Below are positions 1 to 64,000 of a stretch of DNA of 64,000 nucleotides, in pieces (the first letter of the stretch is position 1; every line of letters starts with the position of its first letter). Below the pieces are notes generated by a model. It did not search any database, was not told the origin of the DNA, and saw only the letters and a program-made list of their open reading frames with translations. A program made the translations under genes and the position numbers. The DNA lies in assembly GCF_016469035.1 (NCBI RefSeq), contig NZ_JAEHJZ010000032.1:124001-188000 (forward strand), read 5' to 3'. The DNA is from Gelidibacter salicanalis. GTDB taxonomy: Bacteria; Bacteroidota; Bacteroidia; Flavobacteriales; Flavobacteriaceae.

Positions 1-1193
1 TTCCGTTAGATTCACAATTTAAACCTTTCACAGCTTTATTACGAGATGCAGGATACACCACCATTTTAGGAAACCATGCTGTAATGAATAAAGGTCGAAA
101 AATTGATGTAAATTTTAAAAACGAACCTATTGGCGAATGGGATGGAAAATCAAAATTTGGATTATTTGATAAGTACGATACGTTTGAAAAAGCAGACGAA
201 CCATTTTTTGCACAGATACAATTGCTCGTTACCCATAGAGGCGATTGGTGGGATGAGGTTAGGAACCAGTCAGAACACCCTGTAAACCCAGAAACTGTAA
301 AAATGCCTCCGTATATGGCAGATCATCCCGCAGTTCGATTGGACTGGGCAAAATATCTGGATCAGATTGAGTATATGGACAATGAGGTGGGCATGATCTT
401 TAAAGAATTGGAAGACAAAAACATGGCAGATAATACCATTGTTATTTTTATTGGCGATAATGGACGTTGTAACATCCGTGGTAAAGGCTATTTGCAAGAT
501 CCTGGATTGCGCATTCCATTGATTGTATATTACCCGAGTCAGTTTAAAGGTGGCGAAATTAGAAAAGATGTGGTAAGCGCTACGGATATTACGGCATCTA
601 TCATAGATTTTGCTGGTGTTGATGTGCCAGACTACATGACAGGAAAACCCATATTTTCAAAAGATTTTAAACGAGAATATGTCTATGGAGCAAGAGATTT
701 ATGGGATGAAATAGAAGAGAAATCCCGTGCGGTGATATCAGAAGATTGGGCTTACATAAGAAATGATATGCCTGAAGTACCTTATGATGCAGGTCAAGCT
801 TATTTAGAATTCTACCGTCCAGCCGTTCATATTATGAGAGCACTAAATAAAGAAGGTAAGCTAAACGAAAATCAAAAACCCTTTTTTGAACCTACAAAAC
901 CAATTGAGGAATTGTATCATTTAAAAGAAGACCCACATCAATTAAATAATTTGGCGAGTCAACCAGAATATATAGAGGTTCTAGAAAAACTCCGAGAGCA
1001 AACCAAACGTTTTGATATGCAAATGTCGCCGGTAAGCACTATATATGAGCCTATTATTACAAAGGGGCCGGAGATAATGGAATGGCTGAAAAAAGAACGT
1101 CCAGAAGATTATGCAAGAATGCTAGCGGGTGAAGAAATAGGATATAAGAGGATTACCGATTTATATAAAAAGAAAAAAGACAATCAAAAATAG
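1..1193 (+). CDS. Sulfatase, C-terminal part (gene begins before the window)
   Basis: Family S1 sulfatase that would hydrolyse sulfate esters or N-sulfates on glycans. The frame is open to the left edge: codons from position 3 read PLDSQFKPFTALLRDAGYTT and continue into residues LGNHAVMNKGRK, so the first ATG at 84 is not the true start. The N-terminal block with the formylglycine motif (C/S-x-P-x-R) lies outside the window. Visible family marks are VIFIGDNGRC, which resembles the metal-binding D-N-G motif, the segment PGLRIPLIVYYP, and the C-terminal ELYHLKEDPHQLNNLA, typical of sulfatase ends. It sits just upstream of a GH2 pseudogene, so it once belonged to a larger degradation locus. Substrate cannot be told from this fragment; resemblance to N-sulfoglucosamine sulfohydrolase-like members is only an impression. 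Confidence 0.85.
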   Translation, partial: PLDSQFKPFTALLRDAGYTTILGNHAVMNKGRKIDVNFKNEPIGEWDGKSKFGLFDKYDTFEKADEPFFAQIQLLVTHRGDWWDEVRNQSEHPVNPETVKMPPYMADHPAVRLDWAKYLDQIEYMDNEVGMIFKELEDKNMADNTIVIFIGDNGRCNIRGKGYLQDPGLRIPLIVYYPSQFKGGEIRKDVVSATDITASIIDFAGVDVPDYMTGKPIFSKDFKREYVYGARDLWDEIEEKSRAVISEDWAYIRNDMPEVPYDAGQAYLEFYRPAVHIMRALNKEGKLNENQKPFFEPTKPIEELYHLKEDPHQLNNLASQPEYIEVLEKLREQTKRFDMQMSPVSTIYEPIITKGPEIMEWLKKERPEDYARMLAGEEIGYKRITDLYKKKKDNQK

Positions 1194-1199
1194 CATAAA

Positions 1200-2600
1200 G
1201 TGATAAATGGTTTTTTTAGGCAGTTTACAAAATATGCAACAGCACTATTGTTGATGGTGAGTTTGGTATTGTCTAACGCGATAGATAGTCCAACCGATCA
1301 AACAAGGATAAGTATTAATTCAGATTGGAAGTTTAAACTCTTAGACGATAAAGATGCTGCTAAAGAAGGTTTTTAATCCATGCATTTTAATGATTCAGAT
1401 TGGGAATGTTAAAGTTTGCCACATATCAATAATCAATGGTAGGGTGTTTATTGGAATCCTAAATCATTTGAAGTCCCAGACTTTAACGATAACAAGAACG
1501 CTACCATTGAGCAGGAAGCGACCGTGATCCATTACATCGATTGGATAAATCGCGAATAGGTCTCGGTACATAATGGCAGGTTTCTTCCTGTCAAAATAGA
1601 TGTTACAAAACACCTTAAAAAAGAGGGCGAAATTATTTTTGCGGTAAGACCTAATAATACAGACAATCCGATTACTGGGCCAAAACCATTAAAAATATTG
1701 GACTTAAATATGTTTGGTGGACTTTATAGAAATGTGTAGATAACGGTAAAAGAAAAAATATATATATCACCTCCCATTTTGGCCAATAAATAGCGGTCGG
1801 AGGAATTTTTATTACATACACCAAAGTCTCCGAAGAAGAATCTGTAGTAAACATCAAACCCCATATTGTTAATGATAAAGATTCAAGAAAGGTAGGACTA
1901 GTTCAGAATGTTTTTTATAAGAACGAAATGCCTATAAAACATAAAAGTGACCAAATAAAGTTAAAGGCGGAAAGTGAATTAGAAACTAGTGGACATTTTT
2001 CTTTGATAAATGCGAATCTATTGTCTCCGGCTAACCCGAATTTATATTATTTATAGACCAAATTATTTATTGATGGAAAAGTTATTTACAAGACAATAAC
2101 ACGGTTTGGTATTCGCGAATTTACTTTTCAGGACAATCAGTTATATATAAATGGAAATAAAGCTTTTTTACGCGGAGTAAACTGACATCAGGAATATCCC
2201 TTTATTGGTTATGCGCTATCAGATAATGCGCTATATCGCGATGCTTAAAAGATTAAAGTGGGCGGTTTTAATTATATCAGGCTATCACATTCTCCGCAAT
2301 CACCAGCATTTAAGAATGCTTAGGACGAATTAGGCTAGTGATAATGATGCTATTTTAGGTGGGCAATATTTTAATGATACAGATTCTTTCAGAAATCAAA
2401 TCTACCGTTCGAAAACAGAGTTAATAAAACGAGACCGCAACAGACCAAGTATTTTGGCGTGGGAGGTCTCGTTTAATGAAACCAAAATGTTTATTCCATT
2501 TATGGAAGAATTACATAGGATTGTACATGCTGAGTACCCTTGTGAGCATGAGTATTCTTATAGTTGGATGGATGAAGTTAAGATTGTTGCAAAGCAAAAA
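1200..2600 (+). pseudogene. GH2 beta-galactosidase-like glycoside hydrolase, decayed
   Basis: Fragments in shifting frames form a recognisable GH2 enzyme. A possible GTG at 1200 starts a signal-peptide-like segment, followed by a sandwich domain (SINSDWKFKLLDD). The TIM-barrel part at about 2100-2600 reads FRDNQLYINGNKAFLRGVN-like, then HQEYPFIGYALSDNALYRDA and ILAWEVSFNET; that last NE corresponds to the usual acid/base position. The frame is interrupted by many stop codons (for example TAA at 1374, TAG at 1441 and 1558, TGA in place of Arg near 2185, TAG near 2321), and the 3' end is lost next to the IS5-like relic. It once would have cleaved beta-galactosides in this locus. It cannot make an enzyme now. 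Family-level confidence is good, exact substrate unknown. Confidence 0.8.
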
Positions 2601-2669
2601 CTATGTTATAAGGATAAAAAGAACCTCATAAGTACTTGTTATTTAGTTAATTAAGTGTTATTTTAATGT

Positions 2670-3745
2670 ATGGAATTACAGACACAACCAACCTTGCCAG
2701 ACTCAATTTGTGATTTGTTTAAAAGAAAGATAAAAACAACATTTTTCGGCCATATAAATGAACTAATCGATTAGGGCGAAATTGAGAGACTATTAAATGC
2801 TGATCATACCAAAGGAAAAAGCGCAGTGTAAACCTTCTTATAGAGGGCACTATAATTCAAAATGTACCTTTGCAAAGCAGGTGCGGATTGACTGATTATG
2901 AAGTTGAACACCGAATGAACGAAAGTATCTCGTTCAGTTATTTCTGTGGCATGCACATAGATGAAATTTCACCAGACCATAACCTTAAGTAGTTTAGAAA
3001 CGCACTAACGAAAACCAAAACTTTGAGAAGCTTTTCAGTAGTATCAATCCTCAACTAGAAGCTCACAATATTATTGTAAAAAAAGGGGTCATCGTGGATG
3101 TCTATGTTGTCGATACGCCATTACGGCCAAGAGGTAAAAGCACATATAAAGTAACTGAAGATCGCCCAGAAGAAGAGGCAATAGTAGTAAAAAAGTAGTT
3201 TGCCGGAAGTGTAGATAAAGATGGTACTTGGCTAAAAAAGAGAGGAAAATATCATTTTGGTTTTAAAAAACATCACGTTACAGAACAGGAGGGGCTTGTT
3301 TTAGGAGTTTTGACCACCTAGTAAAGCTGAGATAGCACTTTTAGAAAAATTACTAAAAACTGTGAATATGGTTTTGCCCAAAAATATTCCATTAAAAGCC
3401 TACTTGGGCTATCAATTAAAGAACAATGTAGAGATATAGAAAACAAGAGACTTGAAATATCATATTTTGAAAAAAGCACAAAAAACAAACCATTGACCTA
3501 CTGGGAGAGAAAGTTCAATGCATTAATCCGGTAAAACGAGTTTCAAAGTAGGGCGAACATTTGGCCGCAATAAAACAATGGTTTAACGGAGGGTTAGCAA
3601 CATACGGAGGAATGGAAAAAATGCATATTCCAAATCTGATGGAAGCCATGTGTATAATTTGTATAGAAGTCCAGGGAAAACTGCCTCCAATTGTGTAAAA
3701 CAGTATAAAAGAGCCAGAAATGGCAAACTAACGACAAGAAAATAA
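2670..3745 (+). mobile_element. IS5-like transposase relic
   Basis: Decayed DDE transposase in one main reading direction. Conserved pieces are MELQTQPTLPDSICDLF, the block VVDTPLRPRGKSTYKVTEDR, the segment KRGKYHFGFKKHH, and the C-terminal NGGLATYGGMEKMH with MEAMCIICIEVQGKLPP-like frame-shifted remains. Nonsense changes include TAG where Trp is expected (LID*GEIERL) and TAG where Gln is expected (KK*FAGS), together with frameshifts. No intact terminal inverted repeats were identified. It abuts the truncated 3' end of the GH2 pseudogene, so its insertion is a plausible cause of that truncation. IS family assignment (IS5 group) is by overall resemblance. Confidence 0.7.
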
Positions 3746-3889
3746 GGTAAAAACAATAGTTTTTTATAAAATTTAAACAGAAATCTATCGAAAAAATAAA
3801 GTGATTTAATTTATTGAGAGTTTTGCATCAATTTTAAGTTTATGATATTTATTTACAGGTACGTCAACATTGTTTAAGCCTTATATAGG

Positions 3890-5060
3890 TTGCCTTTTTT
3901 CATCGTTCAATCAAACATTAAAAAAGAGATTTTAAAATGTACTTTCGATTTATCCTTTAAGCTTGATCTGGTCAATCTGGTCAAGCAGATTGAACGCGGA
4001 GAGATCCGGGTAATGGAGGTAAGCAAAATTTATGGATTGAGTCCAAATGCCATTTTTAAGTGGCTTCACAATTATTTAGAAATGTATAAAATATAGACAC
4101 GTGTGATAGTGGAACACAAAAGTTTATCTAAGAAAAATGCAGATCTCCAGGGCAGGATTGAGCTTTTGAAGAGATCTTAGATCCAAAAAAACAGCTTCGT
4201 ATTGGTTACTTGGAAAAGGTAGTTGAGGTGGCTTCCGATGAGCTCGGAGCGGTTATCGAAAATAAGTCTAATCGGCTGTAATAGAAATTTTCCAGATGAA
4301 CATGTCGTCACATGGTCATAAGATGAACGATATCTATGCAATGGCAGGAATAACAAAACAAGGTTTTTATGGTCATTTATCGCGAGCCAAGTAGCTATTG
4401 GAAAAGGAATGTACGATCATTGAATTGGGCAGGGAGATTAAAGTGAATCACAATAAGATGGGCTATCGTAAGATATTTGATGAGATCAAACCCTATGGAC
4501 TTGGCTGTGACCGTACGAAAAAGGGTTCTGTTGAACAACGGTTTAGGATACCGCGCAAATACAACTATCAAAGAACGTCCTATGCTGGAGAGCAGTTTTA
4601 CAACAACTTGATCAATAAAAGTGTAATAACGAGCAAGAATAGACTGTTTGTTAGCGATATTATTTATATCCCCATTGGATACAGGAAGCATTACTCATTA
4701 TGTCAGTGTTAGATGTCTATACGAGGAGTATAAAAGGATGGTCGCTCTAAATAACCATGAGGATCGGAGATACTGTAGCACTCTCTTTTCTGATATCAAT
4801 CGAAGGGGTGAACGATGGAGGGCTCAAAAAACTTGTATTCCACTCTGACAAAGGTTCAAAGTATGGAAGTGACATAATGAAGTCGCACTATAAGCGTACG
4901 GAGGTGAATCCAAGTATGGTAAAGCATGGGAAAATGCACATGCTGAATCCTTAAATAGGATATAAAGAATGAATATCTTAACTTTGAGGATATAGATATA
5001 GCCTTTACAACGGCTAATAAAATACGACTGTGAAAATTAAACTCTGTCAGGTTCATTTTT
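3890..5060 (+). mobile_element. IS3-family element relic (orfA and orfB remains)
   Basis: The orfA part reads FDLSFKLDLVNLVKQIERGE followed by EVSKIYGLSPNAIFKWL, a helix-turn-helix as in IS3-type OrfA, and continues after a TAG at about 4096 (TRVIVEHKSLSKKNADLQGR). The orfB part begins near 4307 (SSHGHKMNDIYAMAGITKQG) and runs through GYRKIFDEIKPYGLGCDRTK, LFVSDIIYIP and, in another frame, VLDVYTRSIKGWSL, which is the DDE catalytic region with its second Asp. Several frameshifts and stops break both parts, so no active transposase can be made. It lies between an IS5-like relic and an opposing IS256-like relic. Confidence 0.75.
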
Positions 5061-5107
5061 TCTTCGTTTCAAAATTGTTCAAATCTTGTATTTGATCGAT
5101 TTTGGAA

Positions 5108-6300
5108 TGTGGCCTAGCAGCAGCGAAACGAACAGACTGGTTCATATTTATATCCAGATCGAATCTTGTCCTCAAATCTAATATAAAGCTGTTTGATCTT
5201 CAAATTCCAATTATGGAGAGGACTTGTCCATTTCTTCTGGATGTTCATCGTTAATAGATACACGAACTTTAACAGCGTCATATAATTGGTAAAGGCACCC
5301 TTTGTCTTGGTGACTTTTCGTACCTGGCGATGGTAACCCTCCACTGCATTTGTCGTATAGATAATCTTTCGTGTAGGCTCGGTGTACTTAAAATACTGTG
5401 AGATGTGCTCCCAGTTGTTTTGCCCTCTTTGGATCACCACGGGATATTTGTATCCCCATTTGAACTCAAGTTTTAATAGGGCGCCCTCGGCCAATTCCTT
5501 GCAGGGGGCCCGGTTCATTTTTTAAGGTCCCCGATATATTCTTTTCAATTTTTTTATGCCACATTCTTTAGCGAGTTGCGTATCTGATGGACGATGCACA
5601 ACTGGACCTAGGCCGTTGAAAGATACATAGTTTCGCACAAGTAAAGCCCTTGAGATTGTCATTATATGCAATCAGGATGTTCTTCAATTCCCTGTTGTTG
5701 AGATCGGTGAGCACCTGTAGCCAAAAATCGTCTCCTTCGCTCTCAGGCAGATAGGTTCCGAGAATTTTTTCTGTACTATGTGTTTCTACCCAAAATATTG
5801 TAGAGTGCCTTATGCAAGACCTTTCCATCGACCTTTGTCTTGTAATGCATGGCATCCAACCATACAATGCAGTAAAGGGTTTCTAAGGGACAGTTCTGCG
5901 ATGCCTTCATATTCGGGATGATGCGATCGGTGATCTGGTTCAGGACCATGTGGGAGATCTCGGTGTCGTACATCTCTTTTATGTGCAAGGAGATATTACG
6001 ATAGCTCATACCTAGTCCGTAAAGACCTATGATCTTATCCTATAGGTTGTCGGCAAGGATACTCTGGCGCTTTTTGACCAGCCCGGGTTCAAAACTACTC
6101 CGGCGATTTTGGAGAGTATATATATCAAAGGTACCAAAACCGCTCTTGATGGTTTTTTTGCTATAGCTATTGCGCTTGTTCCCCTGGACCGTTCTTGCTC
6201 GTCCAGATGGCCTTTCATCTCTAATTCAAGGGCTTTCTCTATAAAATTTTTAAGCATCGGAGTGATTGCACCATCCTTGCCAAAAAGGCTCTGACCGAAA
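5108..6300 (-). mobile_element. IS256-family transposase relic
   Basis: Minus-strand fragments of a mutator-type (IS256) transposase. The N-terminal piece reads KNFIEKALELEMKGHLDEQE. A middle piece contains IVWLDAMHYKTKVDGKV, the first catalytic Asp region. The C-terminal piece holds KYPVVIQRGQNNWEHIS and RKIIYTTNAVEGYHRQVRK, a hallmark of the family. The pieces lie in different frames and are separated by stop codons, so this is a dead copy. Terminal inverted repeats were not found by eye. It closes the decayed IS cluster at its right side, opposite in direction to the other two relics. Confidence 0.8.
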
Positions 6301-6730
6301 TGAATTGTTCTAGTGCCTTTGTTTCCAACTCTTGTTGTTCTTGATGTTGTTATAATATCTGATTAAAATTAAACAAAATTTTTAATCATACAAAATTCAG
6401 TTTACACTCTCTAAAATGCTATCCAAACGGATCTAACTATATAATAATGAAAGACCCATGTTTCATTAAATAAAATGAAACCAAAAGAATTCGAAACTTA
6501 TTTTGTTAGCTTAACCGATCAGCATAAATCGAAATATAAGATAAACCAGAAACAAGTCAATCTTATTCAGGCATGCTAACATAGTGAACTTTCATCAAAT
6601 AGTTAATTACCATACACGGCACAATAAAAAGCTTAGCAATGACGTCATTGCTAAGCTTTAATAAATATTTTTAAATCTTAAATAATATGTATCGGTTGTC
6701 TTAGACATGACAAACAAATCAAACTCACAA
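6301..6730. other. Gene-free stretch with a terminator
   Basis: No convincing gene. A short plus-strand run near 6474-6580 could translate as MKPKEFETYFVSLTDQHK and then stops; it looks like a leftover N-terminus, perhaps of another transposase, but I cannot identify it. The only clear structure is the palindrome described separately at 6628-6659. Confidence 0.5.
6628..6659 (-). terminator. Perfect 32-bp palindrome, likely terminator of the minus-strand susC/susD operon
   Basis: A 16-bp arm (AAAGCTTAGCAATGAC) is followed at once by its exact reverse complement. Read on the minus strand, the hairpin is followed by TTTTTATTGT, as in an intrinsic terminator. It lies 72 bp beyond the susD stop codon. 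The lack of a built-in loop means the tip bases must open when the RNA folds. Confidence 0.75.
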
Positions 6731-8266
6731 TTATTTATAATCTGGATTTTGTTCTAATAGTGGATTTTTATCTAAAGCGTCTTGAGGCAACGGCCATTTG
6801 TAATGTTTTGGCAGGAAGACCCTTTTTGACACTGGGTCACCGTTAAATCCATTCAAAACTTGTTCTGCAATTCCCCAACGTTTTAGATCAAAATATCGCG
6901 AATTTTCCAGTGGAAATTCAACACGACGCTCATTCCGTATTTTTGCTCGCAAGGTTACCGGATCCTTAGATATAACTGCTGGATAGTTTGCAACATCAGT
7001 ATAGTCAACACCATAAGCTCTGGCACGCACTTTATTAATTGCATCTAAAACTGTTTGATCAATATCATTATCTTCAATTTTGGCTTCAGCATACATTAAT
7101 AGAACGTCGGCATAACGGATATGGATAAAATCGGTTCCGTCGTTTATAGGTTGAACTAATGTATTCATTACATTGGCTGTGATTCCTTTGGAAAACACAA
7201 ACCCACTCTTTGATTTAATTTCAACCAATGGATTCCAATTCCCTTCAAAAACTGTTGCTAATAGTCTAGGATCCCTATTCAATGTCGGTTTGGTATTATC
7301 ATACAACGGGGATTCTTCTATCGAAAGACCATCTGAACATTCATAGGAATCAACCAAATTTCGCGTTGGATGAAGATTGCCCCAAAAGCCTATTACTGTT
7401 TGAACAGAATGACCTGGTGATTCTCCTGGAACATTGGTCATTTTGATAGAAAAAATAATTTCGGGATTCGCATCTTGACCCGCTTCTAAAAACAAGTTTT
7501 CATATTTTGCTGATAGTTGATATTGACCTCCATCCATAACTTCTTTTGCAGCCATGGCCGCTTCTTTATATTTTTTAGTATAAAGCAGTATTTTAGCTTT
7601 CAATGCCAAAGCCGCCTCTTTCTTTACATGTCCATCGTATGTGGCGGATGGAAGATATTGGATTGCTGTGTTCAAATCTGTCAGGATTTGGGCAAATACT
7701 TCGGCTTGGCTGCTTTTCGCAGTATACTGATTTTCGACCGTACTGGCTACAAGTCGTATCGGCACATCGCCATAGGTTGCTGCCAAATAATAATAGAAAT
7801 AAGATCGTATGAAAAGCACCTCGCCTATCCAAACGTTTTTTACATTATCACTGACCACAACCTTATCAATATTTTCCAAAAACTCATTACAACTATTAAT
7901 ACCTACATAACAGACCGCATAAAGCCCTTTTATTGCATTTTTAGATTGGCCATCGGGATTAGGACTTCCAATTGCCAAATCACGAAATCCATTGTCGCGA
8001 GCTCCATAGGCATTATCTGTCATTTCATCCCATGCTTGGAATAATTTGGGGCCACCATTTTTATCAAAAGTAATTTCTGATAGAAAATTAGTTTGTAATT
8101 GACCGTAAATACCTGTTAAAGCCATTTGTGCATCTGCCTCAGTTTTCCAGAATGTACCACTTGAGAGGGCATCACCCGGTTGTTTGTCTAAAAAATTATC
8201 ACTGCAGCTCATTAAAGTAAGAATAATTACTACCAACATGATTTTATTTAAAAATATAATTCTCAT
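6731..8266 (-). CDS. susD: SusD/RagB-family glycan-binding outer-membrane lipoprotein
   Basis: Surface lipoprotein of 511 residues that caps a SusC transporter and binds the incoming glycan. The N-terminus MRIIFLNKIMLVVIILTLMS ends in a lipobox with Cys21. Family marks are the N-terminal ALSSGTFWKTEADAQMALTG, the TPR-like helices in the middle, IRYADVLLMYAEAKIEDND and the C-terminal RNERRVEFPLENSRYFDLKR followed by PLPQDALDKNPLLEQNPDY. Length and layout are normal. The start lies 19 bp past the susC stop, so the two form one operon, closed by the palindromic terminator at 6628-6659. Ligand unknown. This pair is separate from the second SusC/SusD pair of the plus-strand locus. Confidence 0.93.
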   Translation of the reverse strand: MRIIFLNKIMLVVIILTLMSCSDNFLDKQPGDALSSGTFWKTEADAQMALTGIYGQLQTNFLSEITFDKNGGPKLFQAWDEMTDNAYGARDNGFRDLAIGSPNPDGQSKNAIKGLYAVCYVGINSCNEFLENIDKVVVSDNVKNVWIGEVLFIRSYFYYYLAATYGDVPIRLVASTVENQYTAKSSQAEVFAQILTDLNTAIQYLPSATYDGHVKKEAALALKAKILLYTKKYKEAAMAAKEVMDGGQYQLSAKYENLFLEAGQDANPEIIFSIKMTNVPGESPGHSVQTVIGFWGNLHPTRNLVDSYECSDGLSIEESPLYDNTKPTLNRDPRLLATVFEGNWNPLVEIKSKSGFVFSKGITANVMNTLVQPINDGTDFIHIRYADVLLMYAEAKIEDNDIDQTVLDAINKVRARAYGVDYTDVANYPAVISKDPVTLRAKIRNERRVEFPLENSRYFDLKRWGIAEQVLNGFNGDPVSKRVFLPKHYKWPLPQDALDKNPLLEQNPDYK

Positions 8267-8285
8267 AATTTATGTTTTAATATAA

Positions 8286-11200
8286 TTAGAAAGTCAGTTT
8301 AATTCCAAAGGTGTACGATTTTGAAATCGGATACGTAGATGAGGCTGTAATTTCAGGGTCAAGGTTGAAAATATTGTCTTTGGTTAAAGTGAACAAATTG
8401 TCCCCGGAAAAATAGAGCTGAGCACTCTTTAATTTCAAATATTCAATGAATTGATTAGGAACCGAATAGCTAATCATTATATTTTTCATTCTTAAATAAG
8501 AACTATTCATCAGCCAGAATGAATTTATATATTGGGTAGCCCCATAGCTACTTAATGGTTCATTATAAACAGCCGGTAACTTCGTATTTTGGTTTTCAGG
8601 CGTCCAGGAATCAGTGATCCATACAGATGGTGCATTTCCGTCCTGGAGGAAAGGCTCAACTCCAGCCCAGTTACGATATGTTTTCATGCCCGTAACTCCT
8701 TGCCAAAATGTGCTTATCTCAATATTTTTATATTTTGCTGAGATATTAGCACCATAAAGTAAGGAGGGATGTTGCCCACCAATATGGATACGGTCGTTTT
8801 GATCAATTATGTTATCACCATTTTGATCTTTTAAGCGAATACCTCCAAGATAAGGAGGTAAAGGTTGTGTTGGAGCATTGGCGATATCTTCAGCCGTGTT
8901 AAAATACCCATCGCTTTCATACATGTAATAATCTCTAAATGGATATCCTTCCTCATTGACGGTTTGTCCCCCAATTTCCGTAGCTCCATATTTTACCAAT
9001 TTGTTCTTATACCAAGAGAAATTAGAACTTACTTTAAAGCTAAAATCTCCAATATTATTGTTATGCCCAATTACGATATCCCAACCGGTATTTTTCATTT
9101 CTCCTTGATTTACTTGTGGTCCAGCAGCTCCTGCTTCCACAGACACCTGTAGTTGGCGCAGGATATTAGAAGTTACCTTATGATAGTAATCCACATTCAC
9201 GAAGATCAAACGATTTTTTGAGGTAAAATCTAAACCAATATCGGATATCGTGGTGGTTTCCCAACTAATATCGGAATTTGTAAATTTCTCTAATGCCACA
9301 CCTGTACTTATGCCCGTGCCAAAAGGGTAGCTATGAGAACCGGTAGAATGTGTATTCACGTAATCATTAACATTTGGATCGCCGAATTCGTAGCGTGATT
9401 GATACGGATAATCATTACTGCCATCGTTACCCAGCTTTCCCCAAGAAGCCCTAAGTTTAAGTTGGCTGATGAAATCAATTTTCTGAATAAATGGTTCACG
9501 TTCCAAGCGCCATCCTACTGATAAAGATGGAAAATAGCCTCTGCGATTACTTTCTTCAAAACGACTGCTTTCATCTGTACGGAAGTTAAATTCTAGTAAA
9601 TATTTATCATCATAAGAGTAGTTTATGCGAGAAAAAGCACTTCTTACGCTACTTTCGGTGGAAGAGCCAGATGCTAACTGGTTAGCAGTTCCAACTCCAT
9701 CTAATTCGGTAATAGATTGGCTAGGAACACCAAAGCGAGTCGAATTTGTCCATTCATGTCTTCTGGCTTCCTGACTATATCCGGTCATAACTTTGAAATC
9801 GTGATTTTCTATCATTTTATTATAAGTTAGTGTTGAATAGAAGGTCGTTAATTTTGAAAATAGATTCCCTACGCTAATTTCTGAAGGCTCACGCGTTGTT
9901 CGTAAATATTCCCCAGTCCGGTAATTATATTCGTCATGTTGCAATTTTTGATTGGTTGAACGTGTATAATCATACTTATAGGCTCCTTTTACATCAAGGA
10001 CAAGGTTATTTAAAATTTTAGCATTTGCGAAAAGGTTTCCATTAAAGTTATGTTTTTTATCACTGTAGCCATTTTGACCATAGGTCTGAATCATTGGGTT
10101 TACACGAGTAAATCCTTCATCAAAGATTAATCCATCTGGATCTAAATCTGAGCCTGAAAAAGCTTTTGCGGCATAATGTCCGGTACCATCCAAGGTATAA
10201 GGCCCCCAATTGGGACGAGTTTCCCATGCTTTTGTAAAGGCAGTATTTGAATCGGGTTCTGGCCCTTTTCGATCAGAAGCCAAACCTATAATTGCTCCTC
10301 CTACCGATATGTTTTCACGGATAGCTGTCCTAAAATTTAAGAAGACATTTTTCTTATTATAATTTGATTTTACCATCAAACCCTCCTGATTCCAGCTATT
10401 TAAAGACAGGTTGTAGGTCGTTTTCCCTGAAGTTCCATTAATCCCAATGGTATTTTTTATCACCGTTCCGGTTTGAGTAAGAAGATCTGTCCAATCAGTA
10501 TTTGGGTATAATGGATCATTTTTCGCGTTGCGGTAAGCATCAATAACATTTTGCGGATACCCTCCTGTTGCTGACCCTTTTGAAGTTATTAAAGACCGGT
10601 TATAAAGATCCATAAAGTCGGCCGAATTAGTGATCATATTAGGTAACATGCTAGGTGAATTAAAAGCATAACTGCCATCATACGAGATGGTCATTGCTTC
10701 TTTACCGCCTGTCTTGGTTTGAACAAGAATGACCCCGTTGGCAGCTTTTAGACCATAAATAGCGGCGGATGATGCATCTTTTAATACACTTACCGACTCG
10801 ATCCAAGTGGGATCAAGATCTTCGAGATTTCCTTCAACACCATCAATCAAAACCAATGGGGAATTGTTACTTCCAAAAGAGTTAATACCTCGAATGCTTA
10901 TATTTAATCCTTCATCCCCAGGGCTTCCGTTTGTTTGAGAAATGGTTAGGCCTGGAATTTGCCCTTGTAAAGCCTGAGCAGTGTTCTGAACAGGACGATT
11001 TTCAATTGTTTCACTTGAAACCATTGAAACTGCACCTGTAAGGTTGGCTACTTTTTGTTGTCCATATCCCACTATGACCACTTCGTCCAATTGGCTGGAA
11101 TCTTCAGATAAACTGATATCAATGGTTAATTTGTCGCCCACAAGAACCTCTTTTGTAACGAAACCAAGATAACTAAATGACAAGATGGAAGTATTAGTTA

Positions 11201-11411
11201 CACTAATAGAATAGTAACCATTAAAATCCGATTGTGTACCATTGGTAGTTCCTTTTTCAATAACATTTGTTCCTGCCAAGGGAAAACCTGCACCATCGGT
11301 AACTATACCCGAAACAATATTTTGACCATAAGACGTCAAACCTGAACATAACATCAGTACAAAAAGTGGAATTACCCACTTTTTAAAAAAATTAAATTTA
11401 ATTTTTTTCAT
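8286..11411 (-). CDS. susC: SusC/RagA-family TonB-dependent glycan transporter
   Basis: Outer-membrane beta-barrel of 1041 residues that imports glycan oligomers using TonB energy. The order seen is: signal peptide to about residue 29 (ending SYGQ), a carboxypeptidase-regulatory-like domain (NIVSGIVTDGAGFPLAGTNV), the linker DEVVIVGYGQQKVANLTGAV, a plug domain (ALQGQIPGLTISQTNGSPGD, then VLKDASSAAIYGLKAANGV), and a barrel ending in YTFGIKLTF with a terminal Phe as expected for BAM-dependent insertion. It is first in a two-gene operon with susD. Upstream lie two direct repeats that may bind a regulator. The sequence shows no breaks. Confidence 0.94.
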   Translation of the reverse strand: MKKIKFNFFKKWVIPLFVLMLCSGLTSYGQNIVSGIVTDGAGFPLAGTNVIEKGTTNGTQSDFNGYYSISVTNTSILSFSYLGFVTKEVLVGDKLTIDISLSEDSSQLDEVVIVGYGQQKVANLTGAVSMVSSETIENRPVQNTAQALQGQIPGLTISQTNGSPGDEGLNISIRGINSFGSNNSPLVLIDGVEGNLEDLDPTWIESVSVLKDASSAAIYGLKAANGVILVQTKTGGKEAMTISYDGSYAFNSPSMLPNMITNSADFMDLYNRSLITSKGSATGGYPQNVIDAYRNAKNDPLYPNTDWTDLLTQTGTVIKNTIGINGTSGKTTYNLSLNSWNQEGLMVKSNYNKKNVFLNFRTAIRENISVGGAIIGLASDRKGPEPDSNTAFTKAWETRPNWGPYTLDGTGHYAAKAFSGSDLDPDGLIFDEGFTRVNPMIQTYGQNGYSDKKHNFNGNLFANAKILNNLVLDVKGAYKYDYTRSTNQKLQHDEYNYRTGEYLRTTREPSEISVGNLFSKLTTFYSTLTYNKMIENHDFKVMTGYSQEARRHEWTNSTRFGVPSQSITELDGVGTANQLASGSSTESSVRSAFSRINYSYDDKYLLEFNFRTDESSRFEESNRRGYFPSLSVGWRLEREPFIQKIDFISQLKLRASWGKLGNDGSNDYPYQSRYEFGDPNVNDYVNTHSTGSHSYPFGTGISTGVALEKFTNSDISWETTTISDIGLDFTSKNRLIFVNVDYYHKVTSNILRQLQVSVEAGAAGPQVNQGEMKNTGWDIVIGHNNNIGDFSFKVSSNFSWYKNKLVKYGATEIGGQTVNEEGYPFRDYYMYESDGYFNTAEDIANAPTQPLPPYLGGIRLKDQNGDNIIDQNDRIHIGGQHPSLLYGANISAKYKNIEISTFWQGVTGMKTYRNWAGVEPFLQDGNAPSVWITDSWTPENQNTKLPAVYNEPLSSYGATQYINSFWLMNSSYLRMKNIMISYSVPNQFIEYLKLKSAQLYFSGDNLFTLTKDNIFNLDPEITASSTYPISKSYTFGIKLTF

Positions 11412-11794
11412 AATTATCTTGGTTAAATTAATTAGTAAAATAAAATAATCTCAAAGTTTACATTGTTATATATGTAGGTGATAAAAATACTTTAAATCTT
11501 GAATTCCATATGTATCTCTTGGTAAGATTAATGTATCTCTTGATAAATTTAATTCACTATAAAATCCATCTCTTTGCAGGTGGGAATGTTCTGATGACTG
11601 TGCCTTAAACTTGCACTATGAGTAAATATAAGAAACTCGGCCATGCTGTTATGAATTTGAATATTACGCTATAAATGCATTTAAGTTGGAAAATGCATAA
11701 AAACAAAAGGATTAATTATAGAAGCAGAACATCTGTCAAATGATGTGCCAACATCCATTTTTGAAATTCCTTGTAGTTATTTCAATATATAAAA
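11412..11794. other. Intergenic control region upstream of minus-strand susC
   Basis: No gene seen. It holds the direct repeats at 11510-11541 and an AT-rich leader before susC. A plus-strand run from about 11618 has an ATG but stops quickly and resembles nothing. The next feature on the plus strand is the sulfatase pseudogene at 11795. Confidence 0.5.
11510..11541 (-). promoter_or_regulatory. Two direct repeats, 21 bp apart, upstream of susC
   Basis: The 11-mer ATGTATCTCTT occurs at 11510-11520 and again at 11531-11541; similarity continues in the following bases (TTGGTAAGATTA against TTGATAAATTTA). Start-to-start distance is 21 bp, two helical turns, so a dimeric regulator could bind both on one face. 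On the coding strand of susC the unit reads AAGAGATACAT. The same 11-mer occurs once more at 14479-14489 upstream of the GH110 gene. Confidence 0.4.
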
Positions 11795-13105
11795 ATGAAA
11801 CATACACATTTCTTTATTATCCTAGTAGCTATAATGTTTGTTACTTGTAAAATAAGCCCCAAGCAAAAGCTTAAATAACTGAGGCAAGTGAAGAAGAACG
11901 ACCCAACATCCTGTTTTTATTAGCAGACAATTTAGGTTATGGCGAATTAGGTTCCTACGGTCAGAAAACTATTATAACGCCATTTTTAGATAGCTAATTG
12001 GGCAAAGTATGAAGTTTACAATCTTTTATGCAGGAAATTCTGTGTGTTCACCATCTCGTGCGGTTTTTATTGCAGGTAAAAGTTCGTCTATCGATACAAT
12101 TCCTGGTAATAACGGATTGATGACAGATGGCAGTTGGGACAGAGTTTTATTAAGAAAAGACGAAGTGACCCTTGGAGAAATGATGACTGATGCAGGATAC
12201 GAAATCGCATTTATTGGAAAATGGCACCTTGGTGAGACTAATCATTTATTGATGGGCACAGGTAAGAGGATTTAATAATTCAGTACAAGAGAATTGGGAT
12301 CGTAATGGCGGAAAATTTTTGATGGCCCTATGGGATATATTAACGGAATGAAGGATTCTATTAATTACGATTGGACCAAATAGCAAAGTCACGATAAGCT
12401 TAGAACGGATTTAGCGTTAAAGTATTTAAACATTAGAGAAAGAGAAAAACCATTTTTCCTGTTTATTTCTCATAGAGCACCACACGAAGCGGAAAAAGTA
12501 ATAGGAAATAGGACAATTTATTCTCAAAGTGGTTGGATTGAGCCAGATTGAATCCTTGCTTCCCCAATTACATTTCTAGACAGTTATGTAGATATATTAC
12601 TCAATAAATTGGAGGCTACAGGTGATCTTGATAACGCCATTATCTTTTTTACGAGCGACAATGACCCTAATAGTGAAGGGATGGATACCATCATGAATTC
12701 TTTAAAAGCAAGGGTGTTTAAACGGTTATAAATTAGATGTCTATGAAAGCGGAATTCGCGACCATTTTTTGCTTATTGGAAAGGATAAATAACGTCTGGA
12801 TAAGTTTCAGATTATATTGGTGGAGCACAAGATTTAATGCCCACAATGTCCGATATTATTGCTATGAAAACGCCGAAGCAATTCAAAGTTATTTCATTAC
12901 ATCCAGCACTTACGGGGAAAGAACAACCAGAACACGACCAAATTAATATAGAGTCGTTTTTTGGGGGCGAAAAAGGGTTTCTCAATCTCTTCTCTATGGA
13001 AATTTAAAAGGCCTTAGATATGGAGCACATAATACTATTCAGATTTATCATTTCAGTAAAGATATTGGTAAAGAGCATGAAATTGCAGATCCAGTATCTC
13101 CTATT
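11795..13105 (+). pseudogene. Sulfatase (family S1) pseudogene
   Basis: Reads as a secreted sulfatase spread over frames. The start MKHTHFFIILVAIMFVTCK is a lipoprotein-like leader. After a [23 protein letters not shown] is the metal-binding N-terminus. A frameshift near 12000 leads into FYAGNSVCSPSRAVFIAGKS, where CSPSR is the intact formylglycine motif, then AGYEIAFIGKWHLGETN. Another frame carries NIREREKPFFLFISHRAPHE, and further shifts follow (YKLDVYESGIRD). The C-terminus IQIYHFSKDIGKEHEI runs in frame straight into SusD sequence at about 13105. Multiple stops and shifts make it inactive although the catalytic motif remains. Confidence 0.85.
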
Positions 13106-14407
13106 TTTAATGATAATGGATCGACATATGGAAGTGATTTTTGGGGTACCATGGGAACAGATATAATTTTTGGAGAAATAGGAACTGATGATCTTATTAA
13201 AGGTGGAAGAAATGCAAAAAATAATGCGCCTTTATTGGAAAGAGAAAAATGGGCTATTTCTACTTCAAATAATATTCTTGGCCCACTTTGGAGTATAAGC
13301 TATAAAGGTATTTTGTTTGCCAACTTGGTTTTAGAAAATGTACCAAACATCACATTTGATGATGAAGTAAGAAAAAAGGAGATATTGGCTGAAGCTCGTT
13401 TTTTACGTGCATATTATTACTCTGATTTGGTAAATTCTTTTGGAGGCGTACCAATTATTGACAGACCTTTAAAAATAAATGAGTATAATGTGCCAAGAGC
13501 TACCAAAGAAGCCACTTACAAATTTATAGAAGAAGACTTAAAGGTAGCAATTGCAGATTTGCCTTCAAGATTGGATAAAGATGCTAGTTAAATAGGTCGT
13601 GCTGATAAAGGTGCCGCATTGGGAATGATGATGCGTGTCTCTTTGTTTCAAAATAAAATGGGTCAGGTAGAAACTTATGGAGATCAATTGTTTGCTTTAG
13701 GTTTTGAATTAACTCCAGATTACAGCACCATTTTTCAGCCAGAAGGCGAGTGGAATTCAGGTTCACTTTTTGAAATTAACTTTGCTACCGATGCAAGTAT
13801 ATTGGGTACAGGAATTCCAACACGTGTAAACCCTAATAGCAATGGGGGCGGTGGATTTATTCAGGCAAGAGATGGGTTAAGAAACGAATATGAGTTAAAT
13901 GATCCTAGATTAAATGCGACCTTGTTTTTTAAAGATGCTCCTTATGGTACAGATTGGTATGTAAGAAAGTATTCTTGGGCACCATACACCAGATATGATA
14001 AGCCTACAATTGGAGGAAATAATAATAGTGCAAATAATGTGAGAATTATAAGGCTTGCGGATGCTTATTTGATGTATGCCGAAGCTATTTATAACTCAGA
14101 TCCTGGAAAAGCTATTGAGTATGTAAATAAAGTTAGAACAAGAGCAAGAGGCAATGAATTGCCTAGCGTAGTACCAGATTTGCCTCCAACATTAAGCGGA
14201 GGACCTCTGTTAGATGCCATCTATCATGAAAGGCGTGTAGAGTTGGCCGGTGAAGGACATAGGTTCCATGATTTGGTAAGAACAGGTAGGGCCGCAGCTT
14301 TATTAACGCAATATGGGTTTGTCGAAGGAAAGCATGAGGTAGTTCCTATACCAGTTGAACAAATAACTTTGTCTGAAGGGGTTTTGCTTCAAAACCCAAA
14401 TTATTAA
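13106..14407 (+). pseudogene. susD: SusD-family protein, truncated and interrupted by one stop codon
   Basis: The frame enters from the sulfatase pseudogene without a start or signal peptide. SusD marks are LGPLWSISYKGILFANLVLE, EILAEARFLRAYYYSDLVNS, FGGVPIIDRPL, IIRLADAYLMYAEAIYNSD and YHERRVELAGEGHRFHDLVR, ending QNPNY. The N-terminal region with the lipobox is missing, and an in-frame TAA at 13589-13591 (after DKDAS) splits the rest, probably from a Glu codon. The remaining frame is otherwise clean for over 260 codons, so decay is younger than in the IS cluster. It is followed by a terminator-like hairpin at 14556-14594. No matching SusC gene lies beside it, so a deletion likely removed one. 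Confidence 0.85.
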
Positions 14408-14555
14408 TTAAAGTATAAATTTTTCAGGTTTTATAAATGTTAAAATTATTAGAAAATGGAATTTAAGGAGAACTAGAAAAGAGATACATACATAAACGTG
14501 TTAGGAAGTACAACATACTTAAAATAGAAATTTGAGTTTGTTGTTAAATACAAGA

Positions 14556-14594
14556 CCTTGGTTTCATGAAAGATATGAAAACCAAGGTTTTTTA
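14556..14594 (+). terminator. Rho-independent terminator after the SusD pseudogene
   Basis: Stem CCTTGGTTT with ATG-containing loop pairs with AAACCAAGG and is followed by TTTTTTACT on the plus strand. It lies about 150 bp after the SusD pseudogene stop and about 85 bp before the GH110 gene, so the GH110 promoter should lie downstream of it unless it acts as an attenuator. Confidence 0.65.
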
Positions 14595-14679
14595 CTATAA
14601 GAGACATTTAATTTACTCATATATACAATTTCTAAAAACCGAAAAGCAAGATTTGTGTTAGAACGAATTAACAGTATAT

Positions 14680-16584
14680 ATGAAAATCAATAAATATCAC
14701 TGGACATTTAAATTATTTTCAATTTTTGCAATTGGCATAATTGCTTTTGTAGCAAGTTGTTTCTCAACACCTATTTCAGGGGAACTCGTTTTATTTGATT
14801 TAAGTATTGCGGAAGATGCCACGCCAGAGGTAGTAAAACGTATTTTAATGGCCAGTGATAATCCCATTTCAGAAATTAAGTTTGAAAAAGGTACCTATCA
14901 CTTTTATCCAGATAAAGGCTTTGAAAAATTTGTGTATTTATCTAACCATGGCGATTTAATGACAAATACACCTTTTCCTATAGAACATTTTAGAAATTTA
15001 GTTATCGACGGACAGGGTTCTACTTTTATTTTCCATGGTGTTATGATTCCTTTTTTGATAGAGGAAAGCGAGAATATTACTGTAAAAAATGTGTCTATAG
15101 ATTGGGCGGAATCGTTTCACAGTGAAGGGGTGATTGTTGCTAATGATAGCGTTAAAAAAACGTTTGATATGCAAATATCGGATGAGTATCCATATGAAAT
15201 TCGTAACGAGCAAATATATTTTATAAAGTCATATTATGAGCACAGTTTAGGTCAGTCTATTTTATTTGATCCAGAGAGAAATGCTATTGCTTATAACACA
15301 GAATCATATACAGGAATTTCTACAAAAGGGAAGATTAACATTCAAAATAATGTTAACGAAATAAAATACAAGTATGAGCATGATGGACGTGCACCAGAAT
15401 ATAAGAATATAGGCGTTGAAGATAAGCTTCGTGTTGAAGAATTAAAACCTGGTTTAGTGCGAGTTTATAATCATAAAAAGAATATGCCGCCTGTAGGATT
15501 AGTGCTTATCATGAAAGGCGAGCAAGGATTCAATAGAGTGTCTCCAGCATTCAGAGTTTCGCACACTAAAGGGTTTAATGGTACTAATGTAAATATTCAT
15601 CATGCAGGTGGCATGGGTATTATAGCCGAAAACTCTTCAGATTTAATTCTAGATAATTTTAATATTACCCCCTCAAAGGGACGTATGGTATCAACAACTG
15701 CAGATGCAACGCACTTTGTTGGCTGCAGTGGTAAAGTGGTTTTGAAAAATTGCACCTTCAGTAATCAATTGGATGATGCTTCCAATGTACACGGAACCTA
15801 CCAAAAGATAGTAGATATTTTAGGAAGTAATAAAATAGGTGTTCGAATGATGCACCACCAACAAAAAGGGTTTGTAATTGGCCAGCCTGACGAAACCCTA
15901 GGATTTGTGAGGTTAGAAAACGCGTTTTTTCCTTATGAAAAATCAACCATAAAAAGTATTGAATACATCAATAATAGATATCAAATCATAACCTTAAACA
16001 AAAAATTACCATCAGATATTCAACTTGGAGATTTAGTTGAAAACCTTGATGGTTATCCAGATTTTTTAGTTCAAAATTGTAAGATTATAAATAATAGAGC
16101 ACGTGGTTTGTTGATCTCTAATCCTGCAAGTACAGTTATAGAAAATAACTTTTTCAGTACAGAGATGGAAGCAATTCTATTTCCTGTAGAAAGTGGCTAT
16201 TGGTATGAGTCCGGCAATGCGGCAAATGTTGTTATTAAGGGCAATACATTTCAAGACTGTCAACATGGAGGGAAAAACAGAGGCGTCATTCGTTTTGATA
16301 CAGACGATGATAATAAAAATATCGCTTTTAAAAATATAAAGATATTAGATAATACTTTCAATCAATTTGATAATCTCATTCTCGAAATCACAAATATTGA
16401 TGGGCTATTATTTAAAGGAAATATCATAACGAACTCTAAAACTTTCAATCAATTGCATAATGAAAATCCAGCAATCAGAATTGAAGCATCTAAAAATATT
16501 GAACTGTTAGAAAATACATATCAAGGTATGGCAAAACAAATTCTTGAAACCGATGCATCACAACCATCTTTATCTTTTCAATAA
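14680..16584 (+). CDS. GH110-like alpha-galactosidase (parallel beta-helix lipoprotein)
   Basis: 634 residues with a lipoprotein leader (FVASC, Cys27) and a right-handed parallel beta-helix architecture. GH110 enzymes remove terminal alpha-1,3-linked galactose with inversion. The best family marks are DATHFVGCSGKVVLKNCTF (about residues 342-360) and NQLDDASNVHGTY (about 362-374), together with repeated NxTFxDC/NxxIxxN helix rungs at 470-600. It opens the plus-strand locus: susC follows 27 bp later. This places the enzyme at the cell surface or in the periplasm, trimming side chains or ends of the imported glycan. The call to GH110 rests on motif resemblance; the alternative is another beta-helix glycosidase or lyase. 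An accompanying sulfatase suggests the substrate is sulfated. Confidence 0.75.
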   Translation: MKINKYHWTFKLFSIFAIGIIAFVASCFSTPISGELVLFDLSIAEDATPEVVKRILMASDNPISEIKFEKGTYHFYPDKGFEKFVYLSNHGDLMTNTPFPIEHFRNLVIDGQGSTFIFHGVMIPFLIEESENITVKNVSIDWAESFHSEGVIVANDSVKKTFDMQISDEYPYEIRNEQIYFIKSYYEHSLGQSILFDPERNAIAYNTESYTGISTKGKINIQNNVNEIKYKYEHDGRAPEYKNIGVEDKLRVEELKPGLVRVYNHKKNMPPVGLVLIMKGEQGFNRVSPAFRVSHTKGFNGTNVNIHHAGGMGIIAENSSDLILDNFNITPSKGRMVSTTADATHFVGCSGKVVLKNCTFSNQLDDASNVHGTYQKIVDILGSNKIGVRMMHHQQKGFVIGQPDETLGFVRLENAFFPYEKSTIKSIEYINNRYQIITLNKKLPSDIQLGDLVENLDGYPDFLVQNCKIINNRARGLLISNPASTVIENNFFSTEMEAILFPVESGYWYESGNAANVVIKGNTFQDCQHGGKNRGVIRFDTDDDNKNIAFKNIKILDNTFNQFDNLILEITNIDGLLFKGNIITNSKTFNQLHNENPAIRIEASKNIELLENTYQGMAKQILETDASQPSLSFQ

Positions 16585-16611
16585 CTACAAAAACAACCAA
16601 AAATTAGACAT

Positions 16612-19600
16612 ATGAAAAATAGATTATTAATTATAAGAAAGGGTTTTTTGAACTCCTTAATTCTTTTGGTCATGTTAATTTCTTCAAGTGGGTTTGCTCA
16701 GGTAACAAATGTTACTGGAGTGGTAACAGGTGCCGAAGATGGGTTACCAGTTCCTGGAGCTTCAGTAATTATAAAAGGAACAGACATAGGAGCAGCTACT
16801 GATTTTGATGGAAATTATAGCATCAATGCAAAAATTGGAGATGTACTTGTTTTTATTTATTTAGGAAAGAAGAATGTTGAGTTAACAGTTAGTAAATCTG
16901 TTCATAACGTAACAATGACCGATGATGTTTCTGAACTTGAGGCAGTTGTAGTTGTAGGCTACGGTACAGTTAAGAAAGTTGAGGTCACGGGAGCGGTCAA
17001 TAGAATAGATGCTGAAGATATAGATCAATTTGTGACATCGGATATTGCCTCAAGATTACAAGGGCAAATAGCAGGAGTAAGTGTGTCATCAAGTTCTGGA
17101 GAACCAGGTGAAGCTGCAAATATTCAAATTAGAGGTATTACCTCATTAACAGGTTCTAACACACCATTATTTGTTGTTAATGGCATACCGCAAATAGGCG
17201 ACCCAGGATTGAGTCCAAACGAAATTGAAACAATTGATGTACTTAAAGATGCAGCTTCAACAGCGGTATATGGTTCTCGTGGTGCCGCAGGAGTCATTTT
17301 GATAACAACCAAAAAGGGTTCGGCAGGAGCTATGAAGGTTGATTTTGAAGTTACCAATGGAATTCAGATGTTAAGGGACGGTACACCATTGATGAATACT
17401 GAAGATCAACTATTTCATGAAATTACAACCTTTGATAATTTTGGAGGGTTTACTCCAATAATTGTTAATAATCCAGAATGGCTTAATAATGACAATAAGT
17501 TTGATGAGTATGTTCTTGTTAACAATGCTAAAGTGGATACTTATCAATTGAATGTTTCAGGTGGAACTGAAAATTTCTCTTATAACGCAAGTGGTCAATT
17601 ATTCGATCAAGACGGGTCATTGATTAATTCTAATTTCAAACGTTATAATGGTCGTATAACTTCAACATATAAAACGGATAATTGGCAAATTGATGGTAGT
17701 GTTGCAATCACAAACGAAAATAGAAGAAGGGCAAGCGAAGGGCTGATAGTTACTGCGAGTCGATATAGACCTTATTTTCCTGAAATTGATCCTGATGCAG
17801 ATGTCGCCATTGTGAATAGTTCTGGTGGCACCACTACTCCAGCAATTGCTTTAGGTCAGGCACTTAAAAGAAAAGATGATAGTAATAGAGATCGAACTAA
17901 TATTAATTTAGGTATTAGAAGGAAGCTTTCTGGAAATTTAGATTTTGTGACCAATTTAGGGAGCTCTATTACAAATGATTTTAGAAATATTTTCCGTCCG
18001 AGGTTTGACTTATTCAATATTGATGATGGAGAAACAGAATCTGATCCTACGCGAAGTGGCGTAACAACATCAGCATCAAGAACAACAAAATTTAGTTGGG
18101 ATGCAGGACTGACTTATAAAAAGCAGTTTGGAGATCATAGTGTAACCTTGCAAGGCGTTGGAACATTGGAGGAGGATAATAATAAAGCGTTTTTTGCCTC
18201 TATTGAAGGAATTTCTAACAATGCAATTAGCGTGCTCAATGGTGGTACTATTAATAAAAATGTAGGTAGTGGGTTTGACTTTACAACCAAACGTGTTGGT
18301 ACATTAGGAAGGTTACAATATAATTTTAAAGAAAAATATATTTTACAGGCCTTGTTACGTTATGATGGATCTTCAAGATTTGGCAGCGATGTTAGATGGG
18401 GGCTCTTCCCTTCAGTTTCAGGTGCGTGGAATGTGTCAAGTGAATCGTTTTGGAAACCATTGAAAAGTGTTGTAAACACATTTAAAATAAGAGTTAGTCA
18501 TGGTGAAGTAGGTAATGATAGTTTTGATGATTACGAATTTGCAAGTACAATTGCACCATTTGCAGATTATGTATTCAGTACGAATGATGGTTCTGTAGAT
18601 TTCGGGTCTGCAATTAGGTCTTACGCTAATAGAGATGTAAAATGGGAAACGTCTGTGTCTGATAATATTGGCGTTGATTTTGGTATCTTAAAAAACAAAA
18701 TCAGCTTAACGGTAGATTACTACAGAACGGAAAAAATGGATATGTTATTTCCTGTAACCCTTCCAGGATCTGCAGGTGCATTTTATGATCCTGAATTAAC
18801 ACTTAACGTTGGTAATATGACCAACCAAGGATTAGAAATTGCTGCAAATTATAGAGCTGCAATCGGTGAAAGTACATTTAGAATGGGAGGAACGTTCACT
18901 AGCAATGACAATGAGATTACTAAGGTTATCAGTAGCGGAATCATTTATAATAGTAATTCTAATTCCATCAATGGAGATAATACTTCAGCGATAAGTGTAA
19001 TTGCAGAAGGTTATGAAGCAGGAGCTTTCTTCTTATTTGAAACTGATGGCACGATTAAAACCCAAGAAGAATTGGACGCTTATAAATTGTTCCCTGCACG
19101 CGCAAATGCCGCACTGGGAGATTTAAAATACATTGACACGAACGGTGATGGTAATATTACCAGTGAGGACAGAACGTATCAAGGCAGTGGTTTGGCAGAT
19201 TTTGAATATGGTTTTAATTTTAGTTGGGATTGGAATGGTTTTGACCTCTCAATGAACTGGTTTGGTACTGTAGGAGCTGAAATTTTCAATGGTAATAAAG
19301 CAGCAACTTATAGTTTTCAGCGCCATCAAGATTTAGTAAATCAATGGTCTCCCGAAAATCCAACGTCTAATATCCCATCTTTTAGAGGCGACTCTAAAGA
19401 ACACCCTAATTATGCAGGAACAACAGACATTTGGTTAGAAAATGGTGATTATTTAAGGCTCAAACAAATTACTATTGGATATTCATTACCTGAAGATGTT
19501 TTGGAAAGAATAGGAATCAGCAAGTTCAGATTGTATTTATCATCACAAAACCCTTTGACATTTACAAAGTATGAGGGTTATGATCCTGAAATCGGAGGGA

Positions 19601-19683
19601 ATAGTGTAGCACGAAGAGGCATTGATGCTTCCCGATACCCGATTTCGACTACCTATAGTTTAGGATTGAGAATTGCATTTTAA
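16612..19683 (+). CDS. susC: SusC/RagA-family TonB-dependent transporter (second pair)
   Basis: 1023-residue outer-membrane importer. A signal peptide ends at SSSGFAQ (about residue 30). A carboxypeptidase-regulatory-like domain follows (VTGVVTGAEDGLPVPGASVI), then the linker LEAVVVVGYGTVKKVEVTGA, the plug (LQGQIAGVSVSSSSGEPGEA; VLKDAASTAVYGSRGAAGVI), and a barrel ending TYSLGLRIAF with terminal Phe. It is the central import gene of this locus. The susD partner starts 19 bp after its stop when ATG 19703 is used. It is only distantly similar to the minus-strand SusC, so the two pairs likely bind different ligands. Confidence 0.94.
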   Translation: MKNRLLIIRKGFLNSLILLVMLISSSGFAQVTNVTGVVTGAEDGLPVPGASVIIKGTDIGAATDFDGNYSINAKIGDVLVFIYLGKKNVELTVSKSVHNVTMTDDVSELEAVVVVGYGTVKKVEVTGAVNRIDAEDIDQFVTSDIASRLQGQIAGVSVSSSSGEPGEAANIQIRGITSLTGSNTPLFVVNGIPQIGDPGLSPNEIETIDVLKDAASTAVYGSRGAAGVILITTKKGSAGAMKVDFEVTNGIQMLRDGTPLMNTEDQLFHEITTFDNFGGFTPIIVNNPEWLNNDNKFDEYVLVNNAKVDTYQLNVSGGTENFSYNASGQLFDQDGSLINSNFKRYNGRITSTYKTDNWQIDGSVAITNENRRRASEGLIVTASRYRPYFPEIDPDADVAIVNSSGGTTTPAIALGQALKRKDDSNRDRTNINLGIRRKLSGNLDFVTNLGSSITNDFRNIFRPRFDLFNIDDGETESDPTRSGVTTSASRTTKFSWDAGLTYKKQFGDHSVTLQGVGTLEEDNNKAFFASIEGISNNAISVLNGGTINKNVGSGFDFTTKRVGTLGRLQYNFKEKYILQALLRYDGSSRFGSDVRWGLFPSVSGAWNVSSESFWKPLKSVVNTFKIRVSHGEVGNDSFDDYEFASTIAPFADYVFSTNDGSVDFGSAIRSYANRDVKWETSVSDNIGVDFGILKNKISLTVDYYRTEKMDMLFPVTLPGSAGAFYDPELTLNVGNMTNQGLEIAANYRAAIGESTFRMGGTFTSNDNEITKVISSGIIYNSNSNSINGDNTSAISVIAEGYEAGAFFLFETDGTIKTQEELDAYKLFPARANAALGDLKYIDTNGDGNITSEDRTYQGSGLADFEYGFNFSWDWNGFDLSMNWFGTVGAEIFNGNKAATYSFQRHQDLVNQWSPENPTSNIPSFRGDSKEHPNYAGTTDIWLENGDYLRLKQITIGYSLPEDVLERIGISKFRLYLSSQNPLTFTKYEGYDPEIGGNSVARRGIDASRYPISTTYSLGLRIAF

Positions 19684-19702
19684 CATTAAAAAACAAAGTC
19701 AT

Positions 19703-21481
19703 ATGAAAATATTTATAATAAGATTACTCTTAAGCATATCATGTATAGCAACCATATACTCTTGTGATGATTACTTGGAGGAGGTAAATCCTAACGAGAT
19801 TTCGGCAGATACATTTTTTCAAAATTTAGATGAATCAAATGCTATATTAACTGGTGTCTACGGTTCAATGCTAAATAGCTGGATAGTTAGCGCTAGAGAG
19901 GAAGCGTGGCGGTCGGATATGGCGTATCCCGGCATAAGGGACGGGAACATTGATAACAGAGCACTAAACTTTTATCAGCACGTTATTTTAGAGGATAACG
20001 AGTTTATCAATGATAGGTGGAATGCTCTATATCAAGTTATTTGGAGAGCAAACCAACTTATTGAAGGATTAAATGGAATGGATTCTAGTTTACAAAGTGA
20101 CCAAAGATGGACAGAACAAATGGGGCAGGCTCGATTTTTTAGAGGGTTAGCGCACTTTTATTTACATTCATTATATAATCAAGGTCGAATAGTCATTAGA
20201 GATGCTGCACCTTCAACTTCAGAAGAATTTTCTAAACCGTTAAGTACTTCAGACGAAGTTATGGCATTTTTCAGGGCCGATTTAGTTTATGCATATGAGA
20301 ATTTGCCAGCTTCCTTTGCAGAAAAAACCAGAGCGACAGCAGGAACTGCTGCAACTATATTAGGGACTAGTTACCTATATTCGGCGTCGGATAACCCAGC
20401 TGATTATCAAACAGCAAAGACTTATTTTGCTGATGTTATAAATAATGGAGCTTATGGATATAGTTTGGTTCAGGATGCCAGCATCATGTTTACTGATGCA
20501 GGTGATTTTAATTCAGAATCCATATTTGAGATTAATTATACGGTTGCTCAACAATTAGAGGATGATAATTTTGACGAAGAAAGTTTCTTTACAAGAAACG
20601 CTAGATATTCTGCTCCAAGAGAATCTGGAGGTTCTAATGCGAACCAACAATTCACTGCTGCATCATGGTTAATATATGCCTATGCAACAGAGCCATTAAA
20701 TCTATCTGATGCTAGAAATAGTGTTTTCGATAGAGGTACTAATACAATAAGACCAAGAAAAGTTTCTCTTCGATCATCAGCAATGATAGCCATGGTTAAC
20801 GATGAAGATACAGAATATTACCTAGCGCCTTCAGCACCAAATGCAGTAGATTTTGGGAGTAATCAAAGAAAATACGGTTACTTCAAAAAATACACGAACC
20901 ATACAATAGTTGCAAATGAAAATAATACTGGTGATATAAGTTGGAAATCTGGAAAAAACGTCATAATTAACCGATTGGCAGATGTGTATTTAATGTATGC
21001 CGAATGTTTGTTAATGGGAGATGGCAACGTTCAAGGTGCCATAGATTTAATCAATCCAATACGTCAACGATGGGCATTACAATTATTGGATGCAAATTCT
21101 GATTTAATTGATGGTACAGCTTATTCGGTACAATCGCTTATGGATCATTTGATGTTTGTTGAACGTCCATTAGAATTATCTGTTGAAGGTGTTTCTATAC
21201 GAACAATTGATTTAAGAAGATGGGGAGTGGGAAGTTCGAGGTTCAGTGATTTGGCAACCCGTTCTTATTATTTGACAGATTACGAATATTATAATGATGA
21301 AAATGATGCTTTGGAATCAAGAAATAACAGTTTTGTTAGAGAAGGTATAAGTCCTGACCCTTCTGGCGATCCTCAAATAGTTCAGGAATATACTGGTGCA
21401 GCACAATTTTATACTGATGGTTATTTAGTGCTTCCTACTAGCGAAACTTTAAACAATACATCTGTATCAAGTTCAAACTAA
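19703..21481 (+). CDS. susD: SusD/RagB-family lipoprotein (second pair)
   Basis: Lipoprotein partner of the preceding SusC. I start it at ATG 19703 because MKIFIIRLLLSISCIATIYS followed by Cys21 is a good lipobox leader, while the alternative upstream start at 19673 would overlap susC and precede the leader with polar residues. Family marks: NEISADTFFQNLDESNAIL, QARFFRGLAHFYLHSLY with a TPR-like helix, INRLADVYLMYAECLLMGDG, and FVERPLELSVEGVSIRTIDL. Length (592 residues) is at the long end for the family. It should cap the transporter and bind the glycan at the cell surface. Confidence 0.93.
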   Translation: MKIFIIRLLLSISCIATIYSCDDYLEEVNPNEISADTFFQNLDESNAILTGVYGSMLNSWIVSAREEAWRSDMAYPGIRDGNIDNRALNFYQHVILEDNEFINDRWNALYQVIWRANQLIEGLNGMDSSLQSDQRWTEQMGQARFFRGLAHFYLHSLYNQGRIVIRDAAPSTSEEFSKPLSTSDEVMAFFRADLVYAYENLPASFAEKTRATAGTAATILGTSYLYSASDNPADYQTAKTYFADVINNGAYGYSLVQDASIMFTDAGDFNSESIFEINYTVAQQLEDDNFDEESFFTRNARYSAPRESGGSNANQQFTAASWLIYAYATEPLNLSDARNSVFDRGTNTIRPRKVSLRSSAMIAMVNDEDTEYYLAPSAPNAVDFGSNQRKYGYFKKYTNHTIVANENNTGDISWKSGKNVIINRLADVYLMYAECLLMGDGNVQGAIDLINPIRQRWALQLLDANSDLIDGTAYSVQSLMDHLMFVERPLELSVEGVSIRTIDLRRWGVGSSRFSDLATRSYYLTDYEYYNDENDALESRNNSFVREGISPDPSGDPQIVQEYTGAAQFYTDGYLVLPTSETLNNTSVSSSN

Positions 21482-21487
21482 ATAAAT

Positions 21488-23161
21488 ATGGAAACGATGA
21501 AAAAAATAATATATACTGTTTTAACTTTAGTATTGATATTAACATTTAGTTGTGATAGTGATGAGTATGAGGCACCATTTGGAGATTTTTCAAGTCACGA
21601 ATGGATCACAACAAGTGGGTTTGAGGAAACTGATTATGTTTTAGCATTAAATGATTATATAGGTTTTAGAGATGTCTCACGAAACGCGATTGAACATTCT
21701 TGGAGTATTCCATCAGGTACTAGAATATTAAGCAATGATTTTACTGAAAACGATTCCATTTACGCAAGTTTTATTGTCGGTAATGGACCTGGGGCATCCG
21801 ATCAAAAATTATTGAATTTATTATTTGTTGAATCTGGCGTAAAAGAAGTCGTTTTAAGAAATGTGTATAGAAATCAAGTAGAGAACTCTGTAGAGTTAAA
21901 TGGAAAATGGGTAGTTGAAGAAAGATTTACAGTCAATGTGTTCGATGATGTCAAGCCTTCATTCAAGGTGATGCGTGGCATTGAAGAAATTTTGAGTGTG
22001 AGCGAAACAGACTTTCCAAATGCTGCTAATTCTGCTTCGTGGCCAACGGTAACTATCGAAGCCGGAGAACAGCTCACATATATAGACCTGACAACGGTAG
22101 GAATGCCAGATACAAGAACTTGGACTTTTAACGGAGGTAATATTCAAACAAGCAATGCAGCAACTGCAAACGTATTTTACAATGGATTGGGTAATTTTTT
22201 GGCTGGAAGCATTAATTCGAGAAGGGCAAATGCCGATAAACCGGATGGTGAAGCCATAAAAGTAATTCCATTGAAAATAGAAGTGATACCATCAACACAG
22301 CCATTTATTATAAACGGAAGCTTAACAGAAAGTGCATCAGAAATAATTTCATTTGATGTGACGGGAGAATTGGCATCTGTAGCTGGAGAGGAAGGAAATT
22401 TTGTAGTAAATGTAATGAATGCGGTTACTGAATTTAACCAAAATATTCCTGTGCAAACGGTTGCCATCAATGGTAGCAATGCGACGCAAATCGATTTAAC
22501 GCTCTCTGCACCTATCTTTAATAGTGATGTAATCACTGTGACTTACACCGAAGGGAATATTAAATCCATTGACTCAAGGGTTTTACAAAGTTTTGGGCCA
22601 GAAACAGTGCAAATGTTTTTTGAAGGATCTATGAACATAGCAGGATTTACGGGATATGAAGTAGAATGGGAAGGTTCGGGTAACCAATTTAAAAAGGCCA
22701 ATACAGAAGGATACTTTGCACAACATAATGGAAATAGCGAAGCTGGCCCATTATACTACTATAGAGATACATCCATGCCTTATGAGGGAAATAGCTCTAT
22801 GAAATTTGAAACACCAACTTCAGGAATCCCTAATTTGGCAAGACTTCAAGGTTCACAATTTAGCACTTTAAGTCCTGTAAATTCAGGCACATACGTGCCT
22901 TCTGTTTGGATTTACATTGATGCTGCCACTACATTGAATACAATAGACTACAACTTCACCGATGGTCCACGATTATCCTTTGATATATCTTCTGCACCTA
23001 AGGAAAAATGGGTGCAACTCAAATTGCCAGAAATTACACTGGGTGATATTGATTCGGGAAGATTAGATATTGAAATTGGAAAAACTGGTCAAGATGACGA
23101 AAAAGTTCAAAAATTATGGTTGGATAATTTCGACTTGTTAATTATAGAGTTACGCAAATAG
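21488..23161 (+). CDS. Surface glycan-binding lipoprotein (SusE/SusF position)
   Basis: 557 residues; leader MKKIIYTVLTLVLILTFSC gives a lipobox (Cys22 from the first ATG; ATG 21497 is an equally good start). The middle has beta-sandwich repeats of PKD/Ig type, with a region (about 260-370) resembling SwmB-like domains: FIINGSLTESASEIISFDVT and ITVTYTEGNIKSIDSR. The C-terminal 170 residues (from about 385) look like a carbohydrate-binding jelly roll (WEGSGNQFKKANTEGYF, YVPSVWIYIDAATT, WLDNFDLLIIE). It lies 6 bp after susD in the same operon, where SusE/SGBP genes normally sit. Its role would be to capture polysaccharide at the surface. Exact family not recognised. Confidence 0.75.
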   Translation: METMKKIIYTVLTLVLILTFSCDSDEYEAPFGDFSSHEWITTSGFEETDYVLALNDYIGFRDVSRNAIEHSWSIPSGTRILSNDFTENDSIYASFIVGNGPGASDQKLLNLLFVESGVKEVVLRNVYRNQVENSVELNGKWVVEERFTVNVFDDVKPSFKVMRGIEEILSVSETDFPNAANSASWPTVTIEAGEQLTYIDLTTVGMPDTRTWTFNGGNIQTSNAATANVFYNGLGNFLAGSINSRRANADKPDGEAIKVIPLKIEVIPSTQPFIINGSLTESASEIISFDVTGELASVAGEEGNFVVNVMNAVTEFNQNIPVQTVAINGSNATQIDLTLSAPIFNSDVITVTYTEGNIKSIDSRVLQSFGPETVQMFFEGSMNIAGFTGYEVEWEGSGNQFKKANTEGYFAQHNGNSEAGPLYYYRDTSMPYEGNSSMKFETPTSGIPNLARLQGSQFSTLSPVNSGTYVPSVWIYIDAATTLNTIDYNFTDGPRLSFDISSAPKEKWVQLKLPEITLGDIDSGRLDIEIGKTGQDDEKVQKLWLDNFDLLIIELRK

Positions 23162-23303
23162 ATTAATAAATACAATAAAAATGAGGAACTGGTTTAAGCT
23201 GTATAATGAAATTGACAGGATTAGAACAGGATCATCATAAAAGCATAAAACACTTAACACTAGTTCTGTGTTTTTCGTTAAAAGTTAATTGTTAATAAAT
23301 AAA

Positions 23304-24881
23304 ATGATTCTTATGAAATATATTATTAAAACCATCATATTGGTTTCATTGGTAGTATTGAGTGGCTGTAAATCGGATAAAAACAAGCAGCATACAGAGC
23401 CTTTGACAACAATTGAACCCATTAAAAAACCTAATATCGTCATTATCTATTTAGATGATTTAGGTTACGGTGATCTTAGTTGTTATGGTGCCACAGAATT
23501 ACAAACCCCTAATATAGATGCACTAGCTTCAGGAGGTGTTAAATTTACAAATGGCTATGCTACTTCTGCTACTTGTACTCCAAGTAGGTACGCCTTACTT
23601 ACCGGAATGTATCCTTGGAGAAATAAAGATGCAAAAATATTGCCCGGTACAGCGCCACTTTTAATAAGTACAGAACAACAAACATTGCCTAAAATGCTTA
23701 GACGTGAAGGCTATCAGACCGCTATAGTAGGTAAATGGCATTTAGGATTAGGTACTGGTAATGTTAACTGGAACGACATTATCACACCAGGTCCCAATGA
23801 AGTTGGTTTTGATGAAGCCTATATTATGGCTGCGACCCAAGACCGTGTACCAACAGTATACATAGAAAATGGTCAGGTTGTTAATTTAGATAAAAACGAC
23901 CCTATCCAAGTAGATTATCAAAATAATTTTGAGGGAGAGCCCACTGCAATTTCCAACCCTGAAATGTTGACTATGAAATGGCATCATGGTCACAATAATT
24001 CTATTGTTAACGGTGTGCCTCGTATTGGGTTTATGAAAGGAGGAGAATCTGCTAAATGGAGTGATGTAGATATGGCAGATAATTTTCTTGAAAGAGCACA
24101 AGATTATGTGAAGACTCACAAAGACAAACCATTTTTTTTATATTATGCTATGCAACAACCGCATGTTCCAAGAACGCCACATCCTAGATTTGTCGGTAAA
24201 TCGGGCTTAGGACCAAGAGGCGATGTAATTCTTGAGGCGGATTGGTGTATTGGTGAATTTATGAAAACACTAAAAGAAGAGGGTATTTTAGAAAATACAT
24301 TAATTGTTTTTTCAAGCGATAATGGACCGGTCCTTAATGATGGTTATTATGATGATGCTGTTGAGAAGTTAGGTAATCACGATCCCCAAGGAGGTTTACG
24401 CGGTGGTAAATACAGCTTGTTTGAAGCTGGCACAAGAGTACCATTTATAACATACTGGAAGAATACTATTAAACCAGGAATTTCTGATGCTATTGTGTGT
24501 CATATGGACTTGATGGCATCATTAGCAAAATTGATAGGAACAGAAGAATCTAGTACGGATAGTCAAGAATTAATGGAGACTTTTAAAGGGAAAACTAATA
24601 AAGGTAGAGATAATTTAATTATTGAAGCCACTAGTAGAACTGCACTGAGAAGTGGTGATTGGTTATTGATCCCTCCCTATAAAGGAAAAGCATTTGAAGA
24701 AAAAGTAGGAATTCAATTAGGTAATTCACCTGATTTCCAGCTTTATAACCTTAAAAGCGATATGGGGCAGAAAACTAACGTCGCAAAAGATAACCCTGAG
24801 AAATTAAATGAATTGATTCAAGTTTTTGAGACTCTAAGAGGCAAGAATTATAGTAATATTGAACAGTTACAATTAAGATAA
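23304..24881 (+). CDS. Family S1 sulfatase, lipoprotein or periplasmic
   Basis: Arylsulfatase-type enzyme hydrolysing sulfate esters on glycans. The leader KYIIKTIILVSLVVLSGC is a lipobox. The N-terminal metal-site motif is NIVIIYLDDLGYGDLSCYG. The formylglycine motif CTPSR follows in ATSATCTPSRYALLTGMYPW; its Cys must be oxidised by the formylglycine-generating enzyme encoded next in the locus. Further marks: QTAIVGKWHLG, FFLYYAMQQPHVPRTPH and LIVFSSDNGPVLNDGYY. Length about 525 residues, typical. I use ATG 23304; ATG 23313 is equally plausible, while the TTG at 23289 is less likely. Sulfatase subfamily and target position on the sugar are not determinable by eye. Confidence 0.92.
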   Translation: MILMKYIIKTIILVSLVVLSGCKSDKNKQHTEPLTTIEPIKKPNIVIIYLDDLGYGDLSCYGATELQTPNIDALASGGVKFTNGYATSATCTPSRYALLTGMYPWRNKDAKILPGTAPLLISTEQQTLPKMLRREGYQTAIVGKWHLGLGTGNVNWNDIITPGPNEVGFDEAYIMAATQDRVPTVYIENGQVVNLDKNDPIQVDYQNNFEGEPTAISNPEMLTMKWHHGHNNSIVNGVPRIGFMKGGESAKWSDVDMADNFLERAQDYVKTHKDKPFFLYYAMQQPHVPRTPHPRFVGKSGLGPRGDVILEADWCIGEFMKTLKEEGILENTLIVFSSDNGPVLNDGYYDDAVEKLGNHDPQGGLRGGKYSLFEAGTRVPFITYWKNTIKPGISDAIVCHMDLMASLAKLIGTEESSTDSQELMETFKGKTNKGRDNLIIEATSRTALRSGDWLLIPPYKGKAFEEKVGIQLGNSPDFQLYNLKSDMGQKTNVAKDNPEKLNELIQVFETLRGKNYSNIEQLQLR

Positions 24882-25210
24882 TATCATGAAGAGTTATGTA
24901 AGAATCTTAAATTTATAACACTTATAATTCTATATCCGTAAACACTAACCAATTAATAATTATTATTTTCTTTAGTTAAAGATAAAGTAATGAATATTTT
25001 TAGCTTAGCTCCGAAATTTAATAGCGAAGAGGCCAATCAGAATTTTGCAGTCAATCATTATGAAATCAAGAGGAGATCCCTGCAATTATACCTGAAAGAG
25101 TTCGAGCTTAATAGAAGATTTCTTGGAGAGTGAATCTTCGAAAGGCTTATTATCTCTATTATTGAAGGGTTATTAATCATTAAGGATATACACAATTCTA
25201 ATTACGAAGA
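24882..25210. other. Intergenic stretch between sulfatase and formylglycine-generating enzyme
   Basis: No known gene. A 47-codon frame at 24990-25133 (starts MNIFSLAPKFNSEEANQNFA) has no family resemblance I recognise and may be a transposase leftover or chance. No clear terminator was seen. Confidence 0.35.
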
Positions 25211-26368
25211 ATGAAGAAAAGAACTACTATCTACAAAAAGAATATTATTTTAATCTCAACAAACACATTTTTCCATCTTATGATACTGCTGTTTGTTGTA
25301 TCCAATTTTACGAATTGCAAAAATAATACTAATGAAAAATCTATTGTTAGCGCAGAGAGTAGTTCAATAAATAAAGCTTTTTTGATAGATCAACCAAATG
25401 TGGTCAAGACTCCTGAGGGTATGGTCTGGGTAATTGGAAAGACCTTTATTCAAGGAGCTAAAAAGGAGGATAAATACGCTATGGATCGCGAAAAGCCAGC
25501 ACATCAAGTGACCGTTGATGGTTTTTTTATCGATATTATAGAGGTTACCAACAAACAATTTAAAACGTTTGTGGATGCAACAGATTATATAACAATTGCA
25601 GAACGACCTGTAAATTGGGAAGAGATGAAGAAAGATGTTCCTGAAGGTACCCCAAAACCTCACGATTCTATTTTGCAGCCAGGCAGTTTGATTTTTAATA
25701 AAGCTGTTAACAAAGTAGCAAATATGAATAATTACGCGCAATGGTGGCGTTGGCAAATTGGAGCTAATTGGAAACATCCAGAAGGACCCGAGAGTTCTAT
25801 TAAAGAAAAAGATAATTACCCAGTGGTACACATTGCTTTTGAAGATGCTTTGGCATATTGTAAATGGGCGAACCGAAGATTACCTACAGAGGCGGAATGG
25901 GAATCTGCAGCGCAAGGTACTGCAGTCGATGCAATTTATACTTGGGGCAATAACCCGGAAGTTTTAGATGAAAAAGCGAATACTTGGCAAGGGGTTTTTC
26001 CTGTGAAAAATGAATCCAAGGATGGTTTTGAGCTTATTGCACCGGTGAAGTCATATCCACCAAACTCAATAGGGATTTATGATATGTTAGGCAATGTTTG
26101 GGAAATAACAAGTGACTTATTCAATGTGGACTATTATAAGGAGTTAGATGTTACAAAAGAACATGTAAACCCTATAGGAGCAGACCAAGGCAAAAGCCCG
26201 AACAATCCATATCAACAGGAGCATATTATAAAAGGTGGTTCATTTTTATGTCATGCATCATATTGTGCAAGTTTTAGAATTTCGGGTAAAATGGGCATGA
26301 GCCCTGATTCTGGTTCTGACCATACTGGTTTTAGAACTGTTGCAACGGTAGATATGATTGAAAACTAG
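25211..26368 (+). CDS. Formylglycine-generating enzyme (SUMF1-type), exported
   Basis: 385 residues. It converts the active-site Cys of sulfatases (CxPxR) to formylglycine by an oxygen-dependent, copper-using reaction known for this family. The FGE-sulfatase domain spans about 70-380: GMVWVIGKTFIQGA, KPAHQVTVDGFFIDIIEVTN, YPVVHIAFEDALAYCKWANR, RLPTEAEWESAAQG, GIYDMLGNVWEITSD. The segment GGSFLCHASYC carries two Cys (about 347 and 352) with the spacing of the catalytic pair in aerobic FGEs, so it should be active rather than a structural look-alike. An N-terminal hydrophobic leader ending FTNC suggests export as a lipoprotein. Its place beside the sulfatase gene fits maturation of the locus's own enzymes. 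Confidence 0.88.
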   Translation: MKKRTTIYKKNIILISTNTFFHLMILLFVVSNFTNCKNNTNEKSIVSAESSSINKAFLIDQPNVVKTPEGMVWVIGKTFIQGAKKEDKYAMDREKPAHQVTVDGFFIDIIEVTNKQFKTFVDATDYITIAERPVNWEEMKKDVPEGTPKPHDSILQPGSLIFNKAVNKVANMNNYAQWWRWQIGANWKHPEGPESSIKEKDNYPVVHIAFEDALAYCKWANRRLPTEAEWESAAQGTAVDAIYTWGNNPEVLDEKANTWQGVFPVKNESKDGFELIAPVKSYPPNSIGIYDMLGNVWEITSDLFNVDYYKELDVTKEHVNPIGADQGKSPNNPYQQEHIIKGGSFLCHASYCASFRISGKMGMSPDSGSDHTGFRTVATVDMIEN

Positions 26369-26959
26369 ACATTTTAAATTTTATTATTAAACATAGGGTT
26401 TTAATCAGAGCAGATGATTTAATCTGTACAATGGTCGCTTTAAGAAGTATGAAGAGCATAACCATTATAATTGAATTAAAAGTTAGAACAAAATTTTAGT
26501 TCTTATTTGTATCTGATTGTTCAGTCTCACTTTAAAATATTTTGGTTAAGTATAGTCAAAGAAATCCTAAATTACACTTTTGGAGCAAGTAAGCTGACAT
26601 TTATTGGGATATCCAATAAATAGAGTAGACATTGTTATCCTAGTGAAATTATTAAAGATCAATAAACATATGATTCTCTTCTTTGGTAATTTAGTTTTAT
26701 TGAGTATAAAGATTAGCTCGTGCTTATTGCCTTCATAGTTAAAATTTTATTATATTGATATTCCCTAATTCAAATTTTGGATGGTAAATAATTAGCGATA
26801 TGGAAAGCGTTTCATTTAGTATAAAATTGTTACTGCTGGAGATTTCACAATTTGTAAAGGATACTTTCAATTCAAATAGGAAACATATTCATAGCCTACC
26901 TAAACGAACTCCTCCTTGTAATTAATTTGTAAACTCCTAATCTTAATAAAAAGTTATTA
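26369..26959. other. AT-rich gap before the mobile element
   Basis: Frames in all directions are short and stop-rich; no gene, tRNA or clear repeat was recognised. Base composition changes abruptly at about 26960-26990, where the G+C-richer end of the conjugative element begins, so the chromosomal junction probably lies in or near this gap. Confidence 0.4.
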
Positions 26960-27621
26960 TTTATAACCCACTCAGCCCATTGCCACTCCATTCCGCGAAA
27001 GCTCCTTTACGGGCAAAGCGCTTCATCAAAAAGTCTTGGACCCAACTCCAAAGTCTCCGATTTCCATTCCACTTGCCCGCTCATTCCCGAAAAAGGTCGG
27101 GAAACAGTCAAACTCCATTGCAACCTCCAAATTTGAAGTTACGTCGGCTTCACCTCGGCTAAACGAGAGCAATTCGTTATCATAACACGGAAAGCACATT
27201 CCCCTACATTCCGCGAAAAGCTTCATTCCGGGAAAAGCGCTTCCCTAAAAAAGTCTTGGACACAGTCCCCAATTCCAGCTTTCCATTCCGTTAACCCTTC
27301 CCGCTACGCTGGGAAGGAACACTTCACTTCGACGTGGCTCAGCACAGGCATTCCCTATCTATAATTGGGAACAGCGTCCGCCAAATCGGAATTCCATTTA
27401 ATGATTTGGTTCCGCTTCCCATGTTTGTATACTTCACATAAGCCTTTAGACCTACATCCGCACCCTCGCTGCCCAACCTTTTTTTGACAGCAAAATACCA
27501 ACATTTGGAACTTGACCGGACTGCATAAACCGTTCTCGCTGCGCTTCACTTTTTATAAGTCCTTATCAATTCCAAATATTGAAAATGTATCAGCAACAAA
27601 AAAAGGTAACAGCGAGGGCGC
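26960..27621. other. G+C-richer non-coding left end of the element
   Basis: Frames here have biased, Ser/Pro-rich translations without family resemblance and are best read as non-coding. The segment holds the 54-bp repeat pair and small hairpins such as CTTCCCGCTACGCTGGGAAG near 27299-27318. A TTG-initiated extension of the downstream lysine-rich frame begins at 27512 but its first half looks non-coding. Confidence 0.4.
26989..27261. repeat. Imperfect direct repeat of about 54 bp in the left end of the element
   Basis: Copy 1 at 26989-27041 and copy 2 at 27207-27261 share CATTCCGCGAAA, then AAAGCGCTTC and AAAAAGTCTTGGAC, with small insertions between. The surrounding non-coding DNA to about 27600 is visibly richer in G+C than the flanking chromosome. 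Such repeats may serve end recognition or be remains of duplicated intergenic DNA. Confidence 0.5.
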
Positions 27622-27838
27622 TATGGGAAGTAAATCTAAAATGAATCTTATAAAATCTTACAAAAACATCAAAAAGGAAGCGGCACCAAAAAAAACAAAA
27701 AAGGAAAACACTCAAGATATAATAAGTAAATCACTTCAAAAAAATATAAACACAAACTGTCTGAATGCCAGCCCGACAATTCATTTTGGCGGGGTTCAGA
27801 TGGCAATTCTAATTAATCTTTTAAATCTTTTATTATGA
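27622..27838 (+). CDS. Small lysine-rich protein overlapping ssb
   Basis: From ATG 27622 a 71-residue frame reads MGSKSKMNLIKSYKNIKKEA, with a basic stretch PKKTKKEN, and ends FGGVQMAILINLLNLLL. Its TGA overlaps the ssb ATG (ATGA at 27835-27838), the arrangement of translationally coupled genes. I do not recognise a family. The basic N-terminal half and hydrophobic tail are its only marks. It may be real because of the coupling, or chance. Confidence 0.35.
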
Positions 27839-28179
27839 GCACTTTAAAAAATCACGTACAGTTAATCGGAAACGTTGGCCAGGAGCCACAGATCACGAAC
27901 CTTGAAAGCGGTAAGAAAGTAGCCCGTTTTTCATTGGCGACGAACGAGTATTACAAGGATGCCAAAGGCGAGAAGACGCAGACTACAGATTGGCACACCG
28001 TGGTAGCTTGGGGAAAGACCGCCGAAATTATCGAACAATATGTGGATAAGGGCAAAGAAATAGGGGTTACCGGGAAACTGAGAACCAGAACCTATACCAC
28101 CGATGATGGCAGTCAGCGCTATGTAACGGAAGTCGAAGCTAGGGAAATTCTTTTGCTAGGAACTAAAAACGAGCAATAA
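27835..28179 (+). CDS. ssb: Single-stranded DNA-binding protein
   Basis: 114 residues, one OB-fold: STLKNHVQLIGNVGQEPQIT, KVARFSLATNEYYKDAKGE, TDWHTVVAWGKTAEIIEQYV, KEIGVTGKLRTRTYTTDDGS. It lacks the long acidic tail of chromosomal SSB, as is common for mobile-element SSBs. It would coat the transferred single strand during conjugation or element replication. It is first in the plus-strand mobilisation side of the element and is followed by a strong terminator. Confidence 0.93.
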   Translation: MSTLKNHVQLIGNVGQEPQITNLESGKKVARFSLATNEYYKDAKGEKTQTTDWHTVVAWGKTAEIIEQYVDKGKEIGVTGKLRTRTYTTDDGSQRYVTEVEAREILLLGTKNEQ

Positions 28180-28190
28180 TACTTAAAATT

Positions 28191-28226
28191 TAAGAGGGCG
28201 TACTACACGAAAGATGCGCCCTCTTA
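28191..28226 (+). terminator. Hairpin terminator after ssb
   Basis: A perfect 10-bp stem, TAAGAGGGCG and CGCCCTCTTA, with a 16-base loop lies 11 bp beyond the ssb stop. A strong run of T does not follow on the plus strand, so it may act partly as an RNA stabiliser. Confidence 0.55.
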
Positions 28227-28253
28227 ATCATTATTCACAAAAAATAGAAAATC

Positions 28254-28634
28254 ATGAAAGCACAAGTTAATGAAATCAAAGAAGGATTGCAACATTTTCA
28301 CGGAACGGAAACGTTCTATCAAATCCCATTAATAAGAACACGTTTTACAGACGGACTGAAATATCTAGCCAATGTAGCGGATTGCTTTTGGCTGATTACG
28401 GATACTTCGGTAATAGTAAAAAGCCTGATTCCTCGTAGTGAATTTATAAGCATAGATTTTAAAAGATTGTCCAAGGAAAAACAGGATATTATGGGTTATG
28501 AAGCTGAAATTACCTACACCGATGGCAATGATCATATTTTAGAAACACAAGGGTATCGTGCCACCGATTTTCCACTGGATGAACTGCGTTTGTTTTTTGT
28601 AAATGATACGCTGATGTTACCAAGCGAATACTAA
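28254..28634 (+). CDS. Conserved mobile-element protein (DUF6876-like)
   Basis: 126 residues beginning MKAQVNEIKEGLQHFHGTET, then FYQIPLIRTRFTDGLKYLAN and CFWLITDTSVIVKSL. Proteins of this look are common beside ssb on Bacteroidetes conjugative elements and are named DUF6876, as far as I recall; no activity is known. No signal or membrane segment. It is followed 11 bp later by another small gene in the same direction. Confidence 0.75.
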   Translation: MKAQVNEIKEGLQHFHGTETFYQIPLIRTRFTDGLKYLANVADCFWLITDTSVIVKSLIPRSEFISIDFKRLSKEKQDIMGYEAEITYTDGNDHILETQGYRATDFPLDELRLFFVNDTLMLPSEY

Positions 28635-28645
28635 AATTTTGGACC

Positions 28646-28843
28646 ATGGTACATCTCAATTTTAATGACTTAAGCAAGGAAGCTCAAAACCGACTTTTAG
28701 AACTTTCCAAAAAAGATGTGGAACGAAAATTTGGTGATAGTATTCGCAAATACGTAAGGGAAAATTATACCTGTTTTGAAACGATGATTGAGGAAGAAGC
28801 ATTGCGGAATTTGTATTCCTATACCTTCAAATTCAGTATCTGA
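28646..28843 (+). CDS. Small hypothetical protein
   Basis: 65 residues, MVHLNFNDLSKEAQNRLLEL then KKDVERKFGDSIRKYVRENY, mostly charged helices. The start lies 11 bp after the DUF6876-like gene, so they are probably co-transcribed. The family is not recognised. The codon pattern and strand fit the neighbouring genes. Confidence 0.55.
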   Translation: MVHLNFNDLSKEAQNRLLELSKKDVERKFGDSIRKYVRENYTCFETMIEEEALRNLYSYTFKFSI

Positions 28844-29051
28844 TTTTTAAAATTAATGAACACGCACCTCTGAATTTTATGGGGTGTTTTTGTGTTTAGT
28901 AAATTGTAACTCAACAAAAAAAGTATTTTTATTTTGCTGAAATTCAGCATCTATAATTTTATATGGTTATCCCATTTTGACTTTCGCTGATAACTGTATC
29001 CATCTTAAATTACATATCGGAATTTGAATAATTCCGGAAGAGGCAATTGGC

Positions 29052-29161
29052 TCCCGATAGCTCGGGATTAGCCAGATTGTATGAAATTTTGTCCCGCTGG
29101 GCGGGACGAAAAGGAATAGCAAGAGGGTAACGGGCAGAGCCACGTTACATATTCCTTTTCG
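29052..29161. other. oriT: Candidate origin of transfer (nested hairpins)
   Basis: Three close inverted repeats lie in a gene-free gap just upstream of the mobilisation genes: TCCCGA/TCGGGA at 29052-29067, GTCCCGC/GCGGGAC at 29091-29107, and a perfect 12-bp pair CGAAAAGGAATA (29107-29118) with TATTCCTTTTCG (29150-29161) that encloses GTAACG/CGTTAC. Such structures beside relaxase genes are typical of oriT. The nick site cannot be placed by eye. Confidence 0.5.
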
Positions 29162-29219
29162 TTTATAAATCATTGATTTTCAATTACTTGAAAATTAATT
29201 GATTTTTTAGATTTCATCA

Positions 29220-29276
29220 ATTTGCGTCAAATGCCCCGAAACCACCTGTAAACTGGGATGGATTTGCGTCAAATGC
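29220..29276 (+). promoter_or_regulatory. Duplicated 15-bp dyad upstream of the mobilisation gene
   Basis: ATTTGCGTCAAATGC occurs at 29220-29234 and 29262-29276, 42 bp apart. Each copy contains the dyad ATTTG-CGT-CAAAT. The second copy ends 17 bp before the ATG of the BfmA/BtgA-like gene, so it is a likely operator or relaxosome accessory-protein site. Confidence 0.5.
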
Positions 29277-29293
29277 ACAAAAAAGCGAAATAA

Positions 29294-29674
29294 ATGGATT
29301 CATTCATCACCATCAGGTTCAAAAGGAAAACTGCCAAATGTTTTCAGGAATTTTCAAAAACTCATTTCAAATCGCATACCGATGCCATGGCAACTATGCT
29401 CGATTTTTTCTTTTACAATGAGATCTCTCCAAAGGAAAATTTTGGTCCGACAGGGCGAACCATAGAAGCCAACTTACTCAAAAGAATCAATGCAGTAATT
29501 GCTATAATGAGGGATGTTGAAAAGACCCAAACCAAGCCCACAGTTGCAATGATGGAATCTCTTTTTCAGACCGAAACACCAACAAAGAAACCGTTGATTT
29601 TAGAAAAGAAATTTATCGATAAACAGAAGAAAGTGCGCTTTAAAGAAAAGGAAAATCCAAACAACGAACTTTAA
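29294..29674 (+). CDS. BfmA/BtgA-family mobilisation accessory protein
   Basis: 126 residues: MDSFITIRFKRKTAKCFQEF then KTHFKSHTDAMATMLDFFFY, which looks like a ribbon-helix-helix DNA-binding N-terminus, followed by a helical middle and a basic tail. Proteins of this type bind oriT and assist the relaxase. The gene sits between the candidate oriT and the relaxase gene, 11 bp before the latter. Two dyads upstream could be its own binding sites. Confidence 0.75.
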   Translation: MDSFITIRFKRKTAKCFQEFSKTHFKSHTDAMATMLDFFFYNEISPKENFGPTGRTIEANLLKRINAVIAIMRDVEKTQTKPTVAMMESLFQTETPTKKPLILEKKFIDKQKKVRFKEKENPNNEL

Positions 29675-29685
29675 ATTTTCGAGCT

Positions 29686-30717
29686 ATGTACATCACAATT
29701 ACACCCCAAAAAATGGGAGGCAATTATTCCAAGAGTTCAGCGGATTTTGTTGGTTATCTGGAGAAGGAAAACCAAGGATTGGAGCAACAGGATATGGAAC
29801 ATTTTTTTAACCAAAATGGCGACGAGATTTCAGCAGAGGAAGTGGTCAGGGAAATAGATAGTAATACGGCAAAACTTGAAAAGCACGAACCACGGTTTTA
29901 TTCTATTACCGTAAGTCCTTCAAAATACGAACTGAAACGGTTGCAGAACCATAGTGAGGATTTGCAAAAATACACCCGTGAGATTATGAAGGATTATGTG
30001 GCTTCATTTAATCGTGAAATCAATGGGCGACCAATAACCATAGACGACATAAAATATTATGCAAAAATTGAACATCAACGAACATTCAAGGGAACGGACT
30101 TTCAGATAAAAGAAAACCAACCGTATGCCACAAAAATACTTCAACTAAAAACAGAAGTCCGAAATGTGAAAGATGGGCGAGCAGTAGGAAATGTGAAAAA
30201 ATTGGAAAAAGAAATTGGGAAACTAGAAAGAGAAGCGCCGCATCAACAGAACGGAAAACGAATCGTACAGGAAATGCCAAAAGCAGGGAACCAAAGTCAT
30301 ATCCATATTATTGTGAGCCGGAAAGATGCGTCTAATAAATTCAGTTTGTCGCCTGGAAGTAAATACAAAGCTTCCGATGTTGAATTAAATGGTAAAACGG
30401 TAAAACGAGGATTTGATAGAGATGGATTTTTTACAAAAGCAGAAAAGACTTTTGACAAGACATTTGATTATCAAAGGAACTTCGCTGAAACTTATAAGGC
30501 AAGAAAGGATTTCATTAAGAATCCGAAAATCTATTTTGCTTCACTAATGAAACTGCCCACCAACGAAAAAGCATTGGCGTTCAAAATAATGGGCAAAAGT
30601 GGCATCCCGATGATGCCGACTATTCCTGTCACACAAGCACAACTGGCAATGAAAATTTTTAATAGGCTGCGACGTGGTGCTGAAGTGGCCATCAAATCGA
30701 GTTCTATCGGAATCTAA
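29686..30717 (+). CDS. mobB: Relaxase of the Bacteroidetes MobB type (DUF5712-like)
   Basis: 343 residues; nicks oriT and pilots the strand into the recipient. The start MYITITPQKMGGNYSKSSAD is typical, with GYLEKENQG and the tyrosine-containing PRFYSITVSPSKYELKRL. The histidine motif NQSHIHIIVSRKDASNK (His about 204 and 206) fits the metal-binding site of MOB relaxases. The C-terminal 100 residues are basic. It lies 9 bp before the coupling-protein gene. No frameshift is seen. Confidence 0.82.
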   Translation: MYITITPQKMGGNYSKSSADFVGYLEKENQGLEQQDMEHFFNQNGDEISAEEVVREIDSNTAKLEKHEPRFYSITVSPSKYELKRLQNHSEDLQKYTREIMKDYVASFNREINGRPITIDDIKYYAKIEHQRTFKGTDFQIKENQPYATKILQLKTEVRNVKDGRAVGNVKKLEKEIGKLEREAPHQQNGKRIVQEMPKAGNQSHIHIIVSRKDASNKFSLSPGSKYKASDVELNGKTVKRGFDRDGFFTKAEKTFDKTFDYQRNFAETYKARKDFIKNPKIYFASLMKLPTNEKALAFKIMGKSGIPMMPTIPVTQAQLAMKIFNRLRRGAEVAIKSSSIGI

Positions 30718-30726
30718 TTTAAAATT

Positions 30727-32307
30727 ATGCAAATGGACAATCTCGTAACAGTACTTTTTATTATTGGTTTGGCCAGCGGTGTTTTCTATGGGATGTATCG
30801 GATAAGTAGATATGCATTCATTTTTAATTTTCTTTTGCTCGGTGCTCTTGTGTTTTATTTGAACGAAGAATTCCGATTGGTTTTAATCGCACTCTATTTG
30901 GTTTGCCCTCTCACATTAAATAATTTGGGAATGTATGTTTTTCTGCACAAAACGGACAAGCCTAAAAATGGAAATGCCAAATATCAGGTAAACTTTGCCA
31001 CCACCAAAGGAAACTTCAAATTGGACAATATAAAACGCGGTGCATCCGTCATTGGTTCTGCTGGAAGCGGAAAGACTGAAAGCGTGGTTTATGGATTCCT
31101 GAAACACTTTCGGAAGGAAGGTTTTTGCGGCATCATTCACGACTATAAAAATTTTGAACTAACTGAAATGGCTTATCCACTTTTCAAGAATGGGGATATC
31201 GCATTTAAGGTTATTTCCTTCGATAAAATCATCCACAGGGTAAATCCTATTGCGCCACGCTATTTAGAGAACGAGGAAAGCGTAAACGAGGTTTCAAGGG
31301 TGCTGATTGAGAATCTTTTGGAGCAACGGGAGTCTGGAACTACTGGAACGACCAAATTTTTTAATGATGCAGCGGAAGGATTGATAGGTGGGTTGATTTG
31401 GAAACTGAAAACTACATATCCAGAATACTGTACATTGCCCCATCTGATTGCTGTTTACCAATATCTAGACACGGACAGCCTAATCCGGTTTTTGGAAACC
31501 AATACAACCTCAAGGGCCATGGCAGATGCTTTTATCAGTGGCAAGGATTCCGAAAGGCAGACCGCTGGTGTAAAGAGCACTTTGGCAAACGCGCTGAAGC
31601 GCATCAGTACGCAACGTATTTTTATGGCATTGTCTGCGGATGAAGTGCCACTCAATATCAATAGTCCAGAAAATCCAACTGTGATTTCGATCGTGAACAA
31701 CCCCAAATTCGAAACCTCCTATTCCCCAGTGATCGCTACCATTATTCACACCATAACCAAACAAATGAGTGTTCGTAATAGCGAGCCTTCTTTTCTCTTA
31801 ATGGAAGAAGCACCGACCATTCGTTTATTGAATATGCACCGTATTCCCGCAACGTTGCGTAGTTATGACATTGCCACCATTTACGTGATGCAGGACAAGA
31901 TTCAAAACGATATGATGTATGGCGATAAGGCGAGCAAGGCTATTTTGAGCAACCTTTCCTATCAATTTTTCGGTAAGGTAAATGATCCTGACACCGCAAA
32001 GTATTATGAGCGGTTTTTTGAGATTGTTAAAGATCCGACAAAAAGTATTAGCCGAGGTCACAATCTTGATTTTGATACTAGAATAACTACAGGAGAAAAG
32101 GAAATCCCGAAAATAAGAGCTGATGTTTTCTTTCGATTGAGACAGGGAGAGTTTGTTACCTATGCTGATGGAAAGGATAAGAAGGTGCAGTTTAAATTAC
32201 AACCAATTCAAAGAGAGCTTCCAAAAGAATCTAATCAGTTTTCACAAGAGGATCTAGCAGCTAATTTTGAACGGATTTATGAAGAGTCTAAATCGATCTT
32301 TGGGTAG
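30727..32307 (+). CDS. VirD4-like conjugative coupling protein
   Basis: 526 residues. Two or three membrane segments occupy the first 75 residues (LVTVLFIIGLASGVFYGMY; LVLIALYLVCPL). The Walker A is GSAGSGKTES (about 110-119), and FLLMEEAPTIR (about 360) is the Walker B-like block. It is the ATPase that links the relaxase-DNA complex to the TraE-N channel. It ends the plus-strand mobilisation set. The defence cargo begins about 140 bp after it, separating it from the tra operon that it must work with. Confidence 0.88.
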   Translation: MQMDNLVTVLFIIGLASGVFYGMYRISRYAFIFNFLLLGALVFYLNEEFRLVLIALYLVCPLTLNNLGMYVFLHKTDKPKNGNAKYQVNFATTKGNFKLDNIKRGASVIGSAGSGKTESVVYGFLKHFRKEGFCGIIHDYKNFELTEMAYPLFKNGDIAFKVISFDKIIHRVNPIAPRYLENEESVNEVSRVLIENLLEQRESGTTGTTKFFNDAAEGLIGGLIWKLKTTYPEYCTLPHLIAVYQYLDTDSLIRFLETNTTSRAMADAFISGKDSERQTAGVKSTLANALKRISTQRIFMALSADEVPLNINSPENPTVISIVNNPKFETSYSPVIATIIHTITKQMSVRNSEPSFLLMEEAPTIRLLNMHRIPATLRSYDIATIYVMQDKIQNDMMYGDKASKAILSNLSYQFFGKVNDPDTAKYYERFFEIVKDPTKSISRGHNLDFDTRITTGEKEIPKIRADVFFRLRQGEFVTYADGKDKKVQFKLQPIQRELPKESNQFSQEDLAANFERIYEESKSIFG

Positions 32308-32454
32308 TGGATAATATCATAATTAATTTATTGCTATTGCATTTTATTGAATATGACTGTGTTAAATACTAAATACACTTTTATTTAGCTGGAATACAAT
32401 AAGATGATGAATGTTTAAAGAGTGATGTAATACTAAAGTCTCGGCATAGTTTGC

Positions 32455-32462
32455 TATATTTG
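32455..32462 (+). promoter_or_regulatory. Bacteroidetes-type -7 box before the AAA ATPase gene
   Basis: TATATTTG matches the Bacteroidetes -7 consensus TAnnTTTG exactly. A transcript starting a few bases downstream would include TTG 32484 but not the TTGs at 32451 and 32460, which helps to choose the start of the next gene. The -33 element is not obvious. Confidence 0.45.
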
Positions 32463-32483
32463 TATAAAATTCGAGATAGAGAT

Positions 32484-33515
32484 TTGAGCCAATTTGATTA
32501 TATAAAAGAAATAGCAAAGTATGGTTTAGAAAATGACCAGGAACGCTTATTGACTGTAATTAACGAACTTGTTGAACATTCTAAAAAGACTAAAAAGGTT
32601 AATTTCGCAATTCAATTGCAATCTATCCTTAAAGAGTCTATGCGACAACAAAGCACTAATAATTTGACCAAAGTTGGTTCTGATTCTTATTATCAGCGTC
32701 TTGATGATCGTGATATTCAAGATTTAATTCTTGAAAAAATTACTTCAGACTATTCTTTAGAGAACATTGTTGCAGATGAGGTAGTAATGGGGGAACTAAA
32801 ACATTTTATTGAAGAGCACGATAAAATTGAATTACTTCAAAGATTCAATCTTCCCGTTTCCAATAAATTACTCTTGCACGGACCATCTGGTTGTGGTAAA
32901 ACGCTTGCCTCTTACGTGATTGCTGGCGAACTCGATAAAATGATGGTAGTTGTTAATTTGGGAGCAATCGTCTCATCTAAATTAGGCGAAACAAGTAAAA
33001 ACCTTTCCAAAATATTTAAGAAAGCAGCTCTTGAAGATTGCATAATCTTTATTGATGAATTTGATAGTCTAGGAAAAGTACGTGATTATAGTCAAGACCA
33101 CGGCGAAATGAAGCGTGTGGTTAATACTATTCTTCAGTTATTTGATTATTTGCCTCAAAGCAGTATTGTTATTGCTGCCACGAATCAAAAGGAAATGTTA
33201 GATTCAGCATTGACGAGAAGATTTGATAGTATAATAGGATTTTCTTTACCTAATACGGAACAAATCAAAAACCTTGTTGAACTGACATTAAGTAAGAGTG
33301 GGTTTTTATTCAGTAATAAGAGGGAGGCGACTAATATTATGAAGCTGTGTGAAGGTTTGTCTTATTACAGTATTCAGAAAACTCTGCTCACTGCATTAAA
33401 GAGAAGTCTGTTTAAGCATAGTGATAGAGATATAAAGTCAATTACTAAAATTGATAGCCATATTTGGAAATCTCTTGTTATTGCAGAAAAGAAATCACTT
33501 GACATAAACGCTTAA
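32484..33515 (+). CDS. ietA: AAA ATPase of a subtilase-associated defence pair (IetA-like)
   Basis: About 343 residues. An N-terminal helical region (FDYIKEIAKYGLENDQERLL; KKTKKVNFAIQLQSIL) precedes a AAA core with Walker A GPSGCGKT and Walker B IIFIDEFDSLG, an Asn-containing sensor 1 (VIAATNQKEM) and arginines at LTRRFDS. No in-frame ATG or GTG exists upstream, so the start must be a TTG; 32484 lies just past a good -7 box, while 32451 is the longest option. AAA ATPases of this type next to a subtilase gene match the IetAS anti-phage pair. Here the two genes face each other and share bases of their stop codons (33512-33515). Confidence 0.75.
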   Translation: MSQFDYIKEIAKYGLENDQERLLTVINELVEHSKKTKKVNFAIQLQSILKESMRQQSTNNLTKVGSDSYYQRLDDRDIQDLILEKITSDYSLENIVADEVVMGELKHFIEEHDKIELLQRFNLPVSNKLLLHGPSGCGKTLASYVIAGELDKMMVVVNLGAIVSSKLGETSKNLSKIFKKAALEDCIIFIDEFDSLGKVRDYSQDHGEMKRVVNTILQLFDYLPQSSIVIAATNQKEMLDSALTRRFDSIIGFSLPNTEQIKNLVELTLSKSGFLFSNKREATNIMKLCEGLSYYSIQKTLLTALKRSLFKHSDRDIKSITKIDSHIWKSLVIAEKKSLDINA

Positions 33516-35941
33516 ATTTCCCCCTCCAAATCAGCTTCGGCTTCGGCTATATTTATTACTTCAACATTATTAATTGCTCTTAACTCGTCGTAAAGTCTAC
33601 CAGTATTAGCTCTTAATTTTTCTTCAATTTTAAGAACAAGCGAGAAATTAAATTCTGTAGGATAATTCTCAATCTGAGATGCCATAATCTGATTCGATAA
33701 TAAAGCTTGTACCGCCAGTTTAAAGGTTTTGCCTTCACTACGTAATTGAGAAACGTCAACATTGAATTCAATTTTCTGAACATTACTGTAAGGAGCAGGC
33801 GTTGATTTATCTCTAGCGGATTGTGACCAACTTAGTGTTGTGCGTAATTTTGAATTTAATTCTCGTTGTACTCTGTTAATGTCATCAGATGAATGATTTT
33901 TAAAAACACTAAAGGCCATATGTATTGGGCAATAGGTTAACTGATTATGCTGTAATGGCAAAAAGCTGAAACATAATGTAGCTGTTACTTTAAGGATACC
34001 ATTTGTTTTACCAAGATTCGATGAAATTAAATAATCTGGAAAGTTAACAGGGTAAATTTTCTGTTCACCGCTTTGGATACTGTCTTCAAGAATCATTGTA
34101 ACATTATTCTCATCTGAAAAAATGGTATTATCGACATCAATGACCCCATAGCCTGAGGTTCTGTTTAGTAAAGGTTTGTTGGCATCTGGATAGACTGTGT
34201 TTTTCAAAGATGCCCCATTAATTATCAATGCTTTTAATGTTTGCGACTTTAAATCTGGGTAAAGAATTTTAAGTTTTGCAGCAAGGTTAGCAGTTAGTGG
34301 AGCAGCTAAACTTGTTCCTATTTCTTTGGTGTAACCTAAAGCTGGATTAGACGATAATACGGACATCGCAGCGTTATCCATACGATCTATTGTGTTAGGG
34401 TTGTAAAATCCATAATCACCGCCACTTTCAATAACGTCTGGCTTGAAAAGATTTTTATTACGCTTCTTAACAGAATATATTGCAGCCAGATTAATATGGT
34501 CTGTACGAGTATAAATTGCAGGGAATTCTTTACCTGATGCGATACCATTAAAAGCACCATTATATAGACCATCTGCAGCTGCACCCACTGTCATATTATT
34601 CATTGAGTCTGCCGGCGTATTTAAGTTGGTGTGCTCATTATTAAAGTAGTTTAGGTCATAATCATTATTTTCGTTCATTGCTAGATCATTATTTCCTATG
34701 CTTATAAAAATTAAACTATCAGTTTCGTGTGCAAACTTATCTAGTTCGAAGGTGTAGTTAGAAAATGCTTCGTTCGTTTTCTTGTGGGTTTTATAGCAAA
34801 TTGTTAACACGAAAATACTTAAATGTGGATATTCATTTTTTGCTTTATATAGTAGTTCAATTACTTTTTTTTCAGAAAGGTAGCCATCACCACTTCCTAT
34901 TAATTTTATAGAAAGTAATTTTGCATCTGCATAAATCTCGCCTTCAAAATTAGTGCTATGGTTGTGTCTTCCTAGTGCAGCAAGGGCGCCTACCATTGTG
35001 CCGTGTCCATCGTTTCCACAGTTATCAATTAATGGATTGCCATCTAGCGTAAAAGTGTCATCTTGTAAGGTAATACTGGATAGAGGTGTTTGCATACTTA
35101 TTCCGGTATCTAAGATTCCAATTAAAGGAAGCTCTTCATCTGCATTTACAATTTCAAAACCATAAGCTCTGCTCGGTATATTATATATTCCAGGCCGTAC
35201 CACTCCAGAAAGGGAGGAGGTTATGCTCTCTATAACATCAAAATTTTGAGCAATCACAATAAGCTCATTTAATGTAACGTCGAAAAGCTCTAATCTGTTT
35301 GTCTCTCTATCAATAACATATTCGATTAGATGTTCATTTAAGTACAACCTTAATGCTTCAATGATGCTATTCTCAATTTCTGCATTTGCAGGAAGTTCGA
35401 TTGTTTTTATCACAACTACGTTCCCGAGAGTCTCAGCATCTACTCGCAGTACGTCGCTCAATGTGAGTAACTTAAAGTTTTTTACAAAAAGTATGTTTTT
35501 ATTGTAAGCTGCCTCTGCATTATTCTCTAAACCTCTATTAATTAATCCTTCTACACTTGTTATAAATACCTGAAATTTGTCGTGATCTGCAATAGAAAAT
35601 AGTGCCGTTCTATTGAAGTTTGTGAAGCTTACTCCTTCAAGACCAAATGTATTGTACCAAATGCTATAGTATTTTTCCAAATGAAATTGACCCATAAAGT
35701 CTACCTCTACATAGTCTACGTCATAAGGGACATTAATAGTCTCATCTTTTGCTCTTGCTTTCACTTCTAGGTCACTTAGATACGATTGTAAATCATCCCG
35801 AAAAGCTCTTGCCATAAATATATAATTTGGCTCTGGATTTGCTTCATCGTCGTTGTTTCCGAAACCGTAATTGAACTTTACCTGTCCAGATTCCTCTAGC
35901 TGTCTATCTGCAATGATTCTTAAGTGATTCTTATTTGGCAT
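33512..35941 (-). CDS. ietS: Subtilisin-like (S8) serine peptidase of the defence pair (IetS-like)
   Basis: 809 residues with no signal peptide, so it is cytosolic, unlike most secreted subtilases. The N-terminal 260 residues are of unknown fold. The catalytic triad is visible: Asp278 in LIGILDTGIS, His313 in GNDGHGTMVG and Ser544 in GTSLAAPLTANLA, with the oxyanion Asn417 in ISIGNND. A C-terminal beta-rich part follows. Paired with a AAA ATPase gene, this matches IetAS, in which the ATPase presumably controls the protease. The genes are convergent here with overlapping stops. Its own promoter is not clear; a relic lies just upstream. Confidence 0.82.
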   Translation of the reverse strand: MPNKNHLRIIADRQLEESGQVKFNYGFGNNDDEANPEPNYIFMARAFRDDLQSYLSDLEVKARAKDETINVPYDVDYVEVDFMGQFHLEKYYSIWYNTFGLEGVSFTNFNRTALFSIADHDKFQVFITSVEGLINRGLENNAEAAYNKNILFVKNFKLLTLSDVLRVDAETLGNVVVIKTIELPANAEIENSIIEALRLYLNEHLIEYVIDRETNRLELFDVTLNELIVIAQNFDVIESITSSLSGVVRPGIYNIPSRAYGFEIVNADEELPLIGILDTGISMQTPLSSITLQDDTFTLDGNPLIDNCGNDGHGTMVGALAALGRHNHSTNFEGEIYADAKLLSIKLIGSGDGYLSEKKVIELLYKAKNEYPHLSIFVLTICYKTHKKTNEAFSNYTFELDKFAHETDSLIFISIGNNDLAMNENNDYDLNYFNNEHTNLNTPADSMNNMTVGAAADGLYNGAFNGIASGKEFPAIYTRTDHINLAAIYSVKKRNKNLFKPDVIESGGDYGFYNPNTIDRMDNAAMSVLSSNPALGYTKEIGTSLAAPLTANLAAKLKILYPDLKSQTLKALIINGASLKNTVYPDANKPLLNRTSGYGVIDVDNTIFSDENNVTMILEDSIQSGEQKIYPVNFPDYLISSNLGKTNGILKVTATLCFSFLPLQHNQLTYCPIHMAFSVFKNHSSDDINRVQRELNSKLRTTLSWSQSARDKSTPAPYSNVQKIEFNVDVSQLRSEGKTFKLAVQALLSNQIMASQIENYPTEFNFSLVLKIEEKLRANTGRLYDELRAINNVEVINIAEAEADLEGEI

Positions 35942-36158
35942 AATTCGTTAATATAATTTTTTGATTATTCTTCACAATTCTAAATTCTTCATCACTCAGA
36001 TCATACAACCTATAAAACAGTGGTCTATCTTAGGCTCTTAGTATATTTTATACATCGTAATTATTCCTTTGTACATTGTTTTTTAATAGCTTTTTAAGAC
36101 TTATAAAGTTTCCTTCTTCATATTAGCCAATACGCAGTTTCTTTATATTCAAAGAAGC
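35942..36158 (-). pseudogene. Relic C-terminus of a possible methylase/restriction enzyme
   Basis: Read on the minus strand, the gap between brxL and the subtilase gene gives DRPLFYRLYDLSDEEFRIVK in frame, after three in-frame TAA codons. A tail of the form LYxLxDEExxIV closes many Eco57I-type restriction-methylases and related DNA methylases. This suggests a lost nuclease or methylase gene that once stood here. The fragment is short, so the family call is weak. Confidence 0.3.
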
Positions 36159-38177
36159 CTAAGAACCGACCTTCACAAACGTAACCTCACAAGCCTTACA
36201 TACCCGTCGTTCTTGGATGTATTCATTGATATCATACCAACCACCAGTTTTTTGCCAAATATCTAGTCCTCTCCCTAAAATCACTTTCCATCCGTTATTC
36301 ATTTCAATAGATCTGTCGTGAATAAAATCGTCAAACTCATAGGAAAATAGGATGCCCATTGATTCCAAAGAATAACGCATTTGCTCAAAAGCATCTTTCG
36401 CATTTTCTATAAACTCTTCATTATTACTTGTTACTAAGTGAAGTTTAACTTCTGTGTCTGGATCTTTCTTTTCGCTAATCAGTTTTGCTAGTTCCATAAA
36501 GTTGCGCAACTGATAGGGTAGCCTAATGTATGGGTCTGTAATATGAAAATCAGTGGCATTTAATAGGTAAGCTCCAAACAAATTATCGTATGAAATACCA
36601 GACTGATTATCTCTAATTATTTTTTGCCCAGGTTCTAGTGATAAAATAACGTTTTCAGATTTCTTTGGTTGACTGTTCTCAGCCACGTCACTTTGGGGTA
36701 TCGAAGGTTTTATTTCATTTTCAATCTCTTCTAGTGTCAAGATAGAAAAATGTTCTCCTGTTGATTTACTAACGTAACTAAAATCGACTTCTTCAAAGGT
36801 TTCGTCCATTTTGCGAAGTTGATCCTTAACCCGCTTTCTATTTTCAATAGCGAAATCTAAAATTTCTTTCGCATCAGCTTCAGTGAAATCATTATCAGGG
36901 TAGATTATTTTTAGTAGACCAGCGAAAGTTTTGGCAATTGATGTTTTATCTCGGGTAGTAATGGTACTCGATAATTCAAAGTATTTAGTATAATCGTGTG
37001 TTCTATCTTCTTTCCTTAGGTTCTTTAATACTTCAGCAAGGTAATCTACGATAAAACCGTATTGCGACGTAAACATTTCATTTCGTAATTTCTGAACTTC
37101 CCATCCTGGAAGATATCCGTGCATACGGTCAAGGAAAGCGGTATCATAATAATCTTTAGGTAAGGCCTCAAAAAGATCGCTATGTTTCATCATATATTTT
37201 ACTGAATGGTCTGTGTTTCCAACAAACACCATTGAAGCTGATGCACCATATACTTGAGTCCCTCTGGAAAAGGATTTATTAGCCATATAATTTTTCATTA
37301 TATCCACTAAGCCACGATCTACTCGTTTTGTTTTTCCGGCAAATTCATCATAGGCAACAACGTCCCAATATCCAACCAGCCCTATGTCTCCTGTACTATT
37401 ATTCACAAATAATTTAGCCTTTGAAACCTCTCCACCAGATATTAAAATTCCGTGTGGCGACATTTCAGAATAAATATGGGATTTACCTGTTCCCTTTGGA
37501 CCGAGTTCAATGAGGTTATAATTATTCTCTACAAATGGAACAAGTCTGGTTAATTGCAGCAGTTTTGAACGAAATGTAAATTCTTCCGGATTAAGACCAA
37601 TAGATTGCAATAAAACATCCATCCATTCTTCCTTGTCAAAATGTTTCCGAGCGCCTTTATATTCTTCAATATCTACATTGGAAACTTGAATGGGTTTTAA
37701 ACTCTCTACCATCCAAGGCGTGTGATCTCTTTCTTCTGAAGGAAAATATCCCAAAGTTAAAATACACCAAACCCCGCTAGACAGTAATTTCTGGTGTTCT
37801 TTGATAAGTGCATCAGAAATAGGAACACGATTTAAACCTAAATTCGCAAATGATGCTTCATATCTATCCTGTCTGTCATTAAGTTGAACAGCCACTTTAT
37901 CTATAATTCGATGAGATCCTTTTTCTCGGATAGTCGATTTGATTATTTGAGACTCATCTCTATGCACAAAATGTTTAGCGATGATATTCTTGACCGTTTC
38001 TACGCCGTGCTCAATAGTCGCTTCATCATCTGTAGCGCAGTATTGTCCCAATAAGTATTCGAGAACATACGTAGGAACTATGGCGTTACCTTTTACTAAT
38101 TTCGTTAAATCCTTTCGAACTACCTTACCTGCAAAGTGCTCGTTTATTTTTACATTGAGTGCGTTCATAGGTTTCAA
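36159..38177 (-). CDS. brxL: BREX type 1 Lon-like ATPase BrxL
   Basis: 672 residues, full length for the family. An N-terminal DUF4357-like/BrxL region is followed by an AAA core: Walker A GPKGTGKS (226-233), Walker B VVAYDEFAG (273-281) and the sensor region MVFVGNTDHS. A Lon-protease-like C-terminal region follows. In type 1 BREX, BrxL is a DNA-binding AAA+ machine needed for phage exclusion. The ATG overlaps the pglZ stop (ATGA), so translation is coupled. It is the last gene of the BREX operon. Confidence 0.93.
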   Translation of the reverse strand: MKPMNALNVKINEHFAGKVVRKDLTKLVKGNAIVPTYVLEYLLGQYCATDDEATIEHGVETVKNIIAKHFVHRDESQIIKSTIREKGSHRIIDKVAVQLNDRQDRYEASFANLGLNRVPISDALIKEHQKLLSSGVWCILTLGYFPSEERDHTPWMVESLKPIQVSNVDIEEYKGARKHFDKEEWMDVLLQSIGLNPEEFTFRSKLLQLTRLVPFVENNYNLIELGPKGTGKSHIYSEMSPHGILISGGEVSKAKLFVNNSTGDIGLVGYWDVVAYDEFAGKTKRVDRGLVDIMKNYMANKSFSRGTQVYGASASMVFVGNTDHSVKYMMKHSDLFEALPKDYYDTAFLDRMHGYLPGWEVQKLRNEMFTSQYGFIVDYLAEVLKNLRKEDRTHDYTKYFELSSTITTRDKTSIAKTFAGLLKIIYPDNDFTEADAKEILDFAIENRKRVKDQLRKMDETFEEVDFSYVSKSTGEHFSILTLEEIENEIKPSIPQSDVAENSQPKKSENVILSLEPGQKIIRDNQSGISYDNLFGAYLLNATDFHITDPYIRLPYQLRNFMELAKLISEKKDPDTEVKLHLVTSNNEEFIENAKDAFEQMRYSLESMGILFSYEFDDFIHDRSIEMNNGWKVILGRGLDIWQKTGGWYDINEYIQERRVCKACEVTFVKVGS

Positions 38178-40672
38178 AATTCATCAAAATCGTTAGTGAA
38201 AGAGATATTAAGGGTGTAATAATACTCTTTGTAAACTCTCCATTTGTTTGCGCGATCCATTGGTTCTTCCAATACCAGTTTTACACGTTGATTTTTATAT
38301 TTACCACTGGCTTGAGCAGTTAATTGGAATCTGTTTTTAACTTCTCGCTGTCGTTGGTTTTCTTCTTGAATATCGAAGGTGTAAATAAACTGATCACTTA
38401 ACAAAGTGCCATCTTCTGCTTGAATGGATGCTTTAATTTTCCTTTCCAACATAGTGTCATCTACTTGCTCCGTTTGAATAAAGGAAACAGCGAGTAGGTT
38501 AGTAGTAATCTTATCGGTAGATTTAATAATATCGATTTCCACCTGAGCTGTGGTGTCCTGGCGCTTTTTATTGACTTTTAATACCGGTAATACAATTTCT
38601 TGTAAAGAGGCACCTCCGTGAACAAATTTAGAACCAGATCCACTTACGCGTAATCTATTAATAGATTTTGGAATGAGTCCATTTCCGTTGCTGGTTAAAC
38701 CAAGTTGGTTGTGGGTAAAGGACTTTACTGCTTCATTGCCTTTTATGTCAGTTCCAAGAATGAACCTTCTATTCAATTTATCTACTTCGCCTTCTATTTC
38801 AGCTTCAGTAAAATCGCTTTCCTCTAGAGTTTGATATTGATATAAGAAACCGTGATCTGAAGTAATAATCATATTATTACCATTCATATTAGAAATCTTC
38901 TTTAATAGATCAATCAGATAATCAAACTCTCTTTCAACGGCTTCAAATACTTTGTCTTGTGTTGTAGTGTCATCACCAGTATCATCTATATCATTATGAT
39001 AGATATATATAACATCATATTGTTTTACAAAGTCTCTACCTGTGGTATTTGCGCTAAATTTCATAAAATCCTCTGCTAATATTGCAGTTGCACGAGCCCC
39101 GGAATTTTTAGCCAAAATTTTTGATCGCGCAGAAATACCCATAGAACTCATTTCATCCACGAGAATTAAATCTGAGCCTTTTTTTACTGACAATTCTTTG
39201 TGGGGAAGTAAGGATGCCATACCTAACTGCGTATAAGAAGGTAGTGAGGCTATAGAGCCTTCAAGTTCGCTGTCATATCTGTTTTCTTGTGCTAATCGTT
39301 TATTTAGTTCCACGCCGCACTCATAGCGTAATGCATCAGATATAATAACAAAGACACGCTGTTTTTTATCTACAAACGGTTTAATATGTTTCTTAAAAAA
39401 CTGTCTTTGACTAAAGGGTTCATTTACAGGCCAAGTGTCTATATTATTAATTACAGATTGCCATTTATCAGTATAATGAAGTAACCAATCATTGGTATAT
39501 AATTTTTCTGCTTTTTGAGCCAATCCACCTAATATGTTGTCTTGATTGGATCTTCTATAGTTTAGAATAAACTTTCTATATAGATAATCAATTTCATAAA
39601 GCGACGTCGTGTATTGCTCTAAACCATTTTCAATAGAGGTAAAATCAACTTTAAGTTTTTGAATCTGATATTGCAGTTGTGAAGCAAAAGATACACTTTC
39701 GTAGAATGCCACAAAATGCGGGTTATACCAAAACGTATGTTCTCTTTGTTTTACAATGTTCTGTAAGGTCTCATTTGAAATTTCATTTGTAATTAAGCGC
39801 TGAACGAGATCGTGAATTATTTTCTTATCTGTGAGTTTAAATAATTCATCATTTACCACTTTTTCTAATGGCAACGTATTGAGAACACTTTCTATTTGAA
39901 GATCATTTGCTATTTGCGAAGAGATTTTATCAAAACCATCTCGGTATGTGATTGTATCTTTCCATAGGGAAAGTAGAAGTCTTGTCTCCTTAGAAAGCTT
40001 AGGTGCAACGGTTATATTAAAGTTATCTGAAAAAGCCTCTAGAAGAAAATCATAGATAGATGGCGTTTTACTTGTGTATTTATACTTATTTAGAATTTGG
40101 GTCCAGTAAAAACCGGATAGCTCATAACGCTCTAAATCCCGTTGCAACTTTTCATTGCCATTGGCAAAAGCTGTCCCGTGGGAGTGAATAAATGTATTGA
40201 GATTAACGTAGTCTGTATCCAGCGTTACTGCAACCATTTTGTAACGAATGTCTCTATGGGAATCTCCTTTCCCTAGTAATTCTTTTAATTTATCAATTCG
40301 CTCTTTTGATTTAAAAAATAAAATGTGTTCTGCTACTAATTCCTTAAAACTGAACTCTAAACCTAAATCTTGAAGAATAATAGCTTCTTGATCGGTATGG
40401 AAAATATGATGCGCCAATTCTAAATCCAGTAACCAATTCTCATTGGGTTTAGGTTTAGGAGTATTGCTATAGACTAGAAATTTAATTTTAGACCTATTAG
40501 ATGTAATCTTATATTTTATTTCAAATTCATTACCCTGTATATGGCACTTCTCAACACTATTTAACGCTAGTGCGTCAAAGTTTTCTTTTAATTCATTGCG
40601 TTCATCATACCAAAAAATCACATCGTGATCTTGGAATTTTTTTTCTAACGCTTCTTGTATTTTTATGCTCAT
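38174..40672 (-). CDS. pglZ: BREX phosphatase-like protein PglZ
   Basis: 832 residues. The alkaline-phosphatase-like core is visible: Asp446 in VFVIISDALRYEC, Thr481 in SLPSYTQLGMASLLP, then YIYHNDIDDTGDD (about 557-568) and ITSDHGFLY (Asp606-His607), the usual metal-binding positions. The N-terminal 430 residues are helical. PglZ is the signature protein of all BREX systems and works with the methyltransferase and BrxB. It starts 3 bp after the pglX stop. No inactivating change was seen. Confidence 0.95.
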   Translation of the reverse strand: MSIKIQEALEKKFQDHDVIFWYDERNELKENFDALALNSVEKCHIQGNEFEIKYKITSNRSKIKFLVYSNTPKPKPNENWLLDLELAHHIFHTDQEAIILQDLGLEFSFKELVAEHILFFKSKERIDKLKELLGKGDSHRDIRYKMVAVTLDTDYVNLNTFIHSHGTAFANGNEKLQRDLERYELSGFYWTQILNKYKYTSKTPSIYDFLLEAFSDNFNITVAPKLSKETRLLLSLWKDTITYRDGFDKISSQIANDLQIESVLNTLPLEKVVNDELFKLTDKKIIHDLVQRLITNEISNETLQNIVKQREHTFWYNPHFVAFYESVSFASQLQYQIQKLKVDFTSIENGLEQYTTSLYEIDYLYRKFILNYRRSNQDNILGGLAQKAEKLYTNDWLLHYTDKWQSVINNIDTWPVNEPFSQRQFFKKHIKPFVDKKQRVFVIISDALRYECGVELNKRLAQENRYDSELEGSIASLPSYTQLGMASLLPHKELSVKKGSDLILVDEMSSMGISARSKILAKNSGARATAILAEDFMKFSANTTGRDFVKQYDVIYIYHNDIDDTGDDTTTQDKVFEAVEREFDYLIDLLKKISNMNGNNMIITSDHGFLYQYQTLEESDFTEAEIEGEVDKLNRRFILGTDIKGNEAVKSFTHNQLGLTSNGNGLIPKSINRLRVSGSGSKFVHGGASLQEIVLPVLKVNKKRQDTTAQVEIDIIKSTDKITTNLLAVSFIQTEQVDDTMLERKIKASIQAEDGTLLSDQFIYTFDIQEENQRQREVKNRFQLTAQASGKYKNQRVKLVLEEPMDRANKWRVYKEYYYTLNISFTNDFDEF

Positions 40673-40675
40673 AAC

Positions 40676-43600
40676 TTACTGTATCGTGCTGGCATCTATC
40701 CAATCAAATTTCCTCACTTTATCCTTTGCCTTTTTATCATTTAAGCCTGAAACTGGTTTGATGATAGTTCCAAACTTATTATAGTTAACAAGCACGCCAT
40801 CGTCTAAATCTATGGCGATACGCTCTGTAGCTAGTTTAAATAACTCACGGTCGTATTCTTGTAGCTCAATGACTACTTTGTTGATACGGGCTTGTTCTTT
40901 TTCTGCGCTGACTTTTTCTCTATCTGTACCCACATTTTTAACGTGATCCAATTGTTTGTCTTGAGCTTTTAATTTCTCTAGATATTCTTTGAGATACCCG
41001 TTAAGTACGGTGTTAAGCGTGTTTGGTGTGTAGCGGTGCATATAGATTAACGCGTTAAATGCACCAGAAGGCGATGAGAACATCCAGTAGATAGGCCGTT
41101 TTTTATAACGCTTGATATGATCTGTATAAAAAGTCTTTAAAAAGTACTTGCGTATATCGCCCACGCAGTCTTCTACAAAAGCTAGGTTTTTATCAAAATG
41201 GGGAATGCCAAAGGTAGCTTTCAAAAAGGCATAAAAACGACCTACGATATCATCTTCAAACCACTCATTGTCTAGTATTGGGATAACATTATCATCATCT
41301 GGTAAGAAAGACACTTCGACTGCGCTCAGTGTGACATTGTTGAGGTAATCCTCGAGTGTTTCTCCTTGATTGGCAAGAACTAAACCTGGTTTATCCAAGC
41401 TGTAACGTCCAAACATACAACCTACAGCATAACTTATAAACTGCGCCATAATTTCACTTTCGCGGAAGACTAAAGCACCTTTCTTAATTGTGGTCTCTTC
41501 TTTAAGGATTGTAATATCTTTTAGTGGAACTTCTGGTGTTAACTCATCTTGTAAGCCATAGATTTCTATAAAGTGGCGATTGAGTTCTTCTTCATTTTTA
41601 TGCAGCGCAAAGAATTTATTTTGCCAGTATTGGCAATAGCTATCGTAGGCTTCTTGTAAGTCTTGACCTTTTATGCGGATGAGTCCGTTTTGTTGGAAGT
41701 CAGGAGAAACCTCTTTTGTATTTAATTCCAATTTTGAAATATTAATGGAGTTTTTCACTTTTTCAACTACACCTGAGTTCACTGATTTATTTAAAGGCAG
41801 TTTTCTAATTACCCCTGGAGAAGCGTTTAATGTCGGATTAAATAAATTTAATAATTTAGCAGCAACTTTCGTATTTAGAAATCCGAGAAGTTCGTAGTCT
41901 ATGATATTTTCTTTTGAATAAATTGATAAGCCTGCGGAATCAAAAACAAAACCTTTGGGATAGTATCTAAAAGTATTAGTTGAAGAAGTAATTTTAGACC
42001 ACGACAATGAAGGCTTGTAATAAAATCTTTGTCCGTCGTGACGAAAACCTTTCAGCTTATTCATTTCGCATAAACTAGTTTCATTATAATTTATAATGTT
42101 ACTGTGGTTTCCAAACCATTTTCTTGCTTCCCCTCCTTTATTATGCATTTTAAATTTGAATTCATTTGGAAAACCGTCATATCCGTTCCAAATCTTAGAA
42201 TTTGCGACCTCTGTCCATTCATAAATATACTCTGCATTACGACCAGTACAAATTCCTGCCACTATATCTGATTCTGTATTAATAGTCTTAAGTTGACTTA
42301 AGTAATCGATAAAATCTTTTTTTAACCAATAACCAATAGGACTTTGAGTAATTTTATTGAAATTTATTTGATTTGATTTAAAATAGATATTTGAAGGTTT
42401 AATCAATTCCTTCATAAGCCGAGTTCGCTTCTGTTCTGAATTTTTTATTTCGGTCAACCGAATAAAAATTCCCGTTTGCGACGATTTAATTTTGTTAAAT
42501 ACAAATGATGTATTCTGAACCACCTCTCCGCCAATTTCAGGAAATGTTCTTGATCCTAAATGCAGCATTGAATCAAAATGAATGGTTTCAATCAGGTACT
42601 CTCGCAATTTCTCATAGCTACTTAAAAACATCCAACTATGTTGATTAATCATTCCTAAAAACCCTTTTGGCTTTAAGGCAGCGATTCCAGCTTCCATAAA
42701 ACAAGCCATTAGATCTGCTTTGCTTCTTGGGTAATTTACTTTTACAAAATCTGCGAGTGCTTTATTCATATTGCCACCACCCATATATGGTGGATTATCT
42801 ACCACACAATGATATTTTCGTGAAAGCGCACTTAATTGTACAATGGCCTGTAAAATGCCCCTTAGGTTATGCCCGTGAAAAAGGTCGCTATTATTAGCTT
42901 TTTTAGCTAAAGAAGCTCTTGTTTTTTCTAAATCATTTGCAGTTGCTTGTGGTATAATAAGCGACCCTAAATTGGTTGCTTGTTGCATTGTTTTAAGGTC
43001 GTGCAATAATGCATCACTCAATTCTTCATCTACTGCACTAAAAGTTGCTTTTATGTCTTCTTCAGTAATCTGTAAATCTTGATAACAAGAAATATTAGGT
43101 GTAATGTCCTTTTTAAACACACGACGATAATAGTGTCTTGCCTTCAACATTAATGCTAACCCAGCAAGTTGTGCGGCACGCGTATCTATTTCAAAACCAA
43201 AGAGGTTTTTTTCTATAATGTGTGTTGGGATATCACTTTTGTTATAACCTTCTTCTTCATAAATTATAGAAAGTAATTCAAAGCCATAAACGAGTATGTG
43301 GCCACTACCACAAGCTTGGTCCAGGAGTGTAATATCTTCTACGCTATCAATTTTGAGGTAATCGTCTGCCGTAACACTAGGCGATTCTATAAAATAGGGC
43401 ATATAGTCGCGCAGTTTAGATTGTGGGTTATTTTGCATCCACAATTTACCCACGGTGTTTTGAACCATATATTCTACAATCCATCGCGGTGTAAATAACT
43501 GCGTTGCTGCGGGTATGTCCTCTTTTTTTACTTTGCTTTTACTGGCAAATACCTGATCCTTTTTTTCTGAAATGTAAAATTGATAAAGCCAACCTATGAT

Positions 43601-44185
43601 TTCCACTTCTGCGCAATCTTCTGGCTTCATCCCAATCCTAATATCTTCTATGATAGAAAAACTAGAAATAAGATCGTCCGGCAACAACAACTCTGCATAA
43701 TCATCAATCTTTTCAAACAGAAAAGGAAGGGTTTTGCTTAAATGATTGCACGCCCCAACCAATAGCGCTGCGTAGGCTTCATTTTGAGCATCGGTACTTG
43801 GTATTTTACCATCGAGCAAATCATAAATACGTTGGTGTTGTACTGGTAATTCTTCAGGAATATTACCTTGTTTGGCTTCTTGTAATATTGCGGGTAGTGT
43901 TCCACCTTCCATAGGACTTACCACAGAGACTCCTATAGGTTCATAGCCATTCACATCCATAAAACGTAAGGCTACAAAGCGGTTAAACCAAGTGTAGGCA
44001 ACGGTGTCTATCACTTCAGGTTTGGACGTTTTATTAATGGCTTCTTGTAACTTTTTTAAATGGCCCGCTTTTTCGCGTAATTCTACACTATCCGTGGTCA
44101 AAACCTTTTCAAGTTTTGCACCAATCTGGTCTATGAGTTTTACGCGGGCGTCTTGCGCAAAGCGTTTTAGTTGGTTGGTGTTCAT
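40676..44185 (-). CDS. pglX: BREX adenine-specific DNA methyltransferase PglX
   Basis: 1169 residues. It methylates adenine in a non-palindromic site to mark host DNA. The SAM motif is LLDQACGSGHILVYGFE (motif I, DQACGSG at 289-295) and the catalytic motif is NPPY (464-467) in VVDNPPYMGGG. A long target-recognition and helical part follows, with a conserved block SWSKITSSTNTFRYYPKGF. Length is typical for BREX type 1. It follows the regulator gene and its duplicated tail by about 180 bp, a larger gap than elsewhere in the operon. Target site cannot be predicted. Confidence 0.95.
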   Translation of the reverse strand: MNTNQLKRFAQDARVKLIDQIGAKLEKVLTTDSVELREKAGHLKKLQEAINKTSKPEVIDTVAYTWFNRFVALRFMDVNGYEPIGVSVVSPMEGGTLPAILQEAKQGNIPEELPVQHQRIYDLLDGKIPSTDAQNEAYAALLVGACNHLSKTLPFLFEKIDDYAELLLPDDLISSFSIIEDIRIGMKPEDCAEVEIIGWLYQFYISEKKDQVFASKSKVKKEDIPAATQLFTPRWIVEYMVQNTVGKLWMQNNPQSKLRDYMPYFIESPSVTADDYLKIDSVEDITLLDQACGSGHILVYGFELLSIIYEEEGYNKSDIPTHIIEKNLFGFEIDTRAAQLAGLALMLKARHYYRRVFKKDITPNISCYQDLQITEEDIKATFSAVDEELSDALLHDLKTMQQATNLGSLIIPQATANDLEKTRASLAKKANNSDLFHGHNLRGILQAIVQLSALSRKYHCVVDNPPYMGGGNMNKALADFVKVNYPRSKADLMACFMEAGIAALKPKGFLGMINQHSWMFLSSYEKLREYLIETIHFDSMLHLGSRTFPEIGGEVVQNTSFVFNKIKSSQTGIFIRLTEIKNSEQKRTRLMKELIKPSNIYFKSNQINFNKITQSPIGYWLKKDFIDYLSQLKTINTESDIVAGICTGRNAEYIYEWTEVANSKIWNGYDGFPNEFKFKMHNKGGEARKWFGNHSNIINYNETSLCEMNKLKGFRHDGQRFYYKPSLSWSKITSSTNTFRYYPKGFVFDSAGLSIYSKENIIDYELLGFLNTKVAAKLLNLFNPTLNASPGVIRKLPLNKSVNSGVVEKVKNSINISKLELNTKEVSPDFQQNGLIRIKGQDLQEAYDSYCQYWQNKFFALHKNEEELNRHFIEIYGLQDELTPEVPLKDITILKEETTIKKGALVFRESEIMAQFISYAVGCMFGRYSLDKPGLVLANQGETLEDYLNNVTLSAVEVSFLPDDDNVIPILDNEWFEDDIVGRFYAFLKATFGIPHFDKNLAFVEDCVGDIRKYFLKTFYTDHIKRYKKRPIYWMFSSPSGAFNALIYMHRYTPNTLNTVLNGYLKEYLEKLKAQDKQLDHVKNVGTDREKVSAEKEQARINKVVIELQEYDRELFKLATERIAIDLDDGVLVNYNKFGTIIKPVSGLNDKKAKDKVRKFDWIDASTIQ

Positions 44186-44369
44186 TGTTTTATTACTGGT
44201 TATTACAGGTTGTGGGGTATCGGTTATCAGTTATCAGTTGTCGGTTGTGGGATTGACTCAATTTTTTTATTTCAGTTTACTGTTTCCTAAGTTACTCCGA
44301 AGTTTTCTTGCTTTTCTCCGAAGCTTCTCCGAAGTTTTTTTAATGGTTCATTTAATGGTTCATAATAGG
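44186..44369. other. Gap upstream of pglX with short tandem motifs
   Basis: It contains TATCGGTTATCAGTTATCAG (about 44219-44238), a run of TTATCAG units, and further CCGAAG units (44298-44336) of the kind seen in the adjacent regulator gene. No gene. A separate promoter for pglX could sit here but none is clear. Confidence 0.35.
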
Positions 44370-44617
44370 TCACTCCATATTATTATCTGTTTTTAAAGTC
44401 CAATAGCCGCCGAAATCTGCACCTATACGTTCTATAATATTTTCAGTTCTTAGTTTTGTGAAATAATTTTCTACTGATCTGTCGCTCACCCCTATGATTT
44501 TAGCTGCTTCTTTAGCGGTAATATCTTTATTAAAAATGATGAGAAGTAGCAAAACCACAACATTGTCTCCGAAGTCTCTCCGAAATCTCTCCGAAGTTAC
44601 TCCGAAGTTTTTTTAAT
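44370..44617 (-). pseudogene. Duplicated 3' end of the BREX-internal regulator gene
   Basis: Open minus-strand frame without a proper start, translating FGVTSERFRRDFGDN and then LLLLIIFNKDITAKEAAKII, GVSDRSVENYFTKLRTENII and FGGYWTLKTDNNME. This is a diverged copy of the C-terminal winged helix of the gene ending at 44631. The bases after the stops of both copies (AATGGTTCATAATAGGTCA) also match, so the duplication covers coding and downstream DNA, about 270 bp apart. A stop codon upstream prevents fusion with the parent gene. It may be inert or donate sequence by recombination. Confidence 0.75.
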
Positions 44618-44630
44618 GGTTCATAATAGG

Positions 44631-46247
44631 TCATTCCTTACTCTTATCTGTTTTTAAAGTCCAATAGCCTCCGAATGTTGGGCTTCCAACCCGTTCTATC
44701 ACGTTAGCTTCTTTGAGTTTTGTTAAGTAGGTTTCCACAGTTCTATCACTAACACCTATCGTTTTTGCTGCTTCTTTTGCGGTTGTATTTTTATCAAAAA
44801 TGATAAGTAATAATAAAACCACTGTGTTGTCTCCGAAGTGTTCCCGAAGTGTTCCCGAAGTGTTTCCGAAGTGTTCCCGAAGTGTTTCCGAAGTGTTTCC
44901 GAAATGTTCCGAAGTATATTGAATAAAACTGTCATAATTATCCCTCAGAAACTCCATAACATACGCTATGTCAGTAGGTTCTTTATTAAGTTCGATTTGA
45001 AGTCTCTCTAAAGTCTCTCTGAAGTCTCTTCCAAGGGTCTCTGAAGTTTTAGTGCTTTCTTCTTCCGCGTGTGTGTATAATTTAAGGATGGTCGCATCAA
45101 AACTAATGTCATATTCAGGCGCTGTATTATTATAAGTCTTCCAGTTTGCTTCTATGCGGTCAAAACCATAGCCTGCATTTTCTGCAAGACGTACCATTCT
45201 GAATAATTTTGTGATGAGTGGATTTCGTGGCAGGGATAAATCTTTTGCTTTTAACTCTTCAATTGGTTTAGGCAATCCGCCAGGGTTATAAAACTCAATA
45301 TGGTTTGTAAATATGCGTATGCGTGAGTGCGCAGGGGCAAAGTAATCGGCGTGCATTAGCATATTTACAAGTGCTTCACGTATGGCTTTTAAACCGGGGG
45401 AGAGTTCTTGGCCAAAACCTTGATCTGTTAACTGAAATTCAACATCAACCTCTGGCTTTAAGCGTTTAAAACATTCAAAATAATAATCCCAAAGGTTTTC
45501 AAATTCACCTAAGCGAAAACTATAGTTTGAACTTGCTTCGGAAATGGATTTACCTTCTATTTCTAATAAATCAATTCTAAAATCTGGAAAATGCTTTTCT
45601 ATAGTATCTCGTTTTCCTAGAAACAAAAGCCCCGAGTAGGTGAGTTGCCCATTATCCAGAATACGCAGTTTTGAAAGGAAAACATCTTCATCAAAACGGT
45701 TGTAGCTCACATCTGGATTAAAGCGCGCCATATAATCTCGATATTGCTTGAGTGATGTAGCGTGAATATCATCTTTAGACGTATTGGGTGCCAGTTCAGA
45801 TGTTTTTGTGCCAAAGCTTTGGTCTCTATAAAAGGCATCTATTTCATTTTTACGTGCTTTTTGATCGCTGCTCGATCTGCGAATAAACGTATTAGCTTGT
45901 GTATTGTAATACACAGGTTTTTGGGCCGAAACGGGAATGTAAAATGCTAGAACTGTTTTGCCATCAATAACATAACGCTGCTGTTTTGTATCTACAAAAA
46001 CATTAAACTTCTCACCTCGAAGGGTATTTAAAAAGTCCTGTTCTATTTTTTCGGCATTTGTAACGCCTTGAATTTCATAGTTATTACCAATTTCTTTAAT
46101 CCCAAAAACTAGCCAGCCTCCCGAAGTATTTGAAAAAGCACTCACAGTTTCCCAACAAGACTTGGGTACGGCAGCCTTCGCTTCCTTAACCTCAAAATCT
46201 TCCCATTCCAGATCATTTAATTTTGCTATGAGTTCCTTTTTGGTCAT
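44631..46247 (-). CDS. AlbA_2/Schlafen-type ATP-binding regulator with winged helix, inside BREX
   Basis: 538 residues. N-terminal AlbA_2 domain (FEVKEAKAAVPKSCWETVSA, NTSGGWLVFGIKE, about 10-130), a middle part with FRIDLLEIEGKSIS, then an ATPase-like block IREALVNMLMHADYF and IEFYNPGGLPKPIEE (about 275-320) as in RecG-like/COG2865 proteins. The C-terminal winged helix is TAKEAAKTIGVSDRTVETYL. Between them the sequence EHFGNTSETLR repeats; at DNA level this is seven tandem 11-bp units at 44833-44909. It starts directly after brxC (no gap), so it belongs to the operon. Not a core BREX protein; a role as transcriptional or RNA-level regulator is inferred. Frame depends on unit number. Confidence 0.8.
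   Translation of the reverse strand: MTKKELIAKLNDLEWEDFEVKEAKAAVPKSCWETVSAFSNTSGGWLVFGIKEIGNNYEIQGVTNAEKIEQDFLNTLRGEKFNVFVDTKQQRYVIDGKTVLAFYIPVSAQKPVYYNTQANTFIRRSSSDQKARKNEIDAFYRDQSFGTKTSELAPNTSKDDIHATSLKQYRDYMARFNPDVSYNRFDEDVFLSKLRILDNGQLTYSGLLFLGKRDTIEKHFPDFRIDLLEIEGKSISEASSNYSFRLGEFENLWDYYFECFKRLKPEVDVEFQLTDQGFGQELSPGLKAIREALVNMLMHADYFAPAHSRIRIFTNHIEFYNPGGLPKPIEELKAKDLSLPRNPLITKLFRMVRLAENAGYGFDRIEANWKTYNNTAPEYDISFDATILKLYTHAEEESTKTSETLGRDFRETLERLQIELNKEPTDIAYVMEFLRDNYDSFIQYTSEHFGNTSETLREHFGNTSGTLREHFGDNTVVLLLLIIFDKNTTAKEAAKTIGVSDRTVETYLTKLKEANVIERVGSPTFGGYWTLKTDKSKE
44833..44909 (-). repeat. Seven tandem 11-bp units inside the regulator gene
   Basis: Plus-strand unit CCGAAGTGTTY occurs at 44833, 44844, 44855, 44866, 44877, 44888 and, with one change (CCGAAATGTTC), at 44899. 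Three units are 33 bp and code for one 11-residue repeat, so gain or loss of a single unit changes the frame of the C-terminal winged helix. A weaker array with an 11-bp rhythm (AAGTCTCTCTN) lies at about 45000-45050 in the same gene, and related units lie at 44575-44612 in the duplicated tail. Confidence 0.9.
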
Positions 46248-49200
46248 CTACTTTAAGTTGATTTTAATATTTTCGTTTATACGCTTTAAAAATGCTTCTC
46301 GAAGTGCTTCTACATATTCGTTTACATCATCTTCAGACACTAATTCATTCTTTTTATAATCGACGTGAATTTGCGAGCGTCTTATATATTTTGCTATGGG
46401 TTCTGCAGCTTTACCTTCTTCTTTTTTTGGTGCAGCCATATTGGCCATAAGGTTTAAGGCATCTGTATGGATTTGAGATAATTGCTGTTTAGATTGCCTG
46501 ATGTTTGCTATAAAGCGCTCATTTAATATGGCGTTTTTCTTATCGCTTAAAACTTTGACGACATTCAATCGCTGATCTGTATCCAATGTTTTAAAAGCAG
46601 ATCGATTATTTATATCATCTATATATTCTTCTGCTGCAGCTATAAAACCAGTCTTTTCTTCCTTAATAAGCTCCAATACTTTTTTAGACAATTCATCTTT
46701 TGCCGCTTTTGCCAGCTGTACACCGCTTCCTTTGTAAGGAGTATCACTTTCTATTAGCGTTTTGAGTGTGTCCAACTCATCACTTTGAATGTAGTCGAAG
46801 TTTGCGGTATTGCCTTCTAATAGCGCTTTAACATCGTCATAAATATTGCGTTGCTCTCCATTCATAAAACGTTGAATAGGGGAGAGTAGGTCTTCTTTAG
46901 TGTCTAATAATTCATCTTCAAACTCAGAGAGCTTTGTGATGAAATAGCTGTACTCTTTCTTTGACCAGCGGTCTAATTTTCCTGAAAACGGCTCCAGACT
47001 TTTAAGAAATGGATACGACTGTTTGCGAGCCAGTAGTTGATCTACATCGATACGCATTTGTATAAGTCTTTCCTTAAATGCTGAAGCAACATCTTTTGCC
47101 TCACGCAAGGAGCAACTTTCATCGAAGGCATCTTTGTATGCATCTTTCAATTTCTTAACAGCGGTTGCATCAAAAGTAGCTTGCGGATCTAGAATGGTGT
47201 TACCATGATGGGAACTATTTAAAAGTGCGTTTAAAAATGGTTCGTTCTCTAAAAGATTAGAATCCTGTTTTGCCTCAATTTTTCCTCTTTTATAGAGCTT
47301 TGCCGTAACAGTCCAAATAGCATTTGGATACCAGCCATAAGGTTTTTTAATAAATACATTTTTAATATCATTGAGCGTTGTACGATCGCTCCGATTTTTT
47401 CGCTTTAAAATCTCACTTAAAATCTCACCTTCCGCCTCAGAAATAGTGGTATCATCATTTGTAAACAGCGCATCTGGCGATGTGCGAATGGTATTCTTAA
47501 TAGTATCTTCAGAAAAGGAAACAGATTTCAGCATACGCAAATTAGGGTACACTATGGCAACCAGTTTTTGAAACGCATTGATAACGCGGGTTTTTCCGTC
47601 ATTGGAATTTGTCATCTCCAATTTACTTCCATTTAGGAATACTTGTGACTCTGCTAATGCTTTGTTGGCCATAAGAATCAAATTCTTCTTGCGGATTACA
47701 TTTTGCATTGACTTTTCTTGAAGGATACGAGCTACTTGAGGTCTTGTTCCAGAACCTCTATTTTGCATTTCATATTTTGCTGTTTTGATAAACATTCTTA
47801 CGTCGTGCATAAAAGTCGCGTTGGAGGCAAGGACTAGCTTCATACCTGTGCTTCCCATAGTTTGGGATTGTATGAAAGCTTCATTATCATAATCTTGATA
47901 ATTATCAGTAATAATCTCTACTTCCAGTTCCTTCTCACGACCGAAGAAACTACCGTCTATTTTACTTGTAAAATCATAATCCTGTTTGTTCTCAAGATAT
48001 TTTATTTTGTTATCTCTTATTATTTCATCAAAAAGAATCTCTTTGAGCAACTGAGTAATTGCTTGCTCATCAATATCCGTGTTTTTTATTTCTTCTTCTA
48101 CATCCTTTTCATCATCAGTTAAAAACTCAAAAATATCGCCGTTGCGTTGCACATAACTTTGATTTTCTAGAATAGTCAATGCAGTATCAATCTTGGCTTC
48201 GTGTTCTTTAAGGTTAACGTTAATATCGTCTATGAGCAATACCGAAATATTACGTTTTGTTGTTTTAAAATTTCCAAAATACTTTACCAGAAACAATGCT
48301 TTAAGAACCTTTACAGCAAAGCGGTCGTCCAATTGTTTTTCGGCAAGAATGATAGATTGCTGTATTTCTCCACGTAGTTCATTACGAATGCCCTCGAACA
48401 TTAGATCGAAACTTACGAGCGCATTTTTATCACGTTCTTGAATGGCTTTAATCACCTGTTGAAATACACCCAGCATAGAACGTTCTCCTACCGATGCGTG
48501 TTTTCCTTGAAAGGCGTTATGATTTGATAACGCAATTCTACACTGCTGGAATAAATCGAACTGATATGGGACAAATGGAAATTTATTTGCGTAATCATTA
48601 TTGTCTTTATAGCCTCTAAACTGAACGCCAGCTTCGGAAAATGACAATAAGGATTCTAAGTGAGGTCCATTTTTTTTGTGCGCATTGGCTAATTCTTCTT
48701 GTGCCTTATCATTTTTATCAAGCAAGCGCTTTTCAATTACTTCATCTACGTTGGCAGAAGTAAGCGGTATTTTTATTTTGAATCGTGCCTGAATACGGGA
48801 AAAGTCATTTTGTTGGCTCTTGTTCATATCGCCTACAACAGTTTCCATATCCTCTTGAGAGGTAACTAAAAGCCAAGAATTACCTTTTGTCTTGGTTGCT
48901 AATGTTTCTGCAATGGTTTGCAGGTTCAGCATTAACTTGGTATTGTCACTTATGTATTGACCTACTTCGTCTACAAAGAAATTTAACCTAAAACCTTTAG
49001 GTTTTGAATCAATATAAGTTTTTACGCGGTTGCAAAAATCTTCAATGGACTGTTTGTTTTTATCTTCTAATTCGTCAAGAATATTCTCATATTTTTCAGG
49101 GCTCTCATTAAATACAGTTGCTAAAATATCTTTTACCTCCAAAACGAAATATTCTAAACGATCTACTTCCCAAGATGTATCATTTACCTTCTTATATTCA

Positions 49201-49730
49201 GTTTTAAAAGCTTCATATTTTCCTTTTCCATCCAGCCACATTTCGAACTCTGCTACGTGAGGTTGAAAGCCGTAATATCCTAAATGATCATAGAACACTT
49301 TGTAGAATACAGATAGAATCGCATTAGGATCTTCTTTACTGGTAATCTGTGCTTGTTGATCAATATTGAATAATATAGACTCGGATGGAATACGTGTGGC
49401 GTTTAAAATATCACCTTTGAGCATCTCGTCGTTGTCTACTTTTTCCGCAAACAACTCTCCAGATTTCCAGCCATCGTGTTCTTTGTTTTCTAATACGTAA
49501 GACAAGATTTTTAATAAGTGAGATTTACCACTTCCGAAGAAACCAGAGATCCAAACACCATTTGCACCGGCATAATCATTATAGGCTTGAAAGAAGTCTC
49601 TAATTTTCTTTCCTATTTCATTAGTAATAACATATTCAGTGACTTCTGTAGAAATGTTATCACGGTCATCTGCCTTAATAACTGTTTCAATAGGACGGTC
49701 TATAGGTTTTTCAAAATATTGTTTTATCAT
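46248..49730 (-). CDS. brxC: BREX P-loop ATPase BrxC
   Basis: 1160 residues, typical of BrxC. The Walker A is GFFGSGKSHLLKIL (from about residue 63), preceded by EKPIDRPIETVIKADDRD, a conserved start of the family. A region like NFFVDEVGQYI (about 265-275) would be Walker B. Long helical C-terminal part. BrxC is a core component forming assemblies with PglX/PglZ. The ATG overlaps the stop of brxB (49727-49730) by four bases, and the regulator gene starts immediately after its stop. Confidence 0.94.
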   Translation of the reverse strand: MIKQYFEKPIDRPIETVIKADDRDNISTEVTEYVITNEIGKKIRDFFQAYNDYAGANGVWISGFFGSGKSHLLKILSYVLENKEHDGWKSGELFAEKVDNDEMLKGDILNATRIPSESILFNIDQQAQITSKEDPNAILSVFYKVFYDHLGYYGFQPHVAEFEMWLDGKGKYEAFKTEYKKVNDTSWEVDRLEYFVLEVKDILATVFNESPEKYENILDELEDKNKQSIEDFCNRVKTYIDSKPKGFRLNFFVDEVGQYISDNTKLMLNLQTIAETLATKTKGNSWLLVTSQEDMETVVGDMNKSQQNDFSRIQARFKIKIPLTSANVDEVIEKRLLDKNDKAQEELANAHKKNGPHLESLLSFSEAGVQFRGYKDNNDYANKFPFVPYQFDLFQQCRIALSNHNAFQGKHASVGERSMLGVFQQVIKAIQERDKNALVSFDLMFEGIRNELRGEIQQSIILAEKQLDDRFAVKVLKALFLVKYFGNFKTTKRNISVLLIDDINVNLKEHEAKIDTALTILENQSYVQRNGDIFEFLTDDEKDVEEEIKNTDIDEQAITQLLKEILFDEIIRDNKIKYLENKQDYDFTSKIDGSFFGREKELEVEIITDNYQDYDNEAFIQSQTMGSTGMKLVLASNATFMHDVRMFIKTAKYEMQNRGSGTRPQVARILQEKSMQNVIRKKNLILMANKALAESQVFLNGSKLEMTNSNDGKTRVINAFQKLVAIVYPNLRMLKSVSFSEDTIKNTIRTSPDALFTNDDTTISEAEGEILSEILKRKNRSDRTTLNDIKNVFIKKPYGWYPNAIWTVTAKLYKRGKIEAKQDSNLLENEPFLNALLNSSHHGNTILDPQATFDATAVKKLKDAYKDAFDESCSLREAKDVASAFKERLIQMRIDVDQLLARKQSYPFLKSLEPFSGKLDRWSKKEYSYFITKLSEFEDELLDTKEDLLSPIQRFMNGEQRNIYDDVKALLEGNTANFDYIQSDELDTLKTLIESDTPYKGSGVQLAKAAKDELSKKVLELIKEEKTGFIAAAEEYIDDINNRSAFKTLDTDQRLNVVKVLSDKKNAILNERFIANIRQSKQQLSQIHTDALNLMANMAAPKKEEGKAAEPIAKYIRRSQIHVDYKKNELVSEDDVNEYVEALREAFLKRINENIKINLK

Positions 49731-50311
49731 AGTTTAGCTTCTATTTTATCCATATTAAATGCACGGTAGTAATTGTCATCTTTTAATAAACCAAAAAGGT
49801 TTAATGTATGGCCGTTATAATCTCCAGGAAAGAAAGCAACTGTGGGTGCTTCTTTTGCGATATTTTGAAGATTGTTAAGTACATTATGAGAACGTATAAA
49901 CGGAAATACGAGACCTATTCCTGTTAAGAAATACACCTTTGCACTATTAGATTCTATTTTTTGTTTTATTAGTGGCATCAGTACTTGATGCATATTAAGA
50001 GAAGATTGTAATGCGCTTAAAAACTTGTCTTTAGATTTTGCTTTTTCAACTTTGAACATTCGTTCCATTCCACCTTTAGATTCTAAAATCTCGCAAGCAA
50101 GATGGTATAGGTTTAACTCTAAAATTGGCACTCCTTTATTTTCTAACTTCTTTTTCAATAAACGTATTTCTTCTCTACAAGCAATTTCATCGTCAGCTTT
50201 GTAAGAGGAAATAAAAAAGGGAATTTCTCCACCTAATGATTCTTTGTTCAGAAAATTTGATGAAGAAATGACATTAAACAAATGTTCAAATTTATGTGTA
50301 AGATTCCCCAT
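49727..50311 (-). CDS. brxB: BREX protein BrxB (DUF1788)
   Basis: 194 residues. Family marks: GNLTHKFEHLFNVISSSNFL, NKESLGGEIPFFISSYKADD and FLTGIGLVFPFIRSHNVLNN, then VAFFPGDYNGHTLNLFGLL near the C-terminus. BrxB is a small core protein reported to partner PglZ. Gap to brxA is 2 bp; its stop overlaps the brxC start. Function beyond requirement for BREX is not established. Confidence 0.92.
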   Translation of the reverse strand: MGNLTHKFEHLFNVISSSNFLNKESLGGEIPFFISSYKADDEIACREEIRLLKKKLENKGVPILELNLYHLACEILESKGGMERMFKVEKAKSKDKFLSALQSSLNMHQVLMPLIKQKIESNSAKVYFLTGIGLVFPFIRSHNVLNNLQNIAKEAPTVAFFPGDYNGHTLNLFGLLKDDNYYRAFNMDKIEAKL

Positions 50312-50313
50312 AC

Positions 50314-50916
50314 TTAAGCTTTTAAATTTTCAATATCAAAATCACTCAATAAGAAAATTTTGAATAATTCCGCGTTGTCTGCGAGTATAGCTTTTCTTGT
50401 TTCAGATTCTATAATTTGTGGTTGTATCATTTTTGATCTTACATTGTTTATCAGTCCTGCTTGTTCTAATATTTTGAAGGTAACTTGCTTTACTTTCTTT
50501 TGTGTAACTTCTGTTAGTTTATTCATTTCTGGATGGTATTCTGCTTTGCGACGAAAGAAAGAGATGTAATCACCATCTGTGATTTCGTAATCATATACTA
50601 GGTATTTTTCACGAACTACCTCAATGATAAAATCACGAATGAAATGGAAATGTTTACAAGCGGCAATAAATGTTATTTCATTCTGAACCTTATAGCTACC
50701 TTCCAATAACGCTTTTATCTGACCCTTAGTCAATGTGTCAATCCATTTATACATCTCTTTAAAATAGCGCCTACCAGTAGCTTTTTTGCCGTTACCTAGG
50801 GCGCTTTCAACATCTTCAACGGAATTTTCAAATAGATGCTTGGCTACAAGCACAAATTCTCTTGTGCGTAGGGAAGCCGCAGTAAATGAAAAATTATATT
50901 TCTTTTCTGCAATCAT
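50314..50916 (-). CDS. brxA: BREX protein BrxA (DUF1819)
   Basis: 200 residues. Reads YNFSFTAASLRTREFVLVAK and GNGKKATGRRYFKEMYKWID, followed by FIAACKHFHFIRDFIIEVVR; these match the DUF1819/BrxA fold, a NusB-like DNA-binding helical protein. First core gene of the type 1 BREX operon. Its ATG overlaps the stop of the upstream Cro-like gene (ATGA at 50913-50916), so the two are translationally coupled. Confidence 0.92.
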   Translation of the reverse strand: MIAEKKYNFSFTAASLRTREFVLVAKHLFENSVEDVESALGNGKKATGRRYFKEMYKWIDTLTKGQIKALLEGSYKVQNEITFIAACKHFHFIRDFIIEVVREKYLVYDYEITDGDYISFFRRKAEYHPEMNKLTEVTQKKVKQVTFKILEQAGLINNVRSKMIQPQIIESETRKAILADNAELFKIFLLSDFDIENLKA

Positions 50917-51092
50917 TGTTGCGTTAGCTCTTTTAGAGGTATTTCAAGTAATTCACTAATTTTCTGATAGTTTTTTAGGCTAGGCTCACTCTTGCCTTTT
51001 ACCCAATTACTAACGGAAACTTGGCTTACACCAATTTTATTGGCTAGCCATTTTTGTTTTACACCTTTTGATTCGAGAAGTTCTTTAAGCAT
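50913..51092 (-). CDS. Cro/Xre-type HTH repressor heading the BREX operon
   Basis: A 59-residue gene below usual ORF size limits. It reads MLKELLESKGVKQKWLANKI, GVSQVSVSNWVKGKSEPSLK and NYQKISELLEIPLKELTQQ: a complete HTH_3 domain of five helices, with recognition helix SQVSVSNWVKG. Its TGA overlaps the brxA ATG, so it is the leader gene of the BREX operon and should sense and repress the operon's own promoter. It is much smaller than the WYL-domain BrxR regulators described for other BREX loci. The family is certain, the target inferred. Confidence 0.85.
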   Translation of the reverse strand: MLKELLESKGVKQKWLANKIGVSQVSVSNWVKGKSEPSLKNYQKISELLEIPLKELTQQ

Positions 51093-51160
51093 ATTCAGTT
51101 TAATAAAAATTAAAGTTTGTCTTCATTGTAAATATAGAAAATTTGCTTTAACAAAAATAA
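51093..51160 (-). promoter_or_regulatory. Putative BREX operon promoter and operator
   Basis: On the minus strand TATATTTA (51129-51136) is one base off the TAnnTTTG -7 box, with TTTG at 51152-51155 as a possible -33 element. TTAAAG half-sites face each other at 51110-51115 and 51146-51151 and bracket the -7 box, as expected for a Cro-like autorepressor site. Confidence 0.35.
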
Positions 51161-51327
51161 AAATTCATCAAATTATGCTGGTGTAATATTTTAAAAACAA
51201 ATAATATCAGAAATAGATTTATTAAATGACCCAAATGGATTCTGTAATATCATTGCCTATCACAGCCTAATGGGATCCGTAAATATTAAGTTTTAAAAAA
51301 TAATGGATGGGTAATTGGAATAATAAA

Positions 51328-51486
51328 ATGAGTACTGTAGACAGAGAACTCGCACAAGAAATCGTGCATTATGAGGCAAGTAAATACAAAAGATGGTTTA
51401 CCAAACAGTTAAAGTTGATGCGTATTTCCTCAAAAAAAGCAGATGCGGTATTAAAAACACTTTTATTTTTTGGAGGATCTCAGTAG
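51328..51486 (+). CDS. Possible small protein at the right junction of the cargo
   Basis: 52 residues, MSTVDRELAQEIVHYEASKY, then KRWFTKQLKLMRISSKKADA and VLKTLLFFGGSQ. It runs on the plus strand, opposite to both flanking operons. I do not recognise a family. It is amphipathic and basic. Upstream (about 51196-51294) another frame without a start ends SLMGSVNIKF; both may be leftovers of a gene displaced when the cargo entered. The stretch 51093-51515 otherwise holds only the BREX promoter. Confidence 0.35.
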   Translation: MSTVDRELAQEIVHYEASKYKRWFTKQLKLMRISSKKADAVLKTLLFFGGSQ

Positions 51487-51515
51487 AGGGTTTGATGTTA
51501 AACTGTTTTTTTATT

Positions 51516-51878
51516 TTAAAAAGGTCCTCTTTCTCTAGGTCCTTTACTAGAAACCTTCCATTGGCTATTCTCTTTAATCAATTTAAAAACACCAGGCTTC
51601 TCGTCATAGGAGGTATTGTACTTAATCCAAGCTGTATCACCATTGACGCTTTCATCTAAGATTTCCACGTTGACTTTTTTGTTGTTTTCAGGCACCATAT
51701 CTTGAATCATCAAAAGCCCGCTATAGCCATCGGCAGTAGTGTACTTTTTCATAGTATTGTTATCCTTTTCGTAGAAGCTTTTTAGAACTATTTTTGCGGT
51801 TTCAGCAGGTGAAAGGTTCTTATTCTGAGAACACGAAATAAATAAAAGTATGACTGAAAAAATGAATATTCTTTTCAT
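51516..51878 (-). CDS. DUF4878-like lipoprotein at the end of the tra operon
   Basis: 120 residues; leader MKRIFIFSVILLFISC gives a lipobox (Cys16). A small NTF2-like/cystatin-like domain follows: SPAETAKIVLKSFYEKDNNT and DTAWIKYNTSYDEKPGVFKL, WKVSSKG. Similar DUF4878 lipoproteins are common in Bacteroidota; no activity is known. It follows traN by 7 bp on the same strand, so it is the last gene of the tra operon and may play a part at the outer membrane of the channel or in exclusion. Confidence 0.65.
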   Translation of the reverse strand: MKRIFIFSVILLFISCSQNKNLSPAETAKIVLKSFYEKDNNTMKKYTTADGYSGLLMIQDMVPENNKKVNVEILDESVNGDTAWIKYNTSYDEKPGVFKLIKENSQWKVSSKGPRERGPF

Positions 51879-51885
51879 AACAGTA

Positions 51886-52740
51886 TCAGTTTGGATTATT
51901 AATATATCGATGTGATATTTTCAGTTCTATGTTTCTTTCGCCATGTTTTTCGTTCAGTTCCAAAATTGCCCTGCGGTCATTCGATACTGAAAACTTAGAC
52001 ATCACATAAACGAATCGTACGGTTTCGTTTTCTCTGATTTTCGTTGGCTGATTATATTTGAAAACAGGTTCTTGATTCAACCGTTGTAAGGATTTCCTCT
52101 TTCCCTTTTGCCGTGTTTCAATCGATAGATTTAAAAAATTTAAATCGTAATCCAAACTGGAAGTATTTTCAATCTGGATAACAAAGTAGAGTTCTTCTTT
52201 ATCAAAAACAATAGTCTCTACACTTAAGACAATATCTTCAGTTTGATTCTTAATCCGACCGATGCGCTGTTTTCTGTCCAGAAGATACCTACAGAACTTT
52301 TCATAATAATACGTACCGTAATCAACACTTTTCTCAGTGGTTTCAACAGGGATCGAATCCTTTACTTTTGGCTTTTCATTCCCAATACTACTGGAGATTG
52401 GAATGAAATAATTGAGCTTTGAAAGTTTTGCTTTATACCTTATAATATACGAAAAAACGGAGCCATCTTTATTGACTATCAGAAGATTGCTTTCTTTCCC
52501 TTGTTTTGCCTGGAGCAATCCAAAATACTGTTCTTTTTCACGATTGTAGGTAAAGACAAAATTCTCTGCCCCAGTTATTCCCTGTCGAATAGGTTCAGGG
52601 AAAAATAGCGCAACGTTTTTGGTGTCGTTCGCATAAATAGTGTCCAAAACTTGGGGTGTTCTTATTGAATCTTGGGCTGAGCAAAGTTGTGGTAAAAACG
52701 TGCAAATAAGAAGAACTGAAATAATAATAGAATTTTTCAT
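51886..52740 (-). CDS. traN: Conjugative transposon protein TraN (DUF4138)
   Basis: 284 residues with a cleavable signal (MKNSIIISVLLICTFLPQLC). It reads VLDTIYANDTKNVALFFPEP, then GAENFVFTYNREKEQYFGLL, and C-terminal EKHGERNIELKISHRYI, which fit the VirB9-like TraN proteins of Bacteroidetes elements. It should form the periplasmic and outer-membrane core of the mating channel with TraM. It is 29 bp downstream of traM. Confidence 0.85.
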   Translation of the reverse strand: MKNSIIISVLLICTFLPQLCSAQDSIRTPQVLDTIYANDTKNVALFFPEPIRQGITGAENFVFTYNREKEQYFGLLQAKQGKESNLLIVNKDGSVFSYIIRYKAKLSKLNYFIPISSSIGNEKPKVKDSIPVETTEKSVDYGTYYYEKFCRYLLDRKQRIGRIKNQTEDIVLSVETIVFDKEELYFVIQIENTSSLDYDLNFLNLSIETRQKGKRKSLQRLNQEPVFKYNQPTKIRENETVRFVYVMSKFSVSNDRRAILELNEKHGERNIELKISHRYINNPN

Positions 52741-52769
52741 AAGAATCAGATTTTAAATTTCAATTAGGC

Positions 52770-53699
52770 CTATGGCCTTGGTTTTATAATTAATTTGTAA
52801 TTGTTCAATACAGTGACTTTTACGCTTCGATTGTTCCGTTTAAGTATCTTGGTAATTCCACCGACTTGCGGAACCGATGGGATGTTGATATCGCCAATGA
52901 TATCATCCAGAACTTCATTGGTGGCTTCAGAGCGGAAATTATTTTCGATATAAATCCCTTCACTGCCATCTTGTAGGTCAAAAGCTTTGAGATTTGTGGC
53001 ATGATGATCGATATTCTGAATGTTAATTAAAGCGCGATTGGGCTGAAAGCTGATAAATCCGAAGACAAGCGTGTTCTTTGGCACCAGTCTATTGTTGATT
53101 ATTGCTGCTTTCGTGAGCCGCAATCGCAATCGGGCATTTGCCTTTACAATTTGATCGCCATCTACAACTACATAAATACTCTCATCGGTATGGCCGAGTG
53201 TGGCACTGTCATTTGGCTTTGGCGAAGCGGCAAAAAACAATTGATGTTCCAAACCAAGTTCTTTGGCCTGAATTTTTTGTTCTGTCCTGATTTCGGAGGA
53301 ATCAATTTTTTCCTTATCATTTCGAGTCACTTTCTCTTTTCCGAAGTTTTGATAGCGTTTCTCGGAGTATTTGATTTTACCGGAGCTGTAAATACTATCC
53401 ACAATGCGTTCTTTTTCTCGTTGTGGCAAATCGGGATCGTAAATGCCCAAAGTATCAATCAGTTTTTCATCATAGATGCTGGGTGCGTTGGTTTCCCGCA
53501 CTTCCTTCAAATCATTGATGGCATCCAATTTTGAATCATACTGTTTTTGATTTTCCTTTAAATCCGGGATCAAGGTTTGCTTGAGGTTCTCATTGTCACT
53601 TTTATCATTTCCCATGATCATGAGTGAATAGGAAATGAGGAAAAGGAAAATCACGGCCAATACTGTTGCAAAGACTATTTTATTTTTTTCTATTTTCAT
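52770..53699 (-). CDS. traM: Conjugative transposon protein TraM (VirB10-like)
   Basis: 309 residues. One N-terminal membrane segment (IVFATVLAVIFLFLISYSLM) is followed by a Lys/Glu-rich linker and a C-terminal beta-barrel-type domain: VKANARLRLRLTKAAIINNR, LVPKNTLVFGFISFQPNRAL and KVTVLNNYKLIIKP. It spans the envelope and links the inner-membrane and outer parts of the channel. The ATG lies inside the end of traK (20-bp overlap), consistent with coupling. Confidence 0.88.
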   Translation of the reverse strand: MKIEKNKIVFATVLAVIFLFLISYSLMIMGNDKSDNENLKQTLIPDLKENQKQYDSKLDAINDLKEVRETNAPSIYDEKLIDTLGIYDPDLPQREKERIVDSIYSSGKIKYSEKRYQNFGKEKVTRNDKEKIDSSEIRTEQKIQAKELGLEHQLFFAASPKPNDSATLGHTDESIYVVVDGDQIVKANARLRLRLTKAAIINNRLVPKNTLVFGFISFQPNRALINIQNIDHHATNLKAFDLQDGSEGIYIENNFRSEATNEVLDDIIGDINIPSVPQVGGITKILKRNNRSVKVTVLNNYKLIIKPRP

Positions 53700-54303
53700 T
53701 TTGAATTTTTTTTAGAGTGTTTTCGAAGTAATCGGTAATCAATAATCCGTGTGGATTGTTGGGGAAGTTTCGGTCCACCATGATCAGGTTTCCGGTGGAG
53801 ACCAATTCATAGGTGTCGGTTATGACGCCTCTGTTGATTTCAAAAATGGTGGTGGTCGTGAAACTATATGTTCCATTCTCTTCCTTCAAATTGGAATCAA
53901 TATTGAGGACTTTTTGAACCAATGAGTATTGTAACAATCGATTATAGACGCCATCCGCTTTTTTCTGACGATAGAGGTTGTCCACAGAACTATTCCCTAA
54001 CCAAAGTGCTTTTTTTAAGTTCCGTTCATAGTTGCTGGCATCAATGTTATAGAAATAATTGTGGAACTGTTCTAAATGTGCCAATGCTTCTACAGTGAAA
54101 TTTTCCTTTTGAGAGACGAGCTTTAGTGGAATAATACTGCCATCGGTATTTATGGCAAAGGCACTATTGAGCGCATTTTTATTGGTGGTAAAAGCCATCC
54201 AAAGTGAAAATGTGCTGGATAACAAAGCACACACGATAGCTGTTAAAACTATGAGCCGGTTTAACTTTAGGATGCCATATATATTTTTATAAGGAGTTTT
54301 CAT
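53680..54303 (-). CDS. traK: Conjugative transposon protein TraK (VirB8-like)
   Basis: 207 residues from ATG 54303 (MKTPYKNIYGILKLNRLIVL); the longer frame to 54351 would overlap traJ by 38 bp and adds an unlikely N-terminus. One membrane segment (LIVLTAIVCALLSSTFSLWM), then a periplasmic NTF2-like domain: ERNLKKALWLGNSSVDNLYR and RGVITDTYELVSTGNLIMVD. It acts as inner-membrane assembly factor of the channel. Confidence 0.88.
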   Translation of the reverse strand: MKTPYKNIYGILKLNRLIVLTAIVCALLSSTFSLWMAFTTNKNALNSAFAINTDGSIIPLKLVSQKENFTVEALAHLEQFHNYFYNIDASNYERNLKKALWLGNSSVDNLYRQKKADGVYNRLLQYSLVQKVLNIDSNLKEENGTYSFTTTTIFEINRGVITDTYELVSTGNLIMVDRNFPNNPHGLLITDYFENTLKKIQNENRKK

Positions 54304-54313
54304 TTGACTTGTT

Positions 54314-55156
54314 TTAGCTATTAAACAATCTGAGCGTAAAGGACGTGGCACGGCTGTATAACTTGAATTTCAGAAATACTATAAAAAAAACAGATCCCAA
54401 TTGTACCACAGGAGCAAAAAAGCCTTGTCCTGCATCAGTTCCAAACAGGTTAGGCCAAAAATTGGTATTGATTTCGGTATAGATGGCGTTGATAAATATG
54501 TTGACCAAAAAGAAGGCTGGTACCAGCATGTAAACCGCAGCATATAATTTGAAAAAATTATATGCCAAAGAGCGGAATTTTTCAAACACGGCCAAGCTTA
54601 TGACCAATGGGAAAAATGCTTGCATAATTCCCAATAGAAAATAGCGCTCGGCTAAAAATAGTGGGTAAATAAATAAGTCCAAAATCCAAAGAAAGAGACT
54701 GATTATAAAAGCCAATATCTTGAAACCATATAGCGGCGTTATCAATGCTTCATAAAGTAAACTCATCGCATTTTTTGCGACATCAAAAAGATGTATGTCT
54801 TCTTCTATTGGAAGGTCCTGCAATTGCAAGGGAAGTAAAGCAGGGGCGGTGGCACGATATTGGCCTTCAATTGCGACCAGGATACCATCAAAGAACCCTA
54901 ATACTTGAGTTGAGAATATGACCAATAGAACTATTGCAAAATTCTTTGCGAGTTCTCCTGGAGTCAATCCCCAAGTATAGCCGTCCTTATCCGCAATACC
55001 TTCATTGTATTTTTTTAGGATATTGACCAGAAAAAATAGTACAGCAAGGGTCTTCATTCCCGCAATGGTGTATTGGGAGAAACTACTGTTCTGTATCGTT
55101 TGGAAAACCGTATCGATGTATTCCAATCCTATTCCTAAAATGAAAGTTGCGGTCAT
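54314..55156 (-). CDS. traJ: Conjugative transposon protein TraJ (VirB6-like)
   Basis: 280 residues with about six membrane segments, including FAIVLLVIFSTQVLGFFDGI, ILAFIISLFLWILDLFIYPL and LYAAVYMLVPAFFLVNIFIN. Multi-spanning inner-membrane channel protein of the conjugation machine. It starts 2 bp after the traI stop. The length is shorter than the usual 300-330 residues but the core is intact. Confidence 0.85.
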   Translation of the reverse strand: MTATFILGIGLEYIDTVFQTIQNSSFSQYTIAGMKTLAVLFFLVNILKKYNEGIADKDGYTWGLTPGELAKNFAIVLLVIFSTQVLGFFDGILVAIEGQYRATAPALLPLQLQDLPIEEDIHLFDVAKNAMSLLYEALITPLYGFKILAFIISLFLWILDLFIYPLFLAERYFLLGIMQAFFPLVISLAVFEKFRSLAYNFFKLYAAVYMLVPAFFLVNIFINAIYTEINTNFWPNLFGTDAGQGFFAPVVQLGSVFFIVFLKFKLYSRATSFTLRLFNS

Positions 55157-55158
55157 CT

Positions 55159-55749
55159 CTAATATTCTGTTTCACGGTTATTGATTTTGTCCTGCATTTT
55201 CCGAAATGAAATGATATCCCTGTAGCGTTTTGTTTTGGTTTTAATATTGGAAACCATTTCCCTAGATTCCAGTTCTTTTTCTTTTAGAATTGCTGTACGT
55301 TCCGCATCGCTCATTTTTAAATAGTCGCTCGACAAAATCTCATCTATAAAATCCAGTGTATCCAACGAGTTTTCAACGATCGCAGTGAATGATTGTGACA
55401 CCCTTGATACTTCATCAGGTTTTATAAAAGGACTGTCTAAAATGTCCCTCAAATCATTTTGCATCACCTTGAGAAGGCGTTGGTTATTACTTCCAATTTC
55501 ACGTACTGCGTTTAATTGCTTGACCACATCATTGACCTTTTCAATGTTTTCCTTTTGTGTTTTTAAGAACTCTACGGTCTTGATAATGTTTGCAGTCTGC
55601 TTCCCGGATTCTATCAATTGTTTTACCAAGCTGATAAAATTGGTGTTGTCATAAGTGGGCATTCCCTGGCAGGCAGCGCGTGCAGGCAATAAAAATGCAA
55701 CCGTAAAGAATAGTGAGAATAGGATTGTTTTAATTTTTGTTTTACGCAT
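55159..55749 (-). CDS. traI: Conjugative transposon protein TraI (DUF4141, VirB5-like)
   Basis: 196 residues from ATG 55749; the longer frame to 55791 places extra polar residues before the signal peptide (KIKTILFSLFFTVAFLLPARA). The mature part is helical: QLIESGKQTANIIKTVEFLK and VKQLNAVREIGSNNQRLLK, as in TrbJ/VirB5-type proteins. Periplasmic component of the mating channel, placed between traG and traJ as usual in this element type. Confidence 0.82.
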   Translation of the reverse strand: MRKTKIKTILFSLFFTVAFLLPARAACQGMPTYDNTNFISLVKQLIESGKQTANIIKTVEFLKTQKENIEKVNDVVKQLNAVREIGSNNQRLLKVMQNDLRDILDSPFIKPDEVSRVSQSFTAIVENSLDTLDFIDEILSSDYLKMSDAERTAILKEKELESREMVSNIKTKTKRYRDIISFRKMQDKINNRETEY

Positions 55750-55795
55750 TGCTGAATATTTGTTTTGGTATTCGTGAACCTTTGGTTTCATAATA

Positions 55796-58198
55796 TTATA
55801 TTTTAGATGTGAATTCTTTAATTGCCAATTCCATATTATTGGTCTTTTTATAAATGGCCATTATGGCCTCGTTTTCCTGTCCATCGGTTAGATAGGCAGC
55901 ATACACTTCCTTGGGAACTTCAAGCCTAAAAATGTTGCTTTCCTTTCCAATCTTGATAAACATCTCGGTATACTTCCGTGGACCGGAAAGATTGTTCTTG
56001 ATGGATTTTAATTGGTTGAGATCGTGGCTGGAGAGGTTGAGCCGTTTAACCAGTTCGGCGTAGCCTTTTTCATTGTTCAGACTATAAATGACCTGGGTGT
56101 TTTCCAGAATGCTTGCGGATGTGGCATTGTTTGGAAGCTGATTGATGGATTGCAGAATAATCCCAATCGCTCCATTTTGTTTACGAATGGCTTGATAATA
56201 AAATTCTACGCTTTCCAACACGTTTTCAAATTTGAGTTGCTTTGCAAACTCATCGAATAGGATGATGCCCTTTTCAGCTCGGTTTTTCCATATCGTTCTT
56301 TGGATAGCCGATTTGATCAGTTTCAACATTACGGACAGGATTTCCTTGTTGTCCTTGACTTCATCCAGTTCAAAAACGATCAAGCGCTTATCCTCGATTT
56401 TATAGGTCTGGTCTTCGCTGACTTCAAACAGAAAACTGTAGAGGCCATCGCTAACGTATTCAGACATGACGTGCAAGAAGCTCGTGACATTAAAATAGTC
56501 GGGATGGATTTTAAGGGTGTCCAGAAGATCTTCCTGATTCCTTTCCATAAAATTGTAGAAACCTTCCAAGGAATGGTTTTTTGAAGTGCTGTCATAATAA
56601 TGACGCAGGATCTTTTTGACGGAAACCGATTGTGCCTTGGTCACTTTAAGGTCTGAAGCAAATAATTCAAAAAGAAATACTGATAAATCTTCAAGACGTT
56701 CAGGAGCTAAGTCAGATATATTGCTGATATAAAATGGATTGATACCGAGGTTCTTTCCACTCTCATAACGCAGTACGGTATACTGTTCAGGATACAGTTT
56801 TGCGAATTTGGTGTAGGAACCACCTAGGTCAATGATGACCAATCGAACGCCACTTTCAAAATATTGACGCAGGATATTATTCGCCAGAAAGGATTTGCCC
56901 TCGCCTGTCGGAGCAAAGATGGCAAAGTTTCGTGCTTTGATACGATTTTTTCCCTCGTCCCAAACATCTTTTAGAACAGGAATATTATATTCACGGTCAT
57001 TGAAAATGATTCCTGTTGCATCCGATTTATAATTGGTGTTGTTGATGAATAAACAAAGTGCGTGTTTTAAATCGGTAACATATAAATCGTTATTCGAGAA
57101 ATTGGAAGAGAAGCAGCAGTAGCTGTTCAATATATAATTTTTCCGTTCCTCGCCTCTTGGATAGTAGGGGATTATATCCAACTCCTTGAACTCCGTTTTA
57201 ATCTTTGAAGTTATTCTATCCAGTTCTTTAGCTTCCTTTGCCCAATAGATAATATTGAGATGGCCACGAATAATACGTGAGCTATCATCGGCATTGATTT
57301 GGTCCAAGATGTGTTGGATTTTTCCAAGTACGACCTTGTTCTGTGAGCCAAAATTTGAACTTTTGTTCAGTTCCTCGATCTTCTTATCGAGCAGCTTACG
57401 CCATTTTTGTTTATCATCTAAATAAATAATCTGATTAACGATATGATTTTCATTAAGCGTAAGCCCTAAACCATCAATAAACCCTTGATGAAATACGAAG
57501 TCGTCAGAAGTGAATCTCTCATTGGTCTTGCTACTCTGTACACTTTCGCCAAAGCACAGTTCGCTATTAATGGCCAGGGCATCAAAATGGTTTTTACCAA
57601 TTGTGACGCTTTTCTTATCCAGTAAAATATCGGTGTCAAAATCTATATTAAAGCCATTAAAGTAGCCACTTGTAAGCTGTAAAATCTGTTCCGGGTTTAG
57701 GGGAAGGAACGTCATTTTTCTACTATTGTTTATAAAGGAAACGGAGTCGCTAACCGAGTTGGCGAAGCTCTTGATGTTGTCATCCAGTTCCTGTACAATT
57801 CCCTTTGATATTTTTCGAAAAGGATTGACATATTTGGGGTTGTTGAGTGCTTTGTTCTTGGTCAGAATAACGAACAGATAGCACTTGTGTTCAATATAGC
57901 CACGACCTTTGAAGTGTTGGTGTGTAGCTTTTTCCAAAAAAGTTGTATTCGGAAGTTGTTCCGAAGAATAGGATTTTTTAAGATAAATATCCTGCTTATG
58001 GACCACAGTTCCAACAGGCAATGATTTCAAGGCCTGGAACCAAGCACCGTGCATATCCTCAAAGTCCTTTTCGGAAAGCGAGTAGATTTCTGGCAGATTT
58101 CCTTCATAGCACAAAATTACATTGCCATTGTTGGCAAACACGATATTGTCCTGTATATCTGCAATGGGTTGATATGATGAAAGGTTAATCTTGTCCAT
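55796..58198 (-). CDS. traG: Conjugation ATPase TraG (VirB4-like)
   Basis: 800 residues. It starts DKINLSSYQPIADIQDNIVF, the usual start of Bacteroidetes TraG. The P-loop NFAIFAPTGEGKSFLANNI lies at about 425-440 and the Walker B GIILFDEFAKQL at about 640-650, followed by AIGIILQSINQLPNN. It powers channel assembly and substrate transfer from the inner membrane. The ATG overlaps traF by 14 bp. Complete and in frame. Confidence 0.94.
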   Translation of the reverse strand: MDKINLSSYQPIADIQDNIVFANNGNVILCYEGNLPEIYSLSEKDFEDMHGAWFQALKSLPVGTVVHKQDIYLKKSYSSEQLPNTTFLEKATHQHFKGRGYIEHKCYLFVILTKNKALNNPKYVNPFRKISKGIVQELDDNIKSFANSVSDSVSFINNSRKMTFLPLNPEQILQLTSGYFNGFNIDFDTDILLDKKSVTIGKNHFDALAINSELCFGESVQSSKTNERFTSDDFVFHQGFIDGLGLTLNENHIVNQIIYLDDKQKWRKLLDKKIEELNKSSNFGSQNKVVLGKIQHILDQINADDSSRIIRGHLNIIYWAKEAKELDRITSKIKTEFKELDIIPYYPRGEERKNYILNSYCCFSSNFSNNDLYVTDLKHALCLFINNTNYKSDATGIIFNDREYNIPVLKDVWDEGKNRIKARNFAIFAPTGEGKSFLANNILRQYFESGVRLVIIDLGGSYTKFAKLYPEQYTVLRYESGKNLGINPFYISNISDLAPERLEDLSVFLFELFASDLKVTKAQSVSVKKILRHYYDSTSKNHSLEGFYNFMERNQEDLLDTLKIHPDYFNVTSFLHVMSEYVSDGLYSFLFEVSEDQTYKIEDKRLIVFELDEVKDNKEILSVMLKLIKSAIQRTIWKNRAEKGIILFDEFAKQLKFENVLESVEFYYQAIRKQNGAIGIILQSINQLPNNATSASILENTQVIYSLNNEKGYAELVKRLNLSSHDLNQLKSIKNNLSGPRKYTEMFIKIGKESNIFRLEVPKEVYAAYLTDGQENEAIMAIYKKTNNMELAIKEFTSKI

Positions 58199-58469
58199 AA
58201 TTGAAGCCTGAATTTTGTTTGTTACTGATGATTTTCGGGAAGGCCTTGGCCATCTGAAATAGTTGTGGATTGTTTGTGATTCGGGTTAATGCAATGTAAA
58301 GCGCAGCATTAAAAACAAAGACACCTATAATAATCCCGAAACTGAATGAAAATATGATAATCATTAAAGAACCAAGGATAGACATCATCATTAGGGCGAA
58401 CAGGGAAATGGGCAGCCCAAAAATGACTGCCTTTTTCCTAATATTTCTATAGACCTCGAACCGCTTCAT
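58185..58469 (-). CDS. traF: Conjugative transposon protein TraF (DUF4133, VirB3-like)
   Basis: 94 residues: KRFEVYRNIRKKAVIFGLPI, then two membrane segments (LFALMMMSILGSLMIIIFSF; IIGVFVFNAALYIALTRITN). Small membrane protein of the mating channel. The ATG lies on the stop of traE (overlap of one base) and the end overlaps traG. Confidence 0.9.
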   Translation of the reverse strand: MKRFEVYRNIRKKAVIFGLPISLFALMMMSILGSLMIIIFSFSFGIIIGVFVFNAALYIALTRITNNPQLFQMAKAFPKIISNKQNSGFNYGQD

Positions 58470-58756
58470 TATACTACGATTCCAATTAGATAGGTAAATA
58501 TTCCAACAACAGCACCCGCTATTAAAACGAATACCAAAACTCTAGTAATACCTTTTTTTAAATCTGCGTTCTCGCCAAAGAAGTGTCCTGCATTAAAAAG
58601 GAAACCAACTAAAAAAATAACACCGAGTAAAATTGGAAAGATTGTTCTTATAGTATCACCTACATCATTTACAGAATCCTCAATGCCACCAATTTGTGCA
58701 AAGAGAGAGGTAGAGATAAGTGAAAGAAATACTGCGAAATAATTTGATTTTTTCAT
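58469..58756 (-). CDS. traE: Conjugative transposon protein TraE (DUF4134, VirB2-like)
   Basis: 95 residues with a signal peptide (YFAVFLSLISTSLFAQ) and two membrane segments (IFPILLGVIFLVGFLFNAGH; VLVFVLIAGAVVGIFTYLIG). It is the pilin-like subunit and the first gene of the tra operon on the minus strand. Its promoter must lie in the divergent region with the amidase gene. Confidence 0.9.
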   Translation of the reverse strand: MKKSNYFAVFLSLISTSLFAQIGGIEDSVNDVGDTIRTIFPILLGVIFLVGFLFNAGHFFGENADLKKGITRVLVFVLIAGAVVGIFTYLIGIVV

Positions 58757-58945
58757 AACTGAAAAGTTTAAAAATTTGTATTGTTTTCGTTATTGGAAAT
58801 TTACATATATTTGTTTACAAATAACTGATAATCAAATATTTGTGAATAAAATATTATTTAATATTGTTTGATTTCCGTTGCTATTAATTGGCATCAAATT
58901 TTATGATTTTTGGAAGTTGAATTGTTAATAACCCAAAATTTGAAA
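58757..58945. promoter_or_regulatory. Divergent promoter region with two palindromes
   Basis: Between traE (minus) and the amidase (plus). Palindromes ATTTGTTTACAAAT (58809-58822) and CAAATATTTG (58833-58842) lie 10 bp apart. A plus-strand -7 box TATATTTG at 58806-58813 overlaps the first palindrome, so a bound repressor would block it. A minus-strand -7 box is less clear. Confidence 0.5.
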
Positions 58946-59578
58946 ATGAAAAAAGTGCTCAAAAGCGTCAGTTTTGTCTTTTTGCTTCTAAAAATGTGTA
59001 TCATTTTTGGACAGGAAATTGCCACTAAAAAAAGAATAATTATTGATGTTGGACACGGTGGAAAAGATTCTGGTGCAATTGGAATAAATGGCATCCAAGA
59101 AAAAGATATTGTACTAAATATCGCTCTTGAAATTTTGAAGCTAAACGAAAAGTCAGAAATGCCACTTGATATCTATTTGACGAGATATAGCGATACGCTT
59201 ATTTCGTTAACCGATAGAAGCAAATTGTCCAAAGCTTTGGAAGCAGATGTATTTATTTCGTTGCATTGTAATCATTCGGATAATTCAAATGCGAGAGGAA
59301 TTGAAGTGTATGTGGCAAACGCCACTTCACAATATATAAAGGATGCCACTTGGTTAGCTTTTCAATTGCAAGCTGCATTTAATAAGGAATTGGGATTTGA
59401 AAGTAGGGGTGTGAAGTTTGCGAATTTTCAGGTGTTACGGGAAACAGCCAATTATTGTGCTTCTGTACTTGTGGAATTGGGGTTTTTGAGTAATACAGAT
59501 GAAAACAATTATTTTTCAAACCTTTCTAACATTCGATTGTCTGCATTATCGATTTTATTAACTATTCAAAATTATTGA
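58946..59578 (+). CDS. N-acetylmuramoyl-L-alanine amidase (Amidase_3)
   Basis: 210 residues from ATG 58946, which is followed by a signal peptide (KKVLKSVSFVFLLLKMCIIF). It cleaves the amide bond between muramic acid and the peptide in peptidoglycan. Zinc ligands and catalytic residues are visible: His37 in IIIDVGHGGKDSG, Glu52 in GIQEKDIVL, the His pair in VFISLHCNHSDNSNARG, and Glu in ASVLVELGFLSNTDENN. It is divergent from the tra operon, so it probably opens the wall for the mating channel, the role lytic enzymes play in many conjugation systems. Confidence 0.88.
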   Translation: MKKVLKSVSFVFLLLKMCIIFGQEIATKKRIIIDVGHGGKDSGAIGINGIQEKDIVLNIALEILKLNEKSEMPLDIYLTRYSDTLISLTDRSKLSKALEADVFISLHCNHSDNSNARGIEVYVANATSQYIKDATWLAFQLQAAFNKELGFESRGVKFANFQVLRETANYCASVLVELGFLSNTDENNYFSNLSNIRLSALSILLTIQNY

Positions 59579-59582
59579 AAAT

Positions 59583-59681
59583 ATGAAAGATATTTTTTTA
59601 GAACTAACTAAAAGTATAAAGGCTATTGTAGAACATTTTATTTCAGAAGTGATTTTGTTATATAAATCTTTTCGTGGTTGA
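59583..59681 (+). CDS. Possible 32-residue membrane-proximal peptide after the amidase
   Basis: ATG 59583, 4 bp after the amidase stop, reads MKDIFLELTKSIKAIVEHFI then SEVILLYKSFRG and stops. It is a single amphipathic helix. It may be translated with the amidase, or be chance. Confidence 0.25.
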   Translation: MKDIFLELTKSIKAIVEHFISEVILLYKSFRG

Positions 59682-59682
59682 A

Positions 59683-60738
59683 TTATTTACTGTCATCAAG
59701 CATTATTGATTTATACCAGTAAAAGAAAGCTTCTGGATTATTCTTTTTAAGCTTGTTGAGCTTATTGTATTTAGGGTTTTCAATCAACCAGTCTGTTACC
59801 TCTAATGGGTTGTCAAACCTTTCAATCTTATTATTGATTTGGGACTTGATTAGTTCAGACAAGTATGCCACTTTTGAAGATGCTATGATGGCTTCTTCAA
59901 TATTAAATTTCTCAATGGTAAAGTTTGTAAAATTACTGATACCTGTTTGAAGATGTTTAAAATCTTCAGATTTAGTGTCGCGAGTTGAAAGCACAAAACA
60001 AGCTTCTTGCGTATCGTTTAGTACTTGCTCTGCGGTTATATCTAATTTTCTAAAGGAAAGCTCTTCTTTAACCACTTTTGCATAGCTGGTTCGTACCACC
60101 GTCAAATCAGAAATGTTTTCCATTAAAAAAGCGACATCGAATAACTGTTTGATAATCTCTACAGGTCTTCCTTTGCTATATAGAATTCCTGTTGTTTTTG
60201 GGGCAAAGGCGGTTAGTTTATCGCCTAAAATAGCGTCAAAAGTTGGCATCATTACTTGTGTAATTTCGCCCTCTGTCTGAATCCAATCGTGAGCTATTGG
60301 GATTTCTGTGAGTTCAGGATATGGATTTGGGGTGTATAGAACATCTAATAAAATAGGCTCAATATTTCCGTCCACGTTGCTTTTATAATATGTTTTAAAA
60401 TGTCCCACAGGGGCATCAGGTGTATGTACTCTATTGTTGTCATCTTCCCAATGTGTGAATACAGTTTTACTACACATAATATCTAATATGGGTTCTATAT
60501 CGCTTTGAGTTTGTTCGGTTATGATATCAATGTCAATGGAAAATCGCTTTGGCTTTTTTGTTGCTAACAACAAAGCGGTTCCACCTTTGAAAATAAATTC
60601 TAGACCGTTTATCTTTAATTGTTCCAATAGTATCAAGGCATAAATAACCTTCTCTATAAGTTTTGGATCATACTTTCTGCCAAGTTTTTGCTTGACCTCA
60701 AAAATCCATTCAGGATGATATGTACTTTCTTTAATCAT
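59683..60738 (-). CDS. abiEii: AbiEii toxin, nucleotidyltransferase
   Basis: 351 residues. The nucleotidyltransferase motif is FIFKGGTALLLATKKPKRFS followed by IDIDIITE (residues about 49-74), matching the GG/S-TAL and D-x-D motif of the AbiEii/DUF1814 family. Toxin of a type IV-like abortive-infection pair; family members block growth by modifying RNA (tRNA for a close relative). The cognate antitoxin gene lies 23 bp upstream. Between the two genes there is a second copy of the inverted repeat found before abiEi. Confidence 0.88.
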   Translation of the reverse strand: MIKESTYHPEWIFEVKQKLGRKYDPKLIEKVIYALILLEQLKINGLEFIFKGGTALLLATKKPKRFSIDIDIITEQTQSDIEPILDIMCSKTVFTHWEDDNNRVHTPDAPVGHFKTYYKSNVDGNIEPILLDVLYTPNPYPELTEIPIAHDWIQTEGEITQVMMPTFDAILGDKLTAFAPKTTGILYSKGRPVEIIKQLFDVAFLMENISDLTVVRTSYAKVVKEELSFRKLDITAEQVLNDTQEACFVLSTRDTKSEDFKHLQTGISNFTNFTIEKFNIEEAIIASSKVAYLSELIKSQINNKIERFDNPLEVTDWLIENPKYNKLNKLKKNNPEAFFYWYKSIMLDDSK

Positions 60739-60743
60739 ATATA

Positions 60744-60782
60744 TTAAGTTTTGGCAAAATATTAATTTTTTGCCAAAGTTAA
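60744..60782 (-). promoter_or_regulatory. Inverted repeat between abiEi and abiEii
   Basis: TTAAGTTTTGGCAAAA (60744-60759) faces TTTTGCCAAAGTTAA (60768-60782). It resembles the longer repeat upstream of abiEi. The second arm covers the last codons of abiEi. It may let AbiEi control the toxin gene separately or form a hairpin in the message. Confidence 0.55.
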
Positions 60783-61490
60783 ATTCATTCTATGTTCTAC
60801 TTCTTTTTCCTTATTTCGTCTTTGGGCATAACGTTTCATTTTGCCTTGATTGATTTCAAACTTGCTAAAAGCCGATTCGTATATAAAATCTAATTCCCCT
60901 TGTTGTGCACCATACAAGTTGGTATCGATAATCATATCCACTAAAAGTTTCTCTAATGATGGTATTATGATATTTTCAGTTTCGATTACAGGTGCTTCCG
61001 AAACCAAATGTTTTATAATAATTACATCATCACTATTGTGAATGTAAAGCTCAAAGGTTTCTATATCGGGTTCTAAAAAAACTTGTTTTCCTTTGTCCTT
61101 TAATTTGTAAAATACGGATTGGGCTACATCTTTTTCCAATTCAACAATGGTGTAATATTTAAATGGCTGGTGTCGCATTAAATCGTTCAGCCAAATAGTG
61201 TTCCAAATACAAAAATCTATGAAGGGATAGTCCTTTTTGATTTTATTGAACAGTCGCTTTAATTTACTATTGATAACCGGACAAAATTCATTATTTCCCT
61301 GCAACGCATAAATACCTCTAGTTGGATTTTTTAATACCCCTTCTTTTTTTAGTTTCGACAAATAGACGTTAATCGAGCTTTCTTTCAGATTTGGAAAATC
61401 TTTGCGAATGCCATCAACTAAATCTTTTTTAGAAATAGTTTGATTCCCTTGAAAATAGGATGGTATTTTTTTTTCTATTGTATAATCCAA
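60762..61490 (-). CDS. abiEi: AbiEi antitoxin and autorepressor
   Basis: 242 residues. N-terminal winged-helix part: DLVDGIRKDFPNLKESSINV then YLSKLKKEGVLKNPTRGIYA. The C-terminal domain fits the AbiEi antitoxin. Members of this family bind inverted repeats in their own promoter and block the toxin without direct binding. Consistent with that, a 16-bp inverted repeat sits just before the gene. It precedes abiEii as in the classic operon. Confidence 0.82.
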   Translation of the reverse strand: MDYTIEKKIPSYFQGNQTISKKDLVDGIRKDFPNLKESSINVYLSKLKKEGVLKNPTRGIYALQGNNEFCPVINSKLKRLFNKIKKDYPFIDFCIWNTIWLNDLMRHQPFKYYTIVELEKDVAQSVFYKLKDKGKQVFLEPDIETFELYIHNSDDVIIIKHLVSEAPVIETENIIIPSLEKLLVDMIIDTNLYGAQQGELDFIYESAFSKFEINQGKMKRYAQRRNKEKEVEHRMNLTLAKN

Positions 61491-61503
61491 AGTAATTACA
61501 TTT

Positions 61504-61545
61504 ATTAAACTTTGGCAAAATACAATAAATTTGCCAAAGTTTAAT
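61504..61545 (-). promoter_or_regulatory. Inverted-repeat operator upstream of abiEi
   Basis: ATTAAACTTTGGCAAA (61504-61519) and its exact reverse complement TTTGCCAAAGTTTAAT (61530-61545) are separated by 10 bp. It starts 14 bp before the abiEi ATG and reaches the stop of the ATPase gene, so it is well placed for autorepression. Confidence 0.7.
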
Positions 61546-62207
61546 TATTTTCTTTTGTCCCCAGCACCTTTATCAAAAGCAATCAAATTAAATAGCTCAC
61601 GCATTCGGCTACGAACACGGTTTCCATAGCGTTCTTCCAGTTCTTCAGCATTGAGATTTGTGGTAGCGTGTGTCTTGATTTTATGTTTGGTCTGAAGATA
61701 AAGTTCATATCGGGAAAGCAATACTTCGCCCATTACGTTCAAGTCTTTGCCATAGAATCTTCCGGCGGGTTCAATACCTAAATCATCAAAGCAATAAAAT
61801 CTGGTATTGCCATAGTCTTCAATGGTTTTAAAACCTAGGTGGTTAAAACTGAAAGCAACGTTTCTACACGGAATCATCTCATAAGGTCTTTGCATTGGTA
61901 CGATATGGCGCAGTAATTTCATCAAGGTCGTTTTTCCGCATCCTACAGGTCCAGAAAGTAAAATACCTTTGTCGATATCAATGCCGTTCTTTTCACAATT
62001 TTCTTTGTCCTTGATGAAATAATGGCAGAGTTTACGAATGATTTCTTTGTCCTCATCATAAATTCTGAAGTGATTACCAAAGAGGAGCTTTCCTTTTGCA
62101 TTTAAATAAATTAGAATTTTGTCAAAGTCGTAAAGAACACTTGTACCATCAAAATCGCCGAGTGAATATTCCACGTCATCTTCTATGATTTTAGAGGGGT
62201 TGTCCAT
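61545..62207 (-). CDS. DnaC/IstB-like ATPase of the element
   Basis: 220 residues. Walker A GPVGCGKT (86-93) in GILLSGPVGCGKTTLMKLL, Walker B FYCFDDLGIEPA, and a sensor with Arg residues in NLNAEELEERYGNRVRSRMR. It resembles helicase loaders that recruit DnaB to an origin. It overlaps the preceding gene by 17 bp, so the pair is coupled and probably forms the element's replication module. Confidence 0.78.
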   Translation of the reverse strand: MDNPSKIIEDDVEYSLGDFDGTSVLYDFDKILIYLNAKGKLLFGNHFRIYDEDKEIIRKLCHYFIKDKENCEKNGIDIDKGILLSGPVGCGKTTLMKLLRHIVPMQRPYEMIPCRNVAFSFNHLGFKTIEDYGNTRFYCFDDLGIEPAGRFYGKDLNVMGEVLLSRYELYLQTKHKIKTHATTNLNAEELEERYGNRVRSRMRELFNLIAFDKGAGDKRK

Positions 62208-63012
62208 AATCTTTGGTTTTAGTGGTCCGCAAGTTGTCCTTGTCCCGGTACCTATCGGGATGGGACAGTTGATTTTTGTTTGGTTTGTTTACTTCGGAAT
62301 ATAGCTCCGCTCTGTCCATCCAATTTGCAGCCAAGGCACGCCAATCTCTAATGGTTTTCCCATCGCTGGTTTTCCAATTCCGATTTTCATAGTGCTCGAA
62401 GAATTTTTTTCCTTCATCAGCAGTAAAACTTTTTTCTAAAAAAAAATTAATAACGGCCTGCCAGCCCTTTGGTTGTTTTATAGTGTTTACTTGTTTGGTA
62501 TTGTTTATAGTAGATCCCATTTTAAGTCCTGTGGTGGGACTGTAGTGTCCCAGATCAGGTTCATTTTTGGGATTGTACAGTTCCGCTACCTGTTCCAATA
62601 TGGGACTGTACTCCCCTGATATGGGACTGTAGAGTTCCAGAGTCGGTTTATTTTTGGGACTGTAGAGTTCCGCCACATGTTCTAATATGGGACTGTCACA
62701 TCCCATATTAGCCCCATCATCTGTGCAAAGAATGGACATCTTTATTTTGCTTCCCTTATAAGGACTTTTGGAAGGAAAATATGAAAGATAATTCCATGAG
62801 TTTAGGTCGGTCACACACCTGTGGTAGCTTGATTTTGAACGGATTTTGGAGGCCGTCATCAAATCCGTTCGATTCACATAGAATTGAATTGCAAACCGGC
62901 TACTGTTCCATTCTTGGAACAGTGCCATATAGAGACTGATGTGTGGAGGATTTAGACGGTCATCCAAAAGAAATTTTTCATAGGCCGCATTGAGTAGTTT
63001 AATGTAATTCAT
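62191..63012 (-). CDS. Replication-associated protein of the element with YSP repeats
   Basis: 273 residues. The N-terminal 95 residues (MNYIKLLNAAYEKFLLDDRL; SSRFAIQFYVNRTDLMTASK) look like a winged-helix of the DnaD/replisome-organiser kind seen on Bacteroidetes elements. The middle has six spaced Tyr-Ser/Asn-Pro or Ser-Pro motifs (ELYSPKNKP, LELYSPISG, EYSPILEQ, ELYNPKNEP, HYSPTTG), coded by regularly spaced 10-bp DNA repeats. A C-terminal part (WQAVINFFLEKSFTADEGKK) resembles DnaD-like tails. It precedes the helicase-loader-like gene. No exact family recognised. Confidence 0.65.
   Translation of the reverse strand: MNYIKLLNAAYEKFLLDDRLNPPHISLYMALFQEWNSSRFAIQFYVNRTDLMTASKIRSKSSYHRCVTDLNSWNYLSYFPSKSPYKGSKIKMSILCTDDGANMGCDSPILEHVAELYSPKNKPTLELYSPISGEYSPILEQVAELYNPKNEPDLGHYSPTTGLKMGSTINNTKQVNTIKQPKGWQAVINFFLEKSFTADEGKKFFEHYENRNWKTSDGKTIRDWRALAANWMDRAELYSEVNKPNKNQLSHPDRYRDKDNLRTTKTKDYGQPL
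62535..62697. repeat. Six iteron-like 10-bp repeats within the replication gene
   Basis: TGGGACTGTA occurs at 62535, 62601, 62622 and 62655, with single changes at 62568 (TGGGATTGTA) and 62688 (TGGGACTGTC). Start-to-start spacings are 33, 33, 21, 33 and 33 bp. The regular phasing and location just before the ATPase gene recall replication iterons, but all spacings are multiples of three, so a protein-level repeat explains them equally well. Confidence 0.85.
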
Positions 63013-63015
63013 GGC

Positions 63016-63300
63016 TTAGTAATTTAGGTTGTGCTGCACACGATTTGCAGTCAAAATTTCTTGGATTTCTTCGGCATCATAATAAATGATTCCTCCAACT
63101 TTGGTGTAAGGTAAGGTGCCATTGATACGAAGATTTTGTAATGTGCCCGGACTGACCTGAAGCAAGTCCATGACCTCAGATGATTTGAGGTATCTTTTCA
63201 ATTTCCCTTTAGACTGTTTGGTTAAAAGGTTTTTAATGTCATCGAGCAATTCCATTTTGAATTCCCGAAGATCGTCGGTGGTAATAATACTTGTTGGCAT
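63016..63300 (-). CDS. Excisionase-like helix-turn-helix protein
   Basis: 94 residues with an HTH_17/MerR-like domain: YLKSSEVMDLLQVSPGTLQN, then NLRINGTLPYTKVGGIIYYD and AEEIQEIL. Small proteins of this type regulate or assist excision of Bacteroidetes conjugative elements. It starts the minus-strand group with the replication genes (3-bp gap). A large inverted repeat lies just upstream. Confidence 0.82.
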   Translation of the reverse strand: MPTSIITTDDLREFKMELLDDIKNLLTKQSKGKLKRYLKSSEVMDLLQVSPGTLQNLRINGTLPYTKVGGIIYYDAEEIQEILTANRVQHNLNY

Positions 63301-63310
63301 AATAACATGG

Positions 63311-63388
63311 TTTTGTAGAAAGGGACTATCGCATTGCTGTCAATCATTTTGATAGCCCCTGACTTGATTTGACTTTCGTTCTACAAAA
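63311..63388. promoter_or_regulatory. Long inverted repeat upstream of the excisionase-like gene
   Basis: TTTTGTAGAA (63311-63320) and TTCTACAAAA (63379-63388) enclose a second stem, GGGACTATC against GATAGCCCC. In a minus-strand transcript this would form a long hairpin ahead of the HTH gene, a possible attenuator or protein site. The rest of the gap 63301-63572 shows no gene. Confidence 0.5.
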
Positions 63389-63572
63389 TTGTTGGATATT
63401 GTTGATAAATCATCAATAGTCAGTCCCAAGGTGGGAAGTTTTTTTCAAAATAAAATTTGAGTCGTTTTGGTATTGGAAGGTAAGGAAAGACAAGGTTTTT
63501 GACTCCAAATGATCTCAAAGTAAATGGAAAATGGAAGGGGTCAAGAATTCCCAAGTTGGGATCATCTATGGA

Positions 63573-64000
63573 TTATTCATCAGAATCTTCAAACCGCATT
63601 TCGAGGGAATCCTTGAGCTTGTCCATGAATTTGGTCTTATTGGATTTTCTGGCCCTGATCTCGATAAAAGTGTGGTAGTAGTTTCCCAGTCCAATGTTGA
63701 ACATTTGTTCAAATAGGGACGCCAATTCCTTGATGTCGGCGGTGCCGCTGTTGATGGCCCCGCTGCTGTGAAGCGCGTAGATCAGTTCAGTGAGTTCCGT
63801 TTTGCTTCCCGTCCAGAAAAGTTTAGAAGATGATTGCTTCATTGATTTATTATAAGTGTCTGTGCTGGTCTGTAGCTTTTCTATTTCCTGTTGCAGGTAT
63901 ACAATCAACATGTCGTAGGCAATTATGGTGGCCACGGTGGTGTCCTGACAGGTAGAAAACTGTTCGTCTATAAAAAAATGGTAAGATTCTGTAGGTAACC
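63573..64000 (-). CDS. rteC: RteC-family regulator, C-terminal part (open at window edge)
   Basis: The frame is open to the right edge: it reads LPTESYHFFIDEQFSTCQDT, then TVATIIAYDMLIVYLQQEIE. Internally it has SSKLFWTGSKTELTELIYAL and TADIKELASLFEQMFNIGLG, followed by NYYHTFIEIRARKSNKTKFM, all typical of RteC. In CTnDOT-type elements RteC activates excision genes in response to upstream two-component control. The GTG at 63935 is not the true start. Here it lies upstream of the excisionase-like gene, as in known elements. Confidence 0.85.
   Translation of the reverse strand, partial: LPTESYHFFIDEQFSTCQDTTVATIIAYDMLIVYLQQEIEKLQTSTDTYNKSMKQSSSKLFWTGSKTELTELIYALHSSGAINSGTADIKELASLFEQMFNIGLGNYYHTFIEIRARKSNKTKFMDKLKDSLEMRFEDSDE

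Follow-up and report, generated by a model that had tools for sequence, protein, structure and literature searches.

An 11-bp tandem array in a Schlafen-type BREX accessory gene: a candidate frame switch at the border of exchangeable winged-helix cassettes

Introduction

Can a tandem repeat whose unit is not a multiple of three nucleotides switch an accessory gene inside a BREX operon, and which part of the protein would such a switch affect? The question is raised by a 64,000-nt stretch of the Gelidibacter salicanalis genome (hereafter the window), for which a sequence-only reading had proposed that seven 11-bp units in a gene between brxC and pglX could shift the reading frame, remove a C-terminal winged helix and so phase-switch an accessory regulator.

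Results

The repeat in question, array 1 (44830..44915, minus strand), consists of seven units at 44833-44909 with flanking partial units that reach 44915. Exact copies of CCGAAGTGTTY stand at 44833, 44844, 44855, 44866, 44877 and 44888, and the seventh unit (44899) is CCGAAATGTTC, one change from this motif, so the seven units are as proposed, six of them perfect. TRF reports the array at 44833-44915 with period 11, 7.6 copies, 91% matches and a score of 131 (an alternative reading with a 33-bp period scores 148), and 100 dinucleotide-preserving shuffles of the window score 74 at most. No exact match to the double unit turned up anywhere else in the 5.16-Mb, 682-contig genome. The array lies in frame within a 538-aa ORF (44631-46247, minus strand) and is thus a non-triplet tandem repeat inside an ORF, one of the marks of a contingency locus. 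Because three units of 11 bp make 11 codons, the same kind of 11-residue repeat (SETLREHFGNT-like) is encoded in every frame; translation of the window shows that both alternative frames lose the winged helix-turn-helix (wHTH) domain shortly past array 1, and a frame change would therefore remove it, as anticipated.

The gene (44631..46247, minus strand, as are all features given here) follows directly upon brxC (46248..49730), and its product runs in the order SLFN_AlbA_2, HATPase_c_4, linker and wHTH. The body ends in array 0 (44998..45047), a run of degenerate 11-bp repeats, which is followed by a spacer predicted to be helical in the structure model (44916..44997), array 1, the C-terminal wHTH 1 (44652..44828), in frame in the window allele, and the TGA stop codon of this first cassette (44631..44633). 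Past the stop, and in the same frame, there is a second array and wHTH cassette (44391-44608), made up of array 2 (44566..44608, about four 11-bp units) and the apparently silent wHTH 2 (44391..44564), across which runs a GTG-initiated 62-aa ORF (44370-44558). Array 3 (44283..44336), again of 11-bp units and with no wHTH behind it, lies between the second cassette and pglX, the BREX methyltransferase gene (40676..44185), which starts 445 nt past the stop of cassette 1. Of the further 11-bp repeats announced by the sequence-only reading both places are real; the one near 44998-45047 falls in the ORF, but the one at 44566-44608 lies past the stop codon. The two wHTH segments share 73% DNA identity with a dN/dS of 0.12, synonymous sites being near saturation. 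As wHTH 2 does not look decayed, it would have been in use until recently or may still be so.

Both N-terminal domains clear their curated Pfam cut-offs: SLFN_AlbA_2 at residues 14-131 (E 7.6e-18, 65.6 bits against 25.3) and HATPase_c_4 at residues 308-382 (E 7.8e-15, 55.1 bits against 26). The C-terminal domain of the window protein remains under the HTH_11 cut-off (17.2 bits against 25) and is wHTH-like in the structure model (helix-helix-helix-strand-strand), a model of modest confidence (pTM 0.49); the corresponding domain of one relative, L036/L100, clears the same cut-off (26.8 against 25). PDB relatives at the profile level include 2kyy and 5yd0, Schlafen 8. In the fold search 2kyy matches the N-terminus of the modelled protein at domain level, and 3lmm is the best match over most of the length (E 1.1e-19), but with a TM-score of 0.37. 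Two acidic residues five positions apart, E14 and E19, are invariant in 23 sequences, in which a third conserved acidic residue of a catalytic triad was not recognised. Schlafen-minimal histidine kinase-wHTH proteins are catalogued in a 2026 NAR article (PMC12839542) as BREX auxiliary RNases, which makes the term regulator doubtful for this architecture. The accessory regulator of the earlier reading is therefore less likely than an accessory effector with a putative DNA-binding tail, and we describe the product as a putative Schlafen-type RNase effector that is not clearly a regulator.

Relatives were collected by scanning a single genome per species for either of two exact peptides (35 loci), by viral profile scans (one and three relatives, one common to both), and from sampled, partly overlapping sets of 397, 395, 395 and 335 genomes, which added few loci. 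Linkers were read in 30 loci (L036, L064-L091 and L099) and in six others, two of which repeat earlier genomes (L120 and L121, equal to L072 and L079, each counted once); L092-L098, N-terminal fragment matches, were left out, and L090 ends before the linker. By TRF, 34 of the 35 genes, the window included, have tandem arrays in their linkers, with units of 11 bp in 16 (window, L036, L064-L074, L076, L081 and L124), 12 bp in 15 and 42 bp in 3; L091, whose body carries a frame change, has no linker array by TRF. Carriers of 11-bp arrays include Aequorivita capsosiphonis, Lacinutrix jangbogonensis and Mangrovibacterium. In L081 an 11-bp rhythm lies beneath a 33-bp repeat and the C-terminal domain is in frame. 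Judged by unit size, a frame shift is impossible in 18 of the 19 other relatives, those with 12- or 42-bp arrays (15 + 3). Arrays of 12 bp are also common in the linkers of more distant Schlafen-type genes, and two of the three viral relatives, L099/L114 and L115, have them as well. In the orthologue L124 the 11-bp units of the linker (2689-2773, 7.7 copies of CAAGCTGGCAC) have quite another sequence, and this non-triplet array looks independent.

Searches beyond these relatives gave 115 plasmid records, all below 60% identity and none over 80% of the query, and a single match to the gene, at 13%, in a phage set. The 11-bp pattern was found in eight stretches of a viral scan, none with this gene, and in six other genomes of the family, where 12 translated loci inspected by eye showed no Schlafen-like ORF. 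Elsewhere in the window, an 87-bp repeat rich in GGGACTGTA (62535-62696, 1.9 copies) lies in a minus-strand ORF.

The nearest relative of the window gene, L064, has 92.7% identity in both the body and the wHTH, and the alignment from gene nt 1001 to about 1610 contains a single gap, 22 bp or two units long, inside the array (BLASTN of the whole gene places 17 gaps, which again come to a net 22 bp). Its body frame ends at 489 aa, with the wHTH open and stop-free in another frame, and the dN/dS against the window is 0.075 for the wHTH (10 synonymous and 3 non-synonymous changes) and 0.052 for the body; the record comes from a co-assembled MAG. The earlier reading had expected relatives to differ by unit numbers that are not multiples of three, and this difference of two units, which leaves the wHTH intact and out of frame, is of that kind. 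In L036/L100, from another genus and outside BREX, the wHTH is likewise out of frame yet intact; this copy lacks the spacer between array 0 and array 1 and is therefore not a pure slippage allele. Whole-unit, frame-changing differences do, on these alignments, occur among relatives, between species only. The C-terminal domain is in frame in 14 of the 16 genes with 11-bp arrays, among them the window and also L072, L074 and L076, which have stop codons elsewhere. Plain lesions outside the array, found in L072, L074, L076, L079 and L091, indicate frequent loss of the gene, and the two copies that are out of frame could be pseudogenes at an early stage.

Five in-frame alleles that share one kind of wHTH have exactly seven units (window, L066, L067, L068 and L070); the close relationship between window and L066 does not extend to L067, L068 and L070. 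In a comparison of these five equal-length arrays (six of the seven units each, the last omitted; L064, L065, L069 and L071 excluded), units are 85.3% identical within one array, against 77.3% at the same position across genomes, which hardly exceeds the 77.0% at different positions; 1 of 5000 permutations attained the observed value. Units resemble each other more within a genome than across genomes, and so seem to have turned over by loss and gain at a constant seven. This pattern is compatible with slippage followed by selection that keeps the frame, and also with a linker whose length is fixed.

In the Mangrovibacterium pair L068/L069, 91.7% identity extends over 6.2 kb from brxA to array 0, where homology stops at gene nt 1247, inside the array, and returns at the pglX start; the bodies are 94.3% identical, the wHTHs 56.0%. 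Between L036/L100 and L067 an identity of 91.2% holds as far as nt 1237, the endpoint of the L036 array, beyond which BLASTN finds no relation (bodies 91.6%, wHTHs 52.0%). Compared with the window, L065 loses homology at array 0 (nt 1202) and L071 already at nt 1110; with L066 there is no break in the linker, and homology continues into a wHTH that is only 79.7% identical. As read from these alignments, array 0 is the joint at which the C-terminal parts of relatives were exchanged. Cassettes are also found in multiple copies: L122 (2715-3146) has two array and wHTH cassettes, 95% identical over 195 bp and in frame in one ORF, and L008, from the same genome as the window, and L067 hold an extra wHTH-coding segment beyond the stop. 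A wHTH profile run over 38 loci gives three clear downstream copies (window, L008 and L067), the rest being weak (E 0.017 or worse). The larger finding at this locus, judged from the compared genes, is that the exchangeable, in places duplicated wHTH cassettes are bordered by the arrays; the sequence-only reading had overlooked this together with the second wHTH-coding copy behind array 2.

Among 38 Schlafen-type loci, 13 have a 10-13-bp array that begins no more than 110 nt past the stop, and none has one that begins in the 110 nt ahead of the start (Fisher p 7e-5, for loci that are partly related; in five the downstream DNA is shorter than 900 nt); more distant upstream arrays are present in L024, L027, L077, L080 and L099. 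Ten of the 13 post-stop arrays have no recognised wHTH behind them and several look non-coding; they could be what is left of lost cassettes, or else DNA-binding sites. In L014, L015, L017, L020, L022 and L023, 10-12-bp arrays begin within about 35 nt past the Schlafen stop, and in some of these six loci copies of the motif extend to the next gene and look like dispersed direct-repeat sites. The idea that the TTCGGA unit is an operator was rejected, as outside the linker it occurs only as scattered copies in the 11 loci searched, the window included.

The BREX setting between brxC and pglX given by the earlier reading is borne out by PADLOC models for brxA, brxB, brxC, pglX, pglZ and brxL, in a type 1-like operon. 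BREX genes adjoin the Schlafen-type gene in 8 of 37 loci, a count in which L074 figures only through a weak 25% PglX match, many loci lie on short contigs and L036 is only a 3-kb piece; L100, the wider region around L036, has no BREX genes. Five of nine BREX copies have their in-frame stop at -4 to +12 nt relative to the pglX start, and in L064 this stop overlaps that start (ATGA), the shifted frame stopping 118 nt earlier. Because of this proximity, a frame switch may alter pglX translation in tightly packed copies, an effect that would not apply directly to the window with its 445 nt between stop and start. Beside brxL, the ORF 33512-35941 has strong PADLOC IetS matches (best E 3e-38) and is a possible second defence gene. 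The pglX genes of L068 and L069 are 94.5% identical over the first 623 bp and then have no BLASTN match until a 263-bp stretch of 85.6% identity, an apparent further swap in the methyltransferase.

Discussion

We think it fairly probable that the array is an unstable linker repeat at the border of an exchangeable wHTH cassette and that slippage toggles the wHTH. The 11-bp array separates a conserved Schlafen-ATPase body from this cassette; gain and loss of units by slipped-strand or recombinational events would make the gene a contingency locus, alternating between a protein with and one without the DNA-binding tail, probably a sensing or targeting part, and exchange at the arrays would alter what the tail recognises, with selection presumably holding most genomes in frame. 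The repeat may thus be frame switch and shuffling joint in one. The account is weakened by the 14 of 16 genes in frame and the five seven-unit alleles, which suggest more constancy than a fast switch would. A wider version, according to which the arrays are built-in joints that combine an on/off frame switch with a crossover point for new sensor cassettes, with spares kept beyond the stop, strikes us as possible rather than probable.

Other explanations account for parts of the evidence. If the arrays are primarily recombination joints for wHTH swaps, frame shifts would be a by-product without regulatory use. In agreement with this, homology breaks off at array 0 in two pairs, the window and L122 have tandem cassettes, and L008 and L067 have spare wHTH segments past the stop; L036 could itself have arisen by a swap, for its single array starts where array 0 of L067 starts and then leads into another wHTH. 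L064 and the window, however, differ in unit number with nothing that points to a swap (92.7% identity in body and wHTH alike). We hold this explanation to be tenable but short of probable, and as it overlaps with the preferred one the likelihoods given to the different readings need not add up to certainty. Alternatively, the array could be only a helical, repeat-built linker whose length is set by structure, the out-of-frame copies being accidental losses of a costly, toxin-like gene. Such a linker would agree with the exactly seven units of five in-frame alleles and with the 12- or 42-bp arrays at the same place in 18 of 19 other relatives, and it has a precedent in type IC HsdS, whose TAEL linker is encoded by a 12-bp repeat (PMC3874165); accidental loss would agree with the ordinary lesions that break several other relatives. 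Yet both copies put out of frame by the array are otherwise intact, the L064 wHTH is about as constrained as the body, and units turn over although their number stays, so that we consider this combination unlikely.

Arrays with a period of about one helical turn might also be DNA sites bound by the protein's own wHTH, their coding role being secondary. Their frequency within 110 nt past the stop (13 of 38 loci, none before the start) and the non-coding look of several of them speak for such sites; but unit copies do not cluster in promoters or elsewhere in the tested loci, the same TTCGGA-type unit precedes wHTHs that are unlike each other, and the post-stop arrays may equally be remnants of lost cassettes, which leaves the idea quite improbable. 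That the out-of-frame records are assembly errors is more improbable still: L064 does come from a co-assembled MAG, but the array units carry distinguishing variants, arrays of such length are shorter than typical reads, and L036/L100 sits on a single 3.7-Mb contig.

If the preferred account of a toggled and exchangeable wHTH is true, the BREX operon has a second layer of variation, in an accessory Schlafen effector rather than in the methyltransferase, and the effector's DNA-binding tail changes both by repeat slippage and by cassette exchange, which would suggest how such effectors track phages and are silenced when costly. If the wider, built-in-joint version holds, the arrays would amount to a device by which defence sensors are diversified across Bacteroidota.

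In hsdS and pglX, recognition regions are shuffled between conserved bodies. The Schlafen-type genes resemble these systems in combining a conserved body with exchanged DNA-recognition modules, and differ in having a short tandem array of direct repeats as their junction. The BREX Schlafen auxiliaries treated in PMC12839542 have the same domain order and the same place inside the operon as the window gene; the main text of that article does not contain the term 'tandem repeat', has 'phase-variable' only in the title of one reference, and as far as this text goes mentions neither repeats nor frame switching or cassette exchange of these proteins. Repeats or phase variation in Schlafen, AlbA_2 or COG2865 genes were not found in the open-licence PMC literature, preprints lying outside its scope. 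For the Streptomyces Pgl system, PMC4365076 describes phase variation of pglX through a G tract, and work on BrxR suggests phase variation as a possible reason for disrupted pglX genes. What our proposal shares with the Streptomyces system is repeat-based switching in a locus of BREX/Pgl type; there a mononucleotide tract lies in the methyltransferase, whereas here an 11-bp array lies in a Schlafen accessory gene and only the C-terminal domain is affected. The TAEL repeat of type IC HsdS (PMC3874165) is likewise a short tandem repeat that codes for a helical linker beside DNA-recognition parts, and its unit number matters; its 12 bp keep the frame and shift the spacing, whereas the 11 bp of the array described here change the frame.
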